Assembly: GCF_900070205.1 (NCBI RefSeq)
Contig: NZ_FAOO01000004.1
Location: 53,454 to 117,453 of the forward strand
From: Candidatus Thermokryptus mobilis
GTDB taxonomy: Bacteria; Bacteroidota; Ignavibacteria; Kryptoniales; Kryptoniaceae
DNA length: 64,000 bases
Direction: 5' to 3'
Position numbers and translations under genes: made by a program. Position 1 is the first letter of the stretch, and every line of letters begins with the position of its first letter. Positions 1 through 64,000 of this stretch are shown piece after piece. Below the pieces are notes generated by a model. It was not told the origin of the DNA, ran no database searches, and worked only from the letters and a program-made list of their open reading frames with translations.

Positions 1-1
1 T

Positions 2-1138
2 TCGGGTAATAATTATGTCGCTAAGGTTGGCTATTCGACAAATGGTGGTTTGGATTGGAATAATTTTATAATTGATACAATTCAGTTTGGTAATTGGCTC
101 CCACGTAGAGCTGATTTGCCACAAGTTATGGTCAGTCAACAAGGCAATCCGTACTTCTTCTATTGGGTATTTCAAAATTCAAGTGATACATCTGGTTTAT
201 ATATGTATACTTTCGGGATGAAGAAAAAACTGGATAAAAATATACCCCGTGCAAGATATGAGTATGCAGTGGCTCCATTTGTTATCACGCTAAATAATGT
301 TGACTATGTTTATGTTGCTTATTATATTGATTCTTCGTATTACCTGATTTATTCAAACGACGGGGGTAATACATTTTCTCAACCGAAGGAATTGCAAACC
401 TTTTGGGTGATGTGGCCATCTGATGATTGGAAACCGAGGTTTCAAATTGATAACTCAAATAAATTATATTTCTACTATTCATATATGGATTATGGTCAAC
501 CAGGCCAACCGCCTGCAGATAAAATGTATCACCTCGTCACTTATTCAGATGATTGGGGATCAACTTGGTCTGAGCCAGTTCAAATTGATACGAACTTTTA
601 TAATATTGATTTCAGAATAGTTGGTGATAAATTTGTCAAAAGTTACATTGATAACGAGGATGGGAATCTTTATTTACAATTAAGTTATGATCTTCTAAGC
701 TGGACAAATAGAATAAGAGTAAATTCTATTGATAGTTCAGTCGCTGGTGGCTTTGAAACAGAAGTATATAACGATAAACTTGCGTTTGCATGGAAGGATA
801 AAAGAACTGGTAATGAAGAAATATTCTATCGCTTAATGGAAATTCTGACAAAAGTTGATGAAAATACAATTCCAATTAATTTCGTCCTTTATCAAAACTA
901 CCCTAACCCATTCAATCCGTCTACAACGCTTGAGTTTGATATACCTGAAAGAACAAATGTAAAATTGATAATCTATAACATCCTGGGTTGTGAAATTGAG
1001 GTACTTTTAGATGAAGAGCTTGAACCTGGTAAATATAAAGTTGATTTCAACGCGAAAGATTTATCAAGCGGTTTATACTTTTACACTCTTAAAACACCCA
1101 AATTCACAAAAACAAACAAAATGCTTTTAATCAAGTAA
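2..1138 (+). CDS. Secreted BNR-repeat (sialidase-like fold) protein with type IX sorting domain, 5'-truncated by window edge
   Basis: The reading frame is open from the first bases (SGNNYVAKVGYSTNGG...), so the gene starts upstream and only the last 378 residues are visible. Asp-box-like turns (STNGGLDW, SNDGGNTF, SDDWGSTW) recur and indicate a BNR/sialidase-type beta-propeller. The final 85 or so residues are a type IX secretion sorting domain with the YPNPFNPST signature, ending in KMLLIK. I infer a cell-surface or secreted protein. No sialidase catalytic residues can be assigned, so the propeller may only bind. The nearest internal start (TTG at 50) is not the real start. Two hairpins follow the stop. 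Confidence 0.8.
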   Translation, partial: SGNNYVAKVGYSTNGGLDWNNFIIDTIQFGNWLPRRADLPQVMVSQQGNPYFFYWVFQNSSDTSGLYMYTFGMKKKLDKNIPRARYEYAVAPFVITLNNVDYVYVAYYIDSSYYLIYSNDGGNTFSQPKELQTFWVMWPSDDWKPRFQIDNSNKLYFYYSYMDYGQPGQPPADKMYHLVTYSDDWGSTWSEPVQIDTNFYNIDFRIVGDKFVKSYIDNEDGNLYLQLSYDLLSWTNRIRVNSIDSSVAGGFETEVYNDKLAFAWKDKRTGNEEIFYRLMEILTKVDENTIPINFVLYQNYPNPFNPSTTLEFDIPERTNVKLIIYNILGCEIEVLLDEELEPGKYKVDFNAKDLSSGLYFYTLKTPKFTKTNKMLLIK

Positions 1139-1156
1139 AATTCTTTCTCTTCACTT

Positions 1157-1179
1157 CCCTCTCCCCTTGTGGGAGAGGG
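1157..1179. repeat. Perfect 9-bp palindrome, REP-like or terminator hairpin
   Basis: CCCTCTCCC and GGGAGAGGG form a perfect 9-bp stem around the loop CTTGT. It lies 18 bases after the preceding stop codon. It is followed by GTTAGTGGTGATG rather than a T-run, so it looks more like a dispersed palindromic element than a classical terminator. Confidence 0.6.
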
Positions 1180-1207
1180 TTAGTGGTGATGTTAATTTTT
1201 TCTTTAT

Positions 1208-1233
1208 TTTATCTCCCTTGCGGGAGGGATAAA
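1208..1233. terminator. Hairpin between convergent genes, possible bidirectional terminator
   Basis: TTTATCTCCC pairs with GGGA-GG-GATAAA around a TTGC loop, with a two-base bulge. T-rich sequence lies on the left and A-rich sequence on the right, so it could stop transcription from both converging genes. Its core resembles the neighbouring palindrome at 1157-1179. Confidence 0.45.
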
Positions 1234-1248
1234 GTAAGGACGAGGAAT

Positions 1249-1674
1249 TTATTTTGAAAGTTTGAATCTTATCGGAATAACTATTCTAACCTTGATGGGC
1301 TTTCCTTGAGTATAAGCTGGTTTAAATTTCGTCTCCAATACCGCTTTTTTTGCTGTTTCATCGCAACCATAGCCTATCCCCTTTAAAACCTCTGCGAAAT
1401 CAACATCACCGTTTTCATTTACATAAGCGAGGACATAGACAGTTCCTTCAATTTTGTTTTTTATTGCTTCTTCAGGATAAATGACTTTCTTTTGAATTGA
1501 TTCAAGCCCGCCGATAATTTCAGGCATCTTCTCAGCCATTATTGAGTAACTCTCTTTCCTCGGCTCAAACTTTGGAGTTACGGGGGTATTGATTGATTTA
1601 GCTTTGTCATCGTTCATCTTTGTGCAAGATGCGATGATTAAAGCAATGCCGAGATAGAAAATCTTCCTTAGCAT
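1249..1674 (-). CDS. Lipoprotein with TonB C-terminal domain
   Basis: The 141-residue protein starts MLRKIF with a lipoprotein signal (lipobox IASC, about residues 16-19). Residues 55-141 are a TonB_C domain (IGGLESIQKKVIYPEEA, GTVYVLAYVNENGDV, KFKPA). The family usually bridges ExbBD and outer-membrane receptors, but here a lipid anchor replaces the usual N-terminal membrane helix. GAGGTG lies 6 bases before the ATG at 1674 and overlaps the stop of the anti-sigma gene, so I prefer this start to the in-frame GTG at 1683. It is the last gene of a sigma/anti-sigma operon. A role in envelope sensing or anti-sigma signalling is inference. Confidence 0.8.
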   Translation of the reverse strand: MLRKIFYLGIALIIASCTKMNDDKAKSINTPVTPKFEPRKESYSIMAEKMPEIIGGLESIQKKVIYPEEAIKNKIEGTVYVLAYVNENGDVDFAEVLKGIGYGCDETAKKAVLETKFKPAYTQGKPIKVRIVIPIRFKLSK

Positions 1675-1684
1675 GGCGCGCACC

Positions 1685-2140
1685 TCATTTTTGTTTGATG
1701 TTGTTTTGTTCGGGATAAACCGTTATCTGTGGAATCCCGTAGACGATGACCATTTTGGTTTTCTCCCTATATGCTTGCGTTTCAAGTTTTGTCATTTCTA
1801 TTGCTCTATCATATACAAAGACCGCAAGCAGAAATGAAAGCAAGAAAAGCATAAATATAACAGCAGAAAGCAACGGAGCTGGAATTGGAATTTCAACTTT
1901 GAACTTGCTCTTTACCTTATCTGTGATGCTTCTCTTCCTCAAACCTGTTATTTCAGGTCGTTTATCCTTTTGTAAAATCACTTCATCCTTTTTTGCTTCA
2001 GATTTGAATTTTAAAGTTATCTTCAAAAATTCCTGGCATTCCTTACATTCAAATATGTGTGAAAAAGCGATGTCAATGTTTTCTGGTATTTCACCGTCAA
2101 TGAATGAACTTAACAACTCTTGGACATTTTCGCACTTCAT
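1685..2140 (-). CDS. Membrane-anchored zinc-finger anti-sigma factor
   Basis: The 151-residue protein has an N-terminal anti-sigma zinc-finger motif (CENVQELLSSFIDGEI...HIFECKEC, with the His-x3-Cys-x2-Cys core). One transmembrane helix lies near residues 88-110 (LLSAVIFMLFLLSFLLAVFVY), followed by a short extracytoplasmic tail. It should bind and hold the ECF sigma factor encoded just upstream. Its ATG overlaps the sigma gene stop by 4 bases, so translation is coupled. The signal and release mechanism are unknown. The outward domain is only about 40 residues, so the downstream lipoprotein may carry the sensing part (inference). Confidence 0.85.
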   Translation of the reverse strand: MKCENVQELLSSFIDGEIPENIDIAFSHIFECKECQEFLKITLKFKSEAKKDEVILQKDKRPEITGLRKRSITDKVKSKFKVEIPIPAPLLSAVIFMLFLLSFLLAVFVYDRAIEMTKLETQAYREKTKMVIVYGIPQITVYPEQNNIKQK

Positions 2141-2712
2141 TTTATATCATCTCCGTAATATTTTTTGAAAATTTCAACGAGTTTTTTTCTTGCCTTGAAA
2201 AGTTTTGATTTAACTGCTGGAACTGTGAGACCTGTTATTTCGGCTATTTCATTATAGCTCAAATTGTTCCATTCCCTTAGGATTAAAATCTCCCTATAGT
2301 CCTCATCAAGCAGGTTTAAAATTCTTTGCAATCTCTTTGTGTTCTCGTTCAGGTCAATTTTTCGTTCAAGGTTATCTTCCGAGATTATCTCCGTTTCTTC
2401 AATTTTTACTTTCTCTTTTTTATCTCTCAGGTAGTTTAGGCACTTGTTCCTTGCAATTTTAAAAAGCAGAGACGAAACCGATGAAATTTGATCAATTGTG
2501 TTTAATCTCTCGTAAAATTTCAGGAAAACATCATGCACGATGTCAAATGCTGTCTCTTCATCTGATATCATTCGCAGACAAAATTTATAGAGCGGAAGTT
2601 TGAGCCGTTCATAAATCTCCTCAAAGGCGGATTCATCACCGTTTCTAATTCTTTCAATTATTTCCCTGTCGTTTGTTCCTTCCATCAGGCAAAATTTCTT
2701 TTTTCCGCTCAT
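2137..2712 (-). CDS. ECF-type RNA polymerase sigma factor
   Basis: The 191-residue protein has sigma-70 region 2 (AFEEIYERLKLPLYKFCLRMISDEETAFDIVHDVFLKFYERL, about residues 29-70) and region 4 (LDEDYREILILREWNNLSYNEIAEITGLTVPAVKSKLFKARKKL, split here only by description, about residues 135-178). It lacks regions 1 and 3, as ECF sigma factors do. AGGTG lies about 9 bases before the ATG at 2712, and an internal Met10 is an alternative start. It is the first gene of the operon with the anti-sigma factor and the TonB_C lipoprotein, and is probably autoregulated. Target genes cannot be named from this window. Confidence 0.9.
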   Translation of the reverse strand: MSGKKKFCLMEGTNDREIIERIRNGDESAFEEIYERLKLPLYKFCLRMISDEETAFDIVHDVFLKFYERLNTIDQISSVSSLLFKIARNKCLNYLRDKKEKVKIEETEIISEDNLERKIDLNENTKRLQRILNLLDEDYREILILREWNNLSYNEIAEITGLTVPAVKSKLFKARKKLVEIFKKYYGDDIK

Positions 2713-2743
2713 TAATTATGACACCTGAAACAAGCGGAAGTTT

Positions 2744-3430
2744 CTAAATCAAATATGGTATAAACCTTTTCGTTTTCTTTGCGTAATTGATGTATTCATC
2801 GCCGTAAGCTTCAATCATATCTTTTTCCTCTTGGATTGCTAACCATACATATGATGCGGTTAAAATGGGCCAGAGAAAAAGCGTCACAACTGATGGCCAG
2901 TGTATTAACCATCCAAGTGTGAAAAGGAAAATACCCGTGTATTGTGGGTGTCGCATGAATTTGTAAATCCCGTCGGTGACAAGTCTCTCCGCTTTGTGAA
3001 TTTTAGCCCAGCCAAGAGCTATCAAAATTACGCCGAATATACTGATAAGCGTTCCTATTTTTGCCGGAAGATGTCCGAATGTTTCAAAGTATTTTCTTGC
3101 TATGACAGGGACATCAAAAAACGGCGAAAGAAGAAAAAGGATAAGTGGCCAACCGAACATTTCGGTCATAAGAGCAATGATAAAAGCGATAAATGCGGTT
3201 TTTGATCTCCAGACATTTCTTGTTGGTTTTCTGTAAGTTAACAGTCCAAAAAATGCGATCACGACAATTATATTTACCACTATCAATCCCGGGGTTCCGA
3301 AGTTTTCCCTCAGCCATTTTATTGACTTTGGTGGACCCTCGTGATGTGGGGTGAGTTCAAATCCATAGATGAGCAAGAAAGCTATTACTCCTGCTATGCC
3401 GATATAATTAAAAATTTTTCGCCAGGACAT
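2744..3430 (-). CDS. Integral membrane methyltransferase, isoprenylcysteine O-methyltransferase / PEMT-like family
   Basis: The 228-residue polytopic protein has the C-terminal motif of this family: GIYKFMRHPQYTGIF followed by EEKDMIEAYGDEYINYAKKTKRFIP, which binds S-adenosylmethionine. About six membrane segments can be seen. The substrate in bacteria is usually a lipid or small thiol or amine and cannot be decided here. The reading frame is open further upstream to a TTG at 3484, but GGAGGTG 6 bases before the ATG at 3430 fixes the start there. It is divergent from thiI, with 116 bases between them. A second, shorter member lies at 47283-47867. Confidence 0.8.
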   Translation of the reverse strand: MSWRKIFNYIGIAGVIAFLLIYGFELTPHHEGPPKSIKWLRENFGTPGLIVVNIIVVIAFFGLLTYRKPTRNVWRSKTAFIAFIIALMTEMFGWPLILFLLSPFFDVPVIARKYFETFGHLPAKIGTLISIFGVILIALGWAKIHKAERLVTDGIYKFMRHPQYTGIFLFTLGWLIHWPSVVTLFLWPILTASYVWLAIQEEKDMIEAYGDEYINYAKKTKRFIPYLI

Positions 3431-3546
3431 TGTTAGCACCTCCGTTTGTTTTGAAGTTCCTTCCTTAAATTTAACAAAAGGCAATTTGTTTTTAATCCCT
3501 GTTTGAAATATCTTAATTTAGAACAAACCAAAAAAACCGCGAGGTA

Positions 3547-4779
3547 GTGAAAACGCCAGTTGTGATATGTCATTACCACGAAGTCGCCCTTAAGCAGAAA
3601 AATAGAAGAGTTTTTGAAAAGAAACTCAGAACTAACATAGCTTTTGCGCTTTCCGATTTAGTTGGTCAAAGGATGGTGATGCGAGGGTATGGTAGATTGA
3701 AAATTGTTTTGCCGTTTGGGTTTGATGAAAGGGAAAAATTTGAAATTGCGAAGTCAAGGTTGAGCAATGTCTTCGGCATAGTTAATTTTGGAATCGGTTT
3801 GTCGGTTGGGCTTGATATTGAAGATATTTGCAAAGCGAGTTTAAAAGTCATTGAAGGCAAATCCTTCTATACTTTCCGCGTTAAAACGAAAAGACAGAAT
3901 AAGAATTTCCCGCTTAATTCCACAGAAGTAAATAAACAAGTTGGGGCATTTATAATTGAACACTTTAAAAATAATGGTGTGGATGTCAAAGTTGATCTGA
4001 AAAACCCAGATTTGACCGTTTATATTGAGATTGTTGATAAGGAGGCTTATGTTTACGCTGATAGATTTAAAGGTCCTGGTGGTTTGCCAGTTGGTTCAAG
4101 TGGTAAAGTTGTCGCTTTAATTTCCGCTGGGTTTGACTCTCCGATAGCGTCACTTTTGATGATGAAGCGTGGGGCTAAAGTTGTATTCGTTCACTTTCAT
4201 AGCTATCCATACACGAGTTATGACTCCATTGAACAAGTGAGAGAAATTGTAAAGATACTGAGCAAGTATCAGCTTCATTCAAAACTTTACATCATACCGA
4301 TAGCCGAGGCACAAAGGATAATTGTTTTGAATGCACCGGTTGGATTAAGGACAATTTTATATAGAAGGTTGATGGTGAGGATTGCCGAGAAGGTTGCTCA
4401 GATTGAAGGGGCTGAAGCGCTTGTCACGGGCGAAAGCTTGGGGCAAGTTGCTTCTCAAACATTGAGAAATATAAGGGTGATAAATCAAGTTGCGACTTTG
4501 CCGATACTTAGACCGCTGATCGGAATTGATAAGGTGGAGATAATTCAAAAGGCGAAAGAGATAGGGACTTATGAGATTTCAAGTCAACCTTATGACGATT
4601 GTTGTAGTTTTTTGACGGGAAGGCATCCCGAGACATGGGCTAATCTTGATGAGATACTTGAGATAGAGAGAAAGTTGGATTGGGACAATTTAATCCAGAT
4701 GTCGTTTTCTGGAGCCCAAGTTGAGGATATTTATGCTGATTTTCTCACCAAGGAAGCAACCGAAAAAATTGAGGATTAA
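3547..4779 (+). CDS. thiI: tRNA 4-thiouridine synthase ThiI, without rhodanese domain
   Basis: The 410-residue protein has a THUMP domain (about residues 55-165) followed by a PP-loop ATPase domain with SAGFDSPIAS near residue 190. It adenylates U8 of tRNA for sulfur transfer, and in many bacteria also serves thiamine thiazole synthesis. A Cys pair in YDDCC matches the position seen in rhodanese-less ThiI proteins. The C-terminal rhodanese domain of the E. coli enzyme is absent, so sulfur must come from another carrier. The start is a GTG with GAGG only 2 bases upstream, which is unusually close, so the exact start is uncertain. The gene ends just before the M23 peptidase start. Confidence 0.9.
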   Translation: MKTPVVICHYHEVALKQKNRRVFEKKLRTNIAFALSDLVGQRMVMRGYGRLKIVLPFGFDEREKFEIAKSRLSNVFGIVNFGIGLSVGLDIEDICKASLKVIEGKSFYTFRVKTKRQNKNFPLNSTEVNKQVGAFIIEHFKNNGVDVKVDLKNPDLTVYIEIVDKEAYVYADRFKGPGGLPVGSSGKVVALISAGFDSPIASLLMMKRGAKVVFVHFHSYPYTSYDSIEQVREIVKILSKYQLHSKLYIIPIAEAQRIIVLNAPVGLRTILYRRLMVRIAEKVAQIEGAEALVTGESLGQVASQTLRNIRVINQVATLPILRPLIGIDKVEIIQKAKEIGTYEISSQPYDDCCSFLTGRHPETWANLDEILEIERKLDWDNLIQMSFSGAQVEDIYADFLTKEATEKIED

Positions 4780-4783
4780 ATTA

Positions 4784-5857
4784 ATGGCAAAAATTTTACT
4801 CCTTTTATTTCTGTTTCAATTACTTAACGCTCAGTCGTTTAGATTAAGACGACCTGTGCCAGACCATATTCAAATCAATGGTTCGTACCTTTATGGGGAA
4901 CCAAATATCCGAGATCCGCAAAACAGAGCTCACACCGGGGTTGATATCCTCGTCAGGTATGACACGGTCTATTCCGCTTGTGATGGTATAGTTTATTTCG
5001 TTGCTTATAACCCAAATGATACAGTTGGTGGATATGAACCAAATGGCGCGGGGAATTACATTTTCATAAAAGGGAAGTGGGAGGGTAAGGATTTGTATTT
5101 GTTGTATGGGCATCTTTCACGACCGCTTGTGAATGCGGGCGATAGCGTTAAAGCTGGTGACCCTATAGCGATTTCAGGAAATACGGGTTATTCAACCGGA
5201 CCACATTTACATTTTGAAATTCGGCTTGGAAGCCCAAATTATAATGCTTTTAGAACAAGAAGAAATCCAGAATTATGGTTTGCGATGAAGGGAACAGGTG
5301 CAATTTATGGCAAGATTGTAAATGCCCCAAATTCAACCCGCGTTGATATATCTCCGGATCCAAAACCAAGACCTCCATACACAACTTTTAGCTATGCCTT
5401 GACTTATAATTTCAACGACCCATATATCGGAAGTGATGATGTTTACGGGGAAAATTATGCGATCGGCGAGGTTAAACCTGGAACTTACACAATTACTGCT
5501 CTGAATGGACTTTACAGGCGAACTGTCACGGTTAGGGCTGGCGAAGTGGTAAACGCAGATATTTCAACTGATGTGTTTGAAGAGATCGTTGCTGGAAGAT
5601 TTGAGCTATTTCAAAATTATCCCAACCCTTTTAATTCAAGCACTGTGATAAGGTATTATCTCCCTGAAAGGGCTCATGTAATTTTAAAGGTTTATGATTT
5701 ACTTGGAAGACAAGTTCAGATATTGGTTGATGAGGAAAAAGAAAGAGGACTTCATTATGCTGTTTTTGATGGGACGGGGCTTTCAAGTGGAGTTTATCTT
5801 TACTATATCAGAGCTGGAAGTTTTTCCGATTCAAAGTTTATGGTTCTTGTAAAATAA
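4784..5857 (+). CDS. M23 (LytM-type) zinc metallopeptidase with type IX sorting domain
   Basis: The 357-residue protein has a signal peptide (MAKILLLLFLFQLLNAQ). An M23 peptidase domain follows, with HTGVD near residue 50 and GPHLHFEIR near residue 140, which supply the zinc ligands. A short beta-rich segment precedes a C-terminal type IX sorting domain (FELFQNYPNPFNSST). It probably cuts peptidoglycan cross-links or secreted peptides at the cell surface. GAGGA 8 bases before the ATG at 4784 supports this start. An in-frame ATG at 4721, inside thiI, would place extra residues before the signal peptide and is rejected. Confidence 0.88.
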   Translation: MAKILLLLFLFQLLNAQSFRLRRPVPDHIQINGSYLYGEPNIRDPQNRAHTGVDILVRYDTVYSACDGIVYFVAYNPNDTVGGYEPNGAGNYIFIKGKWEGKDLYLLYGHLSRPLVNAGDSVKAGDPIAISGNTGYSTGPHLHFEIRLGSPNYNAFRTRRNPELWFAMKGTGAIYGKIVNAPNSTRVDISPDPKPRPPYTTFSYALTYNFNDPYIGSDDVYGENYAIGEVKPGTYTITALNGLYRRTVTVRAGEVVNADISTDVFEEIVAGRFELFQNYPNPFNSSTVIRYYLPERAHVILKVYDLLGRQVQILVDEEKERGLHYAVFDGTGLSSGVYLYYIRAGSFSDSKFMVLVK

Positions 5858-5871
5858 AAATGGGTTGAAAA

Positions 5872-6753
5872 ATGCAGAAAATTGGTTTCATCGGGCTTGG
5901 CATAATGGGGGAGATGATGGCGAAGCGACTTTTAAGTAAAGGGTATCAACTTGTCGTTTATAACAGGACGAAGGAAAAGCTTGGAAAGCTTAAGGACGGA
6001 AACTTTAAAGCAGTTGATTTGCCAGCTCAAATTTGGGGTGAGTGCGAAATTGTGATTTCAATGTTAAGTGATTCAACAGCTGTTGAGTCAGTTGTATATG
6101 GTAATGATGGACTCTTGGGTTCGGTTAAGCCAGGGTTTATTCATATTGATATGAGCACAATTTCGCCATCAACAACGAAGAAACTTTACCTTGATTATAA
6201 AAATCGTTCTGCACATTTTGTGCATGCTCCAGTTCTCGGAAGCAGAACACAAGCCGGTGACGGAACGCTTTTGATTTTCGCGGGGGGCGATGAAGAGGCG
6301 ATTTCAAAGTGCGAAGAAATTTTTAAAGTCCTTGGTCGCAAGTTATGGAGGTTTGATTCAGTTGAGAAAGCGACTAATTTAAAGATAGCGATGAATTCAA
6401 TGATAGCAATGATGATAATCGCTTTATCGCAAGCGTTTGTTTTAGCTGAAAAATCAGGCATATCAAAAGAGGTTGTCCTTGAAGTCCTTGAAAATTCCGC
6501 TTTGAATTCCACGATGTATCAAAATAAGGGAAAAGCAATAATTGAAGGAAACTTCACCCCGAATTTTTATGTCAAACACATATTGAAGGACATAAATCTT
6601 TCGCTTGAAATAGCACAGGATATGAAAATTCCGATGCCAGTTATTTCGGCTGTTCGTGAGCTTTACATTTCAGCGCTTGCAAAGGGTTATGAGAATGAAG
6701 ATTATAGCGCAATTTACAAAGTCATAGCAGAACTTGCTGGCTTGAAAATTTAA
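5872..6753 (+). CDS. 3-hydroxyisobutyrate / beta-hydroxyacid dehydrogenase family NAD(P)-dependent reductase
   Basis: The 293-residue protein opens with a Rossmann motif (KIGFIGLGIMGEMMAKRLL). It has the substrate-binding motif of the family (HAPVLGSRTQAGDGTLLIFAGG) and the catalytic Lys in NLKIAMNSMIA near residue 171. The length is normal for the family. Members reduce succinic semialdehyde, glyoxylate or tartronate semialdehyde, or oxidise 3-hydroxyisobutyrate. Sequence alone does not decide the substrate. It lies 14 bases after the M23 peptidase gene on the same strand. Confidence 0.85.
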   Translation: MQKIGFIGLGIMGEMMAKRLLSKGYQLVVYNRTKEKLGKLKDGNFKAVDLPAQIWGECEIVISMLSDSTAVESVVYGNDGLLGSVKPGFIHIDMSTISPSTTKKLYLDYKNRSAHFVHAPVLGSRTQAGDGTLLIFAGGDEEAISKCEEIFKVLGRKLWRFDSVEKATNLKIAMNSMIAMMIIALSQAFVLAEKSGISKEVVLEVLENSALNSTMYQNKGKAIIEGNFTPNFYVKHILKDINLSLEIAQDMKIPMPVISAVRELYISALAKGYENEDYSAIYKVIAELAGLKI

Positions 6754-6764
6754 AGGTTTAGTAT

Positions 6765-7796
6765 ATGCGCTTTAAACTTCTGCTTTTCCTTGCTTTCGTT
6801 TTCTATTCATGTGCAACTTTAAGACCACCCTTTGAGTATGAACCGAAAATTATAATCGCTTGGGTTGTGAAGTCCGATACAACAAGTTACCTTTCACTTC
6901 AAAAGAATTCGTCTTTGATTTCAATTGCATCCCCTACTTGGCTTAGTATTGATAGCGTTGGTAATTTAATCGCTGATGTTGATTCAAATCTTTTAAATTT
7001 CGCCCGTCAAAATGATATACCTTTGATGCCACTTGTTGTGAATCATAGGTTTAGTGTGGGTGTGGCTGAGGCTTTGCTGTCAGAGCCAAAGACAAGAGAA
7101 AGAGTTGCTGATTCAATTTTGAAATTTGTGCTTGATGGAAACTACATCGGGATAAATCTTGACTTTGAGGGACCATTTGTTAATGTTCGGGATGGATATA
7201 CGAAATTTGTTGAGCTTGTGAGCGCCAAACTTCACAATTACGGCAAAGTTGTAAGTATTGATGTGGTTGCAAAAACACAGGAAAAATTTGAAGGCTGGGC
7301 TGGCGTTTATGACTATGCCGAACTTGGTGAGGTTGTTGATTACTTTATCATAATGGGATATGACTACTCGGGTCGCCTTGACCCTCCTGGACCGGTCGCT
7401 CCGAAGTGGTGGGTTGAGAAAACGATAAAGTTCGCAATTTCGCAAGGCATACCAACAAGGAAAATTATACTCGGAATCCCATTCTATGGGAGATGGTGGA
7501 AAGAAGGGACACAAGGTCGTGGAATTTATCATCCGGAGCTTCAAAATGTAATCACCAAGTATGGGGTTAAAAGACATTGGGATAGGAAGGCGAAAACCCC
7601 ATATTTAAAATTTAAAGATGAAAATGGCGTTGAAAATGTAATTTACTTTGAGGATGAAGAAAGTTTGACACATAAGATTGAGCTTGTTCATAAATATCGG
7701 CTTGCTGGAATTGCGATTTGGCGTCTTGATGGTGAGCCAGATTCGTTTTGGAGGTTAATTGAGCAAAAACTTCGCCCGAAGGAATTAAAAAATTAA
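6765..7796 (+). CDS. Glycoside hydrolase family 18-like lipoprotein
   Basis: The 343-residue protein begins with a lipoprotein signal (lipobox FYSC). The GH18 barrel shows the catalytic strand as GINLDFEGP, where Glu is the expected proton donor. It continues with IIMGYDYSG, ILGIPFYGRWW and a final IAIWRLDGE strand. The layout is that of the spore-cortex/YaaH-type chitinase-like group, which acts on GlcNAc polymers such as peptidoglycan. The spacing of the first Asp in DxxDxDxE is reduced, so activity is likely but unproven. AAGG lies 8 bases before the ATG. Confidence 0.82.
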   Translation: MRFKLLLFLAFVFYSCATLRPPFEYEPKIIIAWVVKSDTTSYLSLQKNSSLISIASPTWLSIDSVGNLIADVDSNLLNFARQNDIPLMPLVVNHRFSVGVAEALLSEPKTRERVADSILKFVLDGNYIGINLDFEGPFVNVRDGYTKFVELVSAKLHNYGKVVSIDVVAKTQEKFEGWAGVYDYAELGEVVDYFIIMGYDYSGRLDPPGPVAPKWWVEKTIKFAISQGIPTRKIILGIPFYGRWWKEGTQGRGIYHPELQNVITKYGVKRHWDRKAKTPYLKFKDENGVENVIYFEDEESLTHKIELVHKYRLAGIAIWRLDGEPDSFWRLIEQKLRPKELKN

Positions 7797-7811
7797 AAAG
7801 GAGGGAAAGTT

Positions 7812-9545
7812 ATGAAGTTAAAAATTAAAGCGATATTCGTTTTGGTTCTTTTTATATCAAGTGTTGTCTTCGCCCAATGGACACCAGATGTTATGATCAA
7901 ATTCAAAAGAGTTGAACAAACGGCTATATCACCAGATGGTAATCTCATAGCTTACACTGTTTCTGTGCCGATTATGGAAGGTGAAAAATCAGAGTATTTG
8001 AGACACATTTGGGTTGTTTCTTCGGATGGAAAGATGAACTATCAATTCACTTTCGGTGAGAAATCCTGCACTGCGCCGGCTTTTTCCCCGGATGGCAAGT
8101 ATCTTGCTTTTTTATCAGCAAGGGGGAGCTATGGGAAAAATCAGATCTGGCTTTTAAGATTAACTGGCGGTGAAGCTGAACAAATAACAAAGGTTAAAAC
8201 AGGGGTTATTTCATTTAAATGGTCGCCGGACTCAAGGAAAATCGCTTTCACAAGCATTGATCCTGAAACTGAGGAAGAGATGCGAGCGAAGAAGGAAAAA
8301 CTTGACATGATAGTCGTTGACAAAAACTTTAAATACGCCCATATTTATGTCGTCTCGCTTGATGAAAAAGAAAAAGGAGAGTACAAAGTCAAGAGGATTA
8401 CCAAGGGTGATTTTCATGTGACTTCATTTGATTGGTCACCCGATGGAAAGTATATTGTGTTTTCACATCAAGTTAATCCAACTGCCGATGCCTGGACCAC
8501 ATCTGATATTTCAATTGTGCCCTCTGATAGCGGTGAGGTTAAGCCGTTAATCAAATGGAATGGTTCCGATTCAAATCCGAGGTTTTCACCCGATGGCAAG
8601 TGGATTGCTTTTGAATCGGATGGTGGGATGATAAAATGGGCAGGGCTTAGGTATGTCTATATCATACCTTCATCTGGTGGAGAGGCGAAACGACTTGCCC
8701 CAACATACGATGAAAATTGCATGATAATTGATTGGTCCGCTGATAGTAAAGCTGTCTATGTAAGCGAGGCATATAGAACGACATGGCGTGTTTATGCGTT
8801 GCCAATTGACGGTGGGAAACCAAGAGCTTTAACACCTGATAACGGAAATTATACGGGCGTTTCATTTAGTAAAAACGGTAAAGCGATGGCTTTTATATAT
8901 CAAAACTCGGAAACACCACCGGATGTTTATGTGACCAATTTGAAAAAATTTGAACCGAAAAAATTAACAGATGTCAATTCCGACTTTCCAAAATATCCAT
9001 TAGGGAAAACAGAGGTCATAACTTGGAGATCAAAAGACGGGCTTGAAATTGAAGGGCTTGTAACTTATCCAGTCAACTTTGAAAGAGAGAGGAAATACCC
9101 ACTTGTTCTTCTTGTTCATGGTGGACCAGCTGGGGTTTTTACACAAAGCTACACAGCAGCTGGCGCTGTATACCCAATTCAAGCGTTCGCTCAAGAAGGA
9201 TATGTGGTTTTAAGACCAAATCCAAGGGGAAGCAGAGGTTATGGTAAAGATTTTAGATTTGCGAATTATGAGGACTGGGGATTTGGTGATTATGAGGATC
9301 TGATGTCTGGAGTTGATAAGTTGATTGAGATGGGAATCGTGCATCCGGAGAGTTTGTGTGTTGCTGGGTGGAGTTATGGTGGGTATATGACTTCGTTTAT
9401 AGTGACAAAAACAAAGAGGTTTAAAGCAGCAAGTGTTGGTGCAGGAGTGACTAATTTGATAAGTTTTACTGGAACGGCTGATATACCGAGTTTTCTCCCG
9501 ATTATTTCAGAGGTGAATTTTGGGATAAGGTTGATGTTTATATGA
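7812..9545 (+). CDS. S9 prolyl oligopeptidase family peptidase, N-terminal part of a frameshifted gene
   Basis: This is the 577-residue first part of a gene interrupted by a one-base shift near 9498. It has a signal peptide (to FAQ, about residue 23). A beta-propeller follows with PD40-type repeats (ISPDGNLIAYT, FSPDGKYLAFLS, WSPDSRKIAFTS, WSPDGKYIVFSH, FSPDGKWIAFES). The alpha/beta-hydrolase domain carries the nucleophile in GWSYGGYM near residue 521. After 9500 the true protein (DYFRGEFWDKVD) continues in the -1 frame. As translated, this part ends with a foreign tail and lacks the catalytic Asp and His. A strong SD (AAGGAGG) precedes the ATG. Confidence 0.85.
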   Translation: MKLKIKAIFVLVLFISSVVFAQWTPDVMIKFKRVEQTAISPDGNLIAYTVSVPIMEGEKSEYLRHIWVVSSDGKMNYQFTFGEKSCTAPAFSPDGKYLAFLSARGSYGKNQIWLLRLTGGEAEQITKVKTGVISFKWSPDSRKIAFTSIDPETEEEMRAKKEKLDMIVVDKNFKYAHIYVVSLDEKEKGEYKVKRITKGDFHVTSFDWSPDGKYIVFSHQVNPTADAWTTSDISIVPSDSGEVKPLIKWNGSDSNPRFSPDGKWIAFESDGGMIKWAGLRYVYIIPSSGGEAKRLAPTYDENCMIIDWSADSKAVYVSEAYRTTWRVYALPIDGGKPRALTPDNGNYTGVSFSKNGKAMAFIYQNSETPPDVYVTNLKKFEPKKLTDVNSDFPKYPLGKTEVITWRSKDGLEIEGLVTYPVNFERERKYPLVLLVHGGPAGVFTQSYTAAGAVYPIQAFAQEGYVVLRPNPRGSRGYGKDFRFANYEDWGFGDYEDLMSGVDKLIEMGIVHPESLCVAGWSYGGYMTSFIVTKTKRFKAASVGAGVTNLISFTGTADIPSFLPIISEVNFGIRLMFI

Positions 9546-9811
9546 GACATTCTGCAATTTTTAATGTTAAAGGGGTTACTACGCCAACGCAAATAATTCA
9601 CGGTGAAACTGATGTCAGGGTTCCTGTATCTCAGGGGAAGGAGTTTTACAATGCATTGAAACGGCAGGGTTGCCCAACCGAGATGATAATTTATCCACGG
9701 ACCCCGCACGGTGTTCAAGAGCCGAAGTTCATTGCAGACATAGGTAAAAGGATAATCGCTTGGTTCAATAAAAACCTCGGTAGGGACTTAAAGCTCACCG
9801 GGGAAAAATGA
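9542..9811 (+). CDS. S9 peptidase, C-terminal part carrying catalytic Asp and His
   Basis: This is an 89-residue continuation of the interrupted S9 peptidase. It holds the catalytic Asp (HGETDVRVP) and the catalytic His (PRTPHGVQEP), so neither part can work alone. Its ATG overlaps the stop of the upstream frame in ATGA, so reinitiation is possible, but the 14 or so residues between the shift and this ATG would be missing. Restoring one base near 9498 joins both parts into a normal protein of about 666 residues. It is a gene fragment, not an independent gene. Confidence 0.85.
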   Translation: MRHSAIFNVKGVTTPTQIIHGETDVRVPVSQGKEFYNALKRQGCPTEMIIYPRTPHGVQEPKFIADIGKRIIAWFNKNLGRDLKLTGEK

Positions 9812-9842
9812 AGAATTTCAAAACAAAAACCCATTTAAGAAA

Positions 9843-11165
9843 ATGAAGAGAATAATTTTAGCGATGTTTCTACTTGCGGGATTAATTCATTCACAGAGCA
9901 AAATTTTCCCGTTTAAAATAAACAAGGTTGTGCTTGAAAATGGACTTACTGTTTTGTCGGTCCCGTTTGATTCCCCGGGCATAATTGCTTACTACACTGT
10001 GGTCAGAGTTGGTTCAAGAAATGAAGTTGAGCCAGGTAAATCCGGTTTTGCGCACTTTTTTGAGCATATGATGTTTAGAGGAACAGAAAAATATTCTGAA
10101 CATATATATAACGAAATTTTAAAACGCCTCGGCGCTGATTCAAATGCTTTTACAACAGCTGACTGGACCGCCTATCACATTGTTGCAAGTAGCGATGCCC
10201 TTGAAACTATAATTGACATTGAGTCGGATAGGTTTATGAATTTAAAATATACAGAAGAGCAGTTCAAAACAGAGGCGGGGGCAATCCTCGGTGAATACAA
10301 CAAAAGCGCATCCAGTCCTTTTTTGGCTTTGTATGAAAAACTTCAAGACCTTGCCTTTACAACCCACACGTACAAACACACAACGATAGGATTTTTAAAA
10401 GATATACTTGATATGCCAAATCAATATGAGTATAGCTTGCAATTTTTTGACAGGTATTATCGCCCGGAAAATTGCGCAATTGTTGTCGTTGGCGACTTTG
10501 ATCAAGAAAAATTGATTGAGCTTGTAAAAAAATATTATGGGAAGTGGGAAAGAGGAAATTACAAACCAGAAATTCCAAAGGAACCACCTCAAACGGAGGA
10601 AAAGATCGGACATATAGCTTGGAAGGGGAAAACGCTCCCGTATCTTATGATCGGATATCACATCCCTGAATTTTCAACGAAAAATATTGAGAGAGCATCG
10701 CTTGATATAATAGCTGAGTTATTGTTTTCAAAGACATCTCCACTTTATCAGAAACTCGTTATAGAAAAGCAGTGGGTTGACTTTATTCAAGGGTCTGTTC
10801 CAGATAGGCGTGATCCCTTTCTTTTCATAGTGACCACAAGGATAAAAAGTGAGGACTTGATTGATTCGGTGAAGAATGAGATTTTCAAAGCTATTGAGGA
10901 GTTGAAGACAAAACCGGTTTCAAAGAAACGACTTGAAGATGTGAAATCATATATGCGCTATTCCTTTGCGATGTCGCTTGATAATCCAAACAGCGTGGCT
11001 TATACAGTCGGTCATTACTTTCAGTTAACAGGTGATCCAGAGTCCGTTAACGAACTTTATGCTCTTTATGATAAGATCACGCCTAACGATATAATGAAAT
11101 CAGCAAGAAAATATCTCACAAAGGAAAACAGAACAATTGTAACATTAACGGAGGAGAAAAAATGA
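9843..11165 (+). CDS. M16 (pitrilysin/processing-peptidase-like) zinc metallopeptidase, catalytic subunit
   Basis: The 440-residue protein has a signal peptide (to IHSQS). The inverted zinc motif HFFEH lies near residue 71, with the downstream Glu ligand in TEAGAILGEYNK. The C-terminal M16_C half is present. It is half the size of pitrilysin, as in two-subunit M16 peptidases. Its stop overlaps the start of the next gene by 4 bases, and that gene encodes a relative without the zinc motif, so the two probably form a heterodimer in the periplasm or on the surface. Confidence 0.88.
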   Translation: MKRIILAMFLLAGLIHSQSKIFPFKINKVVLENGLTVLSVPFDSPGIIAYYTVVRVGSRNEVEPGKSGFAHFFEHMMFRGTEKYSEHIYNEILKRLGADSNAFTTADWTAYHIVASSDALETIIDIESDRFMNLKYTEEQFKTEAGAILGEYNKSASSPFLALYEKLQDLAFTTHTYKHTTIGFLKDILDMPNQYEYSLQFFDRYYRPENCAIVVVGDFDQEKLIELVKKYYGKWERGNYKPEIPKEPPQTEEKIGHIAWKGKTLPYLMIGYHIPEFSTKNIERASLDIIAELLFSKTSPLYQKLVIEKQWVDFIQGSVPDRRDPFLFIVTTRIKSEDLIDSVKNEIFKAIEELKTKPVSKKRLEDVKSYMRYSFAMSLDNPNSVAYTVGHYFQLTGDPESVNELYALYDKITPNDIMKSARKYLTKENRTIVTLTEEKK

Positions 11166-12655
11166 AGCGGACAAAAATTTTAATTCTGTTAATAGCTATG
11201 GCGCTTCCATTGTTTGCTCAAGAATCAGGTATAAGGATCAAAGAGCTTTACAGCCCAAATTATCCGATCATAACTTTTAGGGTTATGATTGAAACTGGCT
11301 CAATAAACGATCCGAAAGGGAAAGAGGGATTGAATGCATTGACGATTTTAATGCTCGCTCAAGGAGGGACGAAGAATTTAAGTTATAAAAAACTTCAAGA
11401 GAAAATCTATCCGTGGGCAGCAAGTATAGGATACCAATTTGATAAGGAGGTCAGTGTGATAATAGGCGAAGTCCATAGAGATCACCTTGAGAAGTTTTAT
11501 AAAATTTTCTCCGATTTGATTTTAAATCCGAGGTTTGATGAAAATGATTTCAAGAGGAATAAGGAACAACTTTTAAATTACATCAAAGCGACCATACGGA
11601 GTGGGAACGATGAGGAACTCGGGAAGCAAGCGCTTGTATCTTTTATTTATGAAAATCATCCGTATGGAGCGCCAGAATTTGGAACGGTTCAAGGGCTTAA
11701 TAATATAACGCTTGATGATGTGAAGGAATTTTACAAGAGGTATTTCACACAGGGGAACATCATGTTTGGAATTGCTGGGGGATACCCGAAAGATTTGATC
11801 AAAAGAATTAAAAAGGACTTTTCAAAACTGCCACCTGGGAAACCCGAGAGGGTGCAGCTCCCCGAACCCGAAAAAATAAATGGGCTTGAATTTTTGCTTA
11901 TTGAAAAGGAAACTCGTTCAACGGCGATTTCATTTGGTTTTCCGATTTCGGTAAACCGTTCGCATAAGGATTTCTATGCTTTGATGGTTGCGAATTCGTA
12001 TTTTGGTGAGCATAGGACATTCAATGGAATTTTAATGCAAAAAATAAGAGGACAGCGCGGGTTAAATTACGGGGATTATTCTTACATTGAACATTTTGTT
12101 CAGGATGGTAGTTCAACCTTCCCTGTGCCAAACATACCGAGAAGGCAACAATATTTCAGCGTCTGGATAAGACCTGTTGAGAACAAAAATAGACATTTCG
12201 TTCTAAGACAGGCTATAAGGGAGCTTGAAAACCTTGTTAAAAATGGATTGAGTCAAAAGGACTTTGAATCAACGCGGGAATTTTTGCTTAACTACTCAAA
12301 GTTATGGGTTCAAACTCTCAACAGACGCCTTGGCTATATGATGGACTCCGATTGGTATGGGATAGAATACTTCATTGATAAAATTCAAAAGGAGCTTTCA
12401 GAACTTAAGATTGAGGATGTCAACAATGCCGTGAGGAAATATCTCAATTTTGAAAACATAAAAATTGTTGCTGTCACGAAGGATGCAGAATCATATAAGC
12501 AGGATTTGGTTTCAAATAAGCCAAGCCCTATAACTTATGTAAGTCCTGTATCTAGATCAATCCTTGAAGAGGACAAAATCATTCAAGAATACAGACTTGA
12601 TGCGAAACCGGAAAAATTTAGGATAGTTCCCGTTGATTTGATATTTGAGAAATGA
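11162..12655 (+). CDS. M16 family protein lacking the zinc motif, partner subunit
   Basis: The 497-residue protein has a signal peptide (to FAQ). It has an M16-type fold in which the position of HxxEH reads LNALTILMLAQGG, so no zinc can be bound. The conserved C-terminal RGQRGLNYGDYSY segment of the family, involved in substrate binding, is present. This is the usual picture of the non-catalytic partner in bacterial M16 pairs. GGAGGAG precedes the ATG, which overlaps the upstream stop (ATGA), so the two chains are made together. It converges on the tRNA-Arg gene 7 bases downstream. Confidence 0.86.
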   Translation: MKRTKILILLIAMALPLFAQESGIRIKELYSPNYPIITFRVMIETGSINDPKGKEGLNALTILMLAQGGTKNLSYKKLQEKIYPWAASIGYQFDKEVSVIIGEVHRDHLEKFYKIFSDLILNPRFDENDFKRNKEQLLNYIKATIRSGNDEELGKQALVSFIYENHPYGAPEFGTVQGLNNITLDDVKEFYKRYFTQGNIMFGIAGGYPKDLIKRIKKDFSKLPPGKPERVQLPEPEKINGLEFLLIEKETRSTAISFGFPISVNRSHKDFYALMVANSYFGEHRTFNGILMQKIRGQRGLNYGDYSYIEHFVQDGSSTFPVPNIPRRQQYFSVWIRPVENKNRHFVLRQAIRELENLVKNGLSQKDFESTREFLLNYSKLWVQTLNRRLGYMMDSDWYGIEYFIDKIQKELSELKIEDVNNAVRKYLNFENIKIVAVTKDAESYKQDLVSNKPSPITYVSPVSRSILEEDKIIQEYRLDAKPEKFRIVPVDLIFEK

Positions 12656-12662
12656 AAGCAAG

Positions 12663-12737
12663 TGCCCCTGGCAGGACTCGAACCTGCGACACGCGGTTTA
12701 GGAAACCGCTGCTCTATCCATGCTGAGCTACAGGGGC
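12663..12737 (-). tRNA. tRNA-Arg, anticodon CCT
   Basis: On the minus strand a full cloverleaf can be drawn. The acceptor stem is GCCCCTG/CAGGGGC, the D arm GCTC/GAGC, and the anticodon stem GCGGT/ACCGC encloses TTCCTAA (anticodon CCT, reading AGG). The T arm is GCAGG TTCGAGT CCTGC. The discriminator is A and CCA is not encoded. Confidence 0.96.
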
Positions 12738-12775
12738 TGGAACCGTTTTAAAATTAAAAAAACGAACGTAAAAAA

Positions 12776-13435
12776 TCAACTATTTTCTCTGCGTTTTTTC
12801 AGAAAGTTTTGAACCTCGTCCAAATTCATAGCATTGAGAACATCTTCCTTTGTCAACATTCCTTTACGTGCCGTCCCGAGCGAAAGAAGTGTATAATGAA
12901 TCTCTCCGATCGCATGCGCATCAGGATTTATGCTTATTTTGACGCCTTTTTTCTTGGCGTAATTTATAAACCTCCAATCAATATCAAGCCGATGCGGATT
13001 TGCATTGAATTCAATGGCGACACCAAGTTTTGACGCCTCATCAATTATCCTCTTCATATTAACCGGATAACCATCCCTTCCAAGAAGGAGACGTCCTGTC
13101 GGGTGACCGATTATCGTAACATACGGGTTTCGCATTGCTTTTAAAATTCTCTCAGTTGCTTCTTCCTCCGTCATCTTGAATTTGCTGTGAATTGATGCAA
13201 TGACAAAATCAAATTTACTTAACACATCATCTGGATAATCAAGCGAACCATCTGGAAGTATATCTACTTCGCTACCTTTTAAAATTTTTATCTTGAATTT
13301 TTTCTGTAGTTCGTCAATTTCACGCCATTGTTGAATCAATCTCTCTTCAGTTAAACCGCCCGCATAATAAGCAGATTTACTATGGTCGGATATTCCCACA
13401 AATTCAAAGCCGAGTTTTTCGCATTCAGCTATCAT
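12776..13435 (-). CDS. polX: PolX C-terminal PHP domain, 3' part of a frameshifted gene
   Basis: This 219-residue part encodes the PHP phosphoesterase domain of a bacterial family X DNA polymerase. It shows GISDHS, KGSEVDI, IASIHS, GHPTGR and NPDAHA metal ligands. In B. subtilis and Thermus PolX this domain gives 3'-5' exonuclease or AP-endonuclease activity. The first metal motif (HIHSTYSDG) lies just upstream in the same frame but before the first ATG, between the shift and 13435. A protein started here would therefore lack it. The ATG overlaps the stop of the polymerase frame in ATGA. No strong SD is visible. Confidence 0.85.
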   Translation of the reverse strand: MIAECEKLGFEFVGISDHSKSAYYAGGLTEERLIQQWREIDELQKKFKIKILKGSEVDILPDGSLDYPDDVLSKFDFVIASIHSKFKMTEEEATERILKAMRNPYVTIIGHPTGRLLLGRDGYPVNMKRIIDEASKLGVAIEFNANPHRLDIDWRFINYAKKKGVKISINPDAHAIGEIHYTLLSLGTARKGMLTKEDVLNAMNLDEVQNFLKKRRENS

Positions 13436-14499
13436 ATCTTCAAGCGTGTCGGAACCATCGCTGTAGGTTGAATGAATGTGAAAATGCCTTTTAAATCCCT
13501 TTCGGTTAAAAGCTCTGGAATTTCACCTCTTAAGGCAAGTTCAATTTCATCAAACCCCTCCCTTAACTCTGGTGGTATAAAATTCATCCCAAAAGCTTTA
13601 AAAATTTCCTCTTCGCTTGTAAATTTCATCTTGTCTGAATTTTTAAAAATACCGTTCTCGTTAAGCACAAAGCCATTCCTCTTAATATGCTCTTCAAAAT
13701 TTCTTAGAAAATCTTTGCTCCCGGTTGTATAGAAAACCTTAAAAGCGTAATCTTCGTCCGCAAGTATGAAGTCAACATTCATCCCTGAATTTGAAAGCAA
13801 ACTTATAAAATTATCGGCGGAACTGATAACTCTAATTGATGGGAATTTCGTGCTTATCAAGTTAATTATATTTTTGAACTCATTTTTCCTTGCTTTCAGG
13901 ACGACATCAATATCTCGTATTATTTCCCGTTTTCTTCTGAAACTTCCTGTGATTGTGAAATTGTCTTCGCCGAGGTGATTTCTGATGAATTCGTTTACAA
14001 TTTCGGCAGTTTCAAATGCAGAGGGTAAAAGGTGATATGCAGATGAGCGTTTCAGACGTTCAATTTCTTTGAGAACTTTCTCTTGTATGGTTTTCCCAAA
14101 TCCTTCAAGTTTTAGGAGGCGGTTTTCTTTACATGCATATTCAAGTTCGGCAAGCGTTGTGACGCCAAGTTTTTCATAAATTGCTTTTATTCTTTTCGGA
14201 CCCAAACCACGAATTTGAAGAAGCTCAAAAAGTCCCTCAGGGATTGATTTTTTTAAGTCATCGTAATATCTAAGCCCACCCGTGTTGACGAGTTCTTTTA
14301 TCTTTTCAAAAAGATTCGGACCTATACCTTTAATTTTAGCAAGTTCTCCCGTTTCAACAAGTTCCTTCAAGTCACCTTTCAACTCTCGTATTATTCTTGA
14401 TGCGTTGCGATATGCTCTCGCTTTAAATTCAACCTCGCCTTTTAATTCAAGAATATCGGCTATCTCTTCAAGTATTTCTGCTATTTGCTTTTTATCCAT
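13432..14499 (-). CDS. polX: DNA polymerase family X, N-terminal polymerase part (frame ends early)
   Basis: The 355-residue part has three helix-hairpin-helix motifs (KIKGIGPNLFEKI, QIRGLGPKRIKAI, KLEGFGKTIQEKV) and the nucleotidyltransferase core GSFRRKREIIRDIDVV. A third acidic residue lies in NVDFILAD. It is a gap-filling repair polymerase. The frame leaves the conserved sequence after LTERDLKG and ends 15 codons later. The -1 frame continues as HFHIHSTYSDGSDTLEDM into the PHP domain. The switch lies on T TTA AAA (13490-13496), a canonical slippery heptamer. The joined protein would be about 580 residues, normal for bacterial PolX. Confidence 0.88.
   Translation of the reverse strand: MDKKQIAEILEEIADILELKGEVEFKARAYRNASRIIRELKGDLKELVETGELAKIKGIGPNLFEKIKELVNTGGLRYYDDLKKSIPEGLFELLQIRGLGPKRIKAIYEKLGVTTLAELEYACKENRLLKLEGFGKTIQEKVLKEIERLKRSSAYHLLPSAFETAEIVNEFIRNHLGEDNFTITGSFRRKREIIRDIDVVLKARKNEFKNIINLISTKFPSIRVISSADNFISLLSNSGMNVDFILADEDYAFKVFYTTGSKDFLRNFEEHIKRNGFVLNENGIFKNSDKMKFTSEEEIFKAFGMNFIPPELREGFDEIELALRGEIPELLTERDLKGIFTFIQPTAMVPTRLKI
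13490..13496 (-). other. Slippery heptamer T TTA AAA at the PolX frame switch
   Basis: On the coding (minus) strand the zero-frame codons GAT TTA AAA GGC contain the X XXY YYZ heptamer TTTAAAA. A -1 slip here continues as AGG CAT TTT CAC, which is the frame of the PHP domain. GAAAGGGA, a Shine-Dalgarno-like run, lies directly before it, closer than in dnaX. Downstream pairing is weak (AACC/GGTT). It may be a programmed site or a coincidence next to a one-base deletion. Confidence 0.4.
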
Positions 14500-14502
14500 T
14501 TT

Positions 14503-15135
14503 TTAAGCGAATATCTTGGAAAAGAAATAAATTTGTAACAATGTTGCAAATATGCCTACAACTGCTCCGATGACAACCTGCCAAAAAGTATGGACTTTTA
14601 AATACAACCTTGACCAGCCAACTATGGGTATCAGTAGGAAAAAAGGAAGGATTTTATAACCGAATATCCATGTCATCAGCGTTAAAGGACCACTCAAGCC
14701 CGCAGAATGTGCGCTTATTTTCCAGCGTGAGTTTATCAGTGCAATTAAAAGTGTATTTGAAACATAGCACCACTGACCGGCTATGATCAACCAATGTGCT
14801 CTGAAATACAGTAAAATTAAAAAACCAATAAAAGCGCTTACGACCGCAAAAAGATAAGGGATTGTCCTTTTCTCCCGTTCAGGTATAAATGGATGGTCAA
14901 TTCTACCCCTATAGATCAGATAATAAATAAAAGCGGTTGGAAGGATTGAAGTAAAGGTTATGGTTGTAAATGCTGATATAAACTTCATTTTTATGTCCTG
15001 TTCAAGATACAATGAGATAAAAAGAAAGGAACTCATGCTGACAAATTGTGGAGCGAGAATTAAAGAGATAAATTCAGCTGTTTTTTGCTTATTTAAGCTA
15101 GTTAAGAAGTCGTATAGTTTTTCGGCGTATCTCAT
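14503..15135 (-). CDS. PAP2-like (phosphatidic acid phosphatase superfamily) membrane protein with degenerate motifs
   Basis: The 210-residue protein has about six membrane segments. The C-terminal region resembles PAP2 motifs 2 and 3: SAHSAG for the usual SGH, and GWSRLYLKVHTFWQ for SRxxxxxHxxxD. The last Asp is Gln here. Motif 1 is hard to see. The fold is probably that of lipid phosphatases and the active-site His pair may be present, but activity is uncertain. It lies 3 bases upstream of the polX start on the same strand. Confidence 0.65.
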   Translation of the reverse strand: MRYAEKLYDFLTSLNKQKTAEFISLILAPQFVSMSSFLFISLYLEQDIKMKFISAFTTITFTSILPTAFIYYLIYRGRIDHPFIPEREKRTIPYLFAVVSAFIGFLILLYFRAHWLIIAGQWCYVSNTLLIALINSRWKISAHSAGLSGPLTLMTWIFGYKILPFFLLIPIVGWSRLYLKVHTFWQVVIGAVVGIFATLLQIYFFSKIFA

Positions 15136-15154
15136 ATGTGCTTTGTAGATTTAT

Positions 15155-15829
15155 TCAGAAGTTGACCCCAAATGTCAATGTGAGGTTGATCCCGCCAAAT
15201 TCTTTCAACGGTCTGCCGCGAAGCGATTCAATCCCTTTTGAATAAGGGATGAAATAATATCTTACGCTCAAACCACTTATCGTCCTTGGGTCAAGACCTA
15301 TGTAAGCCCCAGCGCCTATATAAAAGTTAACAGTGTAATGGGCTCTGCCATATTTCAGACTGCTGAAGAATTCTTTTTCATATGGTGTTGTGAATATAAG
15401 TGTTGGTCCGGCACCAGCTGTGAGGAAAGGTCGCAAATTATCGGATAGTTCATCTTTAAAAAGGCGATATTGAATTGAGAAGGAAAGAGGCATTACAAGT
15501 ATTCTATTAACCTTGTTGGGGACAAAAGTTTGCCCAGTCCAAGGGTCTATATATTCAACTTCTGTCTCATCTTTCGCTGTCATAAAATTTAAATTCGTTT
15601 GAATGAAATAAACATCACCAATTTTATATCTGAAAAATGTCCCAAGGGCAAAGCCATTTGTAGCAACTGAAAGGTCAATACCCCATGATTTTTTTAATCC
15701 AGCAGTATCCACAAGTTTATAATCGGGAGGGGCATCGTAGACGATCAACGAATCCCTGCGCTTATCTTGCGATTGAAGTAGGGAAGATATGATAAAAGTT
15801 GCAAAGATGATTAAAAAAAGTTTTTTCAT
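15155..15829 (-). CDS. Outer-membrane beta-barrel protein
   Basis: The 224-residue protein has a signal peptide (MKKLFLIIFATFIISSLLQSQ). Amphipathic beta-strands rich in aromatic residues follow (GTFFRYKIGDVYFIQTNLNF, YTVNFYIGAGAYIGL, GLSVRYYFIP). It ends in NLTLTFGVNF, a C-terminal Phe typical of barrels inserted by the BAM machinery. It resembles the small porin-like barrels (outer membrane protein beta-barrel family) of Bacteroidetes relatives. No specific ligand or transport role can be read from the sequence. Confidence 0.75.
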   Translation of the reverse strand: MKKLFLIIFATFIISSLLQSQDKRRDSLIVYDAPPDYKLVDTAGLKKSWGIDLSVATNGFALGTFFRYKIGDVYFIQTNLNFMTAKDETEVEYIDPWTGQTFVPNKVNRILVMPLSFSIQYRLFKDELSDNLRPFLTAGAGPTLIFTTPYEKEFFSSLKYGRAHYTVNFYIGAGAYIGLDPRTISGLSVRYYFIPYSKGIESLRGRPLKEFGGINLTLTFGVNF

Positions 15830-15907
15830 TTCGTCACCTCGTTCTAAATTTAGCGTAAACCTTCAAAAACTTTAACTTTTTTCAACAACAGCAAGTTCCG
15901 AAGTTTT

Positions 15908-17035
15908 TCATTCAACGAGCCACTTTTTCCTTTCAATGATTTTCCTCTTTTCAGCCGTTGGTTTGGGTTCATATCTGATTTCTTCAATTTCATCTTCTTT
16001 AACATCAGGATACACATAGATTTCATACTTGAAATTACGCACTATTATCTCGTTTTCATTATGCGCAATTACATATTGTGGAAGTATCGGGATTTTACCT
16101 CCACCGCCAGGGGCATCTATGACATAGTATGGAACTGCAAGTCCAGAGATATGACCTCGGAGCTTATCCATTATTTCAATTCCGACTTTTATTGGGGTCC
16201 TAAAATGATTTGCACCTCTTGTTATATCGGCTTGGTATATGTAATAAGGTCTAACTCTTATTGCGAGAAGTTTTTTCATAAGTTCTTGCATAACATATGG
16301 ATCGTCATTGACGCCTCTTAATAGCACCGTTTGATTTCCGACAGGTATTCCAGCGTCAGCTAGCATCTCGCAAGCGCGTTTACTCTCGGGCGTTATCTCC
16401 CAAGGATGGTTGAAATGTGTGTTAACATAAATCGGATGATATTTCTTCAGCATATTGCATAAATTTTCAGTTATCCTTTGGGGCAAAACACAAGGCATCT
16501 TCGTCCCAATTCTTATTATTTCAACATGGGGGATTTCCCTTAACGCTTTTATTATCTTCTCAAGCATATAATCCGTCAACATCAACGGGTCCCCACCAGA
16601 TAAAATTACATCTCTGACCTCAGGATGATTGCGTATGTATTCAATTCCATCTTGGATGAATTTCATATTTATCTTGCTTGAATCCCCGACTTTTCTTTTT
16701 CTTGTGCAGAACCTACAATACATTGAGCATTGGCTTGTCACAAGGAAAAGGACTCTATCTGGGTATCGGTGTGTAATGCTTGGCACAGGGCTCATCGCAT
16801 CTTCATCAAGCGGGTCCTCGGGCATGGCCTCGTCTTCAAGTTCCTTTATATCAGGAAAACACTGAAGCCAAATCGGGTCACCCTTGTATCGTATAAGGCT
16901 AAGGTAATATGGATTTATTCTCGCCGGGTATCTTTCTATAATTTTTCTCATCAAGTCCTTATCAACTCCAAATACCTCGGCGAAGTCCTCCGCTGTGTCT
17001 ATGCTTTGTCTAAGTAATTCCTGCCAGAGTTCCAT
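15908..17035 (-). CDS. kamA: Lysine 2,3-aminomutase (KamA family radical SAM enzyme)
   Basis: The 375-residue protein converts L-lysine to beta-lysine using a 4Fe-4S cluster, SAM and PLP. Cys103, Cys107 and Cys110 form the CxxxCxxC cluster motif. Asp270, Asp307 and Lys314 match the clostridial residues that hold the lysine side-chain amine (two Asp) and PLP (Lys), with identical spacing (37 and 7). The C-terminal zinc cysteines of the clostridial enzyme are absent. AAGGAGG 6 bases before the ATG at 17035 fixes the start; an upstream in-frame TTG at 17062 is rejected. It is the last gene of an operon with a GNAT acetyltransferase and two ATP-grasp ligases. Confidence 0.9.
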   Translation of the reverse strand: MELWQELLRQSIDTAEDFAEVFGVDKDLMRKIIERYPARINPYYLSLIRYKGDPIWLQCFPDIKELEDEAMPEDPLDEDAMSPVPSITHRYPDRVLFLVTSQCSMYCRFCTRKRKVGDSSKINMKFIQDGIEYIRNHPEVRDVILSGGDPLMLTDYMLEKIIKALREIPHVEIIRIGTKMPCVLPQRITENLCNMLKKYHPIYVNTHFNHPWEITPESKRACEMLADAGIPVGNQTVLLRGVNDDPYVMQELMKKLLAIRVRPYYIYQADITRGANHFRTPIKVGIEIMDKLRGHISGLAVPYYVIDAPGGGGKIPILPQYVIAHNENEIIVRNFKYEIYVYPDVKEDEIEEIRYEPKPTAEKRKIIERKKWLVE

Positions 17036-17045
17036 TTTTGCCTCC

Positions 17046-17519
17046 TTAGATATATTTTGCAAAAATTATTAAATCGTCGGTCGGTTTATAGAAATCCCTT
17101 ATGCGTGCTACCTCTGTGTATCCGCACGCATTGTAAAATGAAATAGTCCTTTGATATTTTTCCTGAGAAGATGTCTCCACAAGAATTAACATGCCTCCTT
17201 TCTCTTTTATTTTTTGTTCAGTGAATTTTATCAAACTTTTTCCAATTCCATTTCCCTGATAGCAAGGGTCAACCGCTATCCAATAAATATCATAAGTCGC
17301 AATTGTCAAAGGTCTTTTCCCAAAGCATATATATCCAATTGATTCGTCATCTTCATTTACAGCTGTGTAAATTTCATAACCACTTGCTTCGCCTTTCTCT
17401 AAAAACTCATCTATCAATTCCATCGCAACATTTATCTCCTCATCGGTAAACATATCTGTAGCCGATAAAATGTCTTTTATTTTTTCTCTGTCCTTATTTA
17501 GCAAACTTCTTATCCGCAT
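17046..17519 (-). CDS. GNAT family N-acetyltransferase
   Basis: The 157-residue protein has the acetyl-CoA binding motif A (VDPCYQGNGIGKSLIKF) and the C-terminal SFYNACGY strand of GNAT enzymes. It overlaps the 3' end of the ATP-grasp gene by 26 bases and ends 10 bases before kamA, so it belongs to one operon. By context it may acetylate an amino group of lysine, beta-lysine or a conjugate. It is much shorter than the known beta-lysine acetyltransferase AblB (about 270 residues), so equivalence cannot be assumed. I chose the ATG at 17519; a TTG at 17531 is possible. Confidence 0.85.
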   Translation of the reverse strand: MRIRSLLNKDREKIKDILSATDMFTDEEINVAMELIDEFLEKGEASGYEIYTAVNEDDESIGYICFGKRPLTIATYDIYWIAVDPCYQGNGIGKSLIKFTEQKIKEKGGMLILVETSSQEKYQRTISFYNACGYTEVARIRDFYKPTDDLIIFAKYI

Positions 17520-18528
17520 AGCTTCTTTCAATTGCTATTTCTGCAATTTTAACTATGGTTTCCTCCGGTGTCAATCCGTAGACAGACGCTGACCTCATAA
17601 AACCAGCATTCCTTGAAAGGTCTGGATTCGGGTTAACTTCAAGAACATACGGGTTTCCTTCTTTATCAATTCTTATATCAACTCTTGCGTAATCACGACA
17701 ACCCATAATTTTATAGCAAGACAGAGCTATATCTTTGATTTTATTTTCAAGTTCGGGTTCAAGTGGAGCTGGACAAATCGGAATTGTTTTTTCGTAGTAA
17801 TCTGTATTGGGGATCCACTTCGCCTCATAACTTACAATTTTCGGTAAATGAGATGGGAGACGGGAGAAATCTATTTCAGAAATTGGCAAAACCACAGGTG
17901 GATTATTACCAAGTATGGCAACATTTACCTCTCTTCCGTCAATGAATTCTTCAACAAGAGCTGGTTGTTTAAACATTTTGACTATGTATTCAACCCTTTC
18001 TTCAAGTTCTTTCCAATTATAGACCACAGATTTTTCATTTATCCCGGCGCTTGCATCTTCATGAACAGGTTTCACAATGACAGGGAATTGGAGATTAATT
18101 TTTTTGTATCCATCAATGCCTTCATTGAAAAGGTCAAATTTGGCGGTTGGAATTCCATAGTGTGATAGCATGATTTTTGTCTTCGCTTTATCAAGGCACA
18201 GCCCAAGTGTCATCGGTGTAGCTCCGGTATATGGAATTTTTAAAAGCTCGTAAATCCCCGCTGCGAAAATTTCCTCTTGAGATTCAGATTCAACTATCTC
18301 ACAAAAGTTATAAATAAGGTCAGTTTTCAAATTTAGCATGTCGTTTATGAAACATCTTGCATTATAAACGGGCAAAACACTAACTTTAAAGCCAGCATTT
18401 CGGAGCGAGTTTTCTATGAATTCAATTTCACTTTTAACCCCGATTATTGAAGTATCCAGATTTTGAGGATCTGGCTCAATTTTTTCAGGGTCGTTATATA
18501 CAATTGTTATTTCAAATGGCTTGGACAT
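17494..18528 (-). CDS. ATP-grasp amino acid ligase, D-Ala-D-Ala ligase-like (second of a tandem pair)
   Basis: The 344-residue protein has the Ddl-type ATP-grasp core: IPYTGATPMTLGLCLDK, FPVIVKPVHEDASAGI, PALVEEFIDGREVNVAILG and the metal-binding end YVLEVNPNPDLS. The N-terminal GGxSxERxVS segment that binds the first D-Ala in true Ddl is missing (VYNDPEKIEPD instead). The substrate is therefore probably another amino acid or peptide. It is a clear paralogue of the gene 45 bases upstream. With kamA and the GNAT gene it may form an amide bond involving lysine or beta-lysine (inference). Confidence 0.85.
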   Translation of the reverse strand: MSKPFEITIVYNDPEKIEPDPQNLDTSIIGVKSEIEFIENSLRNAGFKVSVLPVYNARCFINDMLNLKTDLIYNFCEIVESESQEEIFAAGIYELLKIPYTGATPMTLGLCLDKAKTKIMLSHYGIPTAKFDLFNEGIDGYKKINLQFPVIVKPVHEDASAGINEKSVVYNWKELEERVEYIVKMFKQPALVEEFIDGREVNVAILGNNPPVVLPISEIDFSRLPSHLPKIVSYEAKWIPNTDYYEKTIPICPAPLEPELENKIKDIALSCYKIMGCRDYARVDIRIDKEGNPYVLEVNPNPDLSRNAGFMRSASVYGLTPEETIVKIAEIAIERSYADKKFAK

Positions 18529-18573
18529 AAAAATAGCGTTTATATTTTAAATCCGATTGATATTCAAGCATTT

Positions 18574-19671
18574 TTAAATCATCCCATATCTTTTCAAGGC
18601 AGAATTTAAAACCTCGTTTATCATTTGGTTGTAAGTTAATCCTGCTGCACGTGCTGCTTTTGGGAAACAGGAGTTATCATCTGGATTTGGAAGGATCCCG
18701 GGTAGGGGATTTACTTCAAGGATGTTGGGTATTCCCTCTTTGTCAAGTCGTAAGTCAATTCTACACCAATCCCGACAGCGTAAAACTTTAAATGTTGAAA
18801 GGGCTATTTTTTCTATCATCTCTTTGAGTTTATCGTCAATTTCAGCGGGACATTGGAATATGTCAAGTGGTTTTTCAGGAGTGTCCCATATCCATTTGGC
18901 TTCAAAAGAATAAATGGGTTTTGCTTCCGGTGGTAGAGAATCAAATTTTATTTCAATTATCGGCAGAACCCTTGCTTCCTTTCCATTGCCAAGAATTGCG
19001 ACGGTGAACTCGCGACCAGGAAGAAATTCCTCAACAAGGGCTGGTTCATTGTATGAGTTCAAGATCCTTTCAATTTCTGATATCAATTCTTTTTCATTTG
19101 AGACAACCGATGAGTTGAAAATCCCTTTGCTTGAGCCCTCGTGCAAAGGTTTGACGATAAGGGGGAAGTTTAGATCTGCTATTCCATCAAATTCTTCAAG
19201 TGATTCAACCGTGAAAAATTTTGCCGTTGGAATTTTATAGTATGATAAAATTTCTTTTGTTCGTGCCTTATCAAGGCAAATGGCAAGTGTCAAGGGATCG
19301 CTACCTGTATAGGGGATATTAAGCATTTCAAGTATAGCAGGGATTTGCGCCTCTCTACTTACCCCGTAGAAACCCTCGGCTATGTTGAAAACGATATCAG
19401 GTCTTATCTTTCTTAATTTTTCAAACGCATCTTCATCAGCTTCAATCAGTGTGACATTGTGATTTTCTTCAAGGGCTGATTTTACTGCGTTTATCGTCTC
19501 CCAGGTGTCCCACTCTGCGTAGGTGTCATCAATTGTTAATTTTTTTTCAGCGATTTTTTTATTTAACAACTTAACACTACTAAACGAGTCATCACCTGAA
19601 GAATCATCGTTGAACGAGTCCTTAACAGAATTTCTTTCTTTCTTCAGGTTGAACACCAAGCCAACATGCAT
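18574..19671 (-). CDS. ATP-grasp amino acid ligase, D-Ala-D-Ala ligase-like (first of a tandem pair)
   Basis: The 365-residue protein shows the same ATP-grasp architecture as its neighbour: IPYTGSDPLTLAICLDK, FPLIVKPLHEGSSKGI, PALVEEFLPGREFTVAILG, NILEVNPLPGILPN. It also keeps an EG-FYGVSREAQIPA region closer to Ddl. An insert rich in Ser/Asp (DDSSGDDSF) lies near residue 25. The glycine-rich first-substrate motif of Ddl is absent. I chose the ATG at 19671 (MHVGLVFNLKKE); the frame is open to a TTG at 19707. A good promoter lies upstream, so this is the first gene of the four-gene operon. Confidence 0.84.
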   Translation of the reverse strand: MHVGLVFNLKKERNSVKDSFNDDSSGDDSFSSVKLLNKKIAEKKLTIDDTYAEWDTWETINAVKSALEENHNVTLIEADEDAFEKLRKIRPDIVFNIAEGFYGVSREAQIPAILEMLNIPYTGSDPLTLAICLDKARTKEILSYYKIPTAKFFTVESLEEFDGIADLNFPLIVKPLHEGSSKGIFNSSVVSNEKELISEIERILNSYNEPALVEEFLPGREFTVAILGNGKEARVLPIIEIKFDSLPPEAKPIYSFEAKWIWDTPEKPLDIFQCPAEIDDKLKEMIEKIALSTFKVLRCRDWCRIDLRLDKEGIPNILEVNPLPGILPNPDDNSCFPKAARAAGLTYNQMINEVLNSALKRYGMI

Positions 19672-19712
19672 AAAGATGCAACAACCTTTGTTTTTAATCT
19701 CTCTCAATCATA

Positions 19713-19740
19713 AATATAATATTTTTTTTGAAATTGTCAA
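19713..19740 (-). promoter_or_regulatory. Sigma-70-type promoter of the ATP-grasp/GNAT/kamA operon
   Basis: On the minus strand TTGACA (19740-19735), a 16-base spacer and TATATT (19718-19713) stand about 40 bases before the start of the first ATP-grasp gene. The same TTGACAATTTCA start occurs at the promoter assigned to the Lrp-type gene. Confidence 0.55.
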
Positions 19741-19810
19741 GAGGCAAAAGCGGTTTGGGTTGAATTTTTGTATTGTTGAGTTTATATTAAAACAAAAAGA
19801 TCTCGTAATT

Positions 19811-20902
19811 ATGACACGCCCAAAGGTCGCTGTTTTAAAAACGAGACCGGAGACGGTAATTCAAGATATAGAGAAATTGATGAAGCTTGCAGAGTTTGAA
19901 AAATTTCTTGATAAAAATTCCGTTACCATTTTAAAGGATAACATATCTTGGCACTTCCCTTATCTTAGTTCAAACACCACACCTTGGCAACTTGAGGGAA
20001 CTATAATTGCTTTGAAAAACGCGGGATATGATAAACTTGTTGCAGTTCATAACAACACAGTTGTAACCGATCCATTCAAAGGTTGCAAACTTAACAAGTT
20101 AACACCGATATACAAAAAATATGGAGTTGAGGAGAGATACAATTTTCTTGAGTCGGATATAAAGTGGGTAAGGTATGAACCAAAGCACAAAATGCTCGCC
20201 CTTCACAAAATATACCCGAACGGAATTCACATTCCTGAATTTTTCATCGGGAAGAACATCTTGCACTTACCAACGATGAAGACGCATATCTACACAACGA
20301 CGACAGGTGCTATGAAAAATGCTTTCGGTGGCTTGCTTAACACAAGGAGACATTACACCCACACTTGGATACATGAAACACTTGTTGATCTCCTCGCCAT
20401 TCAAAAAGAGATTCACACGGGCATATTTGCTGTAATGGACGGAACGATCGCAGGTAATGGACCTGGTCCAAGAACGATGATACCTGTTGAGACAAATTTT
20501 ATACTTGCAAGCGCTGATCAAGTTGCTATTGATGCTGTATCTGCAAAGATGATGGGGTTTGACCCGATGAGCATAAAGTATATTCGCCTCGCTCACGAAG
20601 CCAAGCTTGGAACTGGTGACCCGAGAGAAATTGAAATAGTTGGCGAGGATATTTCAAATGTGAACTTGAAATTTTTCGTCGGTGATAACGCAGCAAGTAG
20701 GGTTGGAGATATACTCTGGTTTGGTCCTTTGAAGGGGATTCAATACATATTTTTTAGGACGCCCCTTGTATATATTTTCGTTTTTGCTTCTTACTTTTAT
20801 CACGACTTTGTTTGGTGGCCACTTAAGGGGAAGAAAATTCAGGAAAATTTGAGAAAAACCTCACAGTGGGGGAAACTTTTTGAAAACTACCCAATGGACT
20901 AA
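19811..20902 (+). CDS. DUF362 domain protein
   Basis: The 363-residue protein matches the DUF362 family: LKDNISWHFPYLSSNTTPWQLEGTI is followed by HLPTMKTHIYTTTTGAMKNAFGGLL and MDGTIAGNGPGPR. Some members carry a C-terminal ferredoxin domain; this one does not. It ends with a hydrophobic segment (YIFFRTPLVYIFVFASYF) and a basic tail, so it may be membrane-attached. The biochemical function of the family is not established. The frame is open far upstream, but MTRPK at 19811 fits the start of the domain; no clear SD is present. It is divergent from the ATP-grasp/kamA operon. Confidence 0.82.
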   Translation: MTRPKVAVLKTRPETVIQDIEKLMKLAEFEKFLDKNSVTILKDNISWHFPYLSSNTTPWQLEGTIIALKNAGYDKLVAVHNNTVVTDPFKGCKLNKLTPIYKKYGVEERYNFLESDIKWVRYEPKHKMLALHKIYPNGIHIPEFFIGKNILHLPTMKTHIYTTTTGAMKNAFGGLLNTRRHYTHTWIHETLVDLLAIQKEIHTGIFAVMDGTIAGNGPGPRTMIPVETNFILASADQVAIDAVSAKMMGFDPMSIKYIRLAHEAKLGTGDPREIEIVGEDISNVNLKFFVGDNAASRVGDILWFGPLKGIQYIFFRTPLVYIFVFASYFYHDFVWWPLKGKKIQENLRKTSQWGKLFENYPMD

Positions 20903-20919
20903 AAAATGGAGGTGGCTTT

Positions 20920-21177
20920 ATGAAAATTAAAAGGAGAAAATTCATCCAACTTTCGCTGGCATTGCCAGCCCTTGGGTATATCATTGATCAAGAAGAACAA
21001 TCTAAAGAAGCGGATAAGCTGCTTGAAATTGTCAAGATTAAATACGGTTCTAAACTCACTGATGAGCAAATCAAAATGGTTAGAGAGGATATTGAGGCAA
21101 ATTTACGAAGGTATGAGAGATTGTTAAGCTTTAAACTTTCAAATTGGGATGAGCCGGATTTTAAATTTCAAGTTTAA
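20920..21177 (+). CDS. Small protein with twin-arginine-like signal
   Basis: This 85-residue protein begins MKIKRRKFIQLSLALPALGY, which resembles a Tat signal (RR, then a hydrophobic stretch). A helical charged region of about 60 residues follows. GGAGGTGG stands 5 bases before the ATG, so translation is convincing. It lies 18 bases upstream of an amidase gene and downstream of DUF362. I do not recognise a family. It could be a small exported partner of the amidase, although the amidase itself has no signal peptide. The function is unknown. Confidence 0.7.
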   Translation: MKIKRRKFIQLSLALPALGYIIDQEEQSKEADKLLEIVKIKYGSKLTDEQIKMVREDIEANLRRYERLLSFKLSNWDEPDFKFQV

Positions 21178-21195
21178 AAAAATTTAGGTTTTGCC

Positions 21196-22605
21196 ATGAA
21201 CGAAAAAGATGTCGCCTTTGCATCAATCCGCCAACTTGCGGATTTGATAAAGAGGAAAAAAATTTCACCTGTTGAATTAACCAAGATTTATCTTGAAAGG
21301 TTGAAAAAATACGGCGAAAAACTCGGTGCTGTTGTAACTATAACTGAAGAACTCGCTTTAAGACAAGCAAGGCAAGCTGAGAGAGAAATCATGGCTGGGA
21401 AATATCGTGGGCTTTTGCATGGCATACCTTTCGGTGTTAAGGATTTGCTTGCAACTAAAGGGATTCCAACGACTTGGGGCGCGGAGCCATACAGAAATCA
21501 AATTTTTGATTATAATGCGACCGTGGTTGAGAAACTTTATAATGCTGGTGCAATACTTGTGGCAAAACTTGCTATGGTTGAACTTGCTGGAGGTATGGGA
21601 TATGATGACGCTGATGCATCGTTTACAGGTCCGGGGCGAACGCCATGGAATTTAAATTATTGGAGTGGTGGTTCATCAAGTGGCTCGGGTGCAGCTGTAG
21701 CCGCTGGACTTGTTGCCTTTGCAATTGGTTCAGAAACCTCCGGCTCAATCTTAACACCATCCGCTTTTTGTGGGATAACTGGGCTTAGACCAACCTACGG
21801 ACTTGTGAGTAGATTCGGAGCCATGGCTCTTTCTTGGACTCTTGATAAACTTGGTCCAATGTGTAGAAGCGCTGATGATTGCGGTATTGTTCTTTCTGCA
21901 ATTGCTGGTTATGACCCAAAGGATGAAACAACCATTAAGTTTAGTTTTGAATACAACAGGAAAACTCTTCCAAGGAAAAAGCCGAAAATAGCCGTTATAA
22001 AAGGGACGACGGAAAAGGCACAACCCGAGGTTAGAAAAAATTTTGAGGACTCTTTGAGGGTTCTGGCAGAATTTGCCGAGCTTGAGTATGAGGTTGAATT
22101 CCCGGATCATCCTTGGGGTGCTGTTGTTAGTGCCATCGTTGATGCGGAAGGGGCAAGCGCATTTTATGATTTGATTTTATCTGGTGAAATTTCAAAGTTG
22201 CGAAATAAACGTGACAAGGTTGGCGGTTATTCAATGATTCAAGTAACAGCAGTTGAGTATCTAAATGCAATGAGGTTGAGGAAAAAGATGCGAAAAGCCC
22301 TTGAAGAATTTCTATCAAGATATGATGCTATCGTTGCCCCAACGAGAGCAAGCGTTGCGTATCCAATCGGGGTTGATTTCGACAAGGCGTATCCTGGAGT
22401 AGGTGGTGGACCGGCGTTGATCCCAGCGGGAAATCTCGCAGGCGTCCCAGCAATATGTATGCCTAATGGTTTTGGGCAGAATAACCTTCCAACTTCAATT
22501 CAATTTATGGGCAAAGCTTTAAGCGAAAAAACACTGATTCAAATTGCAAACGCATATCAAAGCAGAACTGACTGGCATCTTAAGAGACCACCGATTGATG
22601 ATTAA
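21196..22605 (+). CDS. Amidase signature family enzyme
   Basis: The 469-residue protein has the Ser-cisSer-Lys triad of amidase signature enzymes: Lys in GIPFGVKDLL (near 82), the Ser-rich loop GGSSSGSGAAVAAG (near 158) and the nucleophile region SETSGSILTPS (near 181). It hydrolyses an amide, but the substrate cannot be told. It resembles GatA, but no gatB or gatC is present nearby, so a tRNA-dependent role is not supported. It follows a small RR-signal protein by 18 bases. The stop overlaps the stop of the convergent methyltransferase gene by 4 bases. Confidence 0.88.
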   Translation: MNEKDVAFASIRQLADLIKRKKISPVELTKIYLERLKKYGEKLGAVVTITEELALRQARQAEREIMAGKYRGLLHGIPFGVKDLLATKGIPTTWGAEPYRNQIFDYNATVVEKLYNAGAILVAKLAMVELAGGMGYDDADASFTGPGRTPWNLNYWSGGSSSGSGAAVAAGLVAFAIGSETSGSILTPSAFCGITGLRPTYGLVSRFGAMALSWTLDKLGPMCRSADDCGIVLSAIAGYDPKDETTIKFSFEYNRKTLPRKKPKIAVIKGTTEKAQPEVRKNFEDSLRVLAEFAELEYEVEFPDHPWGAVVSAIVDAEGASAFYDLILSGEISKLRNKRDKVGGYSMIQVTAVEYLNAMRLRKKMRKALEEFLSRYDAIVAPTRASVAYPIGVDFDKAYPGVGGGPALIPAGNLAGVPAICMPNGFGQNNLPTSIQFMGKALSEKTLIQIANAYQSRTDWHLKRPPIDD

Positions 22606-23771
22606 TCAAGCACTTGAAAAACCCCGAACTTTAGGTACTTTGTCTCGGGCATTTGAGGTAGAATTGGATGGTCGGGCGATGCGCTCCTCCATTCAATTAA
22701 TCTGATTTTTCGCTTAGCCAAGATAGAGCTTTGTATTATCACATCAATGAACATTTGATCATCAATATGATACGAGCACGAAGCCGTTGCCAATATCCCG
22801 CCCGAGTTTAAAATTTTCATCGCAGTTGAATTTATCTCTCTGTATCCTGAAAGAGCTGATTTAACAGTTTTCTTTGATTTTGTAAAGGAAGGTGGATCAA
22901 GTATGACTATGTCAAATTTTTCCCCTTTATTTAGATATCCCCTCAATTTGTCAAAGACATCCGCCGTCTCAAAGTGAACATTTTTTAAACCGTTAAATTC
23001 GGCGTTTATTTTCGCTTTTTCAATCGCTGTTTCAGAGATATCAATACCGATGACTTTTTCAGCTCCAGCGAAAGCGCAATGAAGAGCGAAGCCACCTTCA
23101 TTTGTAAAACAATCAAGAACCTTTTTCCCTTGTGAAAATCTCCTTAACACTTTTCTGTTTTCCCTCTGGTCAAGATAAAATCCAGTTTTTTGTCCCGAAA
23201 GCAAATCTATTTTAAATTTTACTCCATCGTCATCAAAAATTATCTCTTTTGATCCCCCTCGCAAAATCCTCCGCCTGTTTTCAAGACCTTCAAGCTCGCG
23301 CAGTGGCGATTCGTTTCGCTCAACTATTCCAAACGGCTTGAAAATTTCATCAAGGACATCGCAAATTAAGTTTATCCTTTGATCCATACCGTAAGAAAAT
23401 GTTTGAATTGAAAAACAATCCTCATATTTGTCAATTACAAGTCCCGGCAGAAAATCGCTTTCACCATGGACGAGACGAAATGTTTCCGAATTTGGGTAGA
23501 GGATTTTTCTGAATTTATAGGCGTCAAGTATCCTTTGCTTAAAAAAGTCAAAATTTATCTCAATCCTTTCGCGGGACAAAATTCTAACAGATATGAGCGA
23601 ATGAGGGTTAAAAAAACCGACTCCAAAGAATTCGCCGTTGTACTTACAAATTTCAACCACATCCCCAATTTTCGGATTTCCCTCAATATCTTTTATCTCG
23701 TTGCTGAAAACCCAAAGATGTCCATTTGATATCCTTTTGTCCCCACCTTTTCTGAGTATGACTTTTTTCAT
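22602..23771 (-). CDS. Class I SAM-dependent rRNA methyltransferase, RlmI-like
   Basis: The 389-residue protein has an N-terminal PUA domain (about residues 1-75) and a C-terminal Rossmann methyltransferase domain. Motif I is LDCFTNEGGFALHCAFAGA and the catalytic motif is ILDPPSFTKSKK. This is the arrangement of RlmI, which makes 5-methylcytosine in 23S rRNA, and related Cys-dependent enzymes. The exact target base is inferred from family only. It is the last gene of the panC-to-here minus-strand run and starts one base after the stop of the upstream gene. Confidence 0.85.
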   Translation of the reverse strand: MKKVILRKGGDKRISNGHLWVFSNEIKDIEGNPKIGDVVEICKYNGEFFGVGFFNPHSLISVRILSRERIEINFDFFKQRILDAYKFRKILYPNSETFRLVHGESDFLPGLVIDKYEDCFSIQTFSYGMDQRINLICDVLDEIFKPFGIVERNESPLRELEGLENRRRILRGGSKEIIFDDDGVKFKIDLLSGQKTGFYLDQRENRKVLRRFSQGKKVLDCFTNEGGFALHCAFAGAEKVIGIDISETAIEKAKINAEFNGLKNVHFETADVFDKLRGYLNKGEKFDIVILDPPSFTKSKKTVKSALSGYREINSTAMKILNSGGILATASCSYHIDDQMFIDVIIQSSILAKRKIRLIEWRSASPDHPILPQMPETKYLKFGVFQVLD

Positions 23772-23772
23772 A

Positions 23773-24420
23773 TCATTTTTGAAATTGTCTTGTCCAGTAT
23801 TTCCACCAAAACGGGTAATCTTTTTCTTCGTATTTTACAGCAACGAGTTCAACATCGTCAAACCAGGCGCTTCCCTTGCCGTTCAAAACACATTTAACTT
23901 TTAGTTTCTTTGCGTCCTTTCCAACTATGACAGCGCAGGTGTAAACCTTCCAATCGTTTGTCCCGGTTAATATATCCGTTGAATTAAATGAGCGCAAATT
24001 TCCAAGAGTGTCATAAACTTCAATCCTTAAAAAAGCCGAGTCAGCATCGTAGGTCTTTATCGCCCCGTAAAGAATAAATTTTTTTTCCTTTGGGAACTGG
24101 TAAATTTCTTGAGACCAACTTGATTGCGCGGATGGATTGTCCGATGTTATACTTATGCTGAACTTCCCATCAAATTTTTCAATGGCATCGCGCTCAAAAT
24201 AAGTGTTTGACATCTCTGACTCAATTGTCCAACCATTTGGCTCATTTCCCCGACCGAGCTCAAAGCTTGAGTTATAAATCAAGTTTTTCACATACTCAAT
24301 CGTATGAGGCGCTGACCTTTTTTCAATCTCAATAATCTCCTGCTTCTTTTTTGCGAGCAAAAATAGAATTAAGCCAACCAAAAATGGAATTACAAAGATG
24401 ATTAAGCGAAGTTTTTTCAT
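23773..24420 (-). CDS. Membrane-anchored protein with carbohydrate-binding-module-like domain
   Basis: The 215-residue protein has an N-terminal membrane segment (IIFVIPFLVGLILFLLA) and an outside beta-sandwich domain. The domain starts NLIYNSSFELGRGNEPNGWTI and ends GKGSAWFDDVELV, the pattern of CBM4/9-type or DUF642-like galactose-binding folds. It probably binds sugar or glycan at the envelope. No catalytic motif is seen. It is 2 bases after the GlmU-like gene, so the two are co-translated and may share a polysaccharide role (inference). Confidence 0.65.
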   Translation of the reverse strand: MKKLRLIIFVIPFLVGLILFLLAKKKQEIIEIEKRSAPHTIEYVKNLIYNSSFELGRGNEPNGWTIESEMSNTYFERDAIEKFDGKFSISITSDNPSAQSSWSQEIYQFPKEKKFILYGAIKTYDADSAFLRIEVYDTLGNLRSFNSTDILTGTNDWKVYTCAVIVGKDAKKLKVKCVLNGKGSAWFDDVELVAVKYEEKDYPFWWKYWTRQFQK

Positions 24421-24422
24421 CT

Positions 24423-25211
24423 TTATTCCTTAAATCCAAGTTGTCTCCTTCGCTCAAGGATTTCCTTTGCCCTTTCAAGTTGCTCAATTGTGTTTATTCC
24501 GTGGATTTCATCCCAACTTTCGGCTTTAAGGGCGGAAATCTTCATATCGTGATGCGAAAAATAGAAAAATACATCCGTTAAATAATACTCACCTTGGACA
24601 TTGTTCGGAGTTATATATTTAAGAGCTTCAAAGAGAGGTTCCTTTTTGAAAACATAGATTCCAGAATTTATCTCTTTTATCTTTCTCTCCTCTTCCGATG
24701 CATCTTTATGCTCAACTATTCTATCAACTGAGCCATCTGGATTTCTCACTATCCTTCCATAACCTGTTGGGTCTTCAACATCAGCGGTTAATACCGTCGC
24801 CACGGCGTCGGTTTCGTAGTGATATTTTAAAAGTTTTTGTATCGTCTTTACTGTCAGAAGCGGGACATCACCAGATAAGACGAGAACATCGCCGTTGAAA
24901 TTTTTTAAAAGCTTCTCCGTCTGCATCACAGCGTGACCCGTCCCAAGCTGTTGCTCTTGAATTGCAAATTCAGCCGATGGAGCAATTTTTTTAACATAGT
25001 CCATAACCACATCTTTGAAATGTCCAACCACGACTATAACTCTGTCAGAGTTAATTTTAAACGCAAGTTCAACGACATTTTTTATCATCGGTTCTCCGTT
25101 CAAGTGAAACATCACTTTAGCTATGTCAGGTCTATTCATCCTTGTTCCCTTGCCAGCAGCAAGGATGACAGTTGCAAGGTCTCTTGGATGCTTATAAAAA
25201 AAATTCCCCAC
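24423..25211 (-). CDS. GlmU-like N-acetylglucosamine-1-phosphate uridylyltransferase, single domain
   Basis: The 262-residue protein has the GlmU N-terminal nucleotidyltransferase motifs: LAAGKGTRMNR with Lys in IAKVMFHLNGEPM, then QEQQLGTGHAV, LSGDVPLL, PTGYGRIVR, VEHKDAS and NSGIYVF. The left-handed beta-helix acetyltransferase domain of full GlmU (about 450 residues) is absent. It likely makes UDP-GlcNAc or a related UDP-sugar, and acetylation must be done elsewhere. GAGGT stands 5 bases before the GTG start at 25211. It follows panD by 30 bases. Confidence 0.82.
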   Translation of the reverse strand: MGNFFYKHPRDLATVILAAGKGTRMNRPDIAKVMFHLNGEPMIKNVVELAFKINSDRVIVVVGHFKDVVMDYVKKIAPSAEFAIQEQQLGTGHAVMQTEKLLKNFNGDVLVLSGDVPLLTVKTIQKLLKYHYETDAVATVLTADVEDPTGYGRIVRNPDGSVDRIVEHKDASEEERKIKEINSGIYVFKKEPLFEALKYITPNNVQGEYYLTDVFFYFSHHDMKISALKAESWDEIHGINTIEQLERAKEILERRRQLGFKE

Positions 25212-25241
25212 AAGTGACCTCAGTTTATTTTTAAAAATTTT

Positions 25242-25631
25242 TCACTTTGCAATTTCGTTTATCGTCCCGTATATAATTTGCTTAATTTTGTTGTCTTTGT
25301 CAAGTATGACAACTTTCGGTTTGTGATTTTGAGCAACTTCATTGGGATATTGGGCATAGGAGATTATGATTATCTGGTCTCCAACGGCTCCCAAGCGTGC
25401 AGCAGGTCCGTTCAGGCAGATAACCCCCGAATTTCTTTCCCCAGGGATAGCGTATGTTTCAAACCTTGCACCATTGTTTAAGTTCACAACCTGAACTTTT
25501 TCAAACGGAAGGATATCGGCAGATTCAAGAAGGAATTCATCAATTGTGATGCTACCTTCATAGTAAAGCTCAGCTTGGGTTACAATTGCGCCATGTATTT
25601 TTGATTTACACATCTCTCGGTATATTACCAT
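25242..25631 (-). CDS. panD: Aspartate 1-decarboxylase PanD
   Basis: The 129-residue proenzyme cleaves itself at Gly-Ser in YYEGSITID to form the pyruvoyl group, then makes beta-alanine for pantothenate. The conserved GNxAARL-type loop reads [20 protein letters not shown]. The start at 25631 gives six residues before the Met that aligns near the usual N-terminus; the internal ATG (Met7) is an alternative. It lies 22 bases downstream of panC, so two steps of pantothenate synthesis are adjacent; panB is not in the window. Confidence 0.93.
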
Positions 25632-25653
25632 CAGAATTTCAAGTTTTTTATTT

Positions 25654-26508
25654 TCAAACTTTTACAATTGTGTTATCAATCAGCCGAGTGCTTCCAATTC
25701 TAACAGCAAGCGCTACGAGATACTCGTGACCTTCGGTTAAAGATTCAACCTTTTCAAGCGTCTCGGGCTCAACTATTGCTATATAATCTATCTTCGCCGT
25801 CGGCTTTGAACTTATAAGCTCTTTCATCTTTGAAATTATAACGTTTGGGTCCCTTTCACCGTTTTCTTTTATTAATTTTTCGGCAAGTTTTAAACTCTCA
25901 TAAAGCACGGTTGCATCTTTTCTCTCCAAATCCGAAAGATATACATTCCTTGAGCTCATTGCCAGACCATCTGGTTCACGAACTATGGGTGCGACTATTA
26001 TTTCAATGTCAAAGTTTAAGTCCCTGACCATTTGTTTTATTATCAGTGCTTGTTGAGCGTCCTTTTGACCAAAGATCGCTATGTGTGGTTTTGTGATGTT
26101 AAATAGCTTTGCCACAACCGTTGTAACTCCCCTGAAGTGTGTCGGTCTGAATTCTCCCTCAAGAACTTTCGTTAGTTTATCAACCTCAACATATGTGAGG
26201 AAATTTTTGGGATACATCTCTTCAACACTTGGATGGAAAATTATATCACAGCCAGCTGACTGGGCAAGTTTTACATCTCTTTCAAAATCCCTTGGATATC
26301 TTTCGTAGTCCTCGTTTGGTGCAAATTGTAGAGGGTTGACAAAGATAGTTGTTATGACCACATCGCTTCTTTCCTTTGCCAGTCGTATCAAACTGAGGTG
26401 TCCCTCGTGTAGATAACCCATCGTTGGAACAACGCCTATGATTTTCCCTTCCCTTCTTAGGTCATCAGCTACTCTTTGCATTTCTTTAATCTTTGAAATT
26501 ATCCTCAT
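25654..26508 (-). CDS. panC: Pantothenate synthetase PanC
   Basis: The 284-residue enzyme joins pantoate and beta-alanine with ATP. It has the HIGH-type motif in [15 protein letters not shown], the pantoate-binding [33 protein letters not shown] and the KMSKS-like MSSRNVYLS. The length is normal. It is the first gene of the panC-panD-GlmU-like-CBM-RlmI run and is divergent from an SDR gene, with 140 bases between them. Confidence 0.95.
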
Positions 26509-26525
26509 CCCACTTGATGCTTTAT

Positions 26526-26540
26526 TTTTCCGTCGGAAAA
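26526..26540. promoter_or_regulatory. Palindrome in the panC/SDR divergent region
   Basis: TTTTCCG-T-CGGAAAA is a perfect 7-bp inverted repeat. It touches the proposed -10 box of panC (26539-26544), so it could be an operator. No regulator is identified. Confidence 0.3.
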
Positions 26541-26567
26541 TTTACAAATAAATTTTGGATAAATCAA
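26539..26567 (-). promoter_or_regulatory. Possible promoter of the panC operon
   Basis: On the minus strand TTGATT (26567-26562), a 17-base spacer and TAAATT (26544-26539) lie about 30 bases before panC. The match to the sigma-70 consensus is moderate. Confidence 0.3.
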
Positions 26568-26588
26568 AACAGATAGCTAAAAGTTCGT

Positions 26589-26617
26589 TTGATAATTTCC
26601 GTTGAAATTTTTAATTT
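26589..26617 (+). promoter_or_regulatory. Possible promoter of the SDR/M28 operon
   Basis: TTGATA, a 17-base spacer and TAATTT lie about 30 bases before the ATG at 26649. The -35 box continues as ATTTC, like the stronger promoters at 19740 and 37245. Confidence 0.35.
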
Positions 26618-26648
26618 TTAAAGCAGTTGAAAAATAATTTAGCGTGTA

Positions 26649-27377
26649 ATGCGACTTAAAGATAAAGTTGCTGTAATAACTGGTGCTTCGCGTGGGCTTG
26701 GGAAAGCACTCGCAGTTGCCTTTGCCTCTGAGGGAGCTTTAATTTCAATATGCTCAAAGTCAAACAATATATTTTACATCGCTGACCAGATAAAATCATC
26801 CTGCTCAAGATGTCATGTCGGGAAAGTTGATGTCAGCGACTATAATGCCATAAAGGAATTTATTGAAGAAGTTTATAATAGGTTCGGTAGAATAGATATA
26901 CTTGTGAATAATGCTGCTATTCTAGGGATTAGGACAAGTATAGTTGATTATCCGATTGAGGAGTGGAAGAGAGTGATTGATGTAAATTTAAATGGGGTTT
27001 TTTATGTAACGCGTGAGGCGCTCCGTTATATGATACCGCAGAGAAGTGGAAGTATAATAATGGTGAGTTCAAGCGTCGGCAGAACTGGAAGAGCGAAATG
27101 GGGTGCTTACTCTGTTTCTAAGTTTGGGGTTGAAGGTTTAATGCAAATTTTGGCTGATGAACTTAAAGAATTTGGGATAAGGGTTAATTCCGTCAACCCA
27201 GGTCCGATTGCGACAGAGATGAGAAGGCAGGCGTATCCGGATGAAGACCCGACAAAACTCAAAAGACCTGAAGATATCGTAGATGTTTTCATCTATCTTG
27301 CTTCGGATGAGTCAAAAGATATAACAGGGATGCAGTTTGATGCACAAAATTTTAAACTAAGTGAGATAAGAAGATGA
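26649..27377 (+). CDS. Short-chain dehydrogenase/reductase
   Basis: The 242-residue classical SDR has the cofactor motif TGASRGLGKAL, NNAA, the catalytic Ser in MVSSSVGRTG and the YSVSK pair (Tyr and Lys). The substrate cannot be decided. It overlaps the next gene, an M28 peptidase lipoprotein, by 4 bases (ATGA), so the two are translated together although no functional link is obvious. No SD precedes its ATG, consistent with a short leader. Confidence 0.85.
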   Translation: MRLKDKVAVITGASRGLGKALAVAFASEGALISICSKSNNIFYIADQIKSSCSRCHVGKVDVSDYNAIKEFIEEVYNRFGRIDILVNNAAILGIRTSIVDYPIEEWKRVIDVNLNGVFYVTREALRYMIPQRSGSIIMVSSSVGRTGRAKWGAYSVSKFGVEGLMQILADELKEFGIRVNSVNPGPIATEMRRQAYPDEDPTKLKRPEDIVDVFIYLASDESKDITGMQFDAQNFKLSEIRR

Positions 27378-29152
27378 GAAGAATTTTAGTTTTCTTTCTT
27401 TTATTGTTTTATTCCTGTTTTTATTTCGGCTCAACATCGCCACAAATTGATGAAAAGGACCTTTACAAGCATTTAAGTTATATCGCCTCCGATAAGCTTG
27501 AAGGTCGCAGAGCTGGAACGAAGGGAGCTGAATTAGCAGCGGAATATATAGCGAAGCAATTTAAAAGATTTGGGCTTAAACCCGTTGGGGATAACGGGAC
27601 TTATTTCCAGTATTTTGATTTCACAAGTGAGGTTAAAGCCGGGGCGCAGAATTTCCTTAGTTTTAATGTTTCGGGTAAAGAGATAAAATTGACCTTTAAG
27701 CGTGATTTTCATCCACTTCCGTTCAGCGAATCTGGAAAAGTGAACTCTGAGGTTGTTTTCGCTGGCTATGGGATAAGCGCTCCAGAGCTTAACTATGACG
27801 ATTATGATGGCATTGATGCAGAAGGCAAGGTCCTCATAATTTTAAAAGGAACTCCAGATGGCTATAAAGCTCATTCCGAATTTGAAAAATATCTCCCATT
27901 AAGATACAAAGTAAGCAATGCTCAATCAAAGGGTGCTTTGGGTGTTATAATTGTTGATCCTTTTTCTGAAAAGTTTGAGAGGTTTACCTATGATTTTTCC
28001 GCCGGCAAATCAGGTATCATAGCGGTTGAAGTTAGAAATAGTTTGATTGACAGCTTGTTTAAGGTTTGTGGTTATGATTTCAAGATTTATGATCTTGTTA
28101 AAAAAATTTATGATGAGAGGAAACCGTATTCTTTTGCAATTAAAAACTTGACCGCTGAGCTTCAAAGTGATGTCGTATATGTAAAGTCAAAGGTCGCAAA
28201 TGTTCTCGGTTATCTTGAAGGTTCAAATCCAAGTTTAAAGGATGAATACATAATCATCGGTGCTCACTATGATCATCTCGGTTGGGGTGGTCAAGGTTCT
28301 TTAGTCCCAGATACTGTTGCAATTCACAACGGGGCTGATGATAATGGTTCGGGAACCGTTGGATTGCTTGAACTTGCTGAGTATCTATCTCATAATAGGC
28401 GAATTCTTAACAGGAGTATTTTATTCATTGCTTTCACTGCCGAAGAGGAAGGCACAATTGGTTCTGGATATTATGTTAAGAATCCAATTTTACCGCTTGA
28501 GAAAGCCATCGCTATGATAAATATGGATATGATCGGGAGATTGAAAGAGGACAAACTTACAATTTATGGTGTTGGGACATCTCCGATTTGGGAGGGGTTG
28601 ATAAACGGATTGAATTCCGAGTTCAAATTTAATTTGAATTTGGTAAAGGATGGTTACGGACCAAGTGATCACGCACAGTTTTATTCAAGGGGAATTCCCG
28701 TGCTTCACTTTTTCACCGGGATTCACTCTGATTATCATAAACCGAGCGACGATTACGATAAGATAAATTATCAGGGTCAGAAAAGAATTCTTAATTTCAT
28801 AGGTAAATTAATTTTTGAGCTTGACAAGGTAAGTGAAAAACCAAAGTTTGTTAAGGTTGAAACACCGCAAAGGCAAAGCAGAGGTTTTAGGGTTACGCTT
28901 GGCATAGTGCCAGATTATTCTGAGGATGTTCAGGGTATGAAAGTCGGAGATGTTCGTCCAGGAACGCCAGCTGAAAAAGCTGGTATAAAACCTGGGGATA
29001 TCATCGTCAAGATGGGGGGAAAAGAGATAAAAAATATTTACGATTACACTTACGCACTTGGTGATTATAACCCAGGAGATGAAGTTGAAGTTGTTGTTTT
29101 GCGGGGCGATGAGAAGTTGAGTTTTAAGGTGAAGTTTGAGGAAAGAAAATAA
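27374..29152 (+). CDS. M28 zinc aminopeptidase lipoprotein with PA and PDZ domains
   Basis: The 592-residue protein has a lipoprotein signal (lipobox FYSC). A PA domain is inserted before the catalytic part (about 120-260). The M28 zinc ligands are seen in GAHYDH (near 296), NGADDNGSG (near 320), TAEEEG, NMDMIG and HSDYHKPSDD (near 452). The C-terminal 95 residues are a PDZ domain (GDVRPGTPAEKAGIKPGDIIVKMGG). It probably trims peptides in the periplasm. The PDZ domain may bind substrate C-termini (inference). Confidence 0.9.
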   Translation: MRRILVFFLLLFYSCFYFGSTSPQIDEKDLYKHLSYIASDKLEGRRAGTKGAELAAEYIAKQFKRFGLKPVGDNGTYFQYFDFTSEVKAGAQNFLSFNVSGKEIKLTFKRDFHPLPFSESGKVNSEVVFAGYGISAPELNYDDYDGIDAEGKVLIILKGTPDGYKAHSEFEKYLPLRYKVSNAQSKGALGVIIVDPFSEKFERFTYDFSAGKSGIIAVEVRNSLIDSLFKVCGYDFKIYDLVKKIYDERKPYSFAIKNLTAELQSDVVYVKSKVANVLGYLEGSNPSLKDEYIIIGAHYDHLGWGGQGSLVPDTVAIHNGADDNGSGTVGLLELAEYLSHNRRILNRSILFIAFTAEEEGTIGSGYYVKNPILPLEKAIAMINMDMIGRLKEDKLTIYGVGTSPIWEGLINGLNSEFKFNLNLVKDGYGPSDHAQFYSRGIPVLHFFTGIHSDYHKPSDDYDKINYQGQKRILNFIGKLIFELDKVSEKPKFVKVETPQRQSRGFRVTLGIVPDYSEDVQGMKVGDVRPGTPAEKAGIKPGDIIVKMGGKEIKNIYDYTYALGDYNPGDEVEVVVLRGDEKLSFKVKFEERK

Positions 29153-29166
29153 AAAGGGAGAAAAAA

Positions 29167-29643
29167 ATGAACCCAGAGGCAAAGAAGAAAGCATTGAGGA
29201 TGATAACTTACGGTCTTTATGTTTTGACTTCAAAGTCAGGTGATAGATACTCTGCTGGCACTGTTAATTGGTTGAGTCAGGCATCTTTTGAACCACCGCT
29301 TGTTATGGTTGGAGTAAGGAAAGATTCTGGTTTGTATGCGACTATTTCTGAAAGCGGTGTGTTCGCTGTAAATATTCTCGGCGCTGAACAGAAAGATATA
29401 GCTTCTGCATTTTTCAAACCAACAAGCGTTGAAGGTGATAAGATAAACGGGTATAGATTTGAACTCGGTGAGACGGGTTCTCCACTTCTTGTTGATTTGC
29501 CAGCATTTTTTGAGTGTAAAGTTGTTGATAAAGTTGAAAGGGGTGACCATACAATTTTCATCGGAGAGGTTGTAAACGCCGGTGTCAGAAATGAAACGAA
29601 ACCGCTTGTCATGTGGGAAACCGGGTGGTTTTACGGCGGATAA
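29167..29643 (+). CDS. Flavin reductase-like FMN-binding protein
   Basis: The 158-residue protein belongs to the flavin reductase-like family (flavodoxin reductase/FMN-binding split barrel). Typical segments are YGLYVLTSKSGDRYSAGTVNWLSQASFEPPLVMVGV and GVFAVNILG, with HTIFIGEVV near the end. It binds FMN and either passes electrons to a partner or reduces free flavin. GGGAG precedes the ATG. It is followed within 25 bases by a CBS protein and then by a ferredoxin with a membrane tail, a possible electron-transfer group. Confidence 0.82.
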   Translation: MNPEAKKKALRMITYGLYVLTSKSGDRYSAGTVNWLSQASFEPPLVMVGVRKDSGLYATISESGVFAVNILGAEQKDIASAFFKPTSVEGDKINGYRFELGETGSPLLVDLPAFFECKVVDKVERGDHTIFIGEVVNAGVRNETKPLVMWETGWFYGG

Positions 29644-29668
29644 ATAAAAATAAAATTGAGGTGAAGTT

Positions 29669-30118
29669 ATGAAGAAAGTAGGCGACATAGTTAAAGATAA
29701 AACGCTTTTTTTTGTAAAAAGTGGAGAAACGGTTTTAAATGTTGCAAAATTTATGGCTGAGAAAAATATAGGCGCAGTCCCAGTGCTATCAGATGATGGT
29801 AAGTTGATCGGGATTTTCTCCGAGAGAGATATCTTGAAAAGGGTGGTTGCAAAGGGTTTAAATCCAGCGGAGGTTAAAGTTGACGATGTTATGACGCGGG
29901 AGTTGATGCTTGCTCTTGAAGAAGAATCTTATGAGGAATGTCTTGCTAAGATGAAAAAGGCAGGAATTAGACACCTTCCAGTAGTTGATAGAGAAAATAA
30001 CTTGATCGGAATGGTTTCACTTCGTGATCTTATGGATATTTCACTTGATGATAAGATGGAGAAAATTGAAATGTTGCATGCTTATATCTATTACAGACCG
30101 CCATTTGAAGAGAAATAA
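29669..30118 (+). CDS. Protein of two CBS domains
   Basis: The 149-residue protein consists only of a CBS pair. The first repeat has NVAKFMAEKNIGAVPVLSDDGKLIGIFSERDIL and the second has CLAKMKKAGIRHLPVVDRENNLIGMVSLRDLM. Such stand-alone pairs bind adenine nucleotides and act as energy or redox sensors on a partner enzyme. GAGGTG precedes the ATG. The partner may be one of the adjacent redox proteins (inference). Confidence 0.88.
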   Translation: MKKVGDIVKDKTLFFVKSGETVLNVAKFMAEKNIGAVPVLSDDGKLIGIFSERDILKRVVAKGLNPAEVKVDDVMTRELMLALEEESYEECLAKMKKAGIRHLPVVDRENNLIGMVSLRDLMDISLDDKMEKIEMLHAYIYYRPPFEEK

Positions 30119-30141
30119 TTAAAAATAAAAAGGAGGAAAGA

Positions 30142-30582
30142 TTGCCCGTAGTAAAATTTGAGCGTGAAGGGAGAAGTATAGAGGTTCCGAAAGGTGCTAA
30201 TTTAAGAAAAGTTGCTCTAAAGGCAGGTATAAATGTTTACAAAGGGATAAACCAATTTTTAAATTGTCAAGGGCACGGGTTATGTGGAACTTGCAGGGTT
30301 GAGATAATCCAAGGCGATAAAAATGTAAATTCTAAAACGCCTAAAGAAGAGTGGGTTTTAAGGGGCAAATTTTTGATAGCGCATAAAGTCAAACCAAACC
30401 TTCGGCTTTCCTGTCAGGTCAAAGTTGAAGATGACATAGTTGTTTTAACTATGCCTGACTATGAAATAGATAAGGAAGAGACGCTTGAAAGGATTAAGGT
30501 TTTCGCCGTTTCTGCTATCTTTGGGATTTTGTTTTTGGGTGGGCTTCTTTTCATAGTCCTTGATTTTCTCGGCAAGATTTAA
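30142..30582 (+). CDS. 2Fe-2S ferredoxin-like protein with C-terminal membrane anchor
   Basis: The 146-residue protein has a plant-type 2Fe-2S domain with Cys ligands in LNCQGHGLCGTC and RLSCQVKV. It ends in one hydrophobic helix (VFAVSAIFGILFLGGLLFIVL), so it is tail-anchored to the inner membrane with the cluster in the cytoplasm. It starts with TTG, supported by AGGAGG 5 bases upstream. A membrane tail is unusual for this family. It follows the flavin reductase and CBS genes and may pass electrons between FMN and a membrane partner. Confidence 0.82.
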   Translation: MPVVKFEREGRSIEVPKGANLRKVALKAGINVYKGINQFLNCQGHGLCGTCRVEIIQGDKNVNSKTPKEEWVLRGKFLIAHKVKPNLRLSCQVKVEDDIVVLTMPDYEIDKEETLERIKVFAVSAIFGILFLGGLLFIVLDFLGKI

Positions 30583-30603
30583 AAATTTACAGAGCTTGTT
30601 AAA

Positions 30604-31479
30604 GTGAAAATTTTGTTAACTGGTGGAAGTGGCTTCCTTGGTTGGAATTTCTGCAAGGCGTTAAGGTTCAAGCATGAAATTTACGCATTTTATTTTCAAC
30701 ACAAACTGTATCTTGAAAAATGCAATTTTCAAAAAATTGATATAAGAAATCGCGAAGATGTCTTTGAAAGTATTAAAAAGATTCAGCCGGATGTCGTTGT
30801 CCATACAGCAGCGATAACGAATGTCCAAATGTGCGATCAAGATAGGGAACTTGCTTATTCCGTCAATGTTGAGGGAACGAGAAATTTAGTTGAAGCATCT
30901 GCGCAGGTTGGGGCGAAATTTGTGTATATTTCAACCGATCTTGTTTATAGTGGTGATGGCAGTTTCTTCACCGAAGAGATACCTCCAAATCCAAAAAGTT
31001 ATTACGCTCAAACTAAACTTGAAGGTGAGGAAATAGTTAAGTCATATGATAATTACATAATTTTGCGACTCGCTTTGATGTATGGCTGGGGTAATGTTTT
31101 CACAAATTCCTTTTCCGATTGGTTGCATACTGAACTAAGGGCGAGAAGGAAGGTTAAGGTTTTCGTTGATCAGTACAGAACGCCGATTTATGCAGTTGAC
31201 GCTGTGATGGCTATAGATGAACTTATTTCAAAGGGTGTTAAAAATGAGATTTTTAATCTCGGAGGTTCAGAGAGAATTTCAAGGTATGAGTTTGCGCTTA
31301 AATTCGCTGATGTTTTCGGATATTCAACCGATTTGATCATCCCTGTCCCAATGGATTCGGTTAAAACATACCTTGCTGGCGCAAAAGATTGTTCGTTAAA
31401 TATAAACAAAGTTCAATCAATTTTAAGTTTTAAACTCAAAAATGTTGAAGAAGGTTTAAACTCGGCGAAAAAAAGTTAG
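30604..31479 (+). CDS. RmlD-like NAD-dependent sugar epimerase/reductase
   Basis: The 291-residue extended SDR has TGGSGFLGWNF as nucleotide motif, HTAAITNVQMCD, and the YYAQTK catalytic Tyr/Lys. It is most like dTDP-4-dehydrorhamnose reductase, with VFVDQYRTPIYAVDAVMAI near the middle. No other dTDP-rhamnose genes lie nearby, so the substrate is uncertain. The start is GTG, 21 bases after the ferredoxin stop. Confidence 0.8.
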   Translation: MKILLTGGSGFLGWNFCKALRFKHEIYAFYFQHKLYLEKCNFQKIDIRNREDVFESIKKIQPDVVVHTAAITNVQMCDQDRELAYSVNVEGTRNLVEASAQVGAKFVYISTDLVYSGDGSFFTEEIPPNPKSYYAQTKLEGEEIVKSYDNYIILRLALMYGWGNVFTNSFSDWLHTELRARRKVKVFVDQYRTPIYAVDAVMAIDELISKGVKNEIFNLGGSERISRYEFALKFADVFGYSTDLIIPVPMDSVKTYLAGAKDCSLNINKVQSILSFKLKNVEEGLNSAKKS

Positions 31480-31490
31480 GGTCAAGTTTT

Positions 31491-32297
31491 ATGTTATTAA
31501 ATAGGGCGAGGGGAAAACTAAATGGAAAAGTCGTCGTTATAACTGGGGCATCAAGTGGAATTGGCAAAGAGACAGCGATTGCGTTTGCGAGAGTTGGTAG
31601 CAAGTTAGTTCTTTCAGCGAGAAATTTTGAAAATTTAAACGCTGTTGCAGAGGAGATCAAAAAATTTAACGAGAATGTCATCGTCATCCCTGCTGATGTT
31701 TCCGATTTTAAATCGCTTGACGCTTTGGTTGAAAGAACGCTTAATTCTTATGGAAGGGTTGATGTTTTGATAAACAATGCTGGTTTTGGCATTTATGGGT
31801 GGTATCATCAAACGCCTTTTGAAGAGATTGAAAAGATAGTGCGTGTTAATTTTCTTGGTTCTGCTTATCTGATACATAAGATTTTGCCCGTTATGATTAA
31901 TCAAGGTGGAGGCGTTATCGTTAATATCTCATCCGTTGTTGGTAAGAGGGGGATTCCGGGGATGGGAATTTATTCTGCTACGAAGTTTGCATTGACTGGT
32001 TTGACGGAAGCATTGAGGGTTGAGTATAAAAAGCTTGGGGTTCATTTTATCGCTATTCATCCGGGGACTACCGATACGAAATTTTTTGAGAACGCAAGAT
32101 ATTACGGCACAAGCAGGATGCAAGGTAGATTTATGATAATGTCGGCGGAGAAGGTTGCAAGGGAAGTTTTAAAAGCTGTTTTGAAGAGGAAGAGGGAAGT
32201 AGTTTTAACTTTTCCTGGCAAGATTGCTATTTTTATGAACAAATTTTTCCCGTCGTTTTTTGAATATGCGGTGGGGAAGGTGATAAAAATAACTTGA
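31491..32297 (+). CDS. Short-chain dehydrogenase with hydrophobic C-terminus
   Basis: The 268-residue classical SDR has TGASSGIGKE, NNAGFG, the Ser in NISSVVGKRG and YSATK. Its C-terminal 50 residues (KVAREVLKAVLKRKREVV...FFPSFFEYAVGKVI) resemble the membrane-associated SDR group (DltE/17-beta-HSD-like). It probably reduces a ketone on a lipid or small substrate. It follows the RmlD-like gene by 11 bases. Confidence 0.83.
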   Translation: MLLNRARGKLNGKVVVITGASSGIGKETAIAFARVGSKLVLSARNFENLNAVAEEIKKFNENVIVIPADVSDFKSLDALVERTLNSYGRVDVLINNAGFGIYGWYHQTPFEEIEKIVRVNFLGSAYLIHKILPVMINQGGGVIVNISSVVGKRGIPGMGIYSATKFALTGLTEALRVEYKKLGVHFIAIHPGTTDTKFFENARYYGTSRMQGRFMIMSAEKVAREVLKAVLKRKREVVLTFPGKIAIFMNKFFPSFFEYAVGKVIKIT

Positions 32298-32350
32298 TTT
32301 AAGCTGGGGATGTTTGAATTTAAAACCAAAATTGATTAAACTTTTTATGA

Positions 32351-32368
32351 AAGGAAAAAATTTTCCTT
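32351..32368. other. Perfect inverted repeat before the acyl-CoA dehydrogenase gene
   Basis: AAGGAAAA-AA-TTTTCCTT is an 8-bp palindrome 40 bases before the start of the acyl-CoA dehydrogenase gene and 53 bases after the SDR stop. It could be a weak terminator or an operator for a fatty-acid regulator. Confidence 0.3.
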
Positions 32369-32408
32369 GAACTTTTAAAACTTCGCAACAAAAATAAGAG
32401 GTGGCAAA

Positions 32409-34193
32409 ATGACAGTCGCAGAAACCTACATCAAAGGGGGAAGTTTCCTAATTCAGGAGAATTCACCTGAGAACATTTTCACACCTGAAGATTTCACTGA
32501 ACAGCATCAGATGATAGCGCAGACAACAAATGATTTTGTTGAGAAAGAGGTTTTGCCAAAAATTGAAGAAATTGAGGAACAAAATTGGGATGTTACCCTT
32601 TCGCTTATGAGAAAAGCTGGGGAAATTGGCTTGCTTGCCGTTGATATACCTGAGGAATATGGGGGGCTTGGGCTTGATAAGACAAGTTCAATGCTCGTGG
32701 CGGAGGGTTTAGGCAGAGCAAGCTCATTCGCAGTTACACATGGGGCACATACCGGTATAGGAACTTTACCTATAGTTTATTTTGGAACGGAAGAACAGAA
32801 AAGAAAATATCTTCCTAAATTTGCAACTGGTGAATTGATTTCGTCTTACGCTTTGACTGAACCGAACGCAGGTTCAGATGCGCTGTCAATCAGAACTACG
32901 GCGACCTTGAGTCCGGATGGAAAATATTACATTTTAAATGGAAGTAAAATTTTCATCACGAACGCAGGGATAGCTGATGTTTATATCACTTTTGCCAAGA
33001 TAAATGGCGAACAATTCACCGGGTTTATCCTTGAGAAAGGATATGAAGGTATATCGCTTGGGAAGGAAGAAAAGAAAATGGGAATAAAAGGTTCATCAAC
33101 AAGGGCATTGATACTTGATAATGTCAAAGTCCCGGTTGAAAATGTCCTCGGTGAGATAGGAAAGGGGCATAAGATTGCGTTTAACATACTTAACATTGGG
33201 AGGTTTAAACTTGGGGCTGGCGTCATCGGTGGAGCAAAAGCGGTAATAACCGAATCGGTTAGATATGCTAAGCAAAGGAAACAATTTGGAAAACCGATAT
33301 CCGACTTCGGTTTGATAAAGCATAAGATTGGAGAAATGGCTATAAGGACATTTGTTGGGGAGAGCATGGTTTATAGGACAGCTGGTTTAATTGATGGGAT
33401 TCTCTCTGGCATAGATAAGTCAAAGCCGGAAGCAAGTGAGATGATGTTGAAGGGAATTGAAGAATATGCGGTTGAATGTTCAATTATAAAGGTTTACGCT
33501 TCGGAAATCCTTGATTATGTGGTTGATGAGGGTGTCCAGATATTTGGTGGATATGGTTATATAGAAGAGTATCCGGTTGCGAGGGCTTATAGGGATTCAA
33601 GGATTAATAGGATTTTTGAGGGGACAAACGAGATAAATCGCCTTGTCATAACAGGGATGTTGTTAAAACGAGCGATGAAAGGTGAATTGCCTTTGATACC
33701 AGCTGCGCAAAAATTGACAGATGAAATAATGGGATTTGGTTCAGCTGAAGAAGAGACAACTGGAATTTTCGCAGAGGAGAAGAAAATGTTAAGATCAGCG
33801 AAGAAAGCTGGTCTATTTGTGGCTGGACTTGCGGTTCAAAAATATATGACCAAACTTGAAGATGAAGAGGAAATAATCGGAAGGATAAGTGACATAATCA
33901 TGGAGATTTACGCTATGGAAAGCGTGATTTTAAGGGTTGAGAAAATGCTCGCTCGCTCTGTGAAAGAGCCGATGGATGTTTATATTGACATTGTTAAAGC
34001 TTTTGTAAATGATGCGGTGATACGAGTTGAAACATACGCAAAGGAAATCTTATCAGCTGTCGCGGATGGGGATATGCTTAGAACTTATTTGACCGCTTTG
34101 AGAAGGTTGATAAAACACACACCGGTTAACACAATAGCCATTAGAAGAAGGATCGCTGATCATCTCATAAATGCCGAAAGATATGCTTTGTGA
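32409..34193 (+). CDS. Acyl-CoA dehydrogenase, large (ACAD9/VLCAD-like) form
   Basis: The 594-residue FAD enzyme oxidises acyl-CoA to enoyl-CoA. It has the family signatures YALTEPNAGSDALSI and FGGYGYIEEYPVARAYRDSRI. The catalytic Glu lies in IFEGTNEINRL. A C-terminal helical extension of about 170 residues is like that of VLCAD/ACAD9 and many Bacteroidetes-group homologues. GAGGTGG precedes the ATG. No other beta-oxidation genes are in the window; an electron-transfer flavoprotein would be the expected acceptor. Confidence 0.9.
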   Translation: MTVAETYIKGGSFLIQENSPENIFTPEDFTEQHQMIAQTTNDFVEKEVLPKIEEIEEQNWDVTLSLMRKAGEIGLLAVDIPEEYGGLGLDKTSSMLVAEGLGRASSFAVTHGAHTGIGTLPIVYFGTEEQKRKYLPKFATGELISSYALTEPNAGSDALSIRTTATLSPDGKYYILNGSKIFITNAGIADVYITFAKINGEQFTGFILEKGYEGISLGKEEKKMGIKGSSTRALILDNVKVPVENVLGEIGKGHKIAFNILNIGRFKLGAGVIGGAKAVITESVRYAKQRKQFGKPISDFGLIKHKIGEMAIRTFVGESMVYRTAGLIDGILSGIDKSKPEASEMMLKGIEEYAVECSIIKVYASEILDYVVDEGVQIFGGYGYIEEYPVARAYRDSRINRIFEGTNEINRLVITGMLLKRAMKGELPLIPAAQKLTDEIMGFGSAEEETTGIFAEEKKMLRSAKKAGLFVAGLAVQKYMTKLEDEEEIIGRISDIIMEIYAMESVILRVEKMLARSVKEPMDVYIDIVKAFVNDAVIRVETYAKEILSAVADGDMLRTYLTALRRLIKHTPVNTIAIRRRIADHLINAERYAL

Positions 34194-34216
34194 AAAATTA
34201 AATCATCAATTAGACG

Positions 34217-35248
34217 ATGTTTCAAAGATTTGAAAATCTAATCACTCCCATTGCGATATTTATCATTGGGATTATAATTGGGATTATCGTTGAAAGGGTT
34301 ATACTTAACAAACTTTACAAGCTCGCTCAGAAGACGAAGTGGGAGGGTGATGATATAATAATTGCTTCACTTCGTGGATGGATCATATTTTGGTTTGCGC
34401 TTGCTGGTTTAAATGCAAGTGTTCTCTTGCTTGGGCTTAAGTCCGAAACAATGGGATATATACAGAAGTTTATAATGATTTTTTACATTTTTTCAGTGAC
34501 GATGGTTCTTGCCAAAATAGGCGTTGGCTTTGTCAATATGTATAGTAGGAAAGCCAAAGATGTTTTGCCTTCAACAAGTTTGTTCGTGAATTTGACAAGG
34601 ATTGTAATTATTGGGATTGGAATACTTGTTATATTGCATTCACTTGGGATTTCAATCGCTCCTCTTTTGACAGCACTTGGGATTGGAGGATTGGCTGTGG
34701 CGCTTGCTTTACAGGATACGCTTTCAAATTTATTTGCTGGCTTGCATATCTTGATGACAAGACAAATAAAACCCGGGGATTATGTCCGACTTGAATCTGG
34801 GGAGGAAGGTTTTGTTGTTGATATAACTTGGAGAAACACGACGATAAGAGAGCTTCCGAACAATTATATCATTGTTCCGAATTCAAAACTTGCTCAAGCG
34901 ATAGTCAAGAATTATTACATGCCTGAGAGAGAAATGTCAGTCGTAATACAAGTTGGCGTAAGTTATGACAGTGACCTTGAAAAGGTGGAGAAGGTTACAA
35001 TTGAAGTGGCAAAGGAGGTTATGCGCGAGGTCCCCGGGGGTATTCCTGAATTTGAACCATTCATAAGATACCACACTTTCGGGGACTCAAGCATTAATTT
35101 TTCTGTTATATTGAGATGTCGCGAGTTCACGGATCAATACATAATCAGGCATGAATTCATAAAAAGGTTACACAAGCGATACCGCCAAGAGGGGATAGTG
35201 ATTCCGTTCCCAATCAGGACGATTTACATCAACAGAAGTGACACTTAA
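34217..35248 (+). CDS. MscS-family mechanosensitive channel
   Basis: The 343-residue protein has about four N-terminal membrane helices, then the pore-lining helix and beta domain of MscS ([41 protein letters not shown]). [24 protein letters not shown] is typical of the channel family. It releases solutes on osmotic down-shock. Its 3' end overlaps the 3' end of the convergent glnA by 4 bases. Confidence 0.9.
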
Positions 35249-36666
35249 ACATCAAAATAGAGCATAAATTCATATGGATGCGGTCTCATCCTCATTGGAT
35301 TCACTTCCTTTTCCCATTTATACTTTATCCACGCCTCTATGACATCTTCCGTGAAGACATCACCGCGGAGAAGAAACTCGTGGTCTCTTTCAAGTGCTTT
35401 AAGCGCTTCTTCAAGCGAGCCGGGTGTTGATGGTATGTTTTTTAACTCCTCGGGTGGAAGCGAATAAATGTCCTTATCAAGCGGTTCACCTGGATCAATT
35501 TTATTTATTATACCATCAATTCCTGCCATAAGCATAGCTGAAAAAGCAAGGTAAGGATTGCAAGAGCCATCAGGGAATCTGACTTCAATTCTTTTTGCTT
35601 TGGGGCTTGATGAATAAGTAGGTATGCGAATTGCTGCGCTTCTATTTCTTTGTGAATAGGCAAGATTAACTGGGGCTTCAAAACCCGGGACAAGCCGTTT
35701 ATATGAGTTTGTCGTTGGATTTGTAAAAGCACATAGAGCAGGTGCATGTTTTAAAATCCCGCCAATGTAATAAAGGGCGATCTCACTTAAATTCGCATAT
35801 CCATTTCCGTAAAACAATGGCTGACCATTTTTCCATAAGCTCTGGTGACAGTGCATACCAGAGCCATTATCTCCAAAAATTGGTTTTGGCATGAAAGTAG
35901 CTGTTTTACCATGTCTTCTTGCAACATTCTTAACAATGTATTTAAATATCAAAAGATTGTCAGCGCATTTGACGAGTGGAGCGAAGCGGAAATCAATCTC
36001 GCATTGCCCGCCAGTGGCAACCTCGTGATGTTGAGCTTCAACTTGTAAACCGCATTGTTCCATTATTAAAACCATCTCATTCCTTATGTCATTTAAAGAA
36101 TCGGTTGGTGGCACAGGGAAATACCCTTCTTTATATCTGGGTTTATACCCGAGATTTGGTTTTTCATCTCTTCCTGAGTTCCATTGACCTTCAATTGAGT
36201 CAATGTAATAATATCCCTCGTGCGCATTTTGATCAAAGCGAACATTATCAAAGATGAAAAACTCCGCTTCTGGACCAAAATAAACAACATCAGCTATACC
36301 CGTTGATTTAAGATACGCCTCTGCCTTTTGAGCTATATATCGTGGACACCTTTCGTATTTTTCTTTTGTTATTGGGTCATATACATCACAAATTAAGCTT
36401 AAGGTTGGTACCTCTATAAACGGATCAATGAAAGCAGTCGTCGGGTCTGGAATTACAAGCATATCGCTTTCGTTTATACTTTTCCAGCCCCTGATGCTTG
36501 AACCATCAAACCCAAAACCATCTTCAAACGAACTTTCAGTTAACTCATGGACTGGGACGCTGAAGTGTTGCCATTGTCCTGGGAAATCCATAAACTTCAA
36601 ATCAATCATTTTAATTTTGTGTTCCTTGATAATCCTGAAGATGTTTTCAATTGCTTCGCTTTTCAT
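35245..36666 (-). CDS. glnA: Glutamine synthetase type I
   Basis: The 473-residue enzyme makes glutamine from glutamate, ammonia and ATP. Signatures are [11 protein letters not shown], the ATP-binding [36 protein letters not shown] and the C-terminal [15 protein letters not shown]. Near the C-terminus [12 protein letters not shown] matches the segment holding the adenylylated Tyr of the enterobacterial GSI-beta enzyme, so this control is possible. It lies 32 bases downstream of an Lrp-type regulator on the same strand, which may control it. Confidence 0.95.
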
Positions 36667-36698
36667 GCGTTTTTGACCGTTTTGTTTTTGATTAATTA

Positions 36699-37163
36699 TT
36701 ATTTCTCATCAGAAATTTTTATTCTTGTCGTCTCTTTAATCGTTGATAAAACTATATTTGTCCTTGTGCCAGTGACCCCTGGCCAGGATTGAATTCTTGC
36801 GAGGAGTTTTTCAAGTGTTGATGTGTTTTTGGTTTTTACTTTAAGTAAATGCGAACCTTCACCGGTGATTGAATGGCACTCAAGTATCTCGTCAACTTCC
36901 ATCACACGCTCAATGAAAAGCGGGTAATTTTTTGATGAATCAATGCTAACAAACACAAACGCAGTTATATCTTTACCAAGTTTTTTTGAGTCAAGGATAG
37001 CTGTATAACCCTTTATAACTCCGGCATCTTCAAGTTTTTTCATTCGTTCACTTACCGATGGAACTGATAGCCCTGTGGCTTGAGCGATTTCATTTCTTTT
37101 CATTCTGCCATTTTTTTGGAGCAAATCCAAAATTTTAAGGTCAATATCATCAAAATTAATCAT
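36699..37163 (-). CDS. Lrp/AsnC-family transcriptional regulator
   Basis: The 154-residue protein has an N-terminal winged helix ([41 protein letters not shown]) and a C-terminal RAM domain (amino acid binding and oligomer formation; [15 protein letters not shown]). It stands just upstream of glnA with 32 bases between, and a strong promoter precedes it. Control of nitrogen or amino acid genes, including glnA and its own gene, is likely but inferred. It is divergent from nfeD. Confidence 0.9.
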
Positions 37164-37216
37164 TTTTTAGGATAAATTTTATTTTAAGCTAATTTTTTAA
37201 GGAAAAAATCGCACTT

Positions 37217-37245
37217 AATATAATAAAATTGGATGAAATTGTCAA
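37217..37245 (-). promoter_or_regulatory. Sigma-70-type promoter of the Lrp-type regulator and glnA
   Basis: On the minus strand TTGACA (37245-37240), a 17-base spacer and TATATT (37222-37217) stand about 50 bases before the start of the regulator gene. The match to consensus is strong, and the sequence shares TTGACAATTTCA with the promoter at 19740. Confidence 0.55.
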
Positions 37246-37327
37246 GTGTTTTTATAAGTCCGTGGTCGGTTTTGATTTCCCCAAACGTTGTTTCGTTTTC
37301 TTGCAACAAAGCAACTTTTTTCGTAAA

Positions 37328-37346
37328 ATTGTCTTTGGAAGACAAA
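37328..37346. promoter_or_regulatory. Inverted repeat upstream of nfeD
   Basis: ATTGTCTT-TGG-AAGACAAT is a perfect 8-bp inverted repeat 18 bases before the nfeD start. It could be an operator or a leader hairpin. The nfeD start itself has no good SD. Confidence 0.35.
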
Positions 37347-37364
37347 TAAATCAACTCCCTTGTG

Positions 37365-38660
37365 ATGAGAAAATTAATTTTCCTTTTGTTTTTTGCGAGT
37401 GTGCCTAATTTTGCCGATAATTTCGTTTATGTTATAAAAGTTGAAGGCACGATAAATCCGGCTACCGCTGAGTATATATCAAGTTCAATAAAGAAAGCAA
37501 CGGAAGAGGGCGCCGAGTGTCTTGTTATAGAACTTGACACTCCTGGGGGATTGCTTGAATCAACAAGAAGCATTGTAAAGTCAATTCTTTCAGCCGAGAT
37601 TCCTATTGTAGTTTTCGTTTATCCATCCGGGGCGAGAGCTGGTTCAGCGGGTGTTTTTATAACGCTTTCGGCTCATATTGCGGTTATGGCTCCGGGGACA
37701 AATATCGGCGCAGCTCATCCGGTCGGAATCGGCGGTATGGGTGATACTTCAAAGGTGATGGAGCAGAAGATAACCAATGACGCTGCAGCTTTTGTTAGAA
37801 CCATCGCGGAAAAAAGAAATAGAAATGTTAAGTGGGCTGAAAAAGCCGTCCGAGAAAGCATATCCTCAACCGAGACGGAAGCTTTAAAGGACAGCGTCAT
37901 TGATTTGATAGCTAAGGATTTAAATGACCTCCTTGACAAAATTGACGGTAGGAAGGTTAAAATTGATTCTGGTGAAAAAATTTTACGCACAAAAGATGCC
38001 AAAGTTAAGTTTGTTGAAATGAACTGGCGTGAAAAGCTTCTTGCGTTGATAAGTGATCCGAATATAGCCTATATACTTCTCTTACTTGGGATTTATGGGA
38101 TTTTGTTTGAACTTTATAATCCAGGAGCAATTTTCCCTGGAGTTATAGGAGCTATTTGTTTGATACTTGCCTTTTACTCTTTGCAGGCACTGCCGATAAA
38201 CTACGCTGGGCTTGCCCTGATAATACTTGGCATAATTTTGCTTTTACTTGAGATAAAAATTGTAAGTCATGGGCTTTTGACAATTGGCGGTGCCATTTCC
38301 CTTTTACTCGGTTCAATAATGTTAATAAACTCTCCGTTTGAGCTTATGCAGATTTCTTTAACCGTGATAATAACGGCGGTTGCTTTGACCGTTCTTTTCT
38401 TTCTTTTTGCCATAGGTATGGCTTTGAAAGCTCAAAGAAGAAAACCGACCACGGGGAAAGAGGCTCTAGTTGGAGAGAAGGGAATAGCTCTTACAAAGTT
38501 TAAGCCAGCATCAAACGGTTGGGCTACAGGACAAGTCAGAGTGCACGGCGAAATATGGAAAGCGATGAGTCAAGATGTTATAAATCCAAATGAAGAGATA
38601 GTTGTTCAAGGCATTGAAGGGTTGACATTAAAAGTTGCAAAGAGCGACAAACAAAAATAA
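37365..38660 (+). CDS. nfeD: NfeD-type membrane serine protease (ClpP-class), long form
   Basis: The 431-residue protein has a signal peptide and a ClpP/SppA-like protease domain. It shows LDTPGGLLESTRSIV, then the catalytic Ser in GARAGSAGVFI and PGTNIGAAHPVG. Four or so membrane helices follow (about 235-350), and the C-terminal OB-fold typical of NfeD ends the protein. Long NfeD proteins cleave stomatin-like partners, and a slipin gene follows 23 bases downstream, the classic pair. The ATG at 37365 directly follows an in-frame GTG at 37362; either could serve. Confidence 0.9.
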   Translation: MRKLIFLLFFASVPNFADNFVYVIKVEGTINPATAEYISSSIKKATEEGAECLVIELDTPGGLLESTRSIVKSILSAEIPIVVFVYPSGARAGSAGVFITLSAHIAVMAPGTNIGAAHPVGIGGMGDTSKVMEQKITNDAAAFVRTIAEKRNRNVKWAEKAVRESISSTETEALKDSVIDLIAKDLNDLLDKIDGRKVKIDSGEKILRTKDAKVKFVEMNWREKLLALISDPNIAYILLLLGIYGILFELYNPGAIFPGVIGAICLILAFYSLQALPINYAGLALIILGIILLLLEIKIVSHGLLTIGGAISLLLGSIMLINSPFELMQISLTVIITAVALTVLFFLFAIGMALKAQRRKPTTGKEALVGEKGIALTKFKPASNGWATGQVRVHGEIWKAMSQDVINPNEEIVVQGIEGLTLKVAKSDKQK

Positions 38661-38683
38661 AAAATTAAAGCTGGAGGATTGCT

Positions 38684-39442
38684 ATGACAATATCACTTTT
38701 GACTGTAATCATTGTTTTTTTGATCATCATACTTTCAAGCGCAATAAGAGTTCTGCGTGAATATGAGAGAGGTGTCATTTTCCGACTTGGTAGGTTGATC
38801 GGAGCTAAAGGACCTGGGCTTATACTTTTGATCCCGATAGTTGATAGAATGGTTAAGGTCAGCTTAAGGACAGTCGCCTTAGATGTCCCACCTCAAGATG
38901 TTATAACAAGGGACAATGTTTCAATAAAGGTGAATGCTGTTGTTTATTTTAGAGTTGTTGACCCTGAGAGAGCGATCGTTGAAGTTGAAGATTATCTTTA
39001 CGCCACATCTCAGCTTTCACAGACAACTTTGAGAAGTGTCCTTGGACAAAGCGAACTTGATGAAATACTTGCTGAGAGGGAAAAGATCAATCAGAATCTA
39101 CAGCAAATAATTGATGCGCACACCGATCCTTGGGGTATTAAAGTTTCAATGGTTGAGATCAAGCATGTTGATTTACCTGCTGAGATGCAGAGGGCTATGG
39201 CAAGGCAGGCGGAAGCAGAAAGGGAAAGAAGAGCTAAGGTGATAAGTGCCGAAGGAGAATATCAAGCTGCACAGCGACTTGCCGAAGCTGCACAAATCAT
39301 TGGACAATATCCGACGGCAATTCAATTGAGATTTTTGCAAACGCTCTCGGAGGTCGCATCTGAAAGAAATTCAACGACGATCTTCCCTATCCCAATTGAG
39401 CTGATAAGACCCTTTATTGAAGCTGGGGACAAGAAAAAATAA
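38684..39442 (+). CDS. Slipin (stomatin/SPFH band 7 protein)
   Basis: The 252-residue protein has one N-terminal membrane hairpin ([19 protein letters not shown]) and a band 7 domain ([36 protein letters not shown] split by description; [28 protein letters not shown]). A coiled helix rich in Glu/Arg/Ala follows. It forms membrane microdomain oligomers and is the usual partner and substrate of NfeD. GGAGG precedes the ATG. Confidence 0.92.
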
Positions 39443-39459
39443 AAGGGATTTTATAAAGA

Positions 39460-40374
39460 TTGAATTTACTTGTTGTTGGTTCAATAGCGCTTGACACAAT
39501 TGAAACACCTTTTGCAAGTGTGTCTGAAACCCCTGGTGGTTCAGCACTATATATATCAATCTCGGCAAGCTACTTCACCGATTCAATAGGTCTTGTTGGT
39601 ATAGTTGGAGATGATTTCCCCAAAGATGTAATTGATGAACTAAAACAAAGAAATGTAAACCTTAGTGGACTTAAAATAGTCCCGGGTGAAAGAACTTTCA
39701 GATGGGCTGGGAAATATCACTATGATATGAACACAAGGGAGACGATTTACACCCAACTCAATGTTTTTTCTGACTTTGACCCTATTATACCTGATCATTT
39801 TAAATCAAGTAAATACATCTGCCTTGGGAACATTGATCCAGTCCTTCAGATGAAGGTTTTAAATCAAGTTCGGAGTCCTAAACTTGTCATAGCAGATACT
39901 ATGAATTTTTGGATTGAACGAAAGTTTGATGAGCTTCTTGAGACATTAAAACATGTAAATGTGCTGATTGTAAATGATGCGGAAGCCAGGCAAATTGCCA
40001 GAGAGCCGAATTTGATAAAAGCCGGTAGAAAAATTTTAAAACTTGGTCCCGATGTCGTGATAATAAAGAAGGGGGAACACGGCGCTGTTCTTATGATTGA
40101 TAATGCGATTTTTTCAGCTCCAGCTTACCCAATTGAGGCAATTCAAGACCCAACCGGGGCTGGTGATACATTTGCTGGTGGGTTTGCCGGATGGCTTGCG
40201 AGGACGGATGATGTTTCTGAGAAAAATTTGAGAAGAGCTGTCATTTATGGGAGCGCAATCGCTTCGTTCTGTGTTGAGGACTTCGGAATTAACAGAATTA
40301 GGAAACTTTCATGGGAGGATATACAAAAAAGATTTAGGGCTTTTAAGGAGATGACAAGTTTTGAGGTTGATTGA
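39460..40374 (+). CDS. PfkB-family sugar/nucleoside kinase
   Basis: The 304-residue kinase has the PfkB N-terminal GGSALYISISASYF region and the catalytic signature DPTGAGDTFAGGFAGWLA with its Asp. The closest bacterial relatives are annotated as sugar or nucleoside kinases; the substrate is not clear. It starts with TTG, and a weak AGGGA lies about 12 bases upstream, so the start is moderately certain. It follows the slipin gene by 17 bases. Confidence 0.83.
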   Translation: MNLLVVGSIALDTIETPFASVSETPGGSALYISISASYFTDSIGLVGIVGDDFPKDVIDELKQRNVNLSGLKIVPGERTFRWAGKYHYDMNTRETIYTQLNVFSDFDPIIPDHFKSSKYICLGNIDPVLQMKVLNQVRSPKLVIADTMNFWIERKFDELLETLKHVNVLIVNDAEARQIAREPNLIKAGRKILKLGPDVVIIKKGEHGAVLMIDNAIFSAPAYPIEAIQDPTGAGDTFAGGFAGWLARTDDVSEKNLRRAVIYGSAIASFCVEDFGINRIRKLSWEDIQKRFRAFKEMTSFEVD

Positions 40375-40398
40375 GCAATACATGATTTACTAACAAAG

Positions 40399-42987
40399 TT
40401 GAATGAGAAGGTGAAAAAGTTTCAAATTTTATTTTTGTTAATTTTTTTAAGCACAAATTCACCAATGGTATTTCCCTCGGAGAAAAAATTTCTTATCAAC
40501 GGTGAACCCACATTTACAGGGCTTGATGCGGGGATGTTTCAAGATACCAACACGAGAATTAAAATTGACCTTTCCGGAAAATGGCTCGCTAAGGTTGAGA
40601 ACAAATGGATTGAAATACAAGTACCATCAGCATACGACTTCACAGGGGATGTCACTTTCAGAAAAAATTTTAACCTATCTGATTCAATCTTGAATAACAT
40701 GACGCTTTTTCTTGTCTCTTACGGGATAAATTATGAGTGTGAGATATTCATCAACGGTCAGTTTTTGTCAAGTCATATTGGTGGTTACACATCGTTCGTT
40801 GTAAAAATCCCAGACAGGATGTTGAATTTCGGAGACAATGTGATTGAGATAAGGGTTAGTAATAAACTTAACTCAAGGACTACTATTCCATTGAGGCACC
40901 AAGTTTGGGCGTGGAGAAATTACGGTGGGATTTTTCGTGATATCTACATCCTTGCAACTCCGAAGGTTTGGATTGACGACGCAAAAGTTAAATATACATT
41001 TGGAAGCAATTACGCTGTTTTGAATGGAGAAATTGAATTATATGTGTCGTCCGTTGAGATTTCAAGGATTTTCCGAGATAAAAATTTTGAACTCAAGCTT
41101 CAGATTTTTGAGAGAGAGAATAATACTTTTGTCGCTGAGACGGCACCAGTTAAATTTTTTATTGATGATTCAAGAAGTCAAAAGATCAACTTGCCATTTA
41201 CTATATATAACCCGAAGATGTGGAGCCCCGAGTCCCCATCACTTTACATTTTGAAATTGATTTTGACGAACTTAGGAAATGTAGTTGATGAGTTTATCAT
41301 TCTCACCGGGTTTAGGGATGTGAAAATTTTAAATGGCGACATTTATTTAAATGGGAAAAGATTTATTTTTAAGGGAATCTCAAGGCATGAGGACCATCCG
41401 AAATATGGCAACTCCCTAACCTATGAGGAGATGGAAAAAGACATAGTTTTGATAAAAAATCTCGGCGCAAATGCAATTCGCCTCGGGCATTATCCCGCTC
41501 ATCCTTATGTTTTGAATCTTTGCGATAGATATGGGCTTTTCGTCCTTGAGGAGATACCTGTTTGGAATGTTCCCGCTGATATACTGACAGAAGAAAGATA
41601 TATCTCCTTAGCTAAGGATTATGTCTATGAGATGATAAATCGCGACAAGAATCATCCATCTGTTTTTGCTTGGGGGATAGGAAATGAGTTTGATTCTGCT
41701 GAGCCGATCGCAAGAAGATATGTTGAGGAGTTGAGGAAATTTATCCGGGCAATTGATGATAGACCCGTTTATTATGTCTCAAGGATGATAAAAAATGATG
41801 TTTGTGCTGATCTTGTTGACATCGCCTGTGTAAATGTTTATATAGATGATTTGAGAAAATTTTCCGAGAATATATCGTTTTGGAAATCAAAATATAAAAA
41901 TAAACCAGTTGTGATAAGTGAGTATGGCAAAGCTGTTCAACTTGGAAATAGGAATGGGTATTCCGATCCTTTGTCATATGAAAGTCAGGCGAAGTATATA
42001 CTTGAAAGGTATAGGTTGATTCAAGAGTTTGATTTGGATGGTTCTTTTGTTTGGATTTTTGCTGATTGGAAGGGGGAAAGACCTGTTTTAACTTTGCCGA
42101 ACAGTGATCGCTATCTTTACACAATGGGTCTTGTATCTTATGATAGATCTGAAAAGCGTCCAGCGTATGAGGTTTTAAAAGCCCTTTACACCGAGGGGAA
42201 AATCCCAGCACTTCCAATTGGTGATTATTCAGAGCCTATTCCGACAGTTTATACCATCATAGGAATTATCTTGCTTCTTTCTCTTTCTTATATCTATTAC
42301 TCATATCGCTGGTTCAGAGAGAATCTTAACAGGGCTCTTTTCAAGCCGTATAACTTTTTCGCAGATGTCAGAGATCAGTATTTAATTTCAAGCGGACAGA
42401 CGACGATACTTTCGCTTATCTTATCTTCAACATTTGGGATTTTCATTGCTGGCGTTTTGAACCGATTAAAGCAGAATGAATATCTTGATTATATTCTGAC
42501 ACATTTTATATTCGTTGACCAACTGAAAGTGAAGTTGATTTCAATCATTTGGGACCCGCTTTATTCTTCAATTTTCTTTTCAATTTTATCTTTCGTTTCA
42601 ATTCTATTTATCGCTCTTTTGATTCAATTTTTCTCAACCTTTGTTAAGGTGAAAGTTTACCCCAGCCATTCGTATTCGGTTGCTGTGTGGTCATTTTTGC
42701 CTTTGATATTTTTAATCCCAATTGATATGATTTTGTACAGGGTGATAAATGGATTTGGGTCGGGTTTGGTGATCGTTTTAATTGGGGTTTTCGTTTGTTT
42801 GATTTCTTTTGTAAGGTTGGTGAAAGGGATTGCGATAATTTATGAGGTTAAGCAGTTGCGTGTTGGCGTTGTTTCCGTTGCATTGATTTTAGTTGTTTTA
42901 GGTTTCATATTGCTTTATTATAATTATAAGTTTTCGTCCTTTGCATATTTGAAGTTTTTTCTGAACATTTTGAATAGCACAAAGTAA
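40399..42987 (+). CDS. Glycoside hydrolase family 2 enzyme fused to a polytopic membrane domain
   Basis: The 862-residue protein has a signal peptide or N-anchor and a GH2 sugar-binding domain (about 45-190, ending WRNYGGIFRDIYI). An Ig-like domain and a TIM barrel follow. The acid/base Glu lies in WGIGNEFDS (near 430) and the nucleophile in VISEYGKA (near 507). From about residue 614 the sequence changes to about seven hydrophobic helices, unlike normal GH2 enzymes. It would tether the barrel to the outer face of the inner membrane. Beta-glucuronidase- or beta-galactosidase-like activity is inferred. The start is TTG; an in-frame GTG at 40411 is possible. Confidence 0.83.
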   Translation: MNEKVKKFQILFLLIFLSTNSPMVFPSEKKFLINGEPTFTGLDAGMFQDTNTRIKIDLSGKWLAKVENKWIEIQVPSAYDFTGDVTFRKNFNLSDSILNNMTLFLVSYGINYECEIFINGQFLSSHIGGYTSFVVKIPDRMLNFGDNVIEIRVSNKLNSRTTIPLRHQVWAWRNYGGIFRDIYILATPKVWIDDAKVKYTFGSNYAVLNGEIELYVSSVEISRIFRDKNFELKLQIFERENNTFVAETAPVKFFIDDSRSQKINLPFTIYNPKMWSPESPSLYILKLILTNLGNVVDEFIILTGFRDVKILNGDIYLNGKRFIFKGISRHEDHPKYGNSLTYEEMEKDIVLIKNLGANAIRLGHYPAHPYVLNLCDRYGLFVLEEIPVWNVPADILTEERYISLAKDYVYEMINRDKNHPSVFAWGIGNEFDSAEPIARRYVEELRKFIRAIDDRPVYYVSRMIKNDVCADLVDIACVNVYIDDLRKFSENISFWKSKYKNKPVVISEYGKAVQLGNRNGYSDPLSYESQAKYILERYRLIQEFDLDGSFVWIFADWKGERPVLTLPNSDRYLYTMGLVSYDRSEKRPAYEVLKALYTEGKIPALPIGDYSEPIPTVYTIIGIILLLSLSYIYYSYRWFRENLNRALFKPYNFFADVRDQYLISSGQTTILSLILSSTFGIFIAGVLNRLKQNEYLDYILTHFIFVDQLKVKLISIIWDPLYSSIFFSILSFVSILFIALLIQFFSTFVKVKVYPSHSYSVAVWSFLPLIFLIPIDMILYRVINGFGSGLVIVLIGVFVCLISFVRLVKGIAIIYEVKQLRVGVVSVALILVVLGFILLYYNYKFSSFAYLKFFLNILNSTK

Positions 42988-43009
42988 AAAGAAAAAGTTA
43001 TGGGGTTAG

Positions 43010-46000
43010 ATGTATCTATCACGGCTTGAGATATTTGGTTTTAAATCTTTTGCTCAAAAGGTTGAATTGAAATTTAACGGTGGTATAACTGCTATAGTTG
43101 GACCAAACGGTTGTGGCAAGACAAACATAGTTGATGCGATAAGGTGGGTGCTTGGCGAACAAAGAACGAGCGTGTTAAGGAGCGACAAGATGGAAGATGT
43201 TATCTTTAACGGAACTAAGTTTAGGAAACCGCTCGGTATGGCTGAGGTCTCAATTACAATTCAAAATACCAAAGGAATACTCCCGATGGAATACTCAGAG
43301 GTGACGATAACGAGACGTCTTTTCAGATCTGGGGAAAGCGAGTATTTAATTAACAAGGTCCCTTGCAGGTTAAAAGATATAATTGACCTTTTTGCTGACA
43401 CTGGCATGGGAGCAAACGCTTATTCTGTCATTGAGTTGAGGATGATTGAGACGCTGTTGAGCGATAAAGCTGAGGAAAGAAGAAAACTTTTTGAGGAAGC
43501 AGCTGGCGTGACGAAATATAAACAGAGAAGAAAAATAACCTACCGAAAACTTGAAGATGTTAAAAATGACCTTTCAAGGATAAATGATATAATCCGCGAA
43601 GTTCAAAAAAATGTAACTTCGCTTGAAAGGCAAGCCAAAAGAGCTGAAAAATATAATCAAATAGCAGAGGAATTAAAAGCAAAGGAAATTGAACTACTTG
43701 AGCGGGAGTTCTCAGAATTAAAGAGGAACTTGATTTACCTTGAGGAGACATTGGAAGTTGAAAAAAATAAAAGATATGATGTTGGAACATCATTGAACCA
43801 GGGGGAACAACTTCTTGATGTTTTAAAAGGTGAGTTGAGAACGCTTGAGCTTCAAATTGATGAGATCTATTCAAAGATTGAAAGTAAGACAAAAGAGTTA
43901 AGTTCAGCCGAGCAGGAAATAGCTCTTTTGAGGGAGAGAAGGAAGTTGGCAATTGAAAGGATTGAAAAAATATCAAATGAAAAAACGGAACTTCAACAGC
44001 AACTTTACGATCTGAATCAGCTCCTTGTTGAGAAAAAGTTAAAACTTGATGCTATTTTATCCGAGAAGGAGAAATTACAATCCCAGTTTTACGAAAGGAA
44101 AAGAGCGCTTGATGAGCTCACAAAGTTGGTTGATGGGAAAAGATCAGAATTAAAGCGGTTAAATGAGATGTTGATTGAAAAAATAAGCTCTATTTCCTTG
44201 AAGAGGAATGAGATTGAGAAGATGAAGGCGAGAATGGAAAACTTAAAGGGGCGACTTGAAATTTTGAGCGATGAGAAGACCTCGTATGAAAATGAGGTGA
44301 AGTCCGCTGAAGAAGAGTTGAACTCGCTTCTTGCGAAAAAAGCCTTTCTGGTAAATGAGCTTGCAAATGCGGAAAGGATACTTAAAGAAAAGGAAAACCT
44401 TCGGGATAAGTTAAGGATTGAGGTTGAGGAACTTCAAAAGAAATCTTTTGCTATCCAAAACGAGATAGGGAAGAGAATTTCAAAGATTGGTTTCTTGAGG
44501 GACTTGCTTGAGAAACATGTTGATTTGTCGGAAGGAGCTCAGTTTCTCGTTCAAAATTATAATTCAAACTTTAAGAGCGTTTCTGATGTGATTGATGTTG
44601 ATCCACAGTTTTCATCCGCCATTGAGTCGGCACTTGGTGAATCGGCTGGTTATCTTATAGTTGATACTGTTGACGAGGCTGAAAAGGCAATTGAGGTTTT
44701 AAAGGCACAAAATAAGAGCAAGGTTACATTCATATGTCTTGAAAAAATCCCTGAAAATTACGCTTCTAATTTCCCGGTGAACGGAGATGGTATCATTGGG
44801 TGGGCAAGTGAGATGGTGCTGTGTGATAAAAAGTTTAAAAAGGTTATTGATTTACTGCTTGATGATTACCTTTTGGTCAAGGATAAGCAAAGTGCGATAA
44901 ATGCTTTGAGAAAGTATGGGAGCGTTAAGTGTGTTACGCTTGATGGGGAAATTTTCACGGATGAGGGTTTGATAAAAGGAGGTAGCGCAAATGGCTCGAC
45001 GCAGAGCGTCATAGGTAAGCGAAGACAAATTGAAATTCTTGAAGGTGAAGTGGCGAAACTTAAAAAAGAGCTTTCAAGCATTCAATCTGAAATAGAACAT
45101 AAAAGCAGTGAGATTGAGGAGATAAATTTGAAAGGATTATACGATGCGATCAGGGAAATTCAGGGTGCTGTTTCAGAGGTTGAAAAACTTACAAGTCAAG
45201 CGGAATATAAGAAAGAAAGGGCGAGGAGAAGCATTGATGAAATTGAAAGGGAAAGAGATGAACTTGAAAGGGAAATTAATTCGGTTGCAGATGTTTTGTC
45301 AAAGCTTGAACCTGAAATTGGAGGTCTTGAAATGGAAAAGGAGGAGATTGAATATAATCTTTCTTCCGCAACTGCTGAGTTTGAGATGTTGGAGAGAAAT
45401 TGGAGCGAGAAGGCGGAGGCGATTTCAGAACTTAACATAAGGCTCATCTCAATTGAAAATGAGGAAAAAAACATTGAACTTGAGATAAAACGGATAAAGG
45501 AGGATATATTTAAAATATCAAAGCGTATAAACGATTATGAAGTGGAAAGCGAAGCGAATAAAGCTCACATTGAGGAGATAGATTTGAACCTTTCTGAACT
45601 TGGAGAAAAACTTTCATCTCTTGAAAGCGAGGTGACTTCGCTTCGTGGACGATTGAAGGAAATTCAACAACTGCACAGCGACAAGTTAGTTGAAATTCAA
45701 ATGCTTGAGATGAAAATAAAGGAAGAAAGGGCAAAATATGAAGAATATATCAGCGCTATGCATGACCTTGAGATGAAGATAAACGAGATCAAACTTAGGA
45801 TGGAAAACTTGAAAAATAAGGCGATGGAGGAATATCAAGTTGAAATTGGGTTTAAGGAGTTTCAAGATGATAAAACATTTAACATTGCTTTGTTGAGGGA
45901 GGAGGTGGAGGATTTAAAAGCGAAGCTGAAAGCACTTGGACCTGTCAATTTGCTTGCTTTTGAGGACTATCAGGAGGAAAAGAAACGGCTTGAATTTTTA

Positions 46001-46561
46001 ATTTCACAGAGGGATGATCTCATTGAATCCGAGAAGACATTGACGGAAACCATTGATGAGATTAATACAACAGCACAGAAGAAGTTCCTTGAGACATTTG
46101 ATAGGATAAAAGAGAATTTCAAGAAGACATTTGTGACCTTATTTGGTCCAGATAGTGAAGCGGACATCAGGCTTGTTCCGGATGAAGATGGGAAAGTTGA
46201 CCCGCTTGAATCAAGGATTGAGATAATGGCTAGGCCAAAAGGGAAGAGATTGCAATCAATAGACCTTCTCTCAGCTGGGGAAAAGACTCTTACCGCTATA
46301 GCTCTTTTGTTTTCAATTTATCTTGTCAAACCAAGTCCATTTTGTGTCCTTGATGAAGTTGATGCGCCTCTTGATGATGCAAATATTGAGAGATTTATAA
46401 ATCTTCTCAAAAGTTTCTCAAATGATACCCAGTTTATTATAGTCACCCACAGTAAAAAGACGATGGAGGCAGCTGATACTCTTTACGGGGTCACAATGGA
46501 AGAGGAAGGCGTTTCAAAAATTGTGTCTGTGAAATTCAAACAAGAAATTGAGGAGAGATGA
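43010..46561 (+). CDS. smc: Chromosome segregation protein SMC
   Basis: The 1183-residue ATPase has the Walker A GPNGCGKTNIVDAIRWVLGEQ (broken here only by length limits), long coiled coils and a hinge near residues 510-670 (DVIDVDPQFSSAIESALGE, LIKGGSANGS). The ABC signature LLSAGEKTLTAIALLF and Walker B FCVLDEVDAPLDD lie at the C-terminus. The length is normal for bacterial SMC. It condenses and segregates the chromosome with ScpA/ScpB, which are not in this window. Its stop overlaps the next start by 4 bases. Confidence 0.96.
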   Translation: MYLSRLEIFGFKSFAQKVELKFNGGITAIVGPNGCGKTNIVDAIRWVLGEQRTSVLRSDKMEDVIFNGTKFRKPLGMAEVSITIQNTKGILPMEYSEVTITRRLFRSGESEYLINKVPCRLKDIIDLFADTGMGANAYSVIELRMIETLLSDKAEERRKLFEEAAGVTKYKQRRKITYRKLEDVKNDLSRINDIIREVQKNVTSLERQAKRAEKYNQIAEELKAKEIELLEREFSELKRNLIYLEETLEVEKNKRYDVGTSLNQGEQLLDVLKGELRTLELQIDEIYSKIESKTKELSSAEQEIALLRERRKLAIERIEKISNEKTELQQQLYDLNQLLVEKKLKLDAILSEKEKLQSQFYERKRALDELTKLVDGKRSELKRLNEMLIEKISSISLKRNEIEKMKARMENLKGRLEILSDEKTSYENEVKSAEEELNSLLAKKAFLVNELANAERILKEKENLRDKLRIEVEELQKKSFAIQNEIGKRISKIGFLRDLLEKHVDLSEGAQFLVQNYNSNFKSVSDVIDVDPQFSSAIESALGESAGYLIVDTVDEAEKAIEVLKAQNKSKVTFICLEKIPENYASNFPVNGDGIIGWASEMVLCDKKFKKVIDLLLDDYLLVKDKQSAINALRKYGSVKCVTLDGEIFTDEGLIKGGSANGSTQSVIGKRRQIEILEGEVAKLKKELSSIQSEIEHKSSEIEEINLKGLYDAIREIQGAVSEVEKLTSQAEYKKERARRSIDEIERERDELEREINSVADVLSKLEPEIGGLEMEKEEIEYNLSSATAEFEMLERNWSEKAEAISELNIRLISIENEEKNIELEIKRIKEDIFKISKRINDYEVESEANKAHIEEIDLNLSELGEKLSSLESEVTSLRGRLKEIQQLHSDKLVEIQMLEMKIKEERAKYEEYISAMHDLEMKINEIKLRMENLKNKAMEEYQVEIGFKEFQDDKTFNIALLREEVEDLKAKLKALGPVNLLAFEDYQEEKKRLEFLISQRDDLIESEKTLTETIDEINTTAQKKFLETFDRIKENFKKTFVTLFGPDSEADIRLVPDEDGKVDPLESRIEIMARPKGKRLQSIDLLSAGEKTLTAIALLFSIYLVKPSPFCVLDEVDAPLDDANIERFINLLKSFSNDTQFIIVTHSKKTMEAADTLYGVTMEEEGVSKIVSVKFKQEIEER

Positions 46562-47268
46562 AAATAAAAGTATTTTGTGATTTTGATGGAACGATAACGA
46601 AAAAAGATATCGGGGATTTGTTTTTTGAAACATTCGGGGATAGACAATTTTATCAGCAACTCGTTGAACGCTGGCGTGATTATGAGATATCGTCCAAAGA
46701 GATGTGGGAGGAGATAGCTAAAAAGGTTAATGTCAATGAGACGGAAGCAGTTGAATTGATAAATTCACAGGAGATTGACCCGTATTTCGTTGATTTCGTT
46801 AAATTTTGCAAAGACAACGGGATAGATCTCTTCATTCTAAGCGATGGTTTTGATTTTTATATTTCAAAGATACTTGAAAAATACGGTTTATCTGAATTGA
46901 AGTTTTTCTCAAATAGATTGAGAATTGATGGAGGTAGGGTAAATCTTGAGTTCCCATATCCTGATTCAGTTTGCAGGATTTGTGCGAATTGTAAGCGAAA
47001 TCACATGTTAACGCTTTCGGGCGATGATGATGTGATTATTTACATTGGGGATGGTTATTCGGATAGATGCCCCGCTGAATATGCGGATGTCGTTTTTGGA
47101 AAGAAGGAATTGTTAAAGTTTTGTCGTGAGAGAAATATCCCTGTTTATGAATTTGAGACATTTAAAGATGTCATTGAGCAGTTTCAACGCTTCATAAGTG
47201 GGAGGAAGAAATTGAGAAAGAGGTGGAGGGCTGAATTGAAAAGGCGAGAGATTTTCATGAGAGAATAA
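46558..47268 (+). CDS. HAD-family phosphatase, MtnX/SerB-like
   Basis: The 236-residue protein has the HAD motifs CDFDGTITKKD (nucleophile Asp), FILSDGFDFY and YIGDGYSDRCPAEYADVVFGK. It resembles MtnX (2-hydroxy-3-keto-5-methylthiopentenyl-1-phosphate phosphatase) and phosphoserine phosphatase-like proteins. A C-x2-C-x2-C cluster (CRICANC) near residue 140 is typical of the MtnX group. No other methionine salvage genes are near, so the substrate is uncertain. Translation is coupled to smc (ATGA). Confidence 0.82.
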   Translation: MKIKVFCDFDGTITKKDIGDLFFETFGDRQFYQQLVERWRDYEISSKEMWEEIAKKVNVNETEAVELINSQEIDPYFVDFVKFCKDNGIDLFILSDGFDFYISKILEKYGLSELKFFSNRLRIDGGRVNLEFPYPDSVCRICANCKRNHMLTLSGDDDVIIYIGDGYSDRCPAEYADVVFGKKELLKFCRERNIPVYEFETFKDVIEQFQRFISGRKKLRKRWRAELKRREIFMRE

Positions 47269-47282
47269 AAAGAGGATAAATC

Positions 47283-47867
47283 GTGTCGGGTGATTTCAGA
47301 CAAAAAATTTTCTCATATCGGAGTTATACGCCGATACCTTTTTTGATAGTTATGCTTGTATTTGCAAAGCCAACCTTTTGGAGCTTGTTGATAGGTTTTT
47401 TAATTGCGCTTGTCGGTGAGTTGATAAGATTTTGGGGCGTTGGATATGCCGGTGGTGAAACGAGAACGACCGGACCAGTTGGCGGAAGTAAACTCGTGAC
47501 AAATGGACCCTACGCATATGTCAGAAACCCGTTGTATTTGGGAAATATGTTGATTTACCTTGGTTTTGGTGTTATGTCAATGGCTTTGTTTCCTTATTTT
47601 CAAATCATCGGCTTGATTTATTTTTTCGTCCAGTATTATCTCATTGTTACGCTTGAGGAAGATTATCTAAGTAAAGCTTTCCCCGATGAGTATGCTTTGT
47701 ATATAAAGCATGTCCCGAGGTTTATACCGAGGTTAAAAAGGTATGAGTTCGCTTCAAATTTTAAATTTGACATCAAAGAAGCGTTAAAGTCGGAGAAAAG
47801 GACTTTGCAAGCATTTTTTCTTGTAGTTGCCTTGAATATTTTGATTTTCATTTTCAAAACAAGTTGA
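47283..47867 (+). CDS. Integral membrane methyltransferase, isoprenylcysteine methyltransferase-like
   Basis: The 194-residue protein has four or five membrane helices and the conserved GPYAYVRNPLYLGNMLIYLG and EEDYLSKAFPDEYALYIKHVPRFIP motifs of the family. A hydrophobic segment (AFFLVVALNILIFIF) ends the protein. The start is GTG, supported by AGAGGA 6 bases upstream. Substrate unknown; its place before lpxB suggests an envelope lipid, but this is inference. It is a distant relative of the protein at 2744-3430. Confidence 0.8.
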   Translation: MSGDFRQKIFSYRSYTPIPFLIVMLVFAKPTFWSLLIGFLIALVGELIRFWGVGYAGGETRTTGPVGGSKLVTNGPYAYVRNPLYLGNMLIYLGFGVMSMALFPYFQIIGLIYFFVQYYLIVTLEEDYLSKAFPDEYALYIKHVPRFIPRLKRYEFASNFKFDIKEALKSEKRTLQAFFLVVALNILIFIFKTS

Positions 47868-47876
47868 GGTTTATAT

Positions 47877-49037
47877 TTGTCTAAAATGGCGAAGAAATTA
47901 ATGGTTATAGCTGGGGAAGCATCTGGGGACCTACACGCAAGTAAAGTGATATGTGCGCTTAAAAGATTGAACCCGGAAATTGAAATTTTTGGGGTAGGCG
48001 GTGAAAAGATGAAAAGGTGTGGAGTTGATCTCATCTATGATATATCTGAGATAGCGGTAATCGGTTTTGTTGATGTGTTTAAAGGTTATGTTAAGTTCAT
48101 TGAGCTTAAGGATTTGTGTGAATCAGCTCTGATTGAGCGAAAGCCAGATGGCGTTCTTCTTGTTGATTATCCTGGGTTCAATTTAAGATTTGCGAGGTTT
48201 GCGAAAAAGAACGGAATAAAAGTTTTTTATTATATAGCACCTCAAGTGTGGGCGTGGGGGAGAGGGAGAGTTAAGGTGTTGAAAAAGTTCGTTGATAAAC
48301 TTTTCGTGATTTTTAAATTTGAGGAAAGTTTCTTTAAAAGTTATGGTGTTGAAGCTGAATTCGTGGGGCATCCACTTCTTGAAGATATAGCTAAGGTAGA
48401 GAATCTTGATGTTGATTTTCTCCTTTCAAAATATGGAATTGAACCCAACAGAGAGGTCGTCTCTTTTTTCCCAGGGAGCAGGATCGGAGAAATAAGGTTG
48501 ATGTTTAATACGATGCTTGAAGTTGGAAAAATTTTGAAGGAAAAGTTTGGGGTTGAGGTCGTTTTCAGCAGGGCTAAGACGATTTGTGAAGATGAATTTT
48601 TTAAAATCGGAGGCGAAGATGTTAAGTTTTTTAAGTTTGTTGATGAGCCGCATGCTTTGCTCAAGATGTCAAAGGTTGCTGTCGTAAAAAGTGGAACCAC
48701 ATCTCTTGAAGCGGGGATTCTCGGGATTCCCATGGTGGTTTGCTATAAGACATCGGCTTTGAATTATTTTATCGGGAAGTTGCTTGTGAAAAAGGATGTA
48801 ATTGAAAGCATCGCACTTCCAAATATAGTTCTCGGGAAGGAGGTTGTCCCTGAACTTATTCAAAATGATTTCACAGTTCAAAGAGTTTTTGAGCTCGTCA
48901 AAAGATATCTTGAGGACGAGAAATTTTTTAGTGAGGTGAGGGGTGAGCTTTTAAAGATAAAGGAAATCCTTAAATTTGATTTTGGATATAAGACGACCTC
49001 TGAGATTGTGGCTGAAAAAATTCTTTCTATGTTATGA
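47877..49037 (+). CDS. lpxB: Lipid-A-disaccharide synthase LpxB
   Basis: The 386-residue GT19 enzyme condenses UDP-2,3-diacylglucosamine with lipid X. Signatures are AGEASGDLHASKV, YIAPQVWAWG, EFVGHPLLEDI, FFPGSRIGEI and the VKSGTTSLEAGILGIPMVVCYK region. It starts with TTG, backed by GAGGT 7 bases upstream; an ATG nine bases later is the alternative. It overlaps lpxK by 4 bases. This shows that the cell makes lipid A. Confidence 0.94.
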   Translation: MSKMAKKLMVIAGEASGDLHASKVICALKRLNPEIEIFGVGGEKMKRCGVDLIYDISEIAVIGFVDVFKGYVKFIELKDLCESALIERKPDGVLLVDYPGFNLRFARFAKKNGIKVFYYIAPQVWAWGRGRVKVLKKFVDKLFVIFKFEESFFKSYGVEAEFVGHPLLEDIAKVENLDVDFLLSKYGIEPNREVVSFFPGSRIGEIRLMFNTMLEVGKILKEKFGVEVVFSRAKTICEDEFFKIGGEDVKFFKFVDEPHALLKMSKVAVVKSGTTSLEAGILGIPMVVCYKTSALNYFIGKLLVKKDVIESIALPNIVLGKEVVPELIQNDFTVQRVFELVKRYLEDEKFFSEVRGELLKIKEILKFDFGYKTTSEIVAEKILSML

Positions 49038-50086
49038 CAATAGCAGGGATGAAAATCTGGCGCAGATTGAGGTTTTTGCTTTTACCTTTTTCACTGATTT
49101 ACTGGTTGGTTATTTCGTTAAGAAATTTATTTTATGATTTCGGCATATTTCGGATAAAGACGCTTCCAAGACCAGTTATATCTGTTGGGAACATCACTGC
49201 TGGTGGGACTGGAAAAACGCCGATGGTTGAATGGATTGCGAAATTTCTAAGCCAAATGGGGAAAAATGTTGCGATTTTGAGCAGAGGGTATGGTAGAAGG
49301 ACTGAGGGTTTTGTGCTTGTAAGTGATGGAAATAGGATTTTTTCAGGAGCGGATGAATGTGGGGACGAACCGTTTCAGATGGCTTTAAAATCTGTTGATA
49401 AAGGATTGAATTGGATCATTGCCGTTTGCGAAAATAGATTTGAAGCGGGAAGAAAACTACTTGAAAAATTTGAAATTGATGTTTTTATACTTGATGATGC
49501 TTTTCAAAGAAGGGACATAAATCGCGATGTTGACATTTTGCTGATTGATGATGAATCTGTGAAGGAATTTTTAATCCCGGCTGGTTTGAAGCGGGAGCCG
49601 ATGAGTTCGCTGAAAAGAGCCGATGTGGTTTGTGTTCAAGGTTTGGAGGGATGGAGCGCGTTTGAAAGATATATTAGAGGTGAAAACGTTGTAAGATGTG
49701 TTTTTGGGTATAAACTTCTTGAAATACGGAAATTTTTTGATTATATTTTACTTGAAAAGCCATTTGAAGGTAAAAAAGTCATCGCTTTTTCAGGAATAGG
49801 AAAACATAAAAATTTTTTAAAACTATTGAAAGATAATAAATTTTTGATTCTAAAGGATTTTGAGTTTCCCGACCATTACAGGTATAGCAAGGATGACATT
49901 AAGAGAATAATAAGACAAATGGAGTTGGTTGGTGCTGAAATTGTTTTGACGACTGAGAAAGATTATGCGAGATTGTATGAAATGAAGGATTTAAAAGATT
50001 TTCCTTTTTTTTATTCGGTTATTGAGGTTGAGTTCTACAGTGGGGGTGAAGAATTAAAGCAAAAAATTTTGGGGTTGGTGAGATGA
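49034..50086 (+). CDS. lpxK: Tetraacyldisaccharide 4'-kinase LpxK
   Basis: The 350-residue kinase phosphorylates the lipid A disaccharide. It has an N-terminal membrane helix (FLLLPFSLIYWLVISL), the P-loop GNITAGGTGKTPMVEW, AILSRGYGR and the FILDDAFQRRDINRDVDI catalytic segment. It overlaps lpxB upstream and a C26 hydrolase downstream by 4 bases each, so the three are translationally coupled. Confidence 0.94.
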   Translation: MTIAGMKIWRRLRFLLLPFSLIYWLVISLRNLFYDFGIFRIKTLPRPVISVGNITAGGTGKTPMVEWIAKFLSQMGKNVAILSRGYGRRTEGFVLVSDGNRIFSGADECGDEPFQMALKSVDKGLNWIIAVCENRFEAGRKLLEKFEIDVFILDDAFQRRDINRDVDILLIDDESVKEFLIPAGLKREPMSSLKRADVVCVQGLEGWSAFERYIRGENVVRCVFGYKLLEIRKFFDYILLEKPFEGKKVIAFSGIGKHKNFLKLLKDNKFLILKDFEFPDHYRYSKDDIKRIIRQMELVGAEIVLTTEKDYARLYEMKDLKDFPFFYSVIEVEFYSGGEELKQKILGLVR

Positions 50087-50763
50087 TTAAGATAGGGGTT
50101 TCTTATTGTGATAGCAAACTTGAGAATTATTTGAATTGGCTCAAGAGGTCACCTGTGGGAGTTGAACCAGTGATTTTATCTTATAAAGAACTTAACTCTG
50201 ATGATTTGAGAAAATGTGATGGTTTAATTTTAACGGGCGGTGATGATGTTCACCCTGAATTTTATGGTGAGCCGGAGCGCGAGGGTGACAAATACAACCG
50301 TGAAAGGGATTGGTTTGAATTTAAGCTTCTTGACATTGCTTTTTCAAGGAATTTGCCGATACTTGGGATTTGTCGTGGTTTGCAGATAACGAATGTTTAT
50401 TTGAGGGGGAATTTGGTTTTTGACATTCAAACTGTTATAGGGACAAACCATCGCAAGGATGAACAAACCGGGGAAGATCGCTTGCATGATATTTTCGTAA
50501 TAGATGATTCAAAGCTTTTCAATATAGTCGGTGAGAAGAGAGGGACGGTTAACAGCAGTCATCATCAATCGGCTGATAGGTTAGGCGAGGGTTTGAGAGT
50601 TAATGCTAAGTGTGAAGATGGGGTCATAGAGGGTCTTGAGTGGGAAGGTGATGATAGGTTTGTTATGCTTGTGCAGTGGCATCCCGAGAGGATGAGAGAT
50701 TTTAACAGTGCATTTTCAAAGAAGTTGCTTGAGTCATTTATAAGTTCAATTTTACAAAAATAA
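50083..50763 (+). CDS. Class I glutamine amidotransferase-like C26 hydrolase (gamma-glutamyl hydrolase, PuuD-like)
   Basis: The 226-residue protein has TGGDDVHPEFYGEPE, the nucleophile Cys in LGICRGLQI, NSSHHQSADRL and the His-Glu pair in QWHPERM. This is the pattern of gamma-glutamyl-gamma-aminobutyrate hydrolases (peptidase C26). It probably removes gamma-linked glutamate from an amine or peptide. Coupling with lpxK is by overlap only; no functional link is known to me. Confidence 0.86.
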   Translation: MIKIGVSYCDSKLENYLNWLKRSPVGVEPVILSYKELNSDDLRKCDGLILTGGDDVHPEFYGEPEREGDKYNRERDWFEFKLLDIAFSRNLPILGICRGLQITNVYLRGNLVFDIQTVIGTNHRKDEQTGEDRLHDIFVIDDSKLFNIVGEKRGTVNSSHHQSADRLGEGLRVNAKCEDGVIEGLEWEGDDRFVMLVQWHPERMRDFNSAFSKKLLESFISSILQK

Positions 50764-50782
50764 ATTTAAGGAGGAGGGTTAA

Positions 50783-53596
50783 ATGCCGAAGAAATATGTT
50801 TATTTTTTTGGTGGAGGAAAAGCTGAGGGAACTGCTGAAATGAAAAATTTACTTGGTGGGAAGGGAGCAAACCTCGCTGAGATGACAAACATTGGATTGC
50901 CCGTTCCGCCTGGCTTTACAATCACAACGGAAGTTTGTAGCTATTATTACAAGCATAATCAAACTTATCCAAAGGGACTTGAGGAACAAGTAAAGAAAGC
51001 CCTTGCAAAGGTTGAGAAACTTGTTGGGAGGAAATTTGGTGACCCTAAAAACCCTCTTCTCGTCTCCGTTAGGTCAGGTGCTCCGGTCTCAATGCCAGGG
51101 ATGATGGATACGATTTTAAATCTCGGGCTTAATGATGAGACCGTTAAGGGTTTAATTGAACAGACAAAAAATGAGAGATTTGCCTGGGATGCATATCGTA
51201 GGTTTGTTCAGATGTATGGTGATGTTGTTTTAGGTTTGAAGCCGGAGACAAAAGAGGAAATGGACCCGTTTGAAGTTTTGATTGAAAAGAAGAAAAAGGC
51301 GAGGGGAGTTGAACACGATGTTGAACTTACAGCTGAGGATTTGAAAGAGCTTGTATATGAGTTCAAAGAATTGATAAAGAAAAGAAAAGGGGTTGATTTT
51401 CCTGAAGACCCATGGGAGCAACTTTGGGGAGCGATTGGTGCGGTGTTTCGTTCTTGGATGAATCCAAGAGCGGTTGCATATAGAAAGATTTACAATATCT
51501 CCGATGATATGGGAACTGCTGTAAATGTGCAGACGATGGTTTTTGGGAATATGGGTGATGATTCTGGGACCGGTGTTGCTTTCACAAGAAATCCCGCAAC
51601 CGGGGAGAATGAGTTTTACGGTGAGTTCTTGATGAATGCCCAGGGTGAGGATGTAGTTGCTGGAATAAGAACTCCATTACCAATTGAGAAACTTAAGGAG
51701 GTAATGCCGAATGTTTATGAGCAGTTGCTCAAGGTGAGGCAAATCCTTGAGAGCAGATTAAAGGATATGCAAGACATTGAATTTACCATAGAGCGTGGAA
51801 AACTTTACATGTTGCAGACACGCGCTGGGAAAAGAACTGGTTTTGCAGCTGTTAGGATAGCGGTTGATATGGTTGAGGAGGGTTTAATAACCAAAGAAGA
51901 GGCATTGTTGAGGATAGAGCCGGACGCTTTAAATCATCTTTTAAGACCAATTTTTGATGCAAAGGAAAAAGAAAGAGCAATAAAAGAGGGGCGTTTATTA
52001 GCCAAGGGTTTGCCAGCAGGACCTGGAGCAGCAACTGGGCGGGTTGTTTTCCATTCTGAAGATGCCGAAGAGTGGGCAAGGCGCGGGGAGAAAGTTATTT
52101 TAACAAGGATTGAAACATCACCAGAAGACATAAGAGGGATGTATGCAGCGGAAGGGATTTTGACCTCAAGGGGTGGTATGACATCGCATGCGGCTTTGGT
52201 TGCAAGACAAATGGGGAAGGTTTGCGTTGTTGGTTGTGGCGCGCTTGATATTGATTATGCGAAGAAGGAAATAAGGGTCAATGGACAGGTGATAAAAGAG
52301 GGAGATTATGTTTCAATTGATGGCTCAACTGGGGAAGTTATACTTGGTAAAATAACAACAAAGCCAAGCGAGGTATTGCAAGTTTTGGTTGAAAAAACGC
52401 TTGACCCTGAGAATGCGCCTGTATACAAGCAGTTTGAAAAATTGATGAAATGGGCTGATGAAGTTAGAAGGTTGAGAATAAGAACGAACGCTGACCTTCC
52501 AAAGCAAGCTGAGATAGCCGTTGCATTTGGAGCTGAGGGTATTGGTTTGACAAGAACTGAGCATATGTTTTTTGAGGGTGATAGGATAGTTTCAATGAGA
52601 AAAATGATATTGGCTGACACGAAAGAGGAAAGGGAATCTGCTTTAAATGAGCTTTTGCCTTTGCAAAGACAGGACTTTTATGGGATTTTTAAAGTTATGG
52701 GTGATAGACCTGTAACGATTAGAACACTTGATCCACCTTTGCATGAGTTTTTACCACATACGGATGAAGAGATAAAAGAATTTTCTGAAAAGACAGGAAT
52801 TCCAGAAGAAAAAATCAGGCGAAGGATATCTGAGCTGAAGGAATTTAACCCGATGCTTGGTTTTAGAGGTTGTCGTCTTGGAATTGTTTATCCAGAGATC
52901 ACTGCTATGCAGACAAGGGCTATAATTGAGGCAGCTTGTGATGTCGCGAAAGAGGGTATTAAGGTGAAACCGGAAATAATGATACCTTTAGTTGGACATG
53001 TGAATGAGTTGAAAAATCAAGAAAAGATTGTTCGTGAGGTTGCAGAAAAAGTGATGCAGGAGAAGGGGATAAGGGTTGAGTATTCGGTTGGGACGATGAT
53101 TGAGGTTCCAAGGGCAGCGATAACGGCTGATGAGATAGCAACCGTTGCTGAGTTTTTCTCGTTCGGGACAAATGATTTAACTCAGATGGGAATGGGGCTT
53201 TCAAGGGATGACTATGAGAAGTTTATTTACAAGTATCTTGATCTTGGAATTTACGACAAGGACCCATTTCAAACGATAGATGTCAAGGGTGTTGGTGAGC
53301 TTATGAGGATCGGGGTTGAGAAGGGTCGTCTGACAAGACCGGATTTGAAAGTTGGGATTTGTGGGGAGCATGGTGGCGATCCAGCGACGATTGAATTTTG
53401 TCATAAAATTGGGCTTGACTATGTCAGTTGCTCACCGTATAGGGTTCCAATAGCAAGATTGTCAGCTGCAAGGGCTGCACTTCTTTATGATGGTTTTAAG
53501 AAGAGGGAAATGGTTAAGAGAACTGATAGGAAGGCAGCTAAAAAGGTTAAGGCAACCGCTAAATCAAAGTCAAAAGCTAAGGTAAACAAACGTTAA
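50783..53596 (+). CDS. ppdK: Pyruvate, phosphate dikinase with Lys/Ala-rich C-terminal tail
   Basis: The 937-residue enzyme interconverts pyruvate, ATP and phosphate with PEP, AMP and pyrophosphate. It has the N-terminal ATP-grasp domain ([21 protein letters not shown]), the phosphohistidine loop [16 protein letters not shown] and the PEP-binding barrel ending in CGEHGGDP. The last 35 residues are very basic ([21 protein letters not shown] at the end) and go beyond the normal family end, like histone H1-type tails. GGAGGAGGG precedes the ATG. A strong terminator follows. Confidence 0.95.
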
Positions 53597-53602
53597 TTCC
53601 AT

Positions 53603-53628
53603 GGCGGGGGGTGAATCCCCGCCTTTTT
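53603..53628 (+). terminator. Intrinsic terminator after ppdK
   Basis: GGCGGGG pairs perfectly with CCCCGCC around a 7-base loop, followed by TTTTT. It lies 6 bases after the ppdK stop and closes the long plus-strand run that begins at nfeD. Confidence 0.9.
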
Positions 53629-53654
53629 AAATTTAAATAAAATTTTAAAACGCT

Positions 53655-54695
53655 ATGAAACTTTCGGATTTCAGTTATCAGCTTCCGAAAAACTTAATAG
53701 CGAAATATCCGGCTGAGCCAAGGGATAGTGCACGACTTCTTGTTCTTGACAGGAAAAGCAGGAAGATTGAGGACAAAGTTTTTACTGATATTGTTAATTA
53801 TCTTGATCCTGGGGATTCGCTTGTCATCAATGTGTCAAAGGTTTTCCCTGCGAGATTGATAGGTAGAAAAGAGAAAACAGGGGCGAAGATTGAAATTCTT
53901 TTGTTAAGGGAGCTAAATCCCGAGGAGCATCTTTGGGATGTTTTAGTTGATCCAGCGCGTAAGGTTAGGATTGGGAACAAAATTTATTTTGGTGAAAACG
54001 ATGAAGTTTATTGTGAGGTCATTGATAATACGACATCAAGGGGCAGGACGATAAAGTTTCATTATGAGGGTGATTTTTTTAGGTTTGTTGAGAAATATGG
54101 TCAAGTTCCTCTTCCGCCATATATAAAAAGACCACCTCAGGAAGAGGACAAGGAGTGGTATCAGACGGTTTATGCAAGTGTTGTTGGGTCAGTGGCTGCG
54201 CCAACAGCGGGATTACATTTTACAACGCGACTTTTGAAAAGAATTGAAAAGAAAGGTGTTAAAATCGTTCCGATAATTCTTCACATTGGGATAGGGACTT
54301 TTAGAAAAGTTGAAGTTGAGGATTTAAGTAAGCATAGGATGGATTCGGAGTATTTTGAGATTTCTCCTGAGAGTGCAAAGTTGATAAATGAAACGATAGA
54401 TAAAAAGAAAAGCGTTGTAGCTGTTGGCACAAGCACTGTTAGAGCGCTTGAGTCAAGCGTTACAGCAGATGCCCATGTTAAACCTTATAAAGGTTGGACT
54501 GATAAATTTATTTATCCGCCTTACGAATTTAAAATTGTCGACAAACTTATAACGAATTTTCATATGCCTGAGTCAACTCCGCTTATACTTACAGCTGCCT
54601 TTGCAGGGCTTGATCTTTTGATGGAAGCTTACAGACACGCGATAAAAAACGGTTATAGATTTTTAAGCTACGGCGACGCAATGCTTATAATCTAA
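53655..54695 (+). CDS. queA: S-adenosylmethionine:tRNA ribosyltransferase-isomerase QueA
   Basis: The 346-residue enzyme makes epoxyqueuosine at the tRNA wobble position from 7-aminomethyl-7-deazaguanine. Family motifs are YQLPKNLIAKYPAEPRDSARL, VGSVAAPTAGLHFT, HIGIGTFRKV and TNFHMPESTPLILTAAFAG. The length is normal. No SD is visible before the ATG. Other queuosine genes are not in the window. Confidence 0.95.
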   Translation: MKLSDFSYQLPKNLIAKYPAEPRDSARLLVLDRKSRKIEDKVFTDIVNYLDPGDSLVINVSKVFPARLIGRKEKTGAKIEILLLRELNPEEHLWDVLVDPARKVRIGNKIYFGENDEVYCEVIDNTTSRGRTIKFHYEGDFFRFVEKYGQVPLPPYIKRPPQEEDKEWYQTVYASVVGSVAAPTAGLHFTTRLLKRIEKKGVKIVPIILHIGIGTFRKVEVEDLSKHRMDSEYFEISPESAKLINETIDKKKSVVAVGTSTVRALESSVTADAHVKPYKGWTDKFIYPPYEFKIVDKLITNFHMPESTPLILTAAFAGLDLLMEAYRHAIKNGYRFLSYGDAMLII

Positions 54696-54716
54696 ACCTA
54701 ATTTTCCTCATTCCTT

Positions 54717-56573
54717 ATGAAAACGCTCATCTTTGTTTCCCTCAACATTGTCATTTTTTTAATTTTTGTTCGTCTCCTCAGGCAAAAGAACCTTTTAAGT
54801 TATTTTGAATCAGGGCGTTGGTGGATAACTTGGCTTGCGGTATCAGTTATAACTTTGATGGATGAACTCACATCAATTTATTATGCCCCTTTTGAGGCAT
54901 ATAGATTTATTGGGATAAAGGCGATTGTTTACATCGCTTTGACCTCCCTTTTCATTCGCTTCCTTTCAACGCGAATGGTTGAAATTGCAGAAATACTTGA
55001 AGTTCATAATATAAAAGGTGGTGGTGTTTATTCATTTTCATATCTTGTCCTCGGACCAACCGCTTCGTTTATTGCGGTGGCTTCAATTCTTGTGACTTAT
55101 ATTTTAACTGCATCAATTTCAACTGTTAGTGCTGTTGAAAACGGCGCTGCTTTCCTTTCGGTTTCACCAGAGATTAAATTCATTCTAAAAATTTTTGTGG
55201 TTTGGTTTATAACGGGGCTTAACATCCTTGGCATAAGGGAAAACGCGAGATTTACATTTTTGATTTTCATTTTCGTTTCATTTGTGATTTTGAATTTAAT
55301 CGCTGGGGGATTTTTGAATTTTTCCTCAAGTTCGCTTGCAAAGGTTTACGAAAGTTATTCGCTCTTTATATCAGATTTGAACGGCGATTCAATTTTTAAA
55401 TCATATTCAAACGTAATTGCTGGGATTGGTAGTTGCATCCTTGCATATTCGGGTATTGAATCGGTGCTTCAAACAGCTTCACTTGTCAAAAGCTGGCATG
55501 ATATAAGAAAGGCATATATTTTCCTCGCTCTAACGGTTGGAATAGTGACACCACTTATCGCTTTGTTTGCGCTTTCGTCAGGGATTGAACTTGAAAAGCA
55601 TGAGACGGATCTGATACCTGCATTTGCAGAGAAAGTTAACGGTTACTGGTTTGGTGTAGCTGTTAGCGTTTTGGCGAGCGTGACGCTTATAATGGCTGTG
55701 AACACGGCGATGGTTGCATCATCAGAGTTAATAGAGAAAATCTGCGAGAGATATAACTTCCAATGGTTGATGAAGTTAAATCGTAGGGGCTCGCTTTATA
55801 GAATTCACATAATGAATGGTATATTCTACTCATTTATCCTTTTGATAACAAGCGGTAGCCAAGCAGTTCTTGCCGAGATGTATGCGGTTGGTCTTATCGC
55901 AAGTTTTGCTATAAATATCGCCTCTTTGTTGATTTACAGGTATTTAATGGGGACGAAGGAAATAACATACCATACTTCAAGGGTTGGGACGCTTGTGCTT
56001 TTCATTTTCATAGTGAGCATTTTCATTTATATTGTGTTACATCGTCCTTATGGAGCGATGTTATGGCTTTTTATGACAATTTTCTTCCTTTTGGCTGGAT
56101 TGAGAATTTCGAAGTTTAGAGCGCCTGAAATTCCTATAAGGCGTGTAACAGATAATCCGATGGACATTGTTTTCACAATTGCTGAAATTGATTCAAATGA
56201 GGTTCATATTCACTTTAAAAGACCAAGGGAAAATATAGGGCAGATTGATTCAAATTCAATCTATGTTAGTTTTTATTCGCCACGACTTGATAAGCCGGAG
56301 AAAAAATTTCAAAGACATTTTTGGATCGCAATTCAACCGCGAATGAATTTATTTGATATGATAGTTGGATTGTTGAACACAATCAGCTATGATGCGCCCC
56401 CAGATAAAAAGATACACATACATTTTGGTTGGCCACTTTCCTCTTGGCTTGATAGAATGTCAACTGGGATAATGGTTTATAACATAATGAATTTGCCGAG
56501 AAAATTTCCAAGATTTATCTTTCACATTGATTACCCGGGAAATGAAGAACAAAAAGATGGAGGACCAACTTGA
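54717..56573 (+). CDS. APC-superfamily amino acid permease with soluble C-terminal domain
   Basis: The 618-residue protein has about 12 membrane helices. An APC-like core is seen (GGGVYSFSYLVLGPTASFIAVASILV, SYSNVIAGIGSCILAYSGIESVLQTASL). After residue 480 or so a 130-residue soluble region follows (VFTIAEIDSNEVHIHFKR...HIHFGWPLSSW), which I do not recognise. Amino acid or amine uptake is inferred. The 3' end overlaps the ispD start by 4 bases. Confidence 0.78.
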   Translation: MKTLIFVSLNIVIFLIFVRLLRQKNLLSYFESGRWWITWLAVSVITLMDELTSIYYAPFEAYRFIGIKAIVYIALTSLFIRFLSTRMVEIAEILEVHNIKGGGVYSFSYLVLGPTASFIAVASILVTYILTASISTVSAVENGAAFLSVSPEIKFILKIFVVWFITGLNILGIRENARFTFLIFIFVSFVILNLIAGGFLNFSSSSLAKVYESYSLFISDLNGDSIFKSYSNVIAGIGSCILAYSGIESVLQTASLVKSWHDIRKAYIFLALTVGIVTPLIALFALSSGIELEKHETDLIPAFAEKVNGYWFGVAVSVLASVTLIMAVNTAMVASSELIEKICERYNFQWLMKLNRRGSLYRIHIMNGIFYSFILLITSGSQAVLAEMYAVGLIASFAINIASLLIYRYLMGTKEITYHTSRVGTLVLFIFIVSIFIYIVLHRPYGAMLWLFMTIFFLLAGLRISKFRAPEIPIRRVTDNPMDIVFTIAEIDSNEVHIHFKRPRENIGQIDSNSIYVSFYSPRLDKPEKKFQRHFWIAIQPRMNLFDMIVGLLNTISYDAPPDKKIHIHFGWPLSSWLDRMSTGIMVYNIMNLPRKFPRFIFHIDYPGNEEQKDGGPT

Positions 56574-57253
56574 GGGTAACTGCGATAATTCCAGCTGGTG
56601 GATATGGTAAACGCATGAGCGCTGGGATACATAAACAGTTGATAGAAATTGCTGGAAAACCGATTTTGGTTCACACGCTTGAAAAATTTCAGAACTGTGA
56701 TTGTATTGATGCGATAATTATAGCGGTTGCTCCAGAGATCTTGCTTGATGTTGAGCATTTGGTAAAAAAATTTAATTTGACCAAGGTGGTTGAAATAACC
56801 GTGGGGGGAAACGAGAGGCAAGATTCGGTTTACAACGCACTTCAGATGATGGTTTATCATTACACTGAAATCGTTGTTGTCCATGATGCGGTTAGACCTT
56901 TTATAAGTTGTGAGAAAATTTGTGAGGTTGTATCAGCATGCAAGGAAACCGGTGCAGCTATACTTGCCGTGCGACCGAAAGAAACGGTAAAGCTTGGGGA
57001 TAGAGATAACTTTGTGGGGCAGACATTAGATAGGGACAAACTTTGGCTTGTGCAGACGCCACAGGCATTTTATTATACGATTTTGCAGAGAGCGTATAAA
57101 AAAGCTTATACTGACTCTTTTTATGGCACCGACGACGCTTCACTTGTTGAACGGCTTGGTGTGAAGGTTAAAATTGTTGAAGGGCTTTATGAGAACATAA
57201 AAATAACGACGCCTGAGGACATTGAATTTGCAAGGATGATGCTTGAGAGATAA
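56570..57253 (+). CDS. ispD: 2-C-methyl-D-erythritol 4-phosphate cytidylyltransferase IspD
   Basis: The 227-residue enzyme of the non-mevalonate isoprenoid pathway has the motifs PAGGYGKRMSAGIHKQ, GGNERQDSVYNAL, VVVHDAVRPF and LVQTPQAF, and TDDASLVE near the end. It starts with TTG, overlapping the permease stop (TTGA), and its sequence begins properly at RVTAIIPAGG. Its presence implies the MEP route for isoprenoids. Confidence 0.94.
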   Translation: MRVTAIIPAGGYGKRMSAGIHKQLIEIAGKPILVHTLEKFQNCDCIDAIIIAVAPEILLDVEHLVKKFNLTKVVEITVGGNERQDSVYNALQMMVYHYTEIVVVHDAVRPFISCEKICEVVSACKETGAAILAVRPKETVKLGDRDNFVGQTLDRDKLWLVQTPQAFYYTILQRAYKKAYTDSFYGTDDASLVERLGVKVKIVEGLYENIKITTPEDIEFARMMLER

Positions 57254-57286
57254 ATTTAATGAAAGTTAAAAATTAAAATTTTGGTG

Positions 57287-59452
57287 ATGCTTCGCAGATA
57301 TATTGAAAAAAATTTCCCAAGTGTAGAAATAAATCGCCTGTCGGTTCCCGAGCGGATCGCTTTGAAACCAATTTATATGATACATCGGATTTTTGCCCGC
57401 AGGGTCGGATCGGTTTTTAGAGCTATAATTTTGGGAGCTTTGAAAGATGAAAACACATCATTGATGGAAGAATTTTATCGGTCGCAAGCTCGTCTGGAGC
57501 ACTCTAATTTGGTCATACTTGATCCAATGTGTGGAGGAGGCACAACCCTAATTGAAGGTTCACGCATCGGAGCTAAAACAATTGGATTTGAAATCAATCC
57601 GGTTCCTTGGTTTATCACAAAATGTGAACTTACGATAGTGCCACCAGGAGAACTTAAGAAAGAATTTGAACGGGTTGAGAAAAGTGTTGGGGCAAAAATT
57701 AAAGAAATGTATGAAACAATTTGCCCCCATTGCTCAAATACTGCTGAAATTATCTATACCTTCTGGATTAAAACAATAAATTGCCCTAGCTGTCATAAAG
57801 AAGTTGAACTTTTTAAAGATTATATCATCACATTTGATAAAAAAGAGCAAAACTACTTTATATTGTGTCCTTCTTGTCACAAGGTAATTCATTACACCCA
57901 AAAGCCCAGGGAGAATGAAAAATGTCCACACTGTAATTTTGATTTTAACCCGTTTCAAGGTAGCGTATTGAATAATATCGTTGTTTGTCCCTACTGCTTG
58001 GATGAGTTTAGTTTCATTAATGAGTTAAGAAAAAAGGATGAGCCACCATCAATAAAACAATATGCAATTGATGGCTGGTGTCAAAAGTGCAAAGTCAGAT
58101 TTATCAAAGAGCCCGATGATTTTGATTTAAAAAAATACGAGGCGGTAAAAAGTGAATTTCTTCTGAAAAAGGATAAGCTTTTATTCCCACGGGAAGAAAT
58201 ACCCGATGGTTTTAACACGAATCAAATGAAGAAACATAATTATCGGTTTTGGTATCAAATGTTTAATGAGCGTCAGCTTTTTTCATTGTCTTTACTTCTT
58301 GAACAGATAATGAAGATAGAAAAAGAAAATGTACGGGAGGCGTTGTTATGTGCATTTTCCGAAACACTTCGCTCAAATAATTTGTTTTGTTATTATGACC
58401 GAAGATGGGCTAAACAATTAACACCTCTTTTTTCAAGGAAGGATTTTGCCCCCGTTTACTTCCCGCTTGAACAAAATGTGTGGGGTGGTAGGTTCGGACG
58501 AGGAAACTTCAAACAAACCTTTAACCGTCTTTTAGAAGGCAAACAATATAACCTTATGCCGTTTGAGCGTAAATACATGGGTAAAAAGGTAAAGCGCATT
58601 TTTATAGATGAAAAAATCGGAGAAAACCATTGGGAATTATACTGCGTAGATGCAAGAAAAATGGATGAATATGTTAGAGAGAAAGTGGATTTAGTTATAA
58701 CTGACCCGCCTTATTTTGACAGCATAAATTATTCAGAAGTTTATGATTTCTTTTATGTGTGGCTTCGGATAGCGCTTAAAGATAAATACCCTTATTTTAA
58801 ACCGACCACAACTCTAAACGATGCAGAGGCTATTGTCAATGAAATTCAAGGTAAAAGTAAGGAAAAATATGTTGCGATTTTGAGTGAAATTTTCCATAAA
58901 TCAGCTCGGCTTTTAAAGGATGATGGGCTTTTTATTTTCACTTTTCACGATTTTGACGAAGATAGTTGGTGGGATATGTTTGAAATAGTTGAGCAAGCTG
59001 GGCTGAAGGTGGTGAAAATACATTTTTACCACGGTGAAAATGTAAGCGCAGGAAGGTTCGGCGGACAAAAAACGGTCTTTGATGCGATATGGGTTTGTAA
59101 AAAGAGCAGCAACGATCTCGCTCCGATTCCTTTGAAAAATATAATTCCAAAAGTGAAACAAGAGGTAAAAAAGCTGACAGCGCAGTTTTATCAGGGCAAA
59201 TTTTTCAAATTGGACACTGGTGATTTGAAAATTTTTGCCCTAGGCAAATTAATTGAGTTTGGTGGCAAAAACCTAACAAGGGAAAAATTAAAGGAAATTG
59301 TAAGCATTTTGGTAGAAGACGAAGAATTATTAACTTTTCAAATGCATCATCATACAAAAAATTCAACCGTTCAACTAAATTTGTTTGATAAAGATAAGCA
59401 AACCATTGAATTATTAAGAATTGATCGGAAAGCATACCTGGTTGAAGAATAA
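57287..59452 (+). CDS. DUF1156-like DNA methyltransferase with zinc-ribbon insert
   Basis: The protein has about 721 residues. The N-terminal region (RRYIEKNFPSVEINRLSVPERIA) resembles DUF1156, followed by the SAM motif DPMCGGGTTLIEGSRIGA (near 83). Five or six CxxC pairs (CPHC, CPSC, CPSC, CPHC, CPYC, CQKC; about 146-270) form zinc ribbons. The catalytic TDPPYFDS lies near 472, with LLKDDGLFIFTFHD after it. It should methylate adenine N6 or cytosine N4 in DNA. DUF1156 methylases occur in phage-defence sets, but no helicase or nuclease partner is present here. TTG, GTG and ATG follow one another at 57281-57289; I use the ATG. Confidence 0.8.
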   Translation: MLRRYIEKNFPSVEINRLSVPERIALKPIYMIHRIFARRVGSVFRAIILGALKDENTSLMEEFYRSQARLEHSNLVILDPMCGGGTTLIEGSRIGAKTIGFEINPVPWFITKCELTIVPPGELKKEFERVEKSVGAKIKEMYETICPHCSNTAEIIYTFWIKTINCPSCHKEVELFKDYIITFDKKEQNYFILCPSCHKVIHYTQKPRENEKCPHCNFDFNPFQGSVLNNIVVCPYCLDEFSFINELRKKDEPPSIKQYAIDGWCQKCKVRFIKEPDDFDLKKYEAVKSEFLLKKDKLLFPREEIPDGFNTNQMKKHNYRFWYQMFNERQLFSLSLLLEQIMKIEKENVREALLCAFSETLRSNNLFCYYDRRWAKQLTPLFSRKDFAPVYFPLEQNVWGGRFGRGNFKQTFNRLLEGKQYNLMPFERKYMGKKVKRIFIDEKIGENHWELYCVDARKMDEYVREKVDLVITDPPYFDSINYSEVYDFFYVWLRIALKDKYPYFKPTTTLNDAEAIVNEIQGKSKEKYVAILSEIFHKSARLLKDDGLFIFTFHDFDEDSWWDMFEIVEQAGLKVVKIHFYHGENVSAGRFGGQKTVFDAIWVCKKSSNDLAPIPLKNIIPKVKQEVKKLTAQFYQGKFFKLDTGDLKIFALGKLIEFGGKNLTREKLKEIVSILVEDEELLTFQMHHHTKNSTVQLNLFDKDKQTIELLRIDRKAYLVEE

Positions 59453-59830
59453 AAATAAAGTTATCATAAGCCCTGATGTTGATGGTTTCCTTTGCGGTCT
59501 TCTTGTTTCCTATTACCTTGATTGGGAAATCGTTGGGTTTTATGATGGTGGGAAAATTTCAACAATTGCATCAACCCTAATAATTTGAGAGACTTTGATA
59601 AAATACACGATTTTAAAAGTAAATATCCATTTGGAACAATTCACTTTCTAATTTGCCTTTTAAGTAATATGAAGGTTTCCGTTGAGATACCAAAAAACGC
59701 AGTTGGAATAATTATGTTTGCTGATGGCGTGTTTAAAAGTATGAATTGGTTAAAATACTTAAGAGAAAGGGAATTATTTCGTTTTCTTTCCCTTCAAGCA
59801 CTCGTCTTGAGTATAGTATTGAAAAAGGTT
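59442..59830 (+). pseudogene. Decayed gene next to the DNA methylase, unknown family
   Basis: A TTG at 59442, overlapping the methylase end, opens NKVIISPDVDGFLCGLLVSYYLDWEIVGFYDGGKI, broken here only by text and stopped by TGA at 59586. The other frame then gives NPNNLRDFDKIHDFKSKYPF, FGTIHFLICLL and VGIIMFADGVFKSMNW, and runs without a stop into the tRNA gene. I read this as one gene with an internal deletion and frameshift, cut off at the tRNA. The SPDVDG start resembles phosphoesterase-type Asp motifs, but I do not recognise the family. This accounts for the 380-base stretch without an intact gene. Confidence 0.6.
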
Positions 59831-59831
59831 A

Positions 59832-59905
59832 GCGCCTGTAGCTCAATTGGACAGAGCAGCGGACTTCGGATCCGCGGGTTGGGGGTTCGAGTCCCCCCAG
59901 GCGCG
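59832..59905 (+). tRNA. tRNA-Arg, anticodon TCG
   Basis: The cloverleaf is complete: acceptor GCGCCTG/CAGGCGC, D arm GCTC/GAGC, anticodon stem GCGGA/TCCGC around CTTCGGA (anticodon TCG, reading CGA), and T arm GGGGG TTCGAGT CCCCC. The discriminator is G and CCA is not encoded. The stop codon of the convergent DUF4097 gene begins one base after the discriminator. Confidence 0.95.
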
Positions 59906-59906
59906 C

Positions 59907-60833
59907 TTAAATTTCCCCTTTCCTTATTCTGAATTCTATATCCCCGCCAGAACTTGAAGCTTTTATTTTCGTCCCAGTTTTAACATCACCTATCCATCCC
60001 TTTAACTTATCGTGGTTCTTTTTTTCTAACTTTAAAGGGAAGTCAATTTCAATATCTCCACCAGTAGCATTAAGGTCAACATAAGCGTTTAAATTTGATG
60101 GAGCTGATATGATCACATCGCCACCAGCCGTGGAGATTTCCGATTCCCCCATCGCGTTGATAAGTTCAACCTTTACATCGCCACCAGAGGATTTCGCAAC
60201 GATTGAGCCAGAAAGTTTGCGAACGATTATATCACCGCCAGCTGATTTCGCTTCAAGCTCTCCGTTTATATCGTTTGCGATTATGTCTCCACCTGCTGAA
60301 CTTAACCTCGCAGACCCAGTGTGATTTTTCAATTTGATATCGCCACCAGCGCAAGAAATTGAAATTTCTCCCTTTAACCCCTCACAATGTGCATCTCCAC
60401 CGGCTGTTTTAACCTCTGCATTTATGTTCTGTGGGGTGAGGATTTTAAGTTCCGCTTTTTCAATCCCCCACTCGCTTAAAAAATTGAAAAATTTAAATTC
60501 CCTCTTGCGTTTGACCTTTATTGTTAAAGTGCCCTCACCTTCTTCAAAATCAACTTTTAAATCTTTTAAATACTTGGATGAACCGCTTGCGTAAAAATTA
60601 ACATCTACCTCATCGTTTTGATGCGACAGAATACTTACATCAGCGATGTCAGATTCAACAATTAGTTTATACCCCGGCTTTACTTTAAATGTCTTTGAAA
60701 TTTTTATCTCGTTGCTGAACTCTTGTCTCGGTTCAAACTGGATTTCCTTTGTCTTAATGTTTGAACATAAAAGTAATCCGCCAGCGAAGATAATCCCTGT
60801 GAAAATAAAAATAAAGAATTTCGTTCTCATCAT
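59907..60833 (-). CDS. DUF4097 protein with 18-residue GGD repeats (beta-helix)
   Basis: The 308-residue protein has a signal or membrane segment (FFIFIFTGIIFAGGLLLC, with a possible lipidated Cys). The C-terminal half carries eight copies of (A/S/T)GGD(I/V/A), with GGD starting at residues 145, 163, 181, 199, 217, 237, 258 and 296. The first five are exactly 18 residues apart, as expected for coils of a right-handed beta-helix. It matches the DUF4097 putative adhesin family. It may sense or bind at the envelope; function unknown. It converges on the tRNA gene. Confidence 0.82.
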   Translation of the reverse strand: MMRTKFFIFIFTGIIFAGGLLLCSNIKTKEIQFEPRQEFSNEIKISKTFKVKPGYKLIVESDIADVSILSHQNDEVDVNFYASGSSKYLKDLKVDFEEGEGTLTIKVKRKREFKFFNFLSEWGIEKAELKILTPQNINAEVKTAGGDAHCEGLKGEISISCAGGDIKLKNHTGSARLSSAGGDIIANDINGELEAKSAGGDIIVRKLSGSIVAKSSGGDVKVELINAMGESEISTAGGDVIISAPSNLNAYVDLNATGGDIEIDFPLKLEKKNHDKLKGWIGDVKTGTKIKASSSGGDIEFRIRKGEI

Positions 60834-60893
60834 ACCTTGAAAATTTTTTTATCTCTAAGTTTGAATACGATTCTTTGCTTGGATTGTTACATA

Positions 60894-61964
60894 TCACCCC
60901 TCAATTTCACTGGCGGTTTTAAAAGTGTGAAGGAGAGCGTCAATCTGAATAATTAGCTTTTTTTTCTCATACCTTGGTGCAAAGATTGAGCCATCAATGA
61001 AATAAATTCTCTTCTGTTTCTCGTCGTAGAAGATATAAGACACAAAAGGACCCCCGCCTGTAAAATCATTAAATCTCCACAAACCTTGAACTCTTATGGC
61101 ATATCTTCCGTTGAAGTTTACGGGAAAGAAATAAAGATGTTTTATGCTTTCTGGGTCATCAGCGATTATGACATATGCATCGTCATTTGTCGTCCTGTAG
61201 AATTTTTGCGTTATTTCATTTCTTTTTTCAACTATCCAAACTTGATTAAGAAGACGATATGGATTTTCAACCGAATCAATCCAGTGAACAAAGATGAATC
61301 TTTCCATGTCCTCCGGTGTCCTTCTCCTCAGCCAGACAAATCTTTCTTGCGCTGAATCTTTTACTAAATAATAGTCGTGCTGAACGAAAATTGTCCAGCC
61401 ATATTTTTCAAGCAAATACTTTTCAATGTTCTTCTTGTTATACCCTTCCGAATATATTGACTCTATCTCACGATTAAAGAAATCTCCTCTAAAAGCCATG
61501 TAAATTTCGTTTCTATCCTTTGTCAGGTGTTTTAAAAGCGTTTCTTTATCCTTGGAGATCAAAACGCAGACAATTTGTCCTTTGCTCCAGAGATTTTTTT
61601 TGATGAAGAAATAAGCCGAGTCAATTTCCACAAGTTCTTTTGCTTTTGGGTCAAGCAGGTTTAGAACATAACCGGCTATTTCACTTTTATCGTCAAGTGT
61701 TGTGACGAACATTAAATTTTTGCGCCTTTTCAATTTATCAATTGAATAGATTTGAAATTCTGGGAGAATCGTAAATAAACTTTCCGGTTGCGGTGTGTAA
61801 ATAAGTCGCTGAAAGGTTGATTTAAGCGGTTGTTCAATTTGTGAATAAAGCGAAGAGTCAACATAAGTTATTATCTCAGTTTCATCGCCCGTTGCTTTTG
61901 GTTTAAGTTGTGAACAGGACATAAAAAGGATTGAAACGATGAAGAAGAAAAGAAACCGTTTCAT
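60894..61964 (-). CDS. DUF4837-type lipoprotein
   Basis: The 356-residue protein has a lipoprotein signal (lipobox FMSC). Its features match the DUF4837 family known from Bacteroidetes and relatives: paired domains, with KDSAQERFVWLRRRTPEDMER and LWRFNDFTGGGPFVSYIFYDEKQKRIYFIDG (split only in description) near the C-terminus. The function of the family is not known. It lies downstream of the polyprenol/diacylglycerol kinase-like gene, 15 bases away, on the same strand. Confidence 0.72.
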   Translation of the reverse strand: MKRFLFFFIVSILFMSCSQLKPKATGDETEIITYVDSSLYSQIEQPLKSTFQRLIYTPQPESLFTILPEFQIYSIDKLKRRKNLMFVTTLDDKSEIAGYVLNLLDPKAKELVEIDSAYFFIKKNLWSKGQIVCVLISKDKETLLKHLTKDRNEIYMAFRGDFFNREIESIYSEGYNKKNIEKYLLEKYGWTIFVQHDYYLVKDSAQERFVWLRRRTPEDMERFIFVHWIDSVENPYRLLNQVWIVEKRNEITQKFYRTTNDDAYVIIADDPESIKHLYFFPVNFNGRYAIRVQGLWRFNDFTGGGPFVSYIFYDEKQKRIYFIDGSIFAPRYEKKKLIIQIDALLHTFKTASEIEG

Positions 61965-61979
61965 GGGAGATGACGAAAT

Positions 61980-62726
61980 TTACTTTAAAAAATAAAGGTC
62001 AAGGTTTGGATAAAAAATTGAATATAAAAGCCACATCGTCGCTCCAATGCTGACTGGAATTGAAAGGTTGTCATCAACTTTTAGGTTCGTTGAAGCTGCT
62101 TCAACGATTCCACCAACTACGGCTGAAACCATCGTTATGATATATTCCCCGGGGAGTTCTTGAACTTTGGGTGCTATAAGGACAACTGGGATAGATGCCA
62201 CTATAAAGGCAAAAGTTCCTTCAAGCGATTTTTTGAAGAATCTATGTTTTCCAAATTTTCTTCCAAATATAGCTGCGCTTGCGTCGGATAAGATTAGGAT
62301 TGCGAAGGCATTTATAACTATAAACTTTGGAAATATGACAACACAAACAAGGGCAGAGATGAAAACCCAAGTTGCACCATTTAAATTTTTCATCTTATGG
62401 TCTCGCTCGTGTTGACGGAGTATAGAGCCAAAGAGCTTGTAAAATAGCTTTTGAACCGTTGGACTGTAGTATCTCATAATGTCAACAGTTACGAAACCGA
62501 GTGTCAAGAGGATCAAAATTTTTATCGCTGTATCCCTTGGCGTGAAATAATAAATAACTGGAATTAGCATTGAGAACTGATGGATTGCCTTGCGAATATA
62601 TTCGGCTTTGTAATTTCTGTCAATGTTCTTGCTGAAGTCAATTAAGACCTCGGAGTAGTCCGGGGCTTCAAATCTCCCGTTAAGCTTTTGATTCAGGATT
62701 TGGAGATACTCTTGGAGATGTTTCAT
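61980..62726 (-). CDS. Diacylglycerol/polyprenol kinase family membrane protein
   Basis: The 248-residue protein has about six membrane helices and the CTP-dependent kinase motif [28 protein letters not shown] of the dolichol kinase/VTE5 group, with [21 protein letters not shown] near the end. It should phosphorylate a lipid alcohol. The ATG at 62726 lies 47 bases inside the 3' end of ftsH in another frame, and no later start gives the full family N-terminus, so the overlap appears real. The upstream SD is weak; translation may depend on ftsH. Confidence 0.8.
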
Positions 62727-64000
62727 TTTGACCGTTGTCTTTCTTTTGGAGGGCGGGGAGTTCTTCGCCTTTTATTATTTTATCTATCTCATCACCAGTG
62801 AGAGTTTCTCTTTCAAGCAAAGCCCTCGCAAGGCGATGTAAAGCATCAATGTTCTCAAGTAAAATTTTCTCCGCTCTTTCCATACAAGTTATTACGATCC
62901 TTTTCACTTCCTCGTCAATTAAAATTGCTGTTTGTTCGCTATAATTTTGGTGTCTTGTTATTTCTTTGCCAAGGAAAATTTCTTCTTCTTTAGTTCCGTA
63001 TGTCAGGGGACCGAGTCGTTCGCTCATGCCCCATTCACAGACCATTTTACGAGCGATTGTCGTTGCCTTTTCAAGATCATCAGCTGCGCCGGTTGTTAAG
63101 GAGTTGAAAATTATCTTTTCAGCTGCCCTTCCGCCAAGTGCATATGTTATCAGGGCTTCAAGATATTCTTTTGAATAAGTGTGCCTTTCATCTATTGGCA
63201 GATAAGTTGTTACTCCAAGAGCTCTTCCACGCGGGATTATAGTTACCTTGTGCACTGGGTCTGCTTCGGGCAACATTTTCGCAACAAGGACATGCCCTGA
63301 TTCGTGGTATGCTGTTATCCTTTTTTCTTTTTCGGAGATGGCGACATTTTTTCTTTGGATTCCCATCATCACCTTATCTTTTGCCTCTTCAAAATCTTGC
63401 ATCGTAACGAGGTTATGGTTTTTCCTTGCTGCTAAAAGAGCTGCCTCATTTACAAGATTTGCAAGATCAGCACCTGAAAAACCCGGCGTTGATCTAGCTA
63501 TTATCTCAAGGTTGACATCAGGGGCAAGTGGTAACCTTCTGGTGTGAACCTTTAAAATTTCAAGGCGTCCTTTGACATCGGGTCTATCAACGACAATTTG
63601 TCGGTCAAATCTACCAGGTCTTAAAAGTGCCGGATCAAGAATGTCGGGTCTATTTGTTGCTGCGATTACAATTATACCGCTGTTCTCTTCAAAGCCGTCC
63701 ATTTCAACTAAAAGCTGGTTGAGTGTTTGTTCCCTCTCATCATGTCCTCCGCCAAGCCCAGCTCCACGATGTCTTCCAACAGCATCAATCTCATCAATGA
63801 AAACAATGCAAGGTGCAAGTTTCTTCGCTTGTTCAAACAAATCCCTAACCCTACTTGCACCAACCCCAACGAACATCTCAACAAATTCCGCACCGCTTAT
63901 TGACAGGAATGGAACTCCTGCCTCTCCAGCTACCGCCTTCGCAAGCAATGTTTTCCCAGTTCCGGGGGGACCTAAAAGCAAAACACCTTTTGGAATTTTC
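62680..64000 (-). CDS. ftsH: ATP-dependent zinc metalloprotease FtsH (5' end outside the window)
   Basis: The frame is open to the right edge ([17 protein letters not shown]), so the N-terminal membrane helices lie outside. About 440 residues are visible: Walker A GPPGTGKT, Walker [13 protein letters not shown], the second region of homology with [18 protein letters not shown], the zinc motif HESGH and the Asp ligand in [10 protein letters not shown]. The C-terminal tail is Asn/Pro/Ser-rich. FtsH degrades membrane and regulatory proteins. Its 3' end overlaps the lipid kinase-like gene by 47 bases. Confidence 0.96.

Follow-up and report, generated by a model that had tools for sequence, protein, structure and literature searches.

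A conserved set of two Ddl-type ligases, an acetyltransferase and a lysine 2,3-aminomutase in Kryptonia and its relatives: a candidate route to an acetylated beta-lysine peptide

What could two Ddl-type ATP-grasp ligases, a short GNAT acetyltransferase and a lysine 2,3-aminomutase (KamA), encoded side by side in Candidatus Thermokryptus mobilis, make together? An initial annotation of the window (the 64,000-nucleotide stretch of this genome that was analysed) had proposed that they join beta-lysine to another amino acid and acetylate the product. Of this proposal, a coupled pathway distinct from ablA/ablB is supported at the genomic level, and an acetylated beta-lysine conjugate is a candidate product. 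The four genes make up a well-bounded set that is inherited and lost together and matches no described pathway, and it is small enough for joint expression and direct testing.

The locus in the window

The four open reading frames are all on the minus strand, spanning positions 15908-19671, and are transcribed in the order LigA, LigB, GNAT, KamA, downstream of a promoter-like site:

19713..19740, minus strand: sigma-70-like promoter site upstream of LigA (TTGACA, 16-base spacer, TATATT; 11/12 consensus)
18574..19671, minus strand: LigA, Ddl-type ATP-grasp ligase of 365 aa, with a rebuilt donor site and Ddl-like acceptor residues
17494..18528, minus strand: LigB, second Ddl-type ATP-grasp ligase, 344 aa, with donor and acceptor sites both rebuilt
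17046..17519, minus strand: GNAT acetyltransferase of 157 aa, with 2R7H as its closest solved relative
15908..17035, minus strand: KamA, lysine 2,3-aminomutase subtype of 375 aa, lacking the C-terminal zinc-cysteine tail

Computed with ATG start codons that agree with relatives, the spacing consists of a 45-base gap between LigA and LigB, a 26-base overlap between LigB and GNAT, and a 10-base gap between GNAT and KamA, so that the tight single-strand arrangement originally described is exact in all three distances; the TTG starts of the mechanical ORF list (19707, 17531 and 17062) are probably too early. The single strong promoter in the same description fares less well: the sigma-70-like site does lie 5' of LigA, but such sites are no commoner in the region than in shuffled sequence (10 found versus 13.1 expected), and therefore only its location argues for the site at 19740-19713. 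Among named organisms, the nearest LigB relatives come from Ca. Thermokryptus, at 92% identity, and from Ca. Kryptonium thompsonii, at 78%, which places the window in the Kryptonia.

A divergent DUF362 gene is listed at 19523-20902 on the plus strand from a GTG codon within LigA; its real start is probably an ATG near 19811. A PolX-type DNA polymerase gene (12776-14499, minus strand) is split into two open reading frames of 355 aa and 219 aa by a one-base difference in a run of T, either an assembly sequence error or a recent frameshift; in Kryptonium (L009) the PolX-type polymerase is a single open reading frame of 579 aa.

Conservation and co-inheritance of the four genes

The order LigA-LigB-GNAT-KamA was found in relatives within the genus and in most of the families of the class that were opened. 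A gene that looks like recG on visual inspection often precedes the operon directly, and the genes that follow the operon vary. In a draw from the class, 103 of 149 genomes, representing 55 of 82 genera, gave LigA matches at E values of up to 1e-40; a few of these are only LigB-like. In a draw of 248 genomes from the phylum, LigA and GNAT were each present in 43 genomes and together in 42, and KamA was found with high scores in the same 42. The sole LigA genome lacking GNAT and KamA (G062) is accounted for by a contig that stops inside LigB. A Fisher test of the association gave p 2.8e-45, a value that ignores shared ancestry and is therefore read only as very strong association. The initial annotation had regarded rare co-occurrence elsewhere as fatal to its pathway idea; with 42 of 43 LigA genomes carrying both GNAT and KamA, the idea is not refuted on this count.

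Absence is as coordinated as presence: the 19 listed class members without LigA are also without KamA and GNAT, and without LigB except for a copy in G133. Some of these genomes belong to families that otherwise carry the set (G027 and G082 to f10, G141 and G133 to f21), which suggests joint gene loss. Outside the class, six genomes of families f43 and f28 possess all four genes far apart, often on different contigs; because the genes are dispersed yet all kept, their association is not explained by shared chromosomal position. The FMO protein is present in these six genomes and in four ablAB-bearing genomes of family f30, which identifies both groups as green sulfur bacteria. Class-wide gene order, a near-perfect phylogenetic profile, retention when dispersed and loss as a group strongly support, at the genomic level, the conclusion that the four genes are a functional unit.

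A standalone LigB paralogue, located away from the operon, was observed in several families of the class (L111, L112, L113, L114, L115, L116 and L117), and the LigB retained by G133 is of this kind. LigB-type enzymes can therefore serve another purpose.

Residues that set the four enzymes apart

KamA aligns over residues 9-352 with the solved lysine 2,3-aminomutase 2A5H (E 3.4e-125), and in the Pfam/NCBIfam search it scored 502 bits against the lysine 2,3-aminomutase profile TIGR03820, under the cut-off of 525. The CxxxCxxC radical-SAM cysteines and the PLP lysine K337 are kept in 37 of 37 operon copies, as are R134, D293 and D330, which differ in some distant KamA copies. In lysine 2,3-aminomutase, D293 and D330 read the side-chain amine of lysine and R134 serves the carboxylate. 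The earlier observation that KamA keeps both aspartates and the PLP lysine thus extends to all 37 operon copies, and its predicted product agrees with the retention of all lysine-specific residues; on these residues, we strongly infer that KamA would make beta-lysine from L-lysine. The C-terminal zinc-binding cysteine motif is missing from the operon and f43 KamA tails that were read and present in AblA of ablB genomes. This tail is not needed for the reaction class and marks a subtype of KamA; in the tree, KamA of the four-gene set forms a clade of its own (support 0.97), separate from the AblA clade (support 1.0).

LigA and LigB both match Pfam Dala_Dala_lig_C and have Ddl as their best sequence match, with scores that, among the matches listed, miss the Ddl cut-offs (209 bits versus 243 for LigA, 150 versus 243 for LigB, and lower values against the remaining Ddl profiles). 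With the role of each Ddl residue assigned after DdlB, the ATP and magnesium residues K97, K144, E180, E187, K215, R255, D257, E270 and N272 are invariant in 62 LigA and 64 operon LigB sequences. The GGxSxERxVS segment, including E15, is not conserved in these same sequences. All 11 Ddl compared keep the Gly-Gly, Ser and Glu of the segment without exception, and in Ddl this Glu holds the alpha-amino group of the donor. The ATP-grasp core without the GGxSxERxVS segment, first noticed in one genome, is thereby borne out in both ligase families. Three further positions are replaced throughout LigA and operon LigB: H63 by Glu, D69 by Glu and Y216 by Trp. Loss of the donor-amino Glu and a rebuilt donor site shared by both ligases would be expected if the donor were a beta-amino or N-acylated acid.

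The acceptor sites of the two ligases are dissimilar. LigA, whose first-substrate site has instead an invariant E-W-D (residues 53-55) with T59 in an AEWDTxET region, retains the Ddl acceptor residues S150, G276 and S281 across 62 homologues, and since much of the Ddl acceptor pocket is kept, its substrates could still be ordinary or D-amino acids. In the 64 LigB homologues these positions are occupied by Ala (98%), Asp (100%) and mostly Ala; lacking the grip on the acceptor carboxylate and having an invariant Asp there, LigB probably uses another, perhaps cationic, acceptor. PylC is not in the best 25 of the 42 and 45 NCBIfam matches of LigA and LigB, respectively, and those listed are all Ddl-type. 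AlphaFold models built from few sequences had pLDDT values of 54 and 63, too poor for a fold search.

This genome has a true Ddl with a GGTSPER motif at another locus, and the relatives examined have a normal Ddl too; a role of the set in replacing Ddl is therefore rejected. LigA and LigB are predicted not to be D-Ala-D-Ala ligases; normal activity of that kind, which the initial annotation had considered incompatible with its pathway, is judged from sequence only, and the sequence speaks against it.

GNAT residues 3-153 match 2R7H (E 1.4e-32), a structure deposited as a putative D-alanine N-acetyltransferase, which we take to come from Desulfovibrio; conserved residues were checked in 54 homologues. 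GNAT also resembles RimI-type protein acetyltransferases, and RimI-like GNATs are known to modify proteins as well. GNAT matches on plasmids are 30-34% identical and, where annotation is readable (an unannotated Ensifer record was left out), have neither ligases nor KamA as neighbours, which makes them probably GNATs of another kind.

A candidate pathway, its alternatives and known systems

The reading preferred here, to which we give a probability of roughly 0.55, is that the operon is an alternative to AblA/AblB whose product, probably intracellular, is a di- or tripeptide that contains beta-lysine and is acetylated. KamA would convert L-lysine to beta-lysine, the step most strongly inferred from residues, and GNAT would acetylate an amino group of either beta-lysine or the finished conjugate. 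LigA and LigB would each activate a carboxylate with ATP as an acyl phosphate and join it to an amine, the acceptor of LigB probably being different from that of LigA and perhaps cationic, to give the acetylated di- or tripeptide. This product would probably remain inside the cell, where its likeliest role is that of N-epsilon-acetyl-beta-lysine, a compatible solute or protectant. That last step is the weakest, an osmolyte role being favoured only because of analogy and the pattern with ablAB; no regulatory or transport gene linking the set to salt or heat was found. An envelope amine, another option of the initial annotation, finds no support, as the genes conserved next to the operon include no recognisable transporter or envelope gene. 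No description of the cluster was found in the open-access literature (subscription papers were outside the scope of the search), and the four-gene pathway is apparently undescribed. A wider scenario, to which we would give slightly less than even odds, is that an ancestral, undescribed four-enzyme pathway of Kryptonia, the class and some green sulfur bacteria makes an acetylated beta-lysine peptide as a new solute or cofactor-like metabolite, and that AblA/AblB replaces it in other green sulfur bacteria.

Distant relatives of the ligases are present on plasmids. Ddl-like ligases 34-38% identical to LigA were found on plasmids of rhizobia and Thioflavicoccus, and a ligase is near KamA on those of Bradyrhizobium barranii, where a gamma-glutamyltransferase lies between the two, Mesorhizobium AR10, and Thioflavicoccus mobilis, where diaminopropionate and diaminobutyrate genes are alongside. 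Other rhizobial ligase copies have no annotated KamA nearby, and the plasmid pairing is therefore suggestive only. Ddl-like ATP-grasp genes near KamA, gamma-glutamyltransferase, panD, diaminopropionate or diaminobutyrate genes were noted at L158:3198-7963, L161:6597-8954, L154:3533-9014 and L167:1997-7900; the rhizobial and Thioflavicoccus plasmid loci are possibly related metabolite clusters. Bacillota possess Ddl-like ATP-grasp proteins of about 717 aa (L012:7785-9935; also L010, L011, L013 and L015). The Evansella protein of this group also contains a fused M20 peptidase domain, and its gene adjoins those of a gamma-glutamyltranspeptidase and an N-formylglutamate amidohydrolase-like protein.

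These observations bear on several other explanations. It is unlikely that KamA and GNAT make N-acetyl-beta-lysine as AblA/AblB do while the ligases produce some other dipeptide, linked to it by nothing more than common regulation or a role in stress: GNAT could stand in for AblB, which is missing from all LigA genomes, and LigB paralogues do occur alone, but independent pathways should sometimes separate, whereas the four genes are kept or lost as a set even where dispersed, and relatives of LigA adjoin KamA on distant plasmids. Somewhat more doubtful is an exported accessory metabolite containing beta-lysine, which might act as a metal chelator, antibiotic or signal. Streptothricin and viomycin both incorporate beta-lysine, and distant relatives of the ligases are found near diaminopropionate or diaminobutyrate genes and transporters; on the other hand, no exporter is recognisably conserved next to the operon, and a set that seems to be inherited vertically across the class and is lost completely in some lineages is unlike the patchy distribution of secondary metabolites.

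We consider it improbable that the enzymes modify a macromolecule by attaching beta-lysine, or a peptide containing it, to a protein or a component of the envelope. EpmA and EpmB attach beta-lysine to EF-P in Enterobacteria, the ATP-grasp enzyme RimK modifies a ribosomal protein, and the likeness of GNAT to RimI-type enzymes would fit a macromolecular substrate. However, the substrates of Ddl-type ligases are small amino acids, the neighbourhood of the operon shows no conserved gene for a target, KamA scored only 238 bits against the EpmB profile, far below the cut-off of 369, and EpmA (TIGR00462) was over its cut-off in none of 26 sampled genomes, 22 of them carriers of the set. Finally, the notion that the ligases are D-Ala-D-Ala or resistance-type variants and that KamA begins lysine breakdown has very little to commend it beyond Ddl being the best match of both ligases, given the separate normal Ddl, the loss of the first-substrate motif in all copies and, weakly, since the control gave none either, no match to beta-lysine 5,6-aminomutase (PF09043).

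Returning to the acetylated beta-lysine peptide, the set resembles AblA/AblB in pairing a lysine 2,3-aminomutase with a GNAT acetyltransferase. The AblA/AblB route to N-epsilon-acetyl-beta-lysine is known from methanogens, green sulfur bacteria and Bacillus. The four-gene set differs in adding two ATP-grasp ligases, in a GNAT that is short (157 aa) and is not AblB, and in a KamA that belongs to a clade other than that of AblA and is without its zinc-cysteine tail. In the 248-genome draw, AblB (TIGR03827) was found in none of the 43 LigA genomes and in 16 others; the AblAB pathway is rejected for LigA genomes, and the distinction from ablA/ablB drawn in the initial annotation is supported by this result together with the separate KamA clade, although the mutual exclusion of AblB and LigA is not significant on its own (p 0.08). 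Among green sulfur bacteria, family f30 has ablAB and families f43 and f28 have the four-gene set. The ablAB genes of f30 are in line with the accumulation of N-epsilon-acetyl-beta-lysine by green sulfur bacteria attributed to Triado-Margarit 2011 (as cited in PMC12776343).

Compared with Ddl and VanA-type ligases, LigA and LigB belong to the same fold family and have every residue for ATP and magnesium, and LigA shares S150, G276 and S281 as well; unlike Ddl, both have lost GGxSxER and carry H63E, D69E and Y216W, and the acceptor site of LigB is changed. NAGGN-type solutes and carnosine synthase may be a further parallel, in which acetyltransferase plus ATP-grasp chemistry gives acetylated or beta-amino dipeptides, in pathways that have no aminomutase and use ligases of other subfamilies. 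With EpmA/EpmB the set has in common a KamA-superfamily enzyme and beta-lysine that would be made for attachment to something else; beta-lysylation of EF-P itself is rejected, with no EpmA over its cut-off in the 26 genomes sampled. The nearest functional analogy is pyrrolysine synthesis, in which lysine is rearranged by PylB and another lysine is then linked to the isomer by PylC (PMC10176472). Unlike the pyrrolysine route, the operon has a PLP-dependent 2,3-aminomutase instead of PylB, Ddl-type ligases and an acetyltransferase, and PylD was not seen among its genes; like PylB/PylC/PylD, it would combine a radical SAM rearrangement of lysine with an ATP-grasp ligase that joins the isomer to an amino acid.
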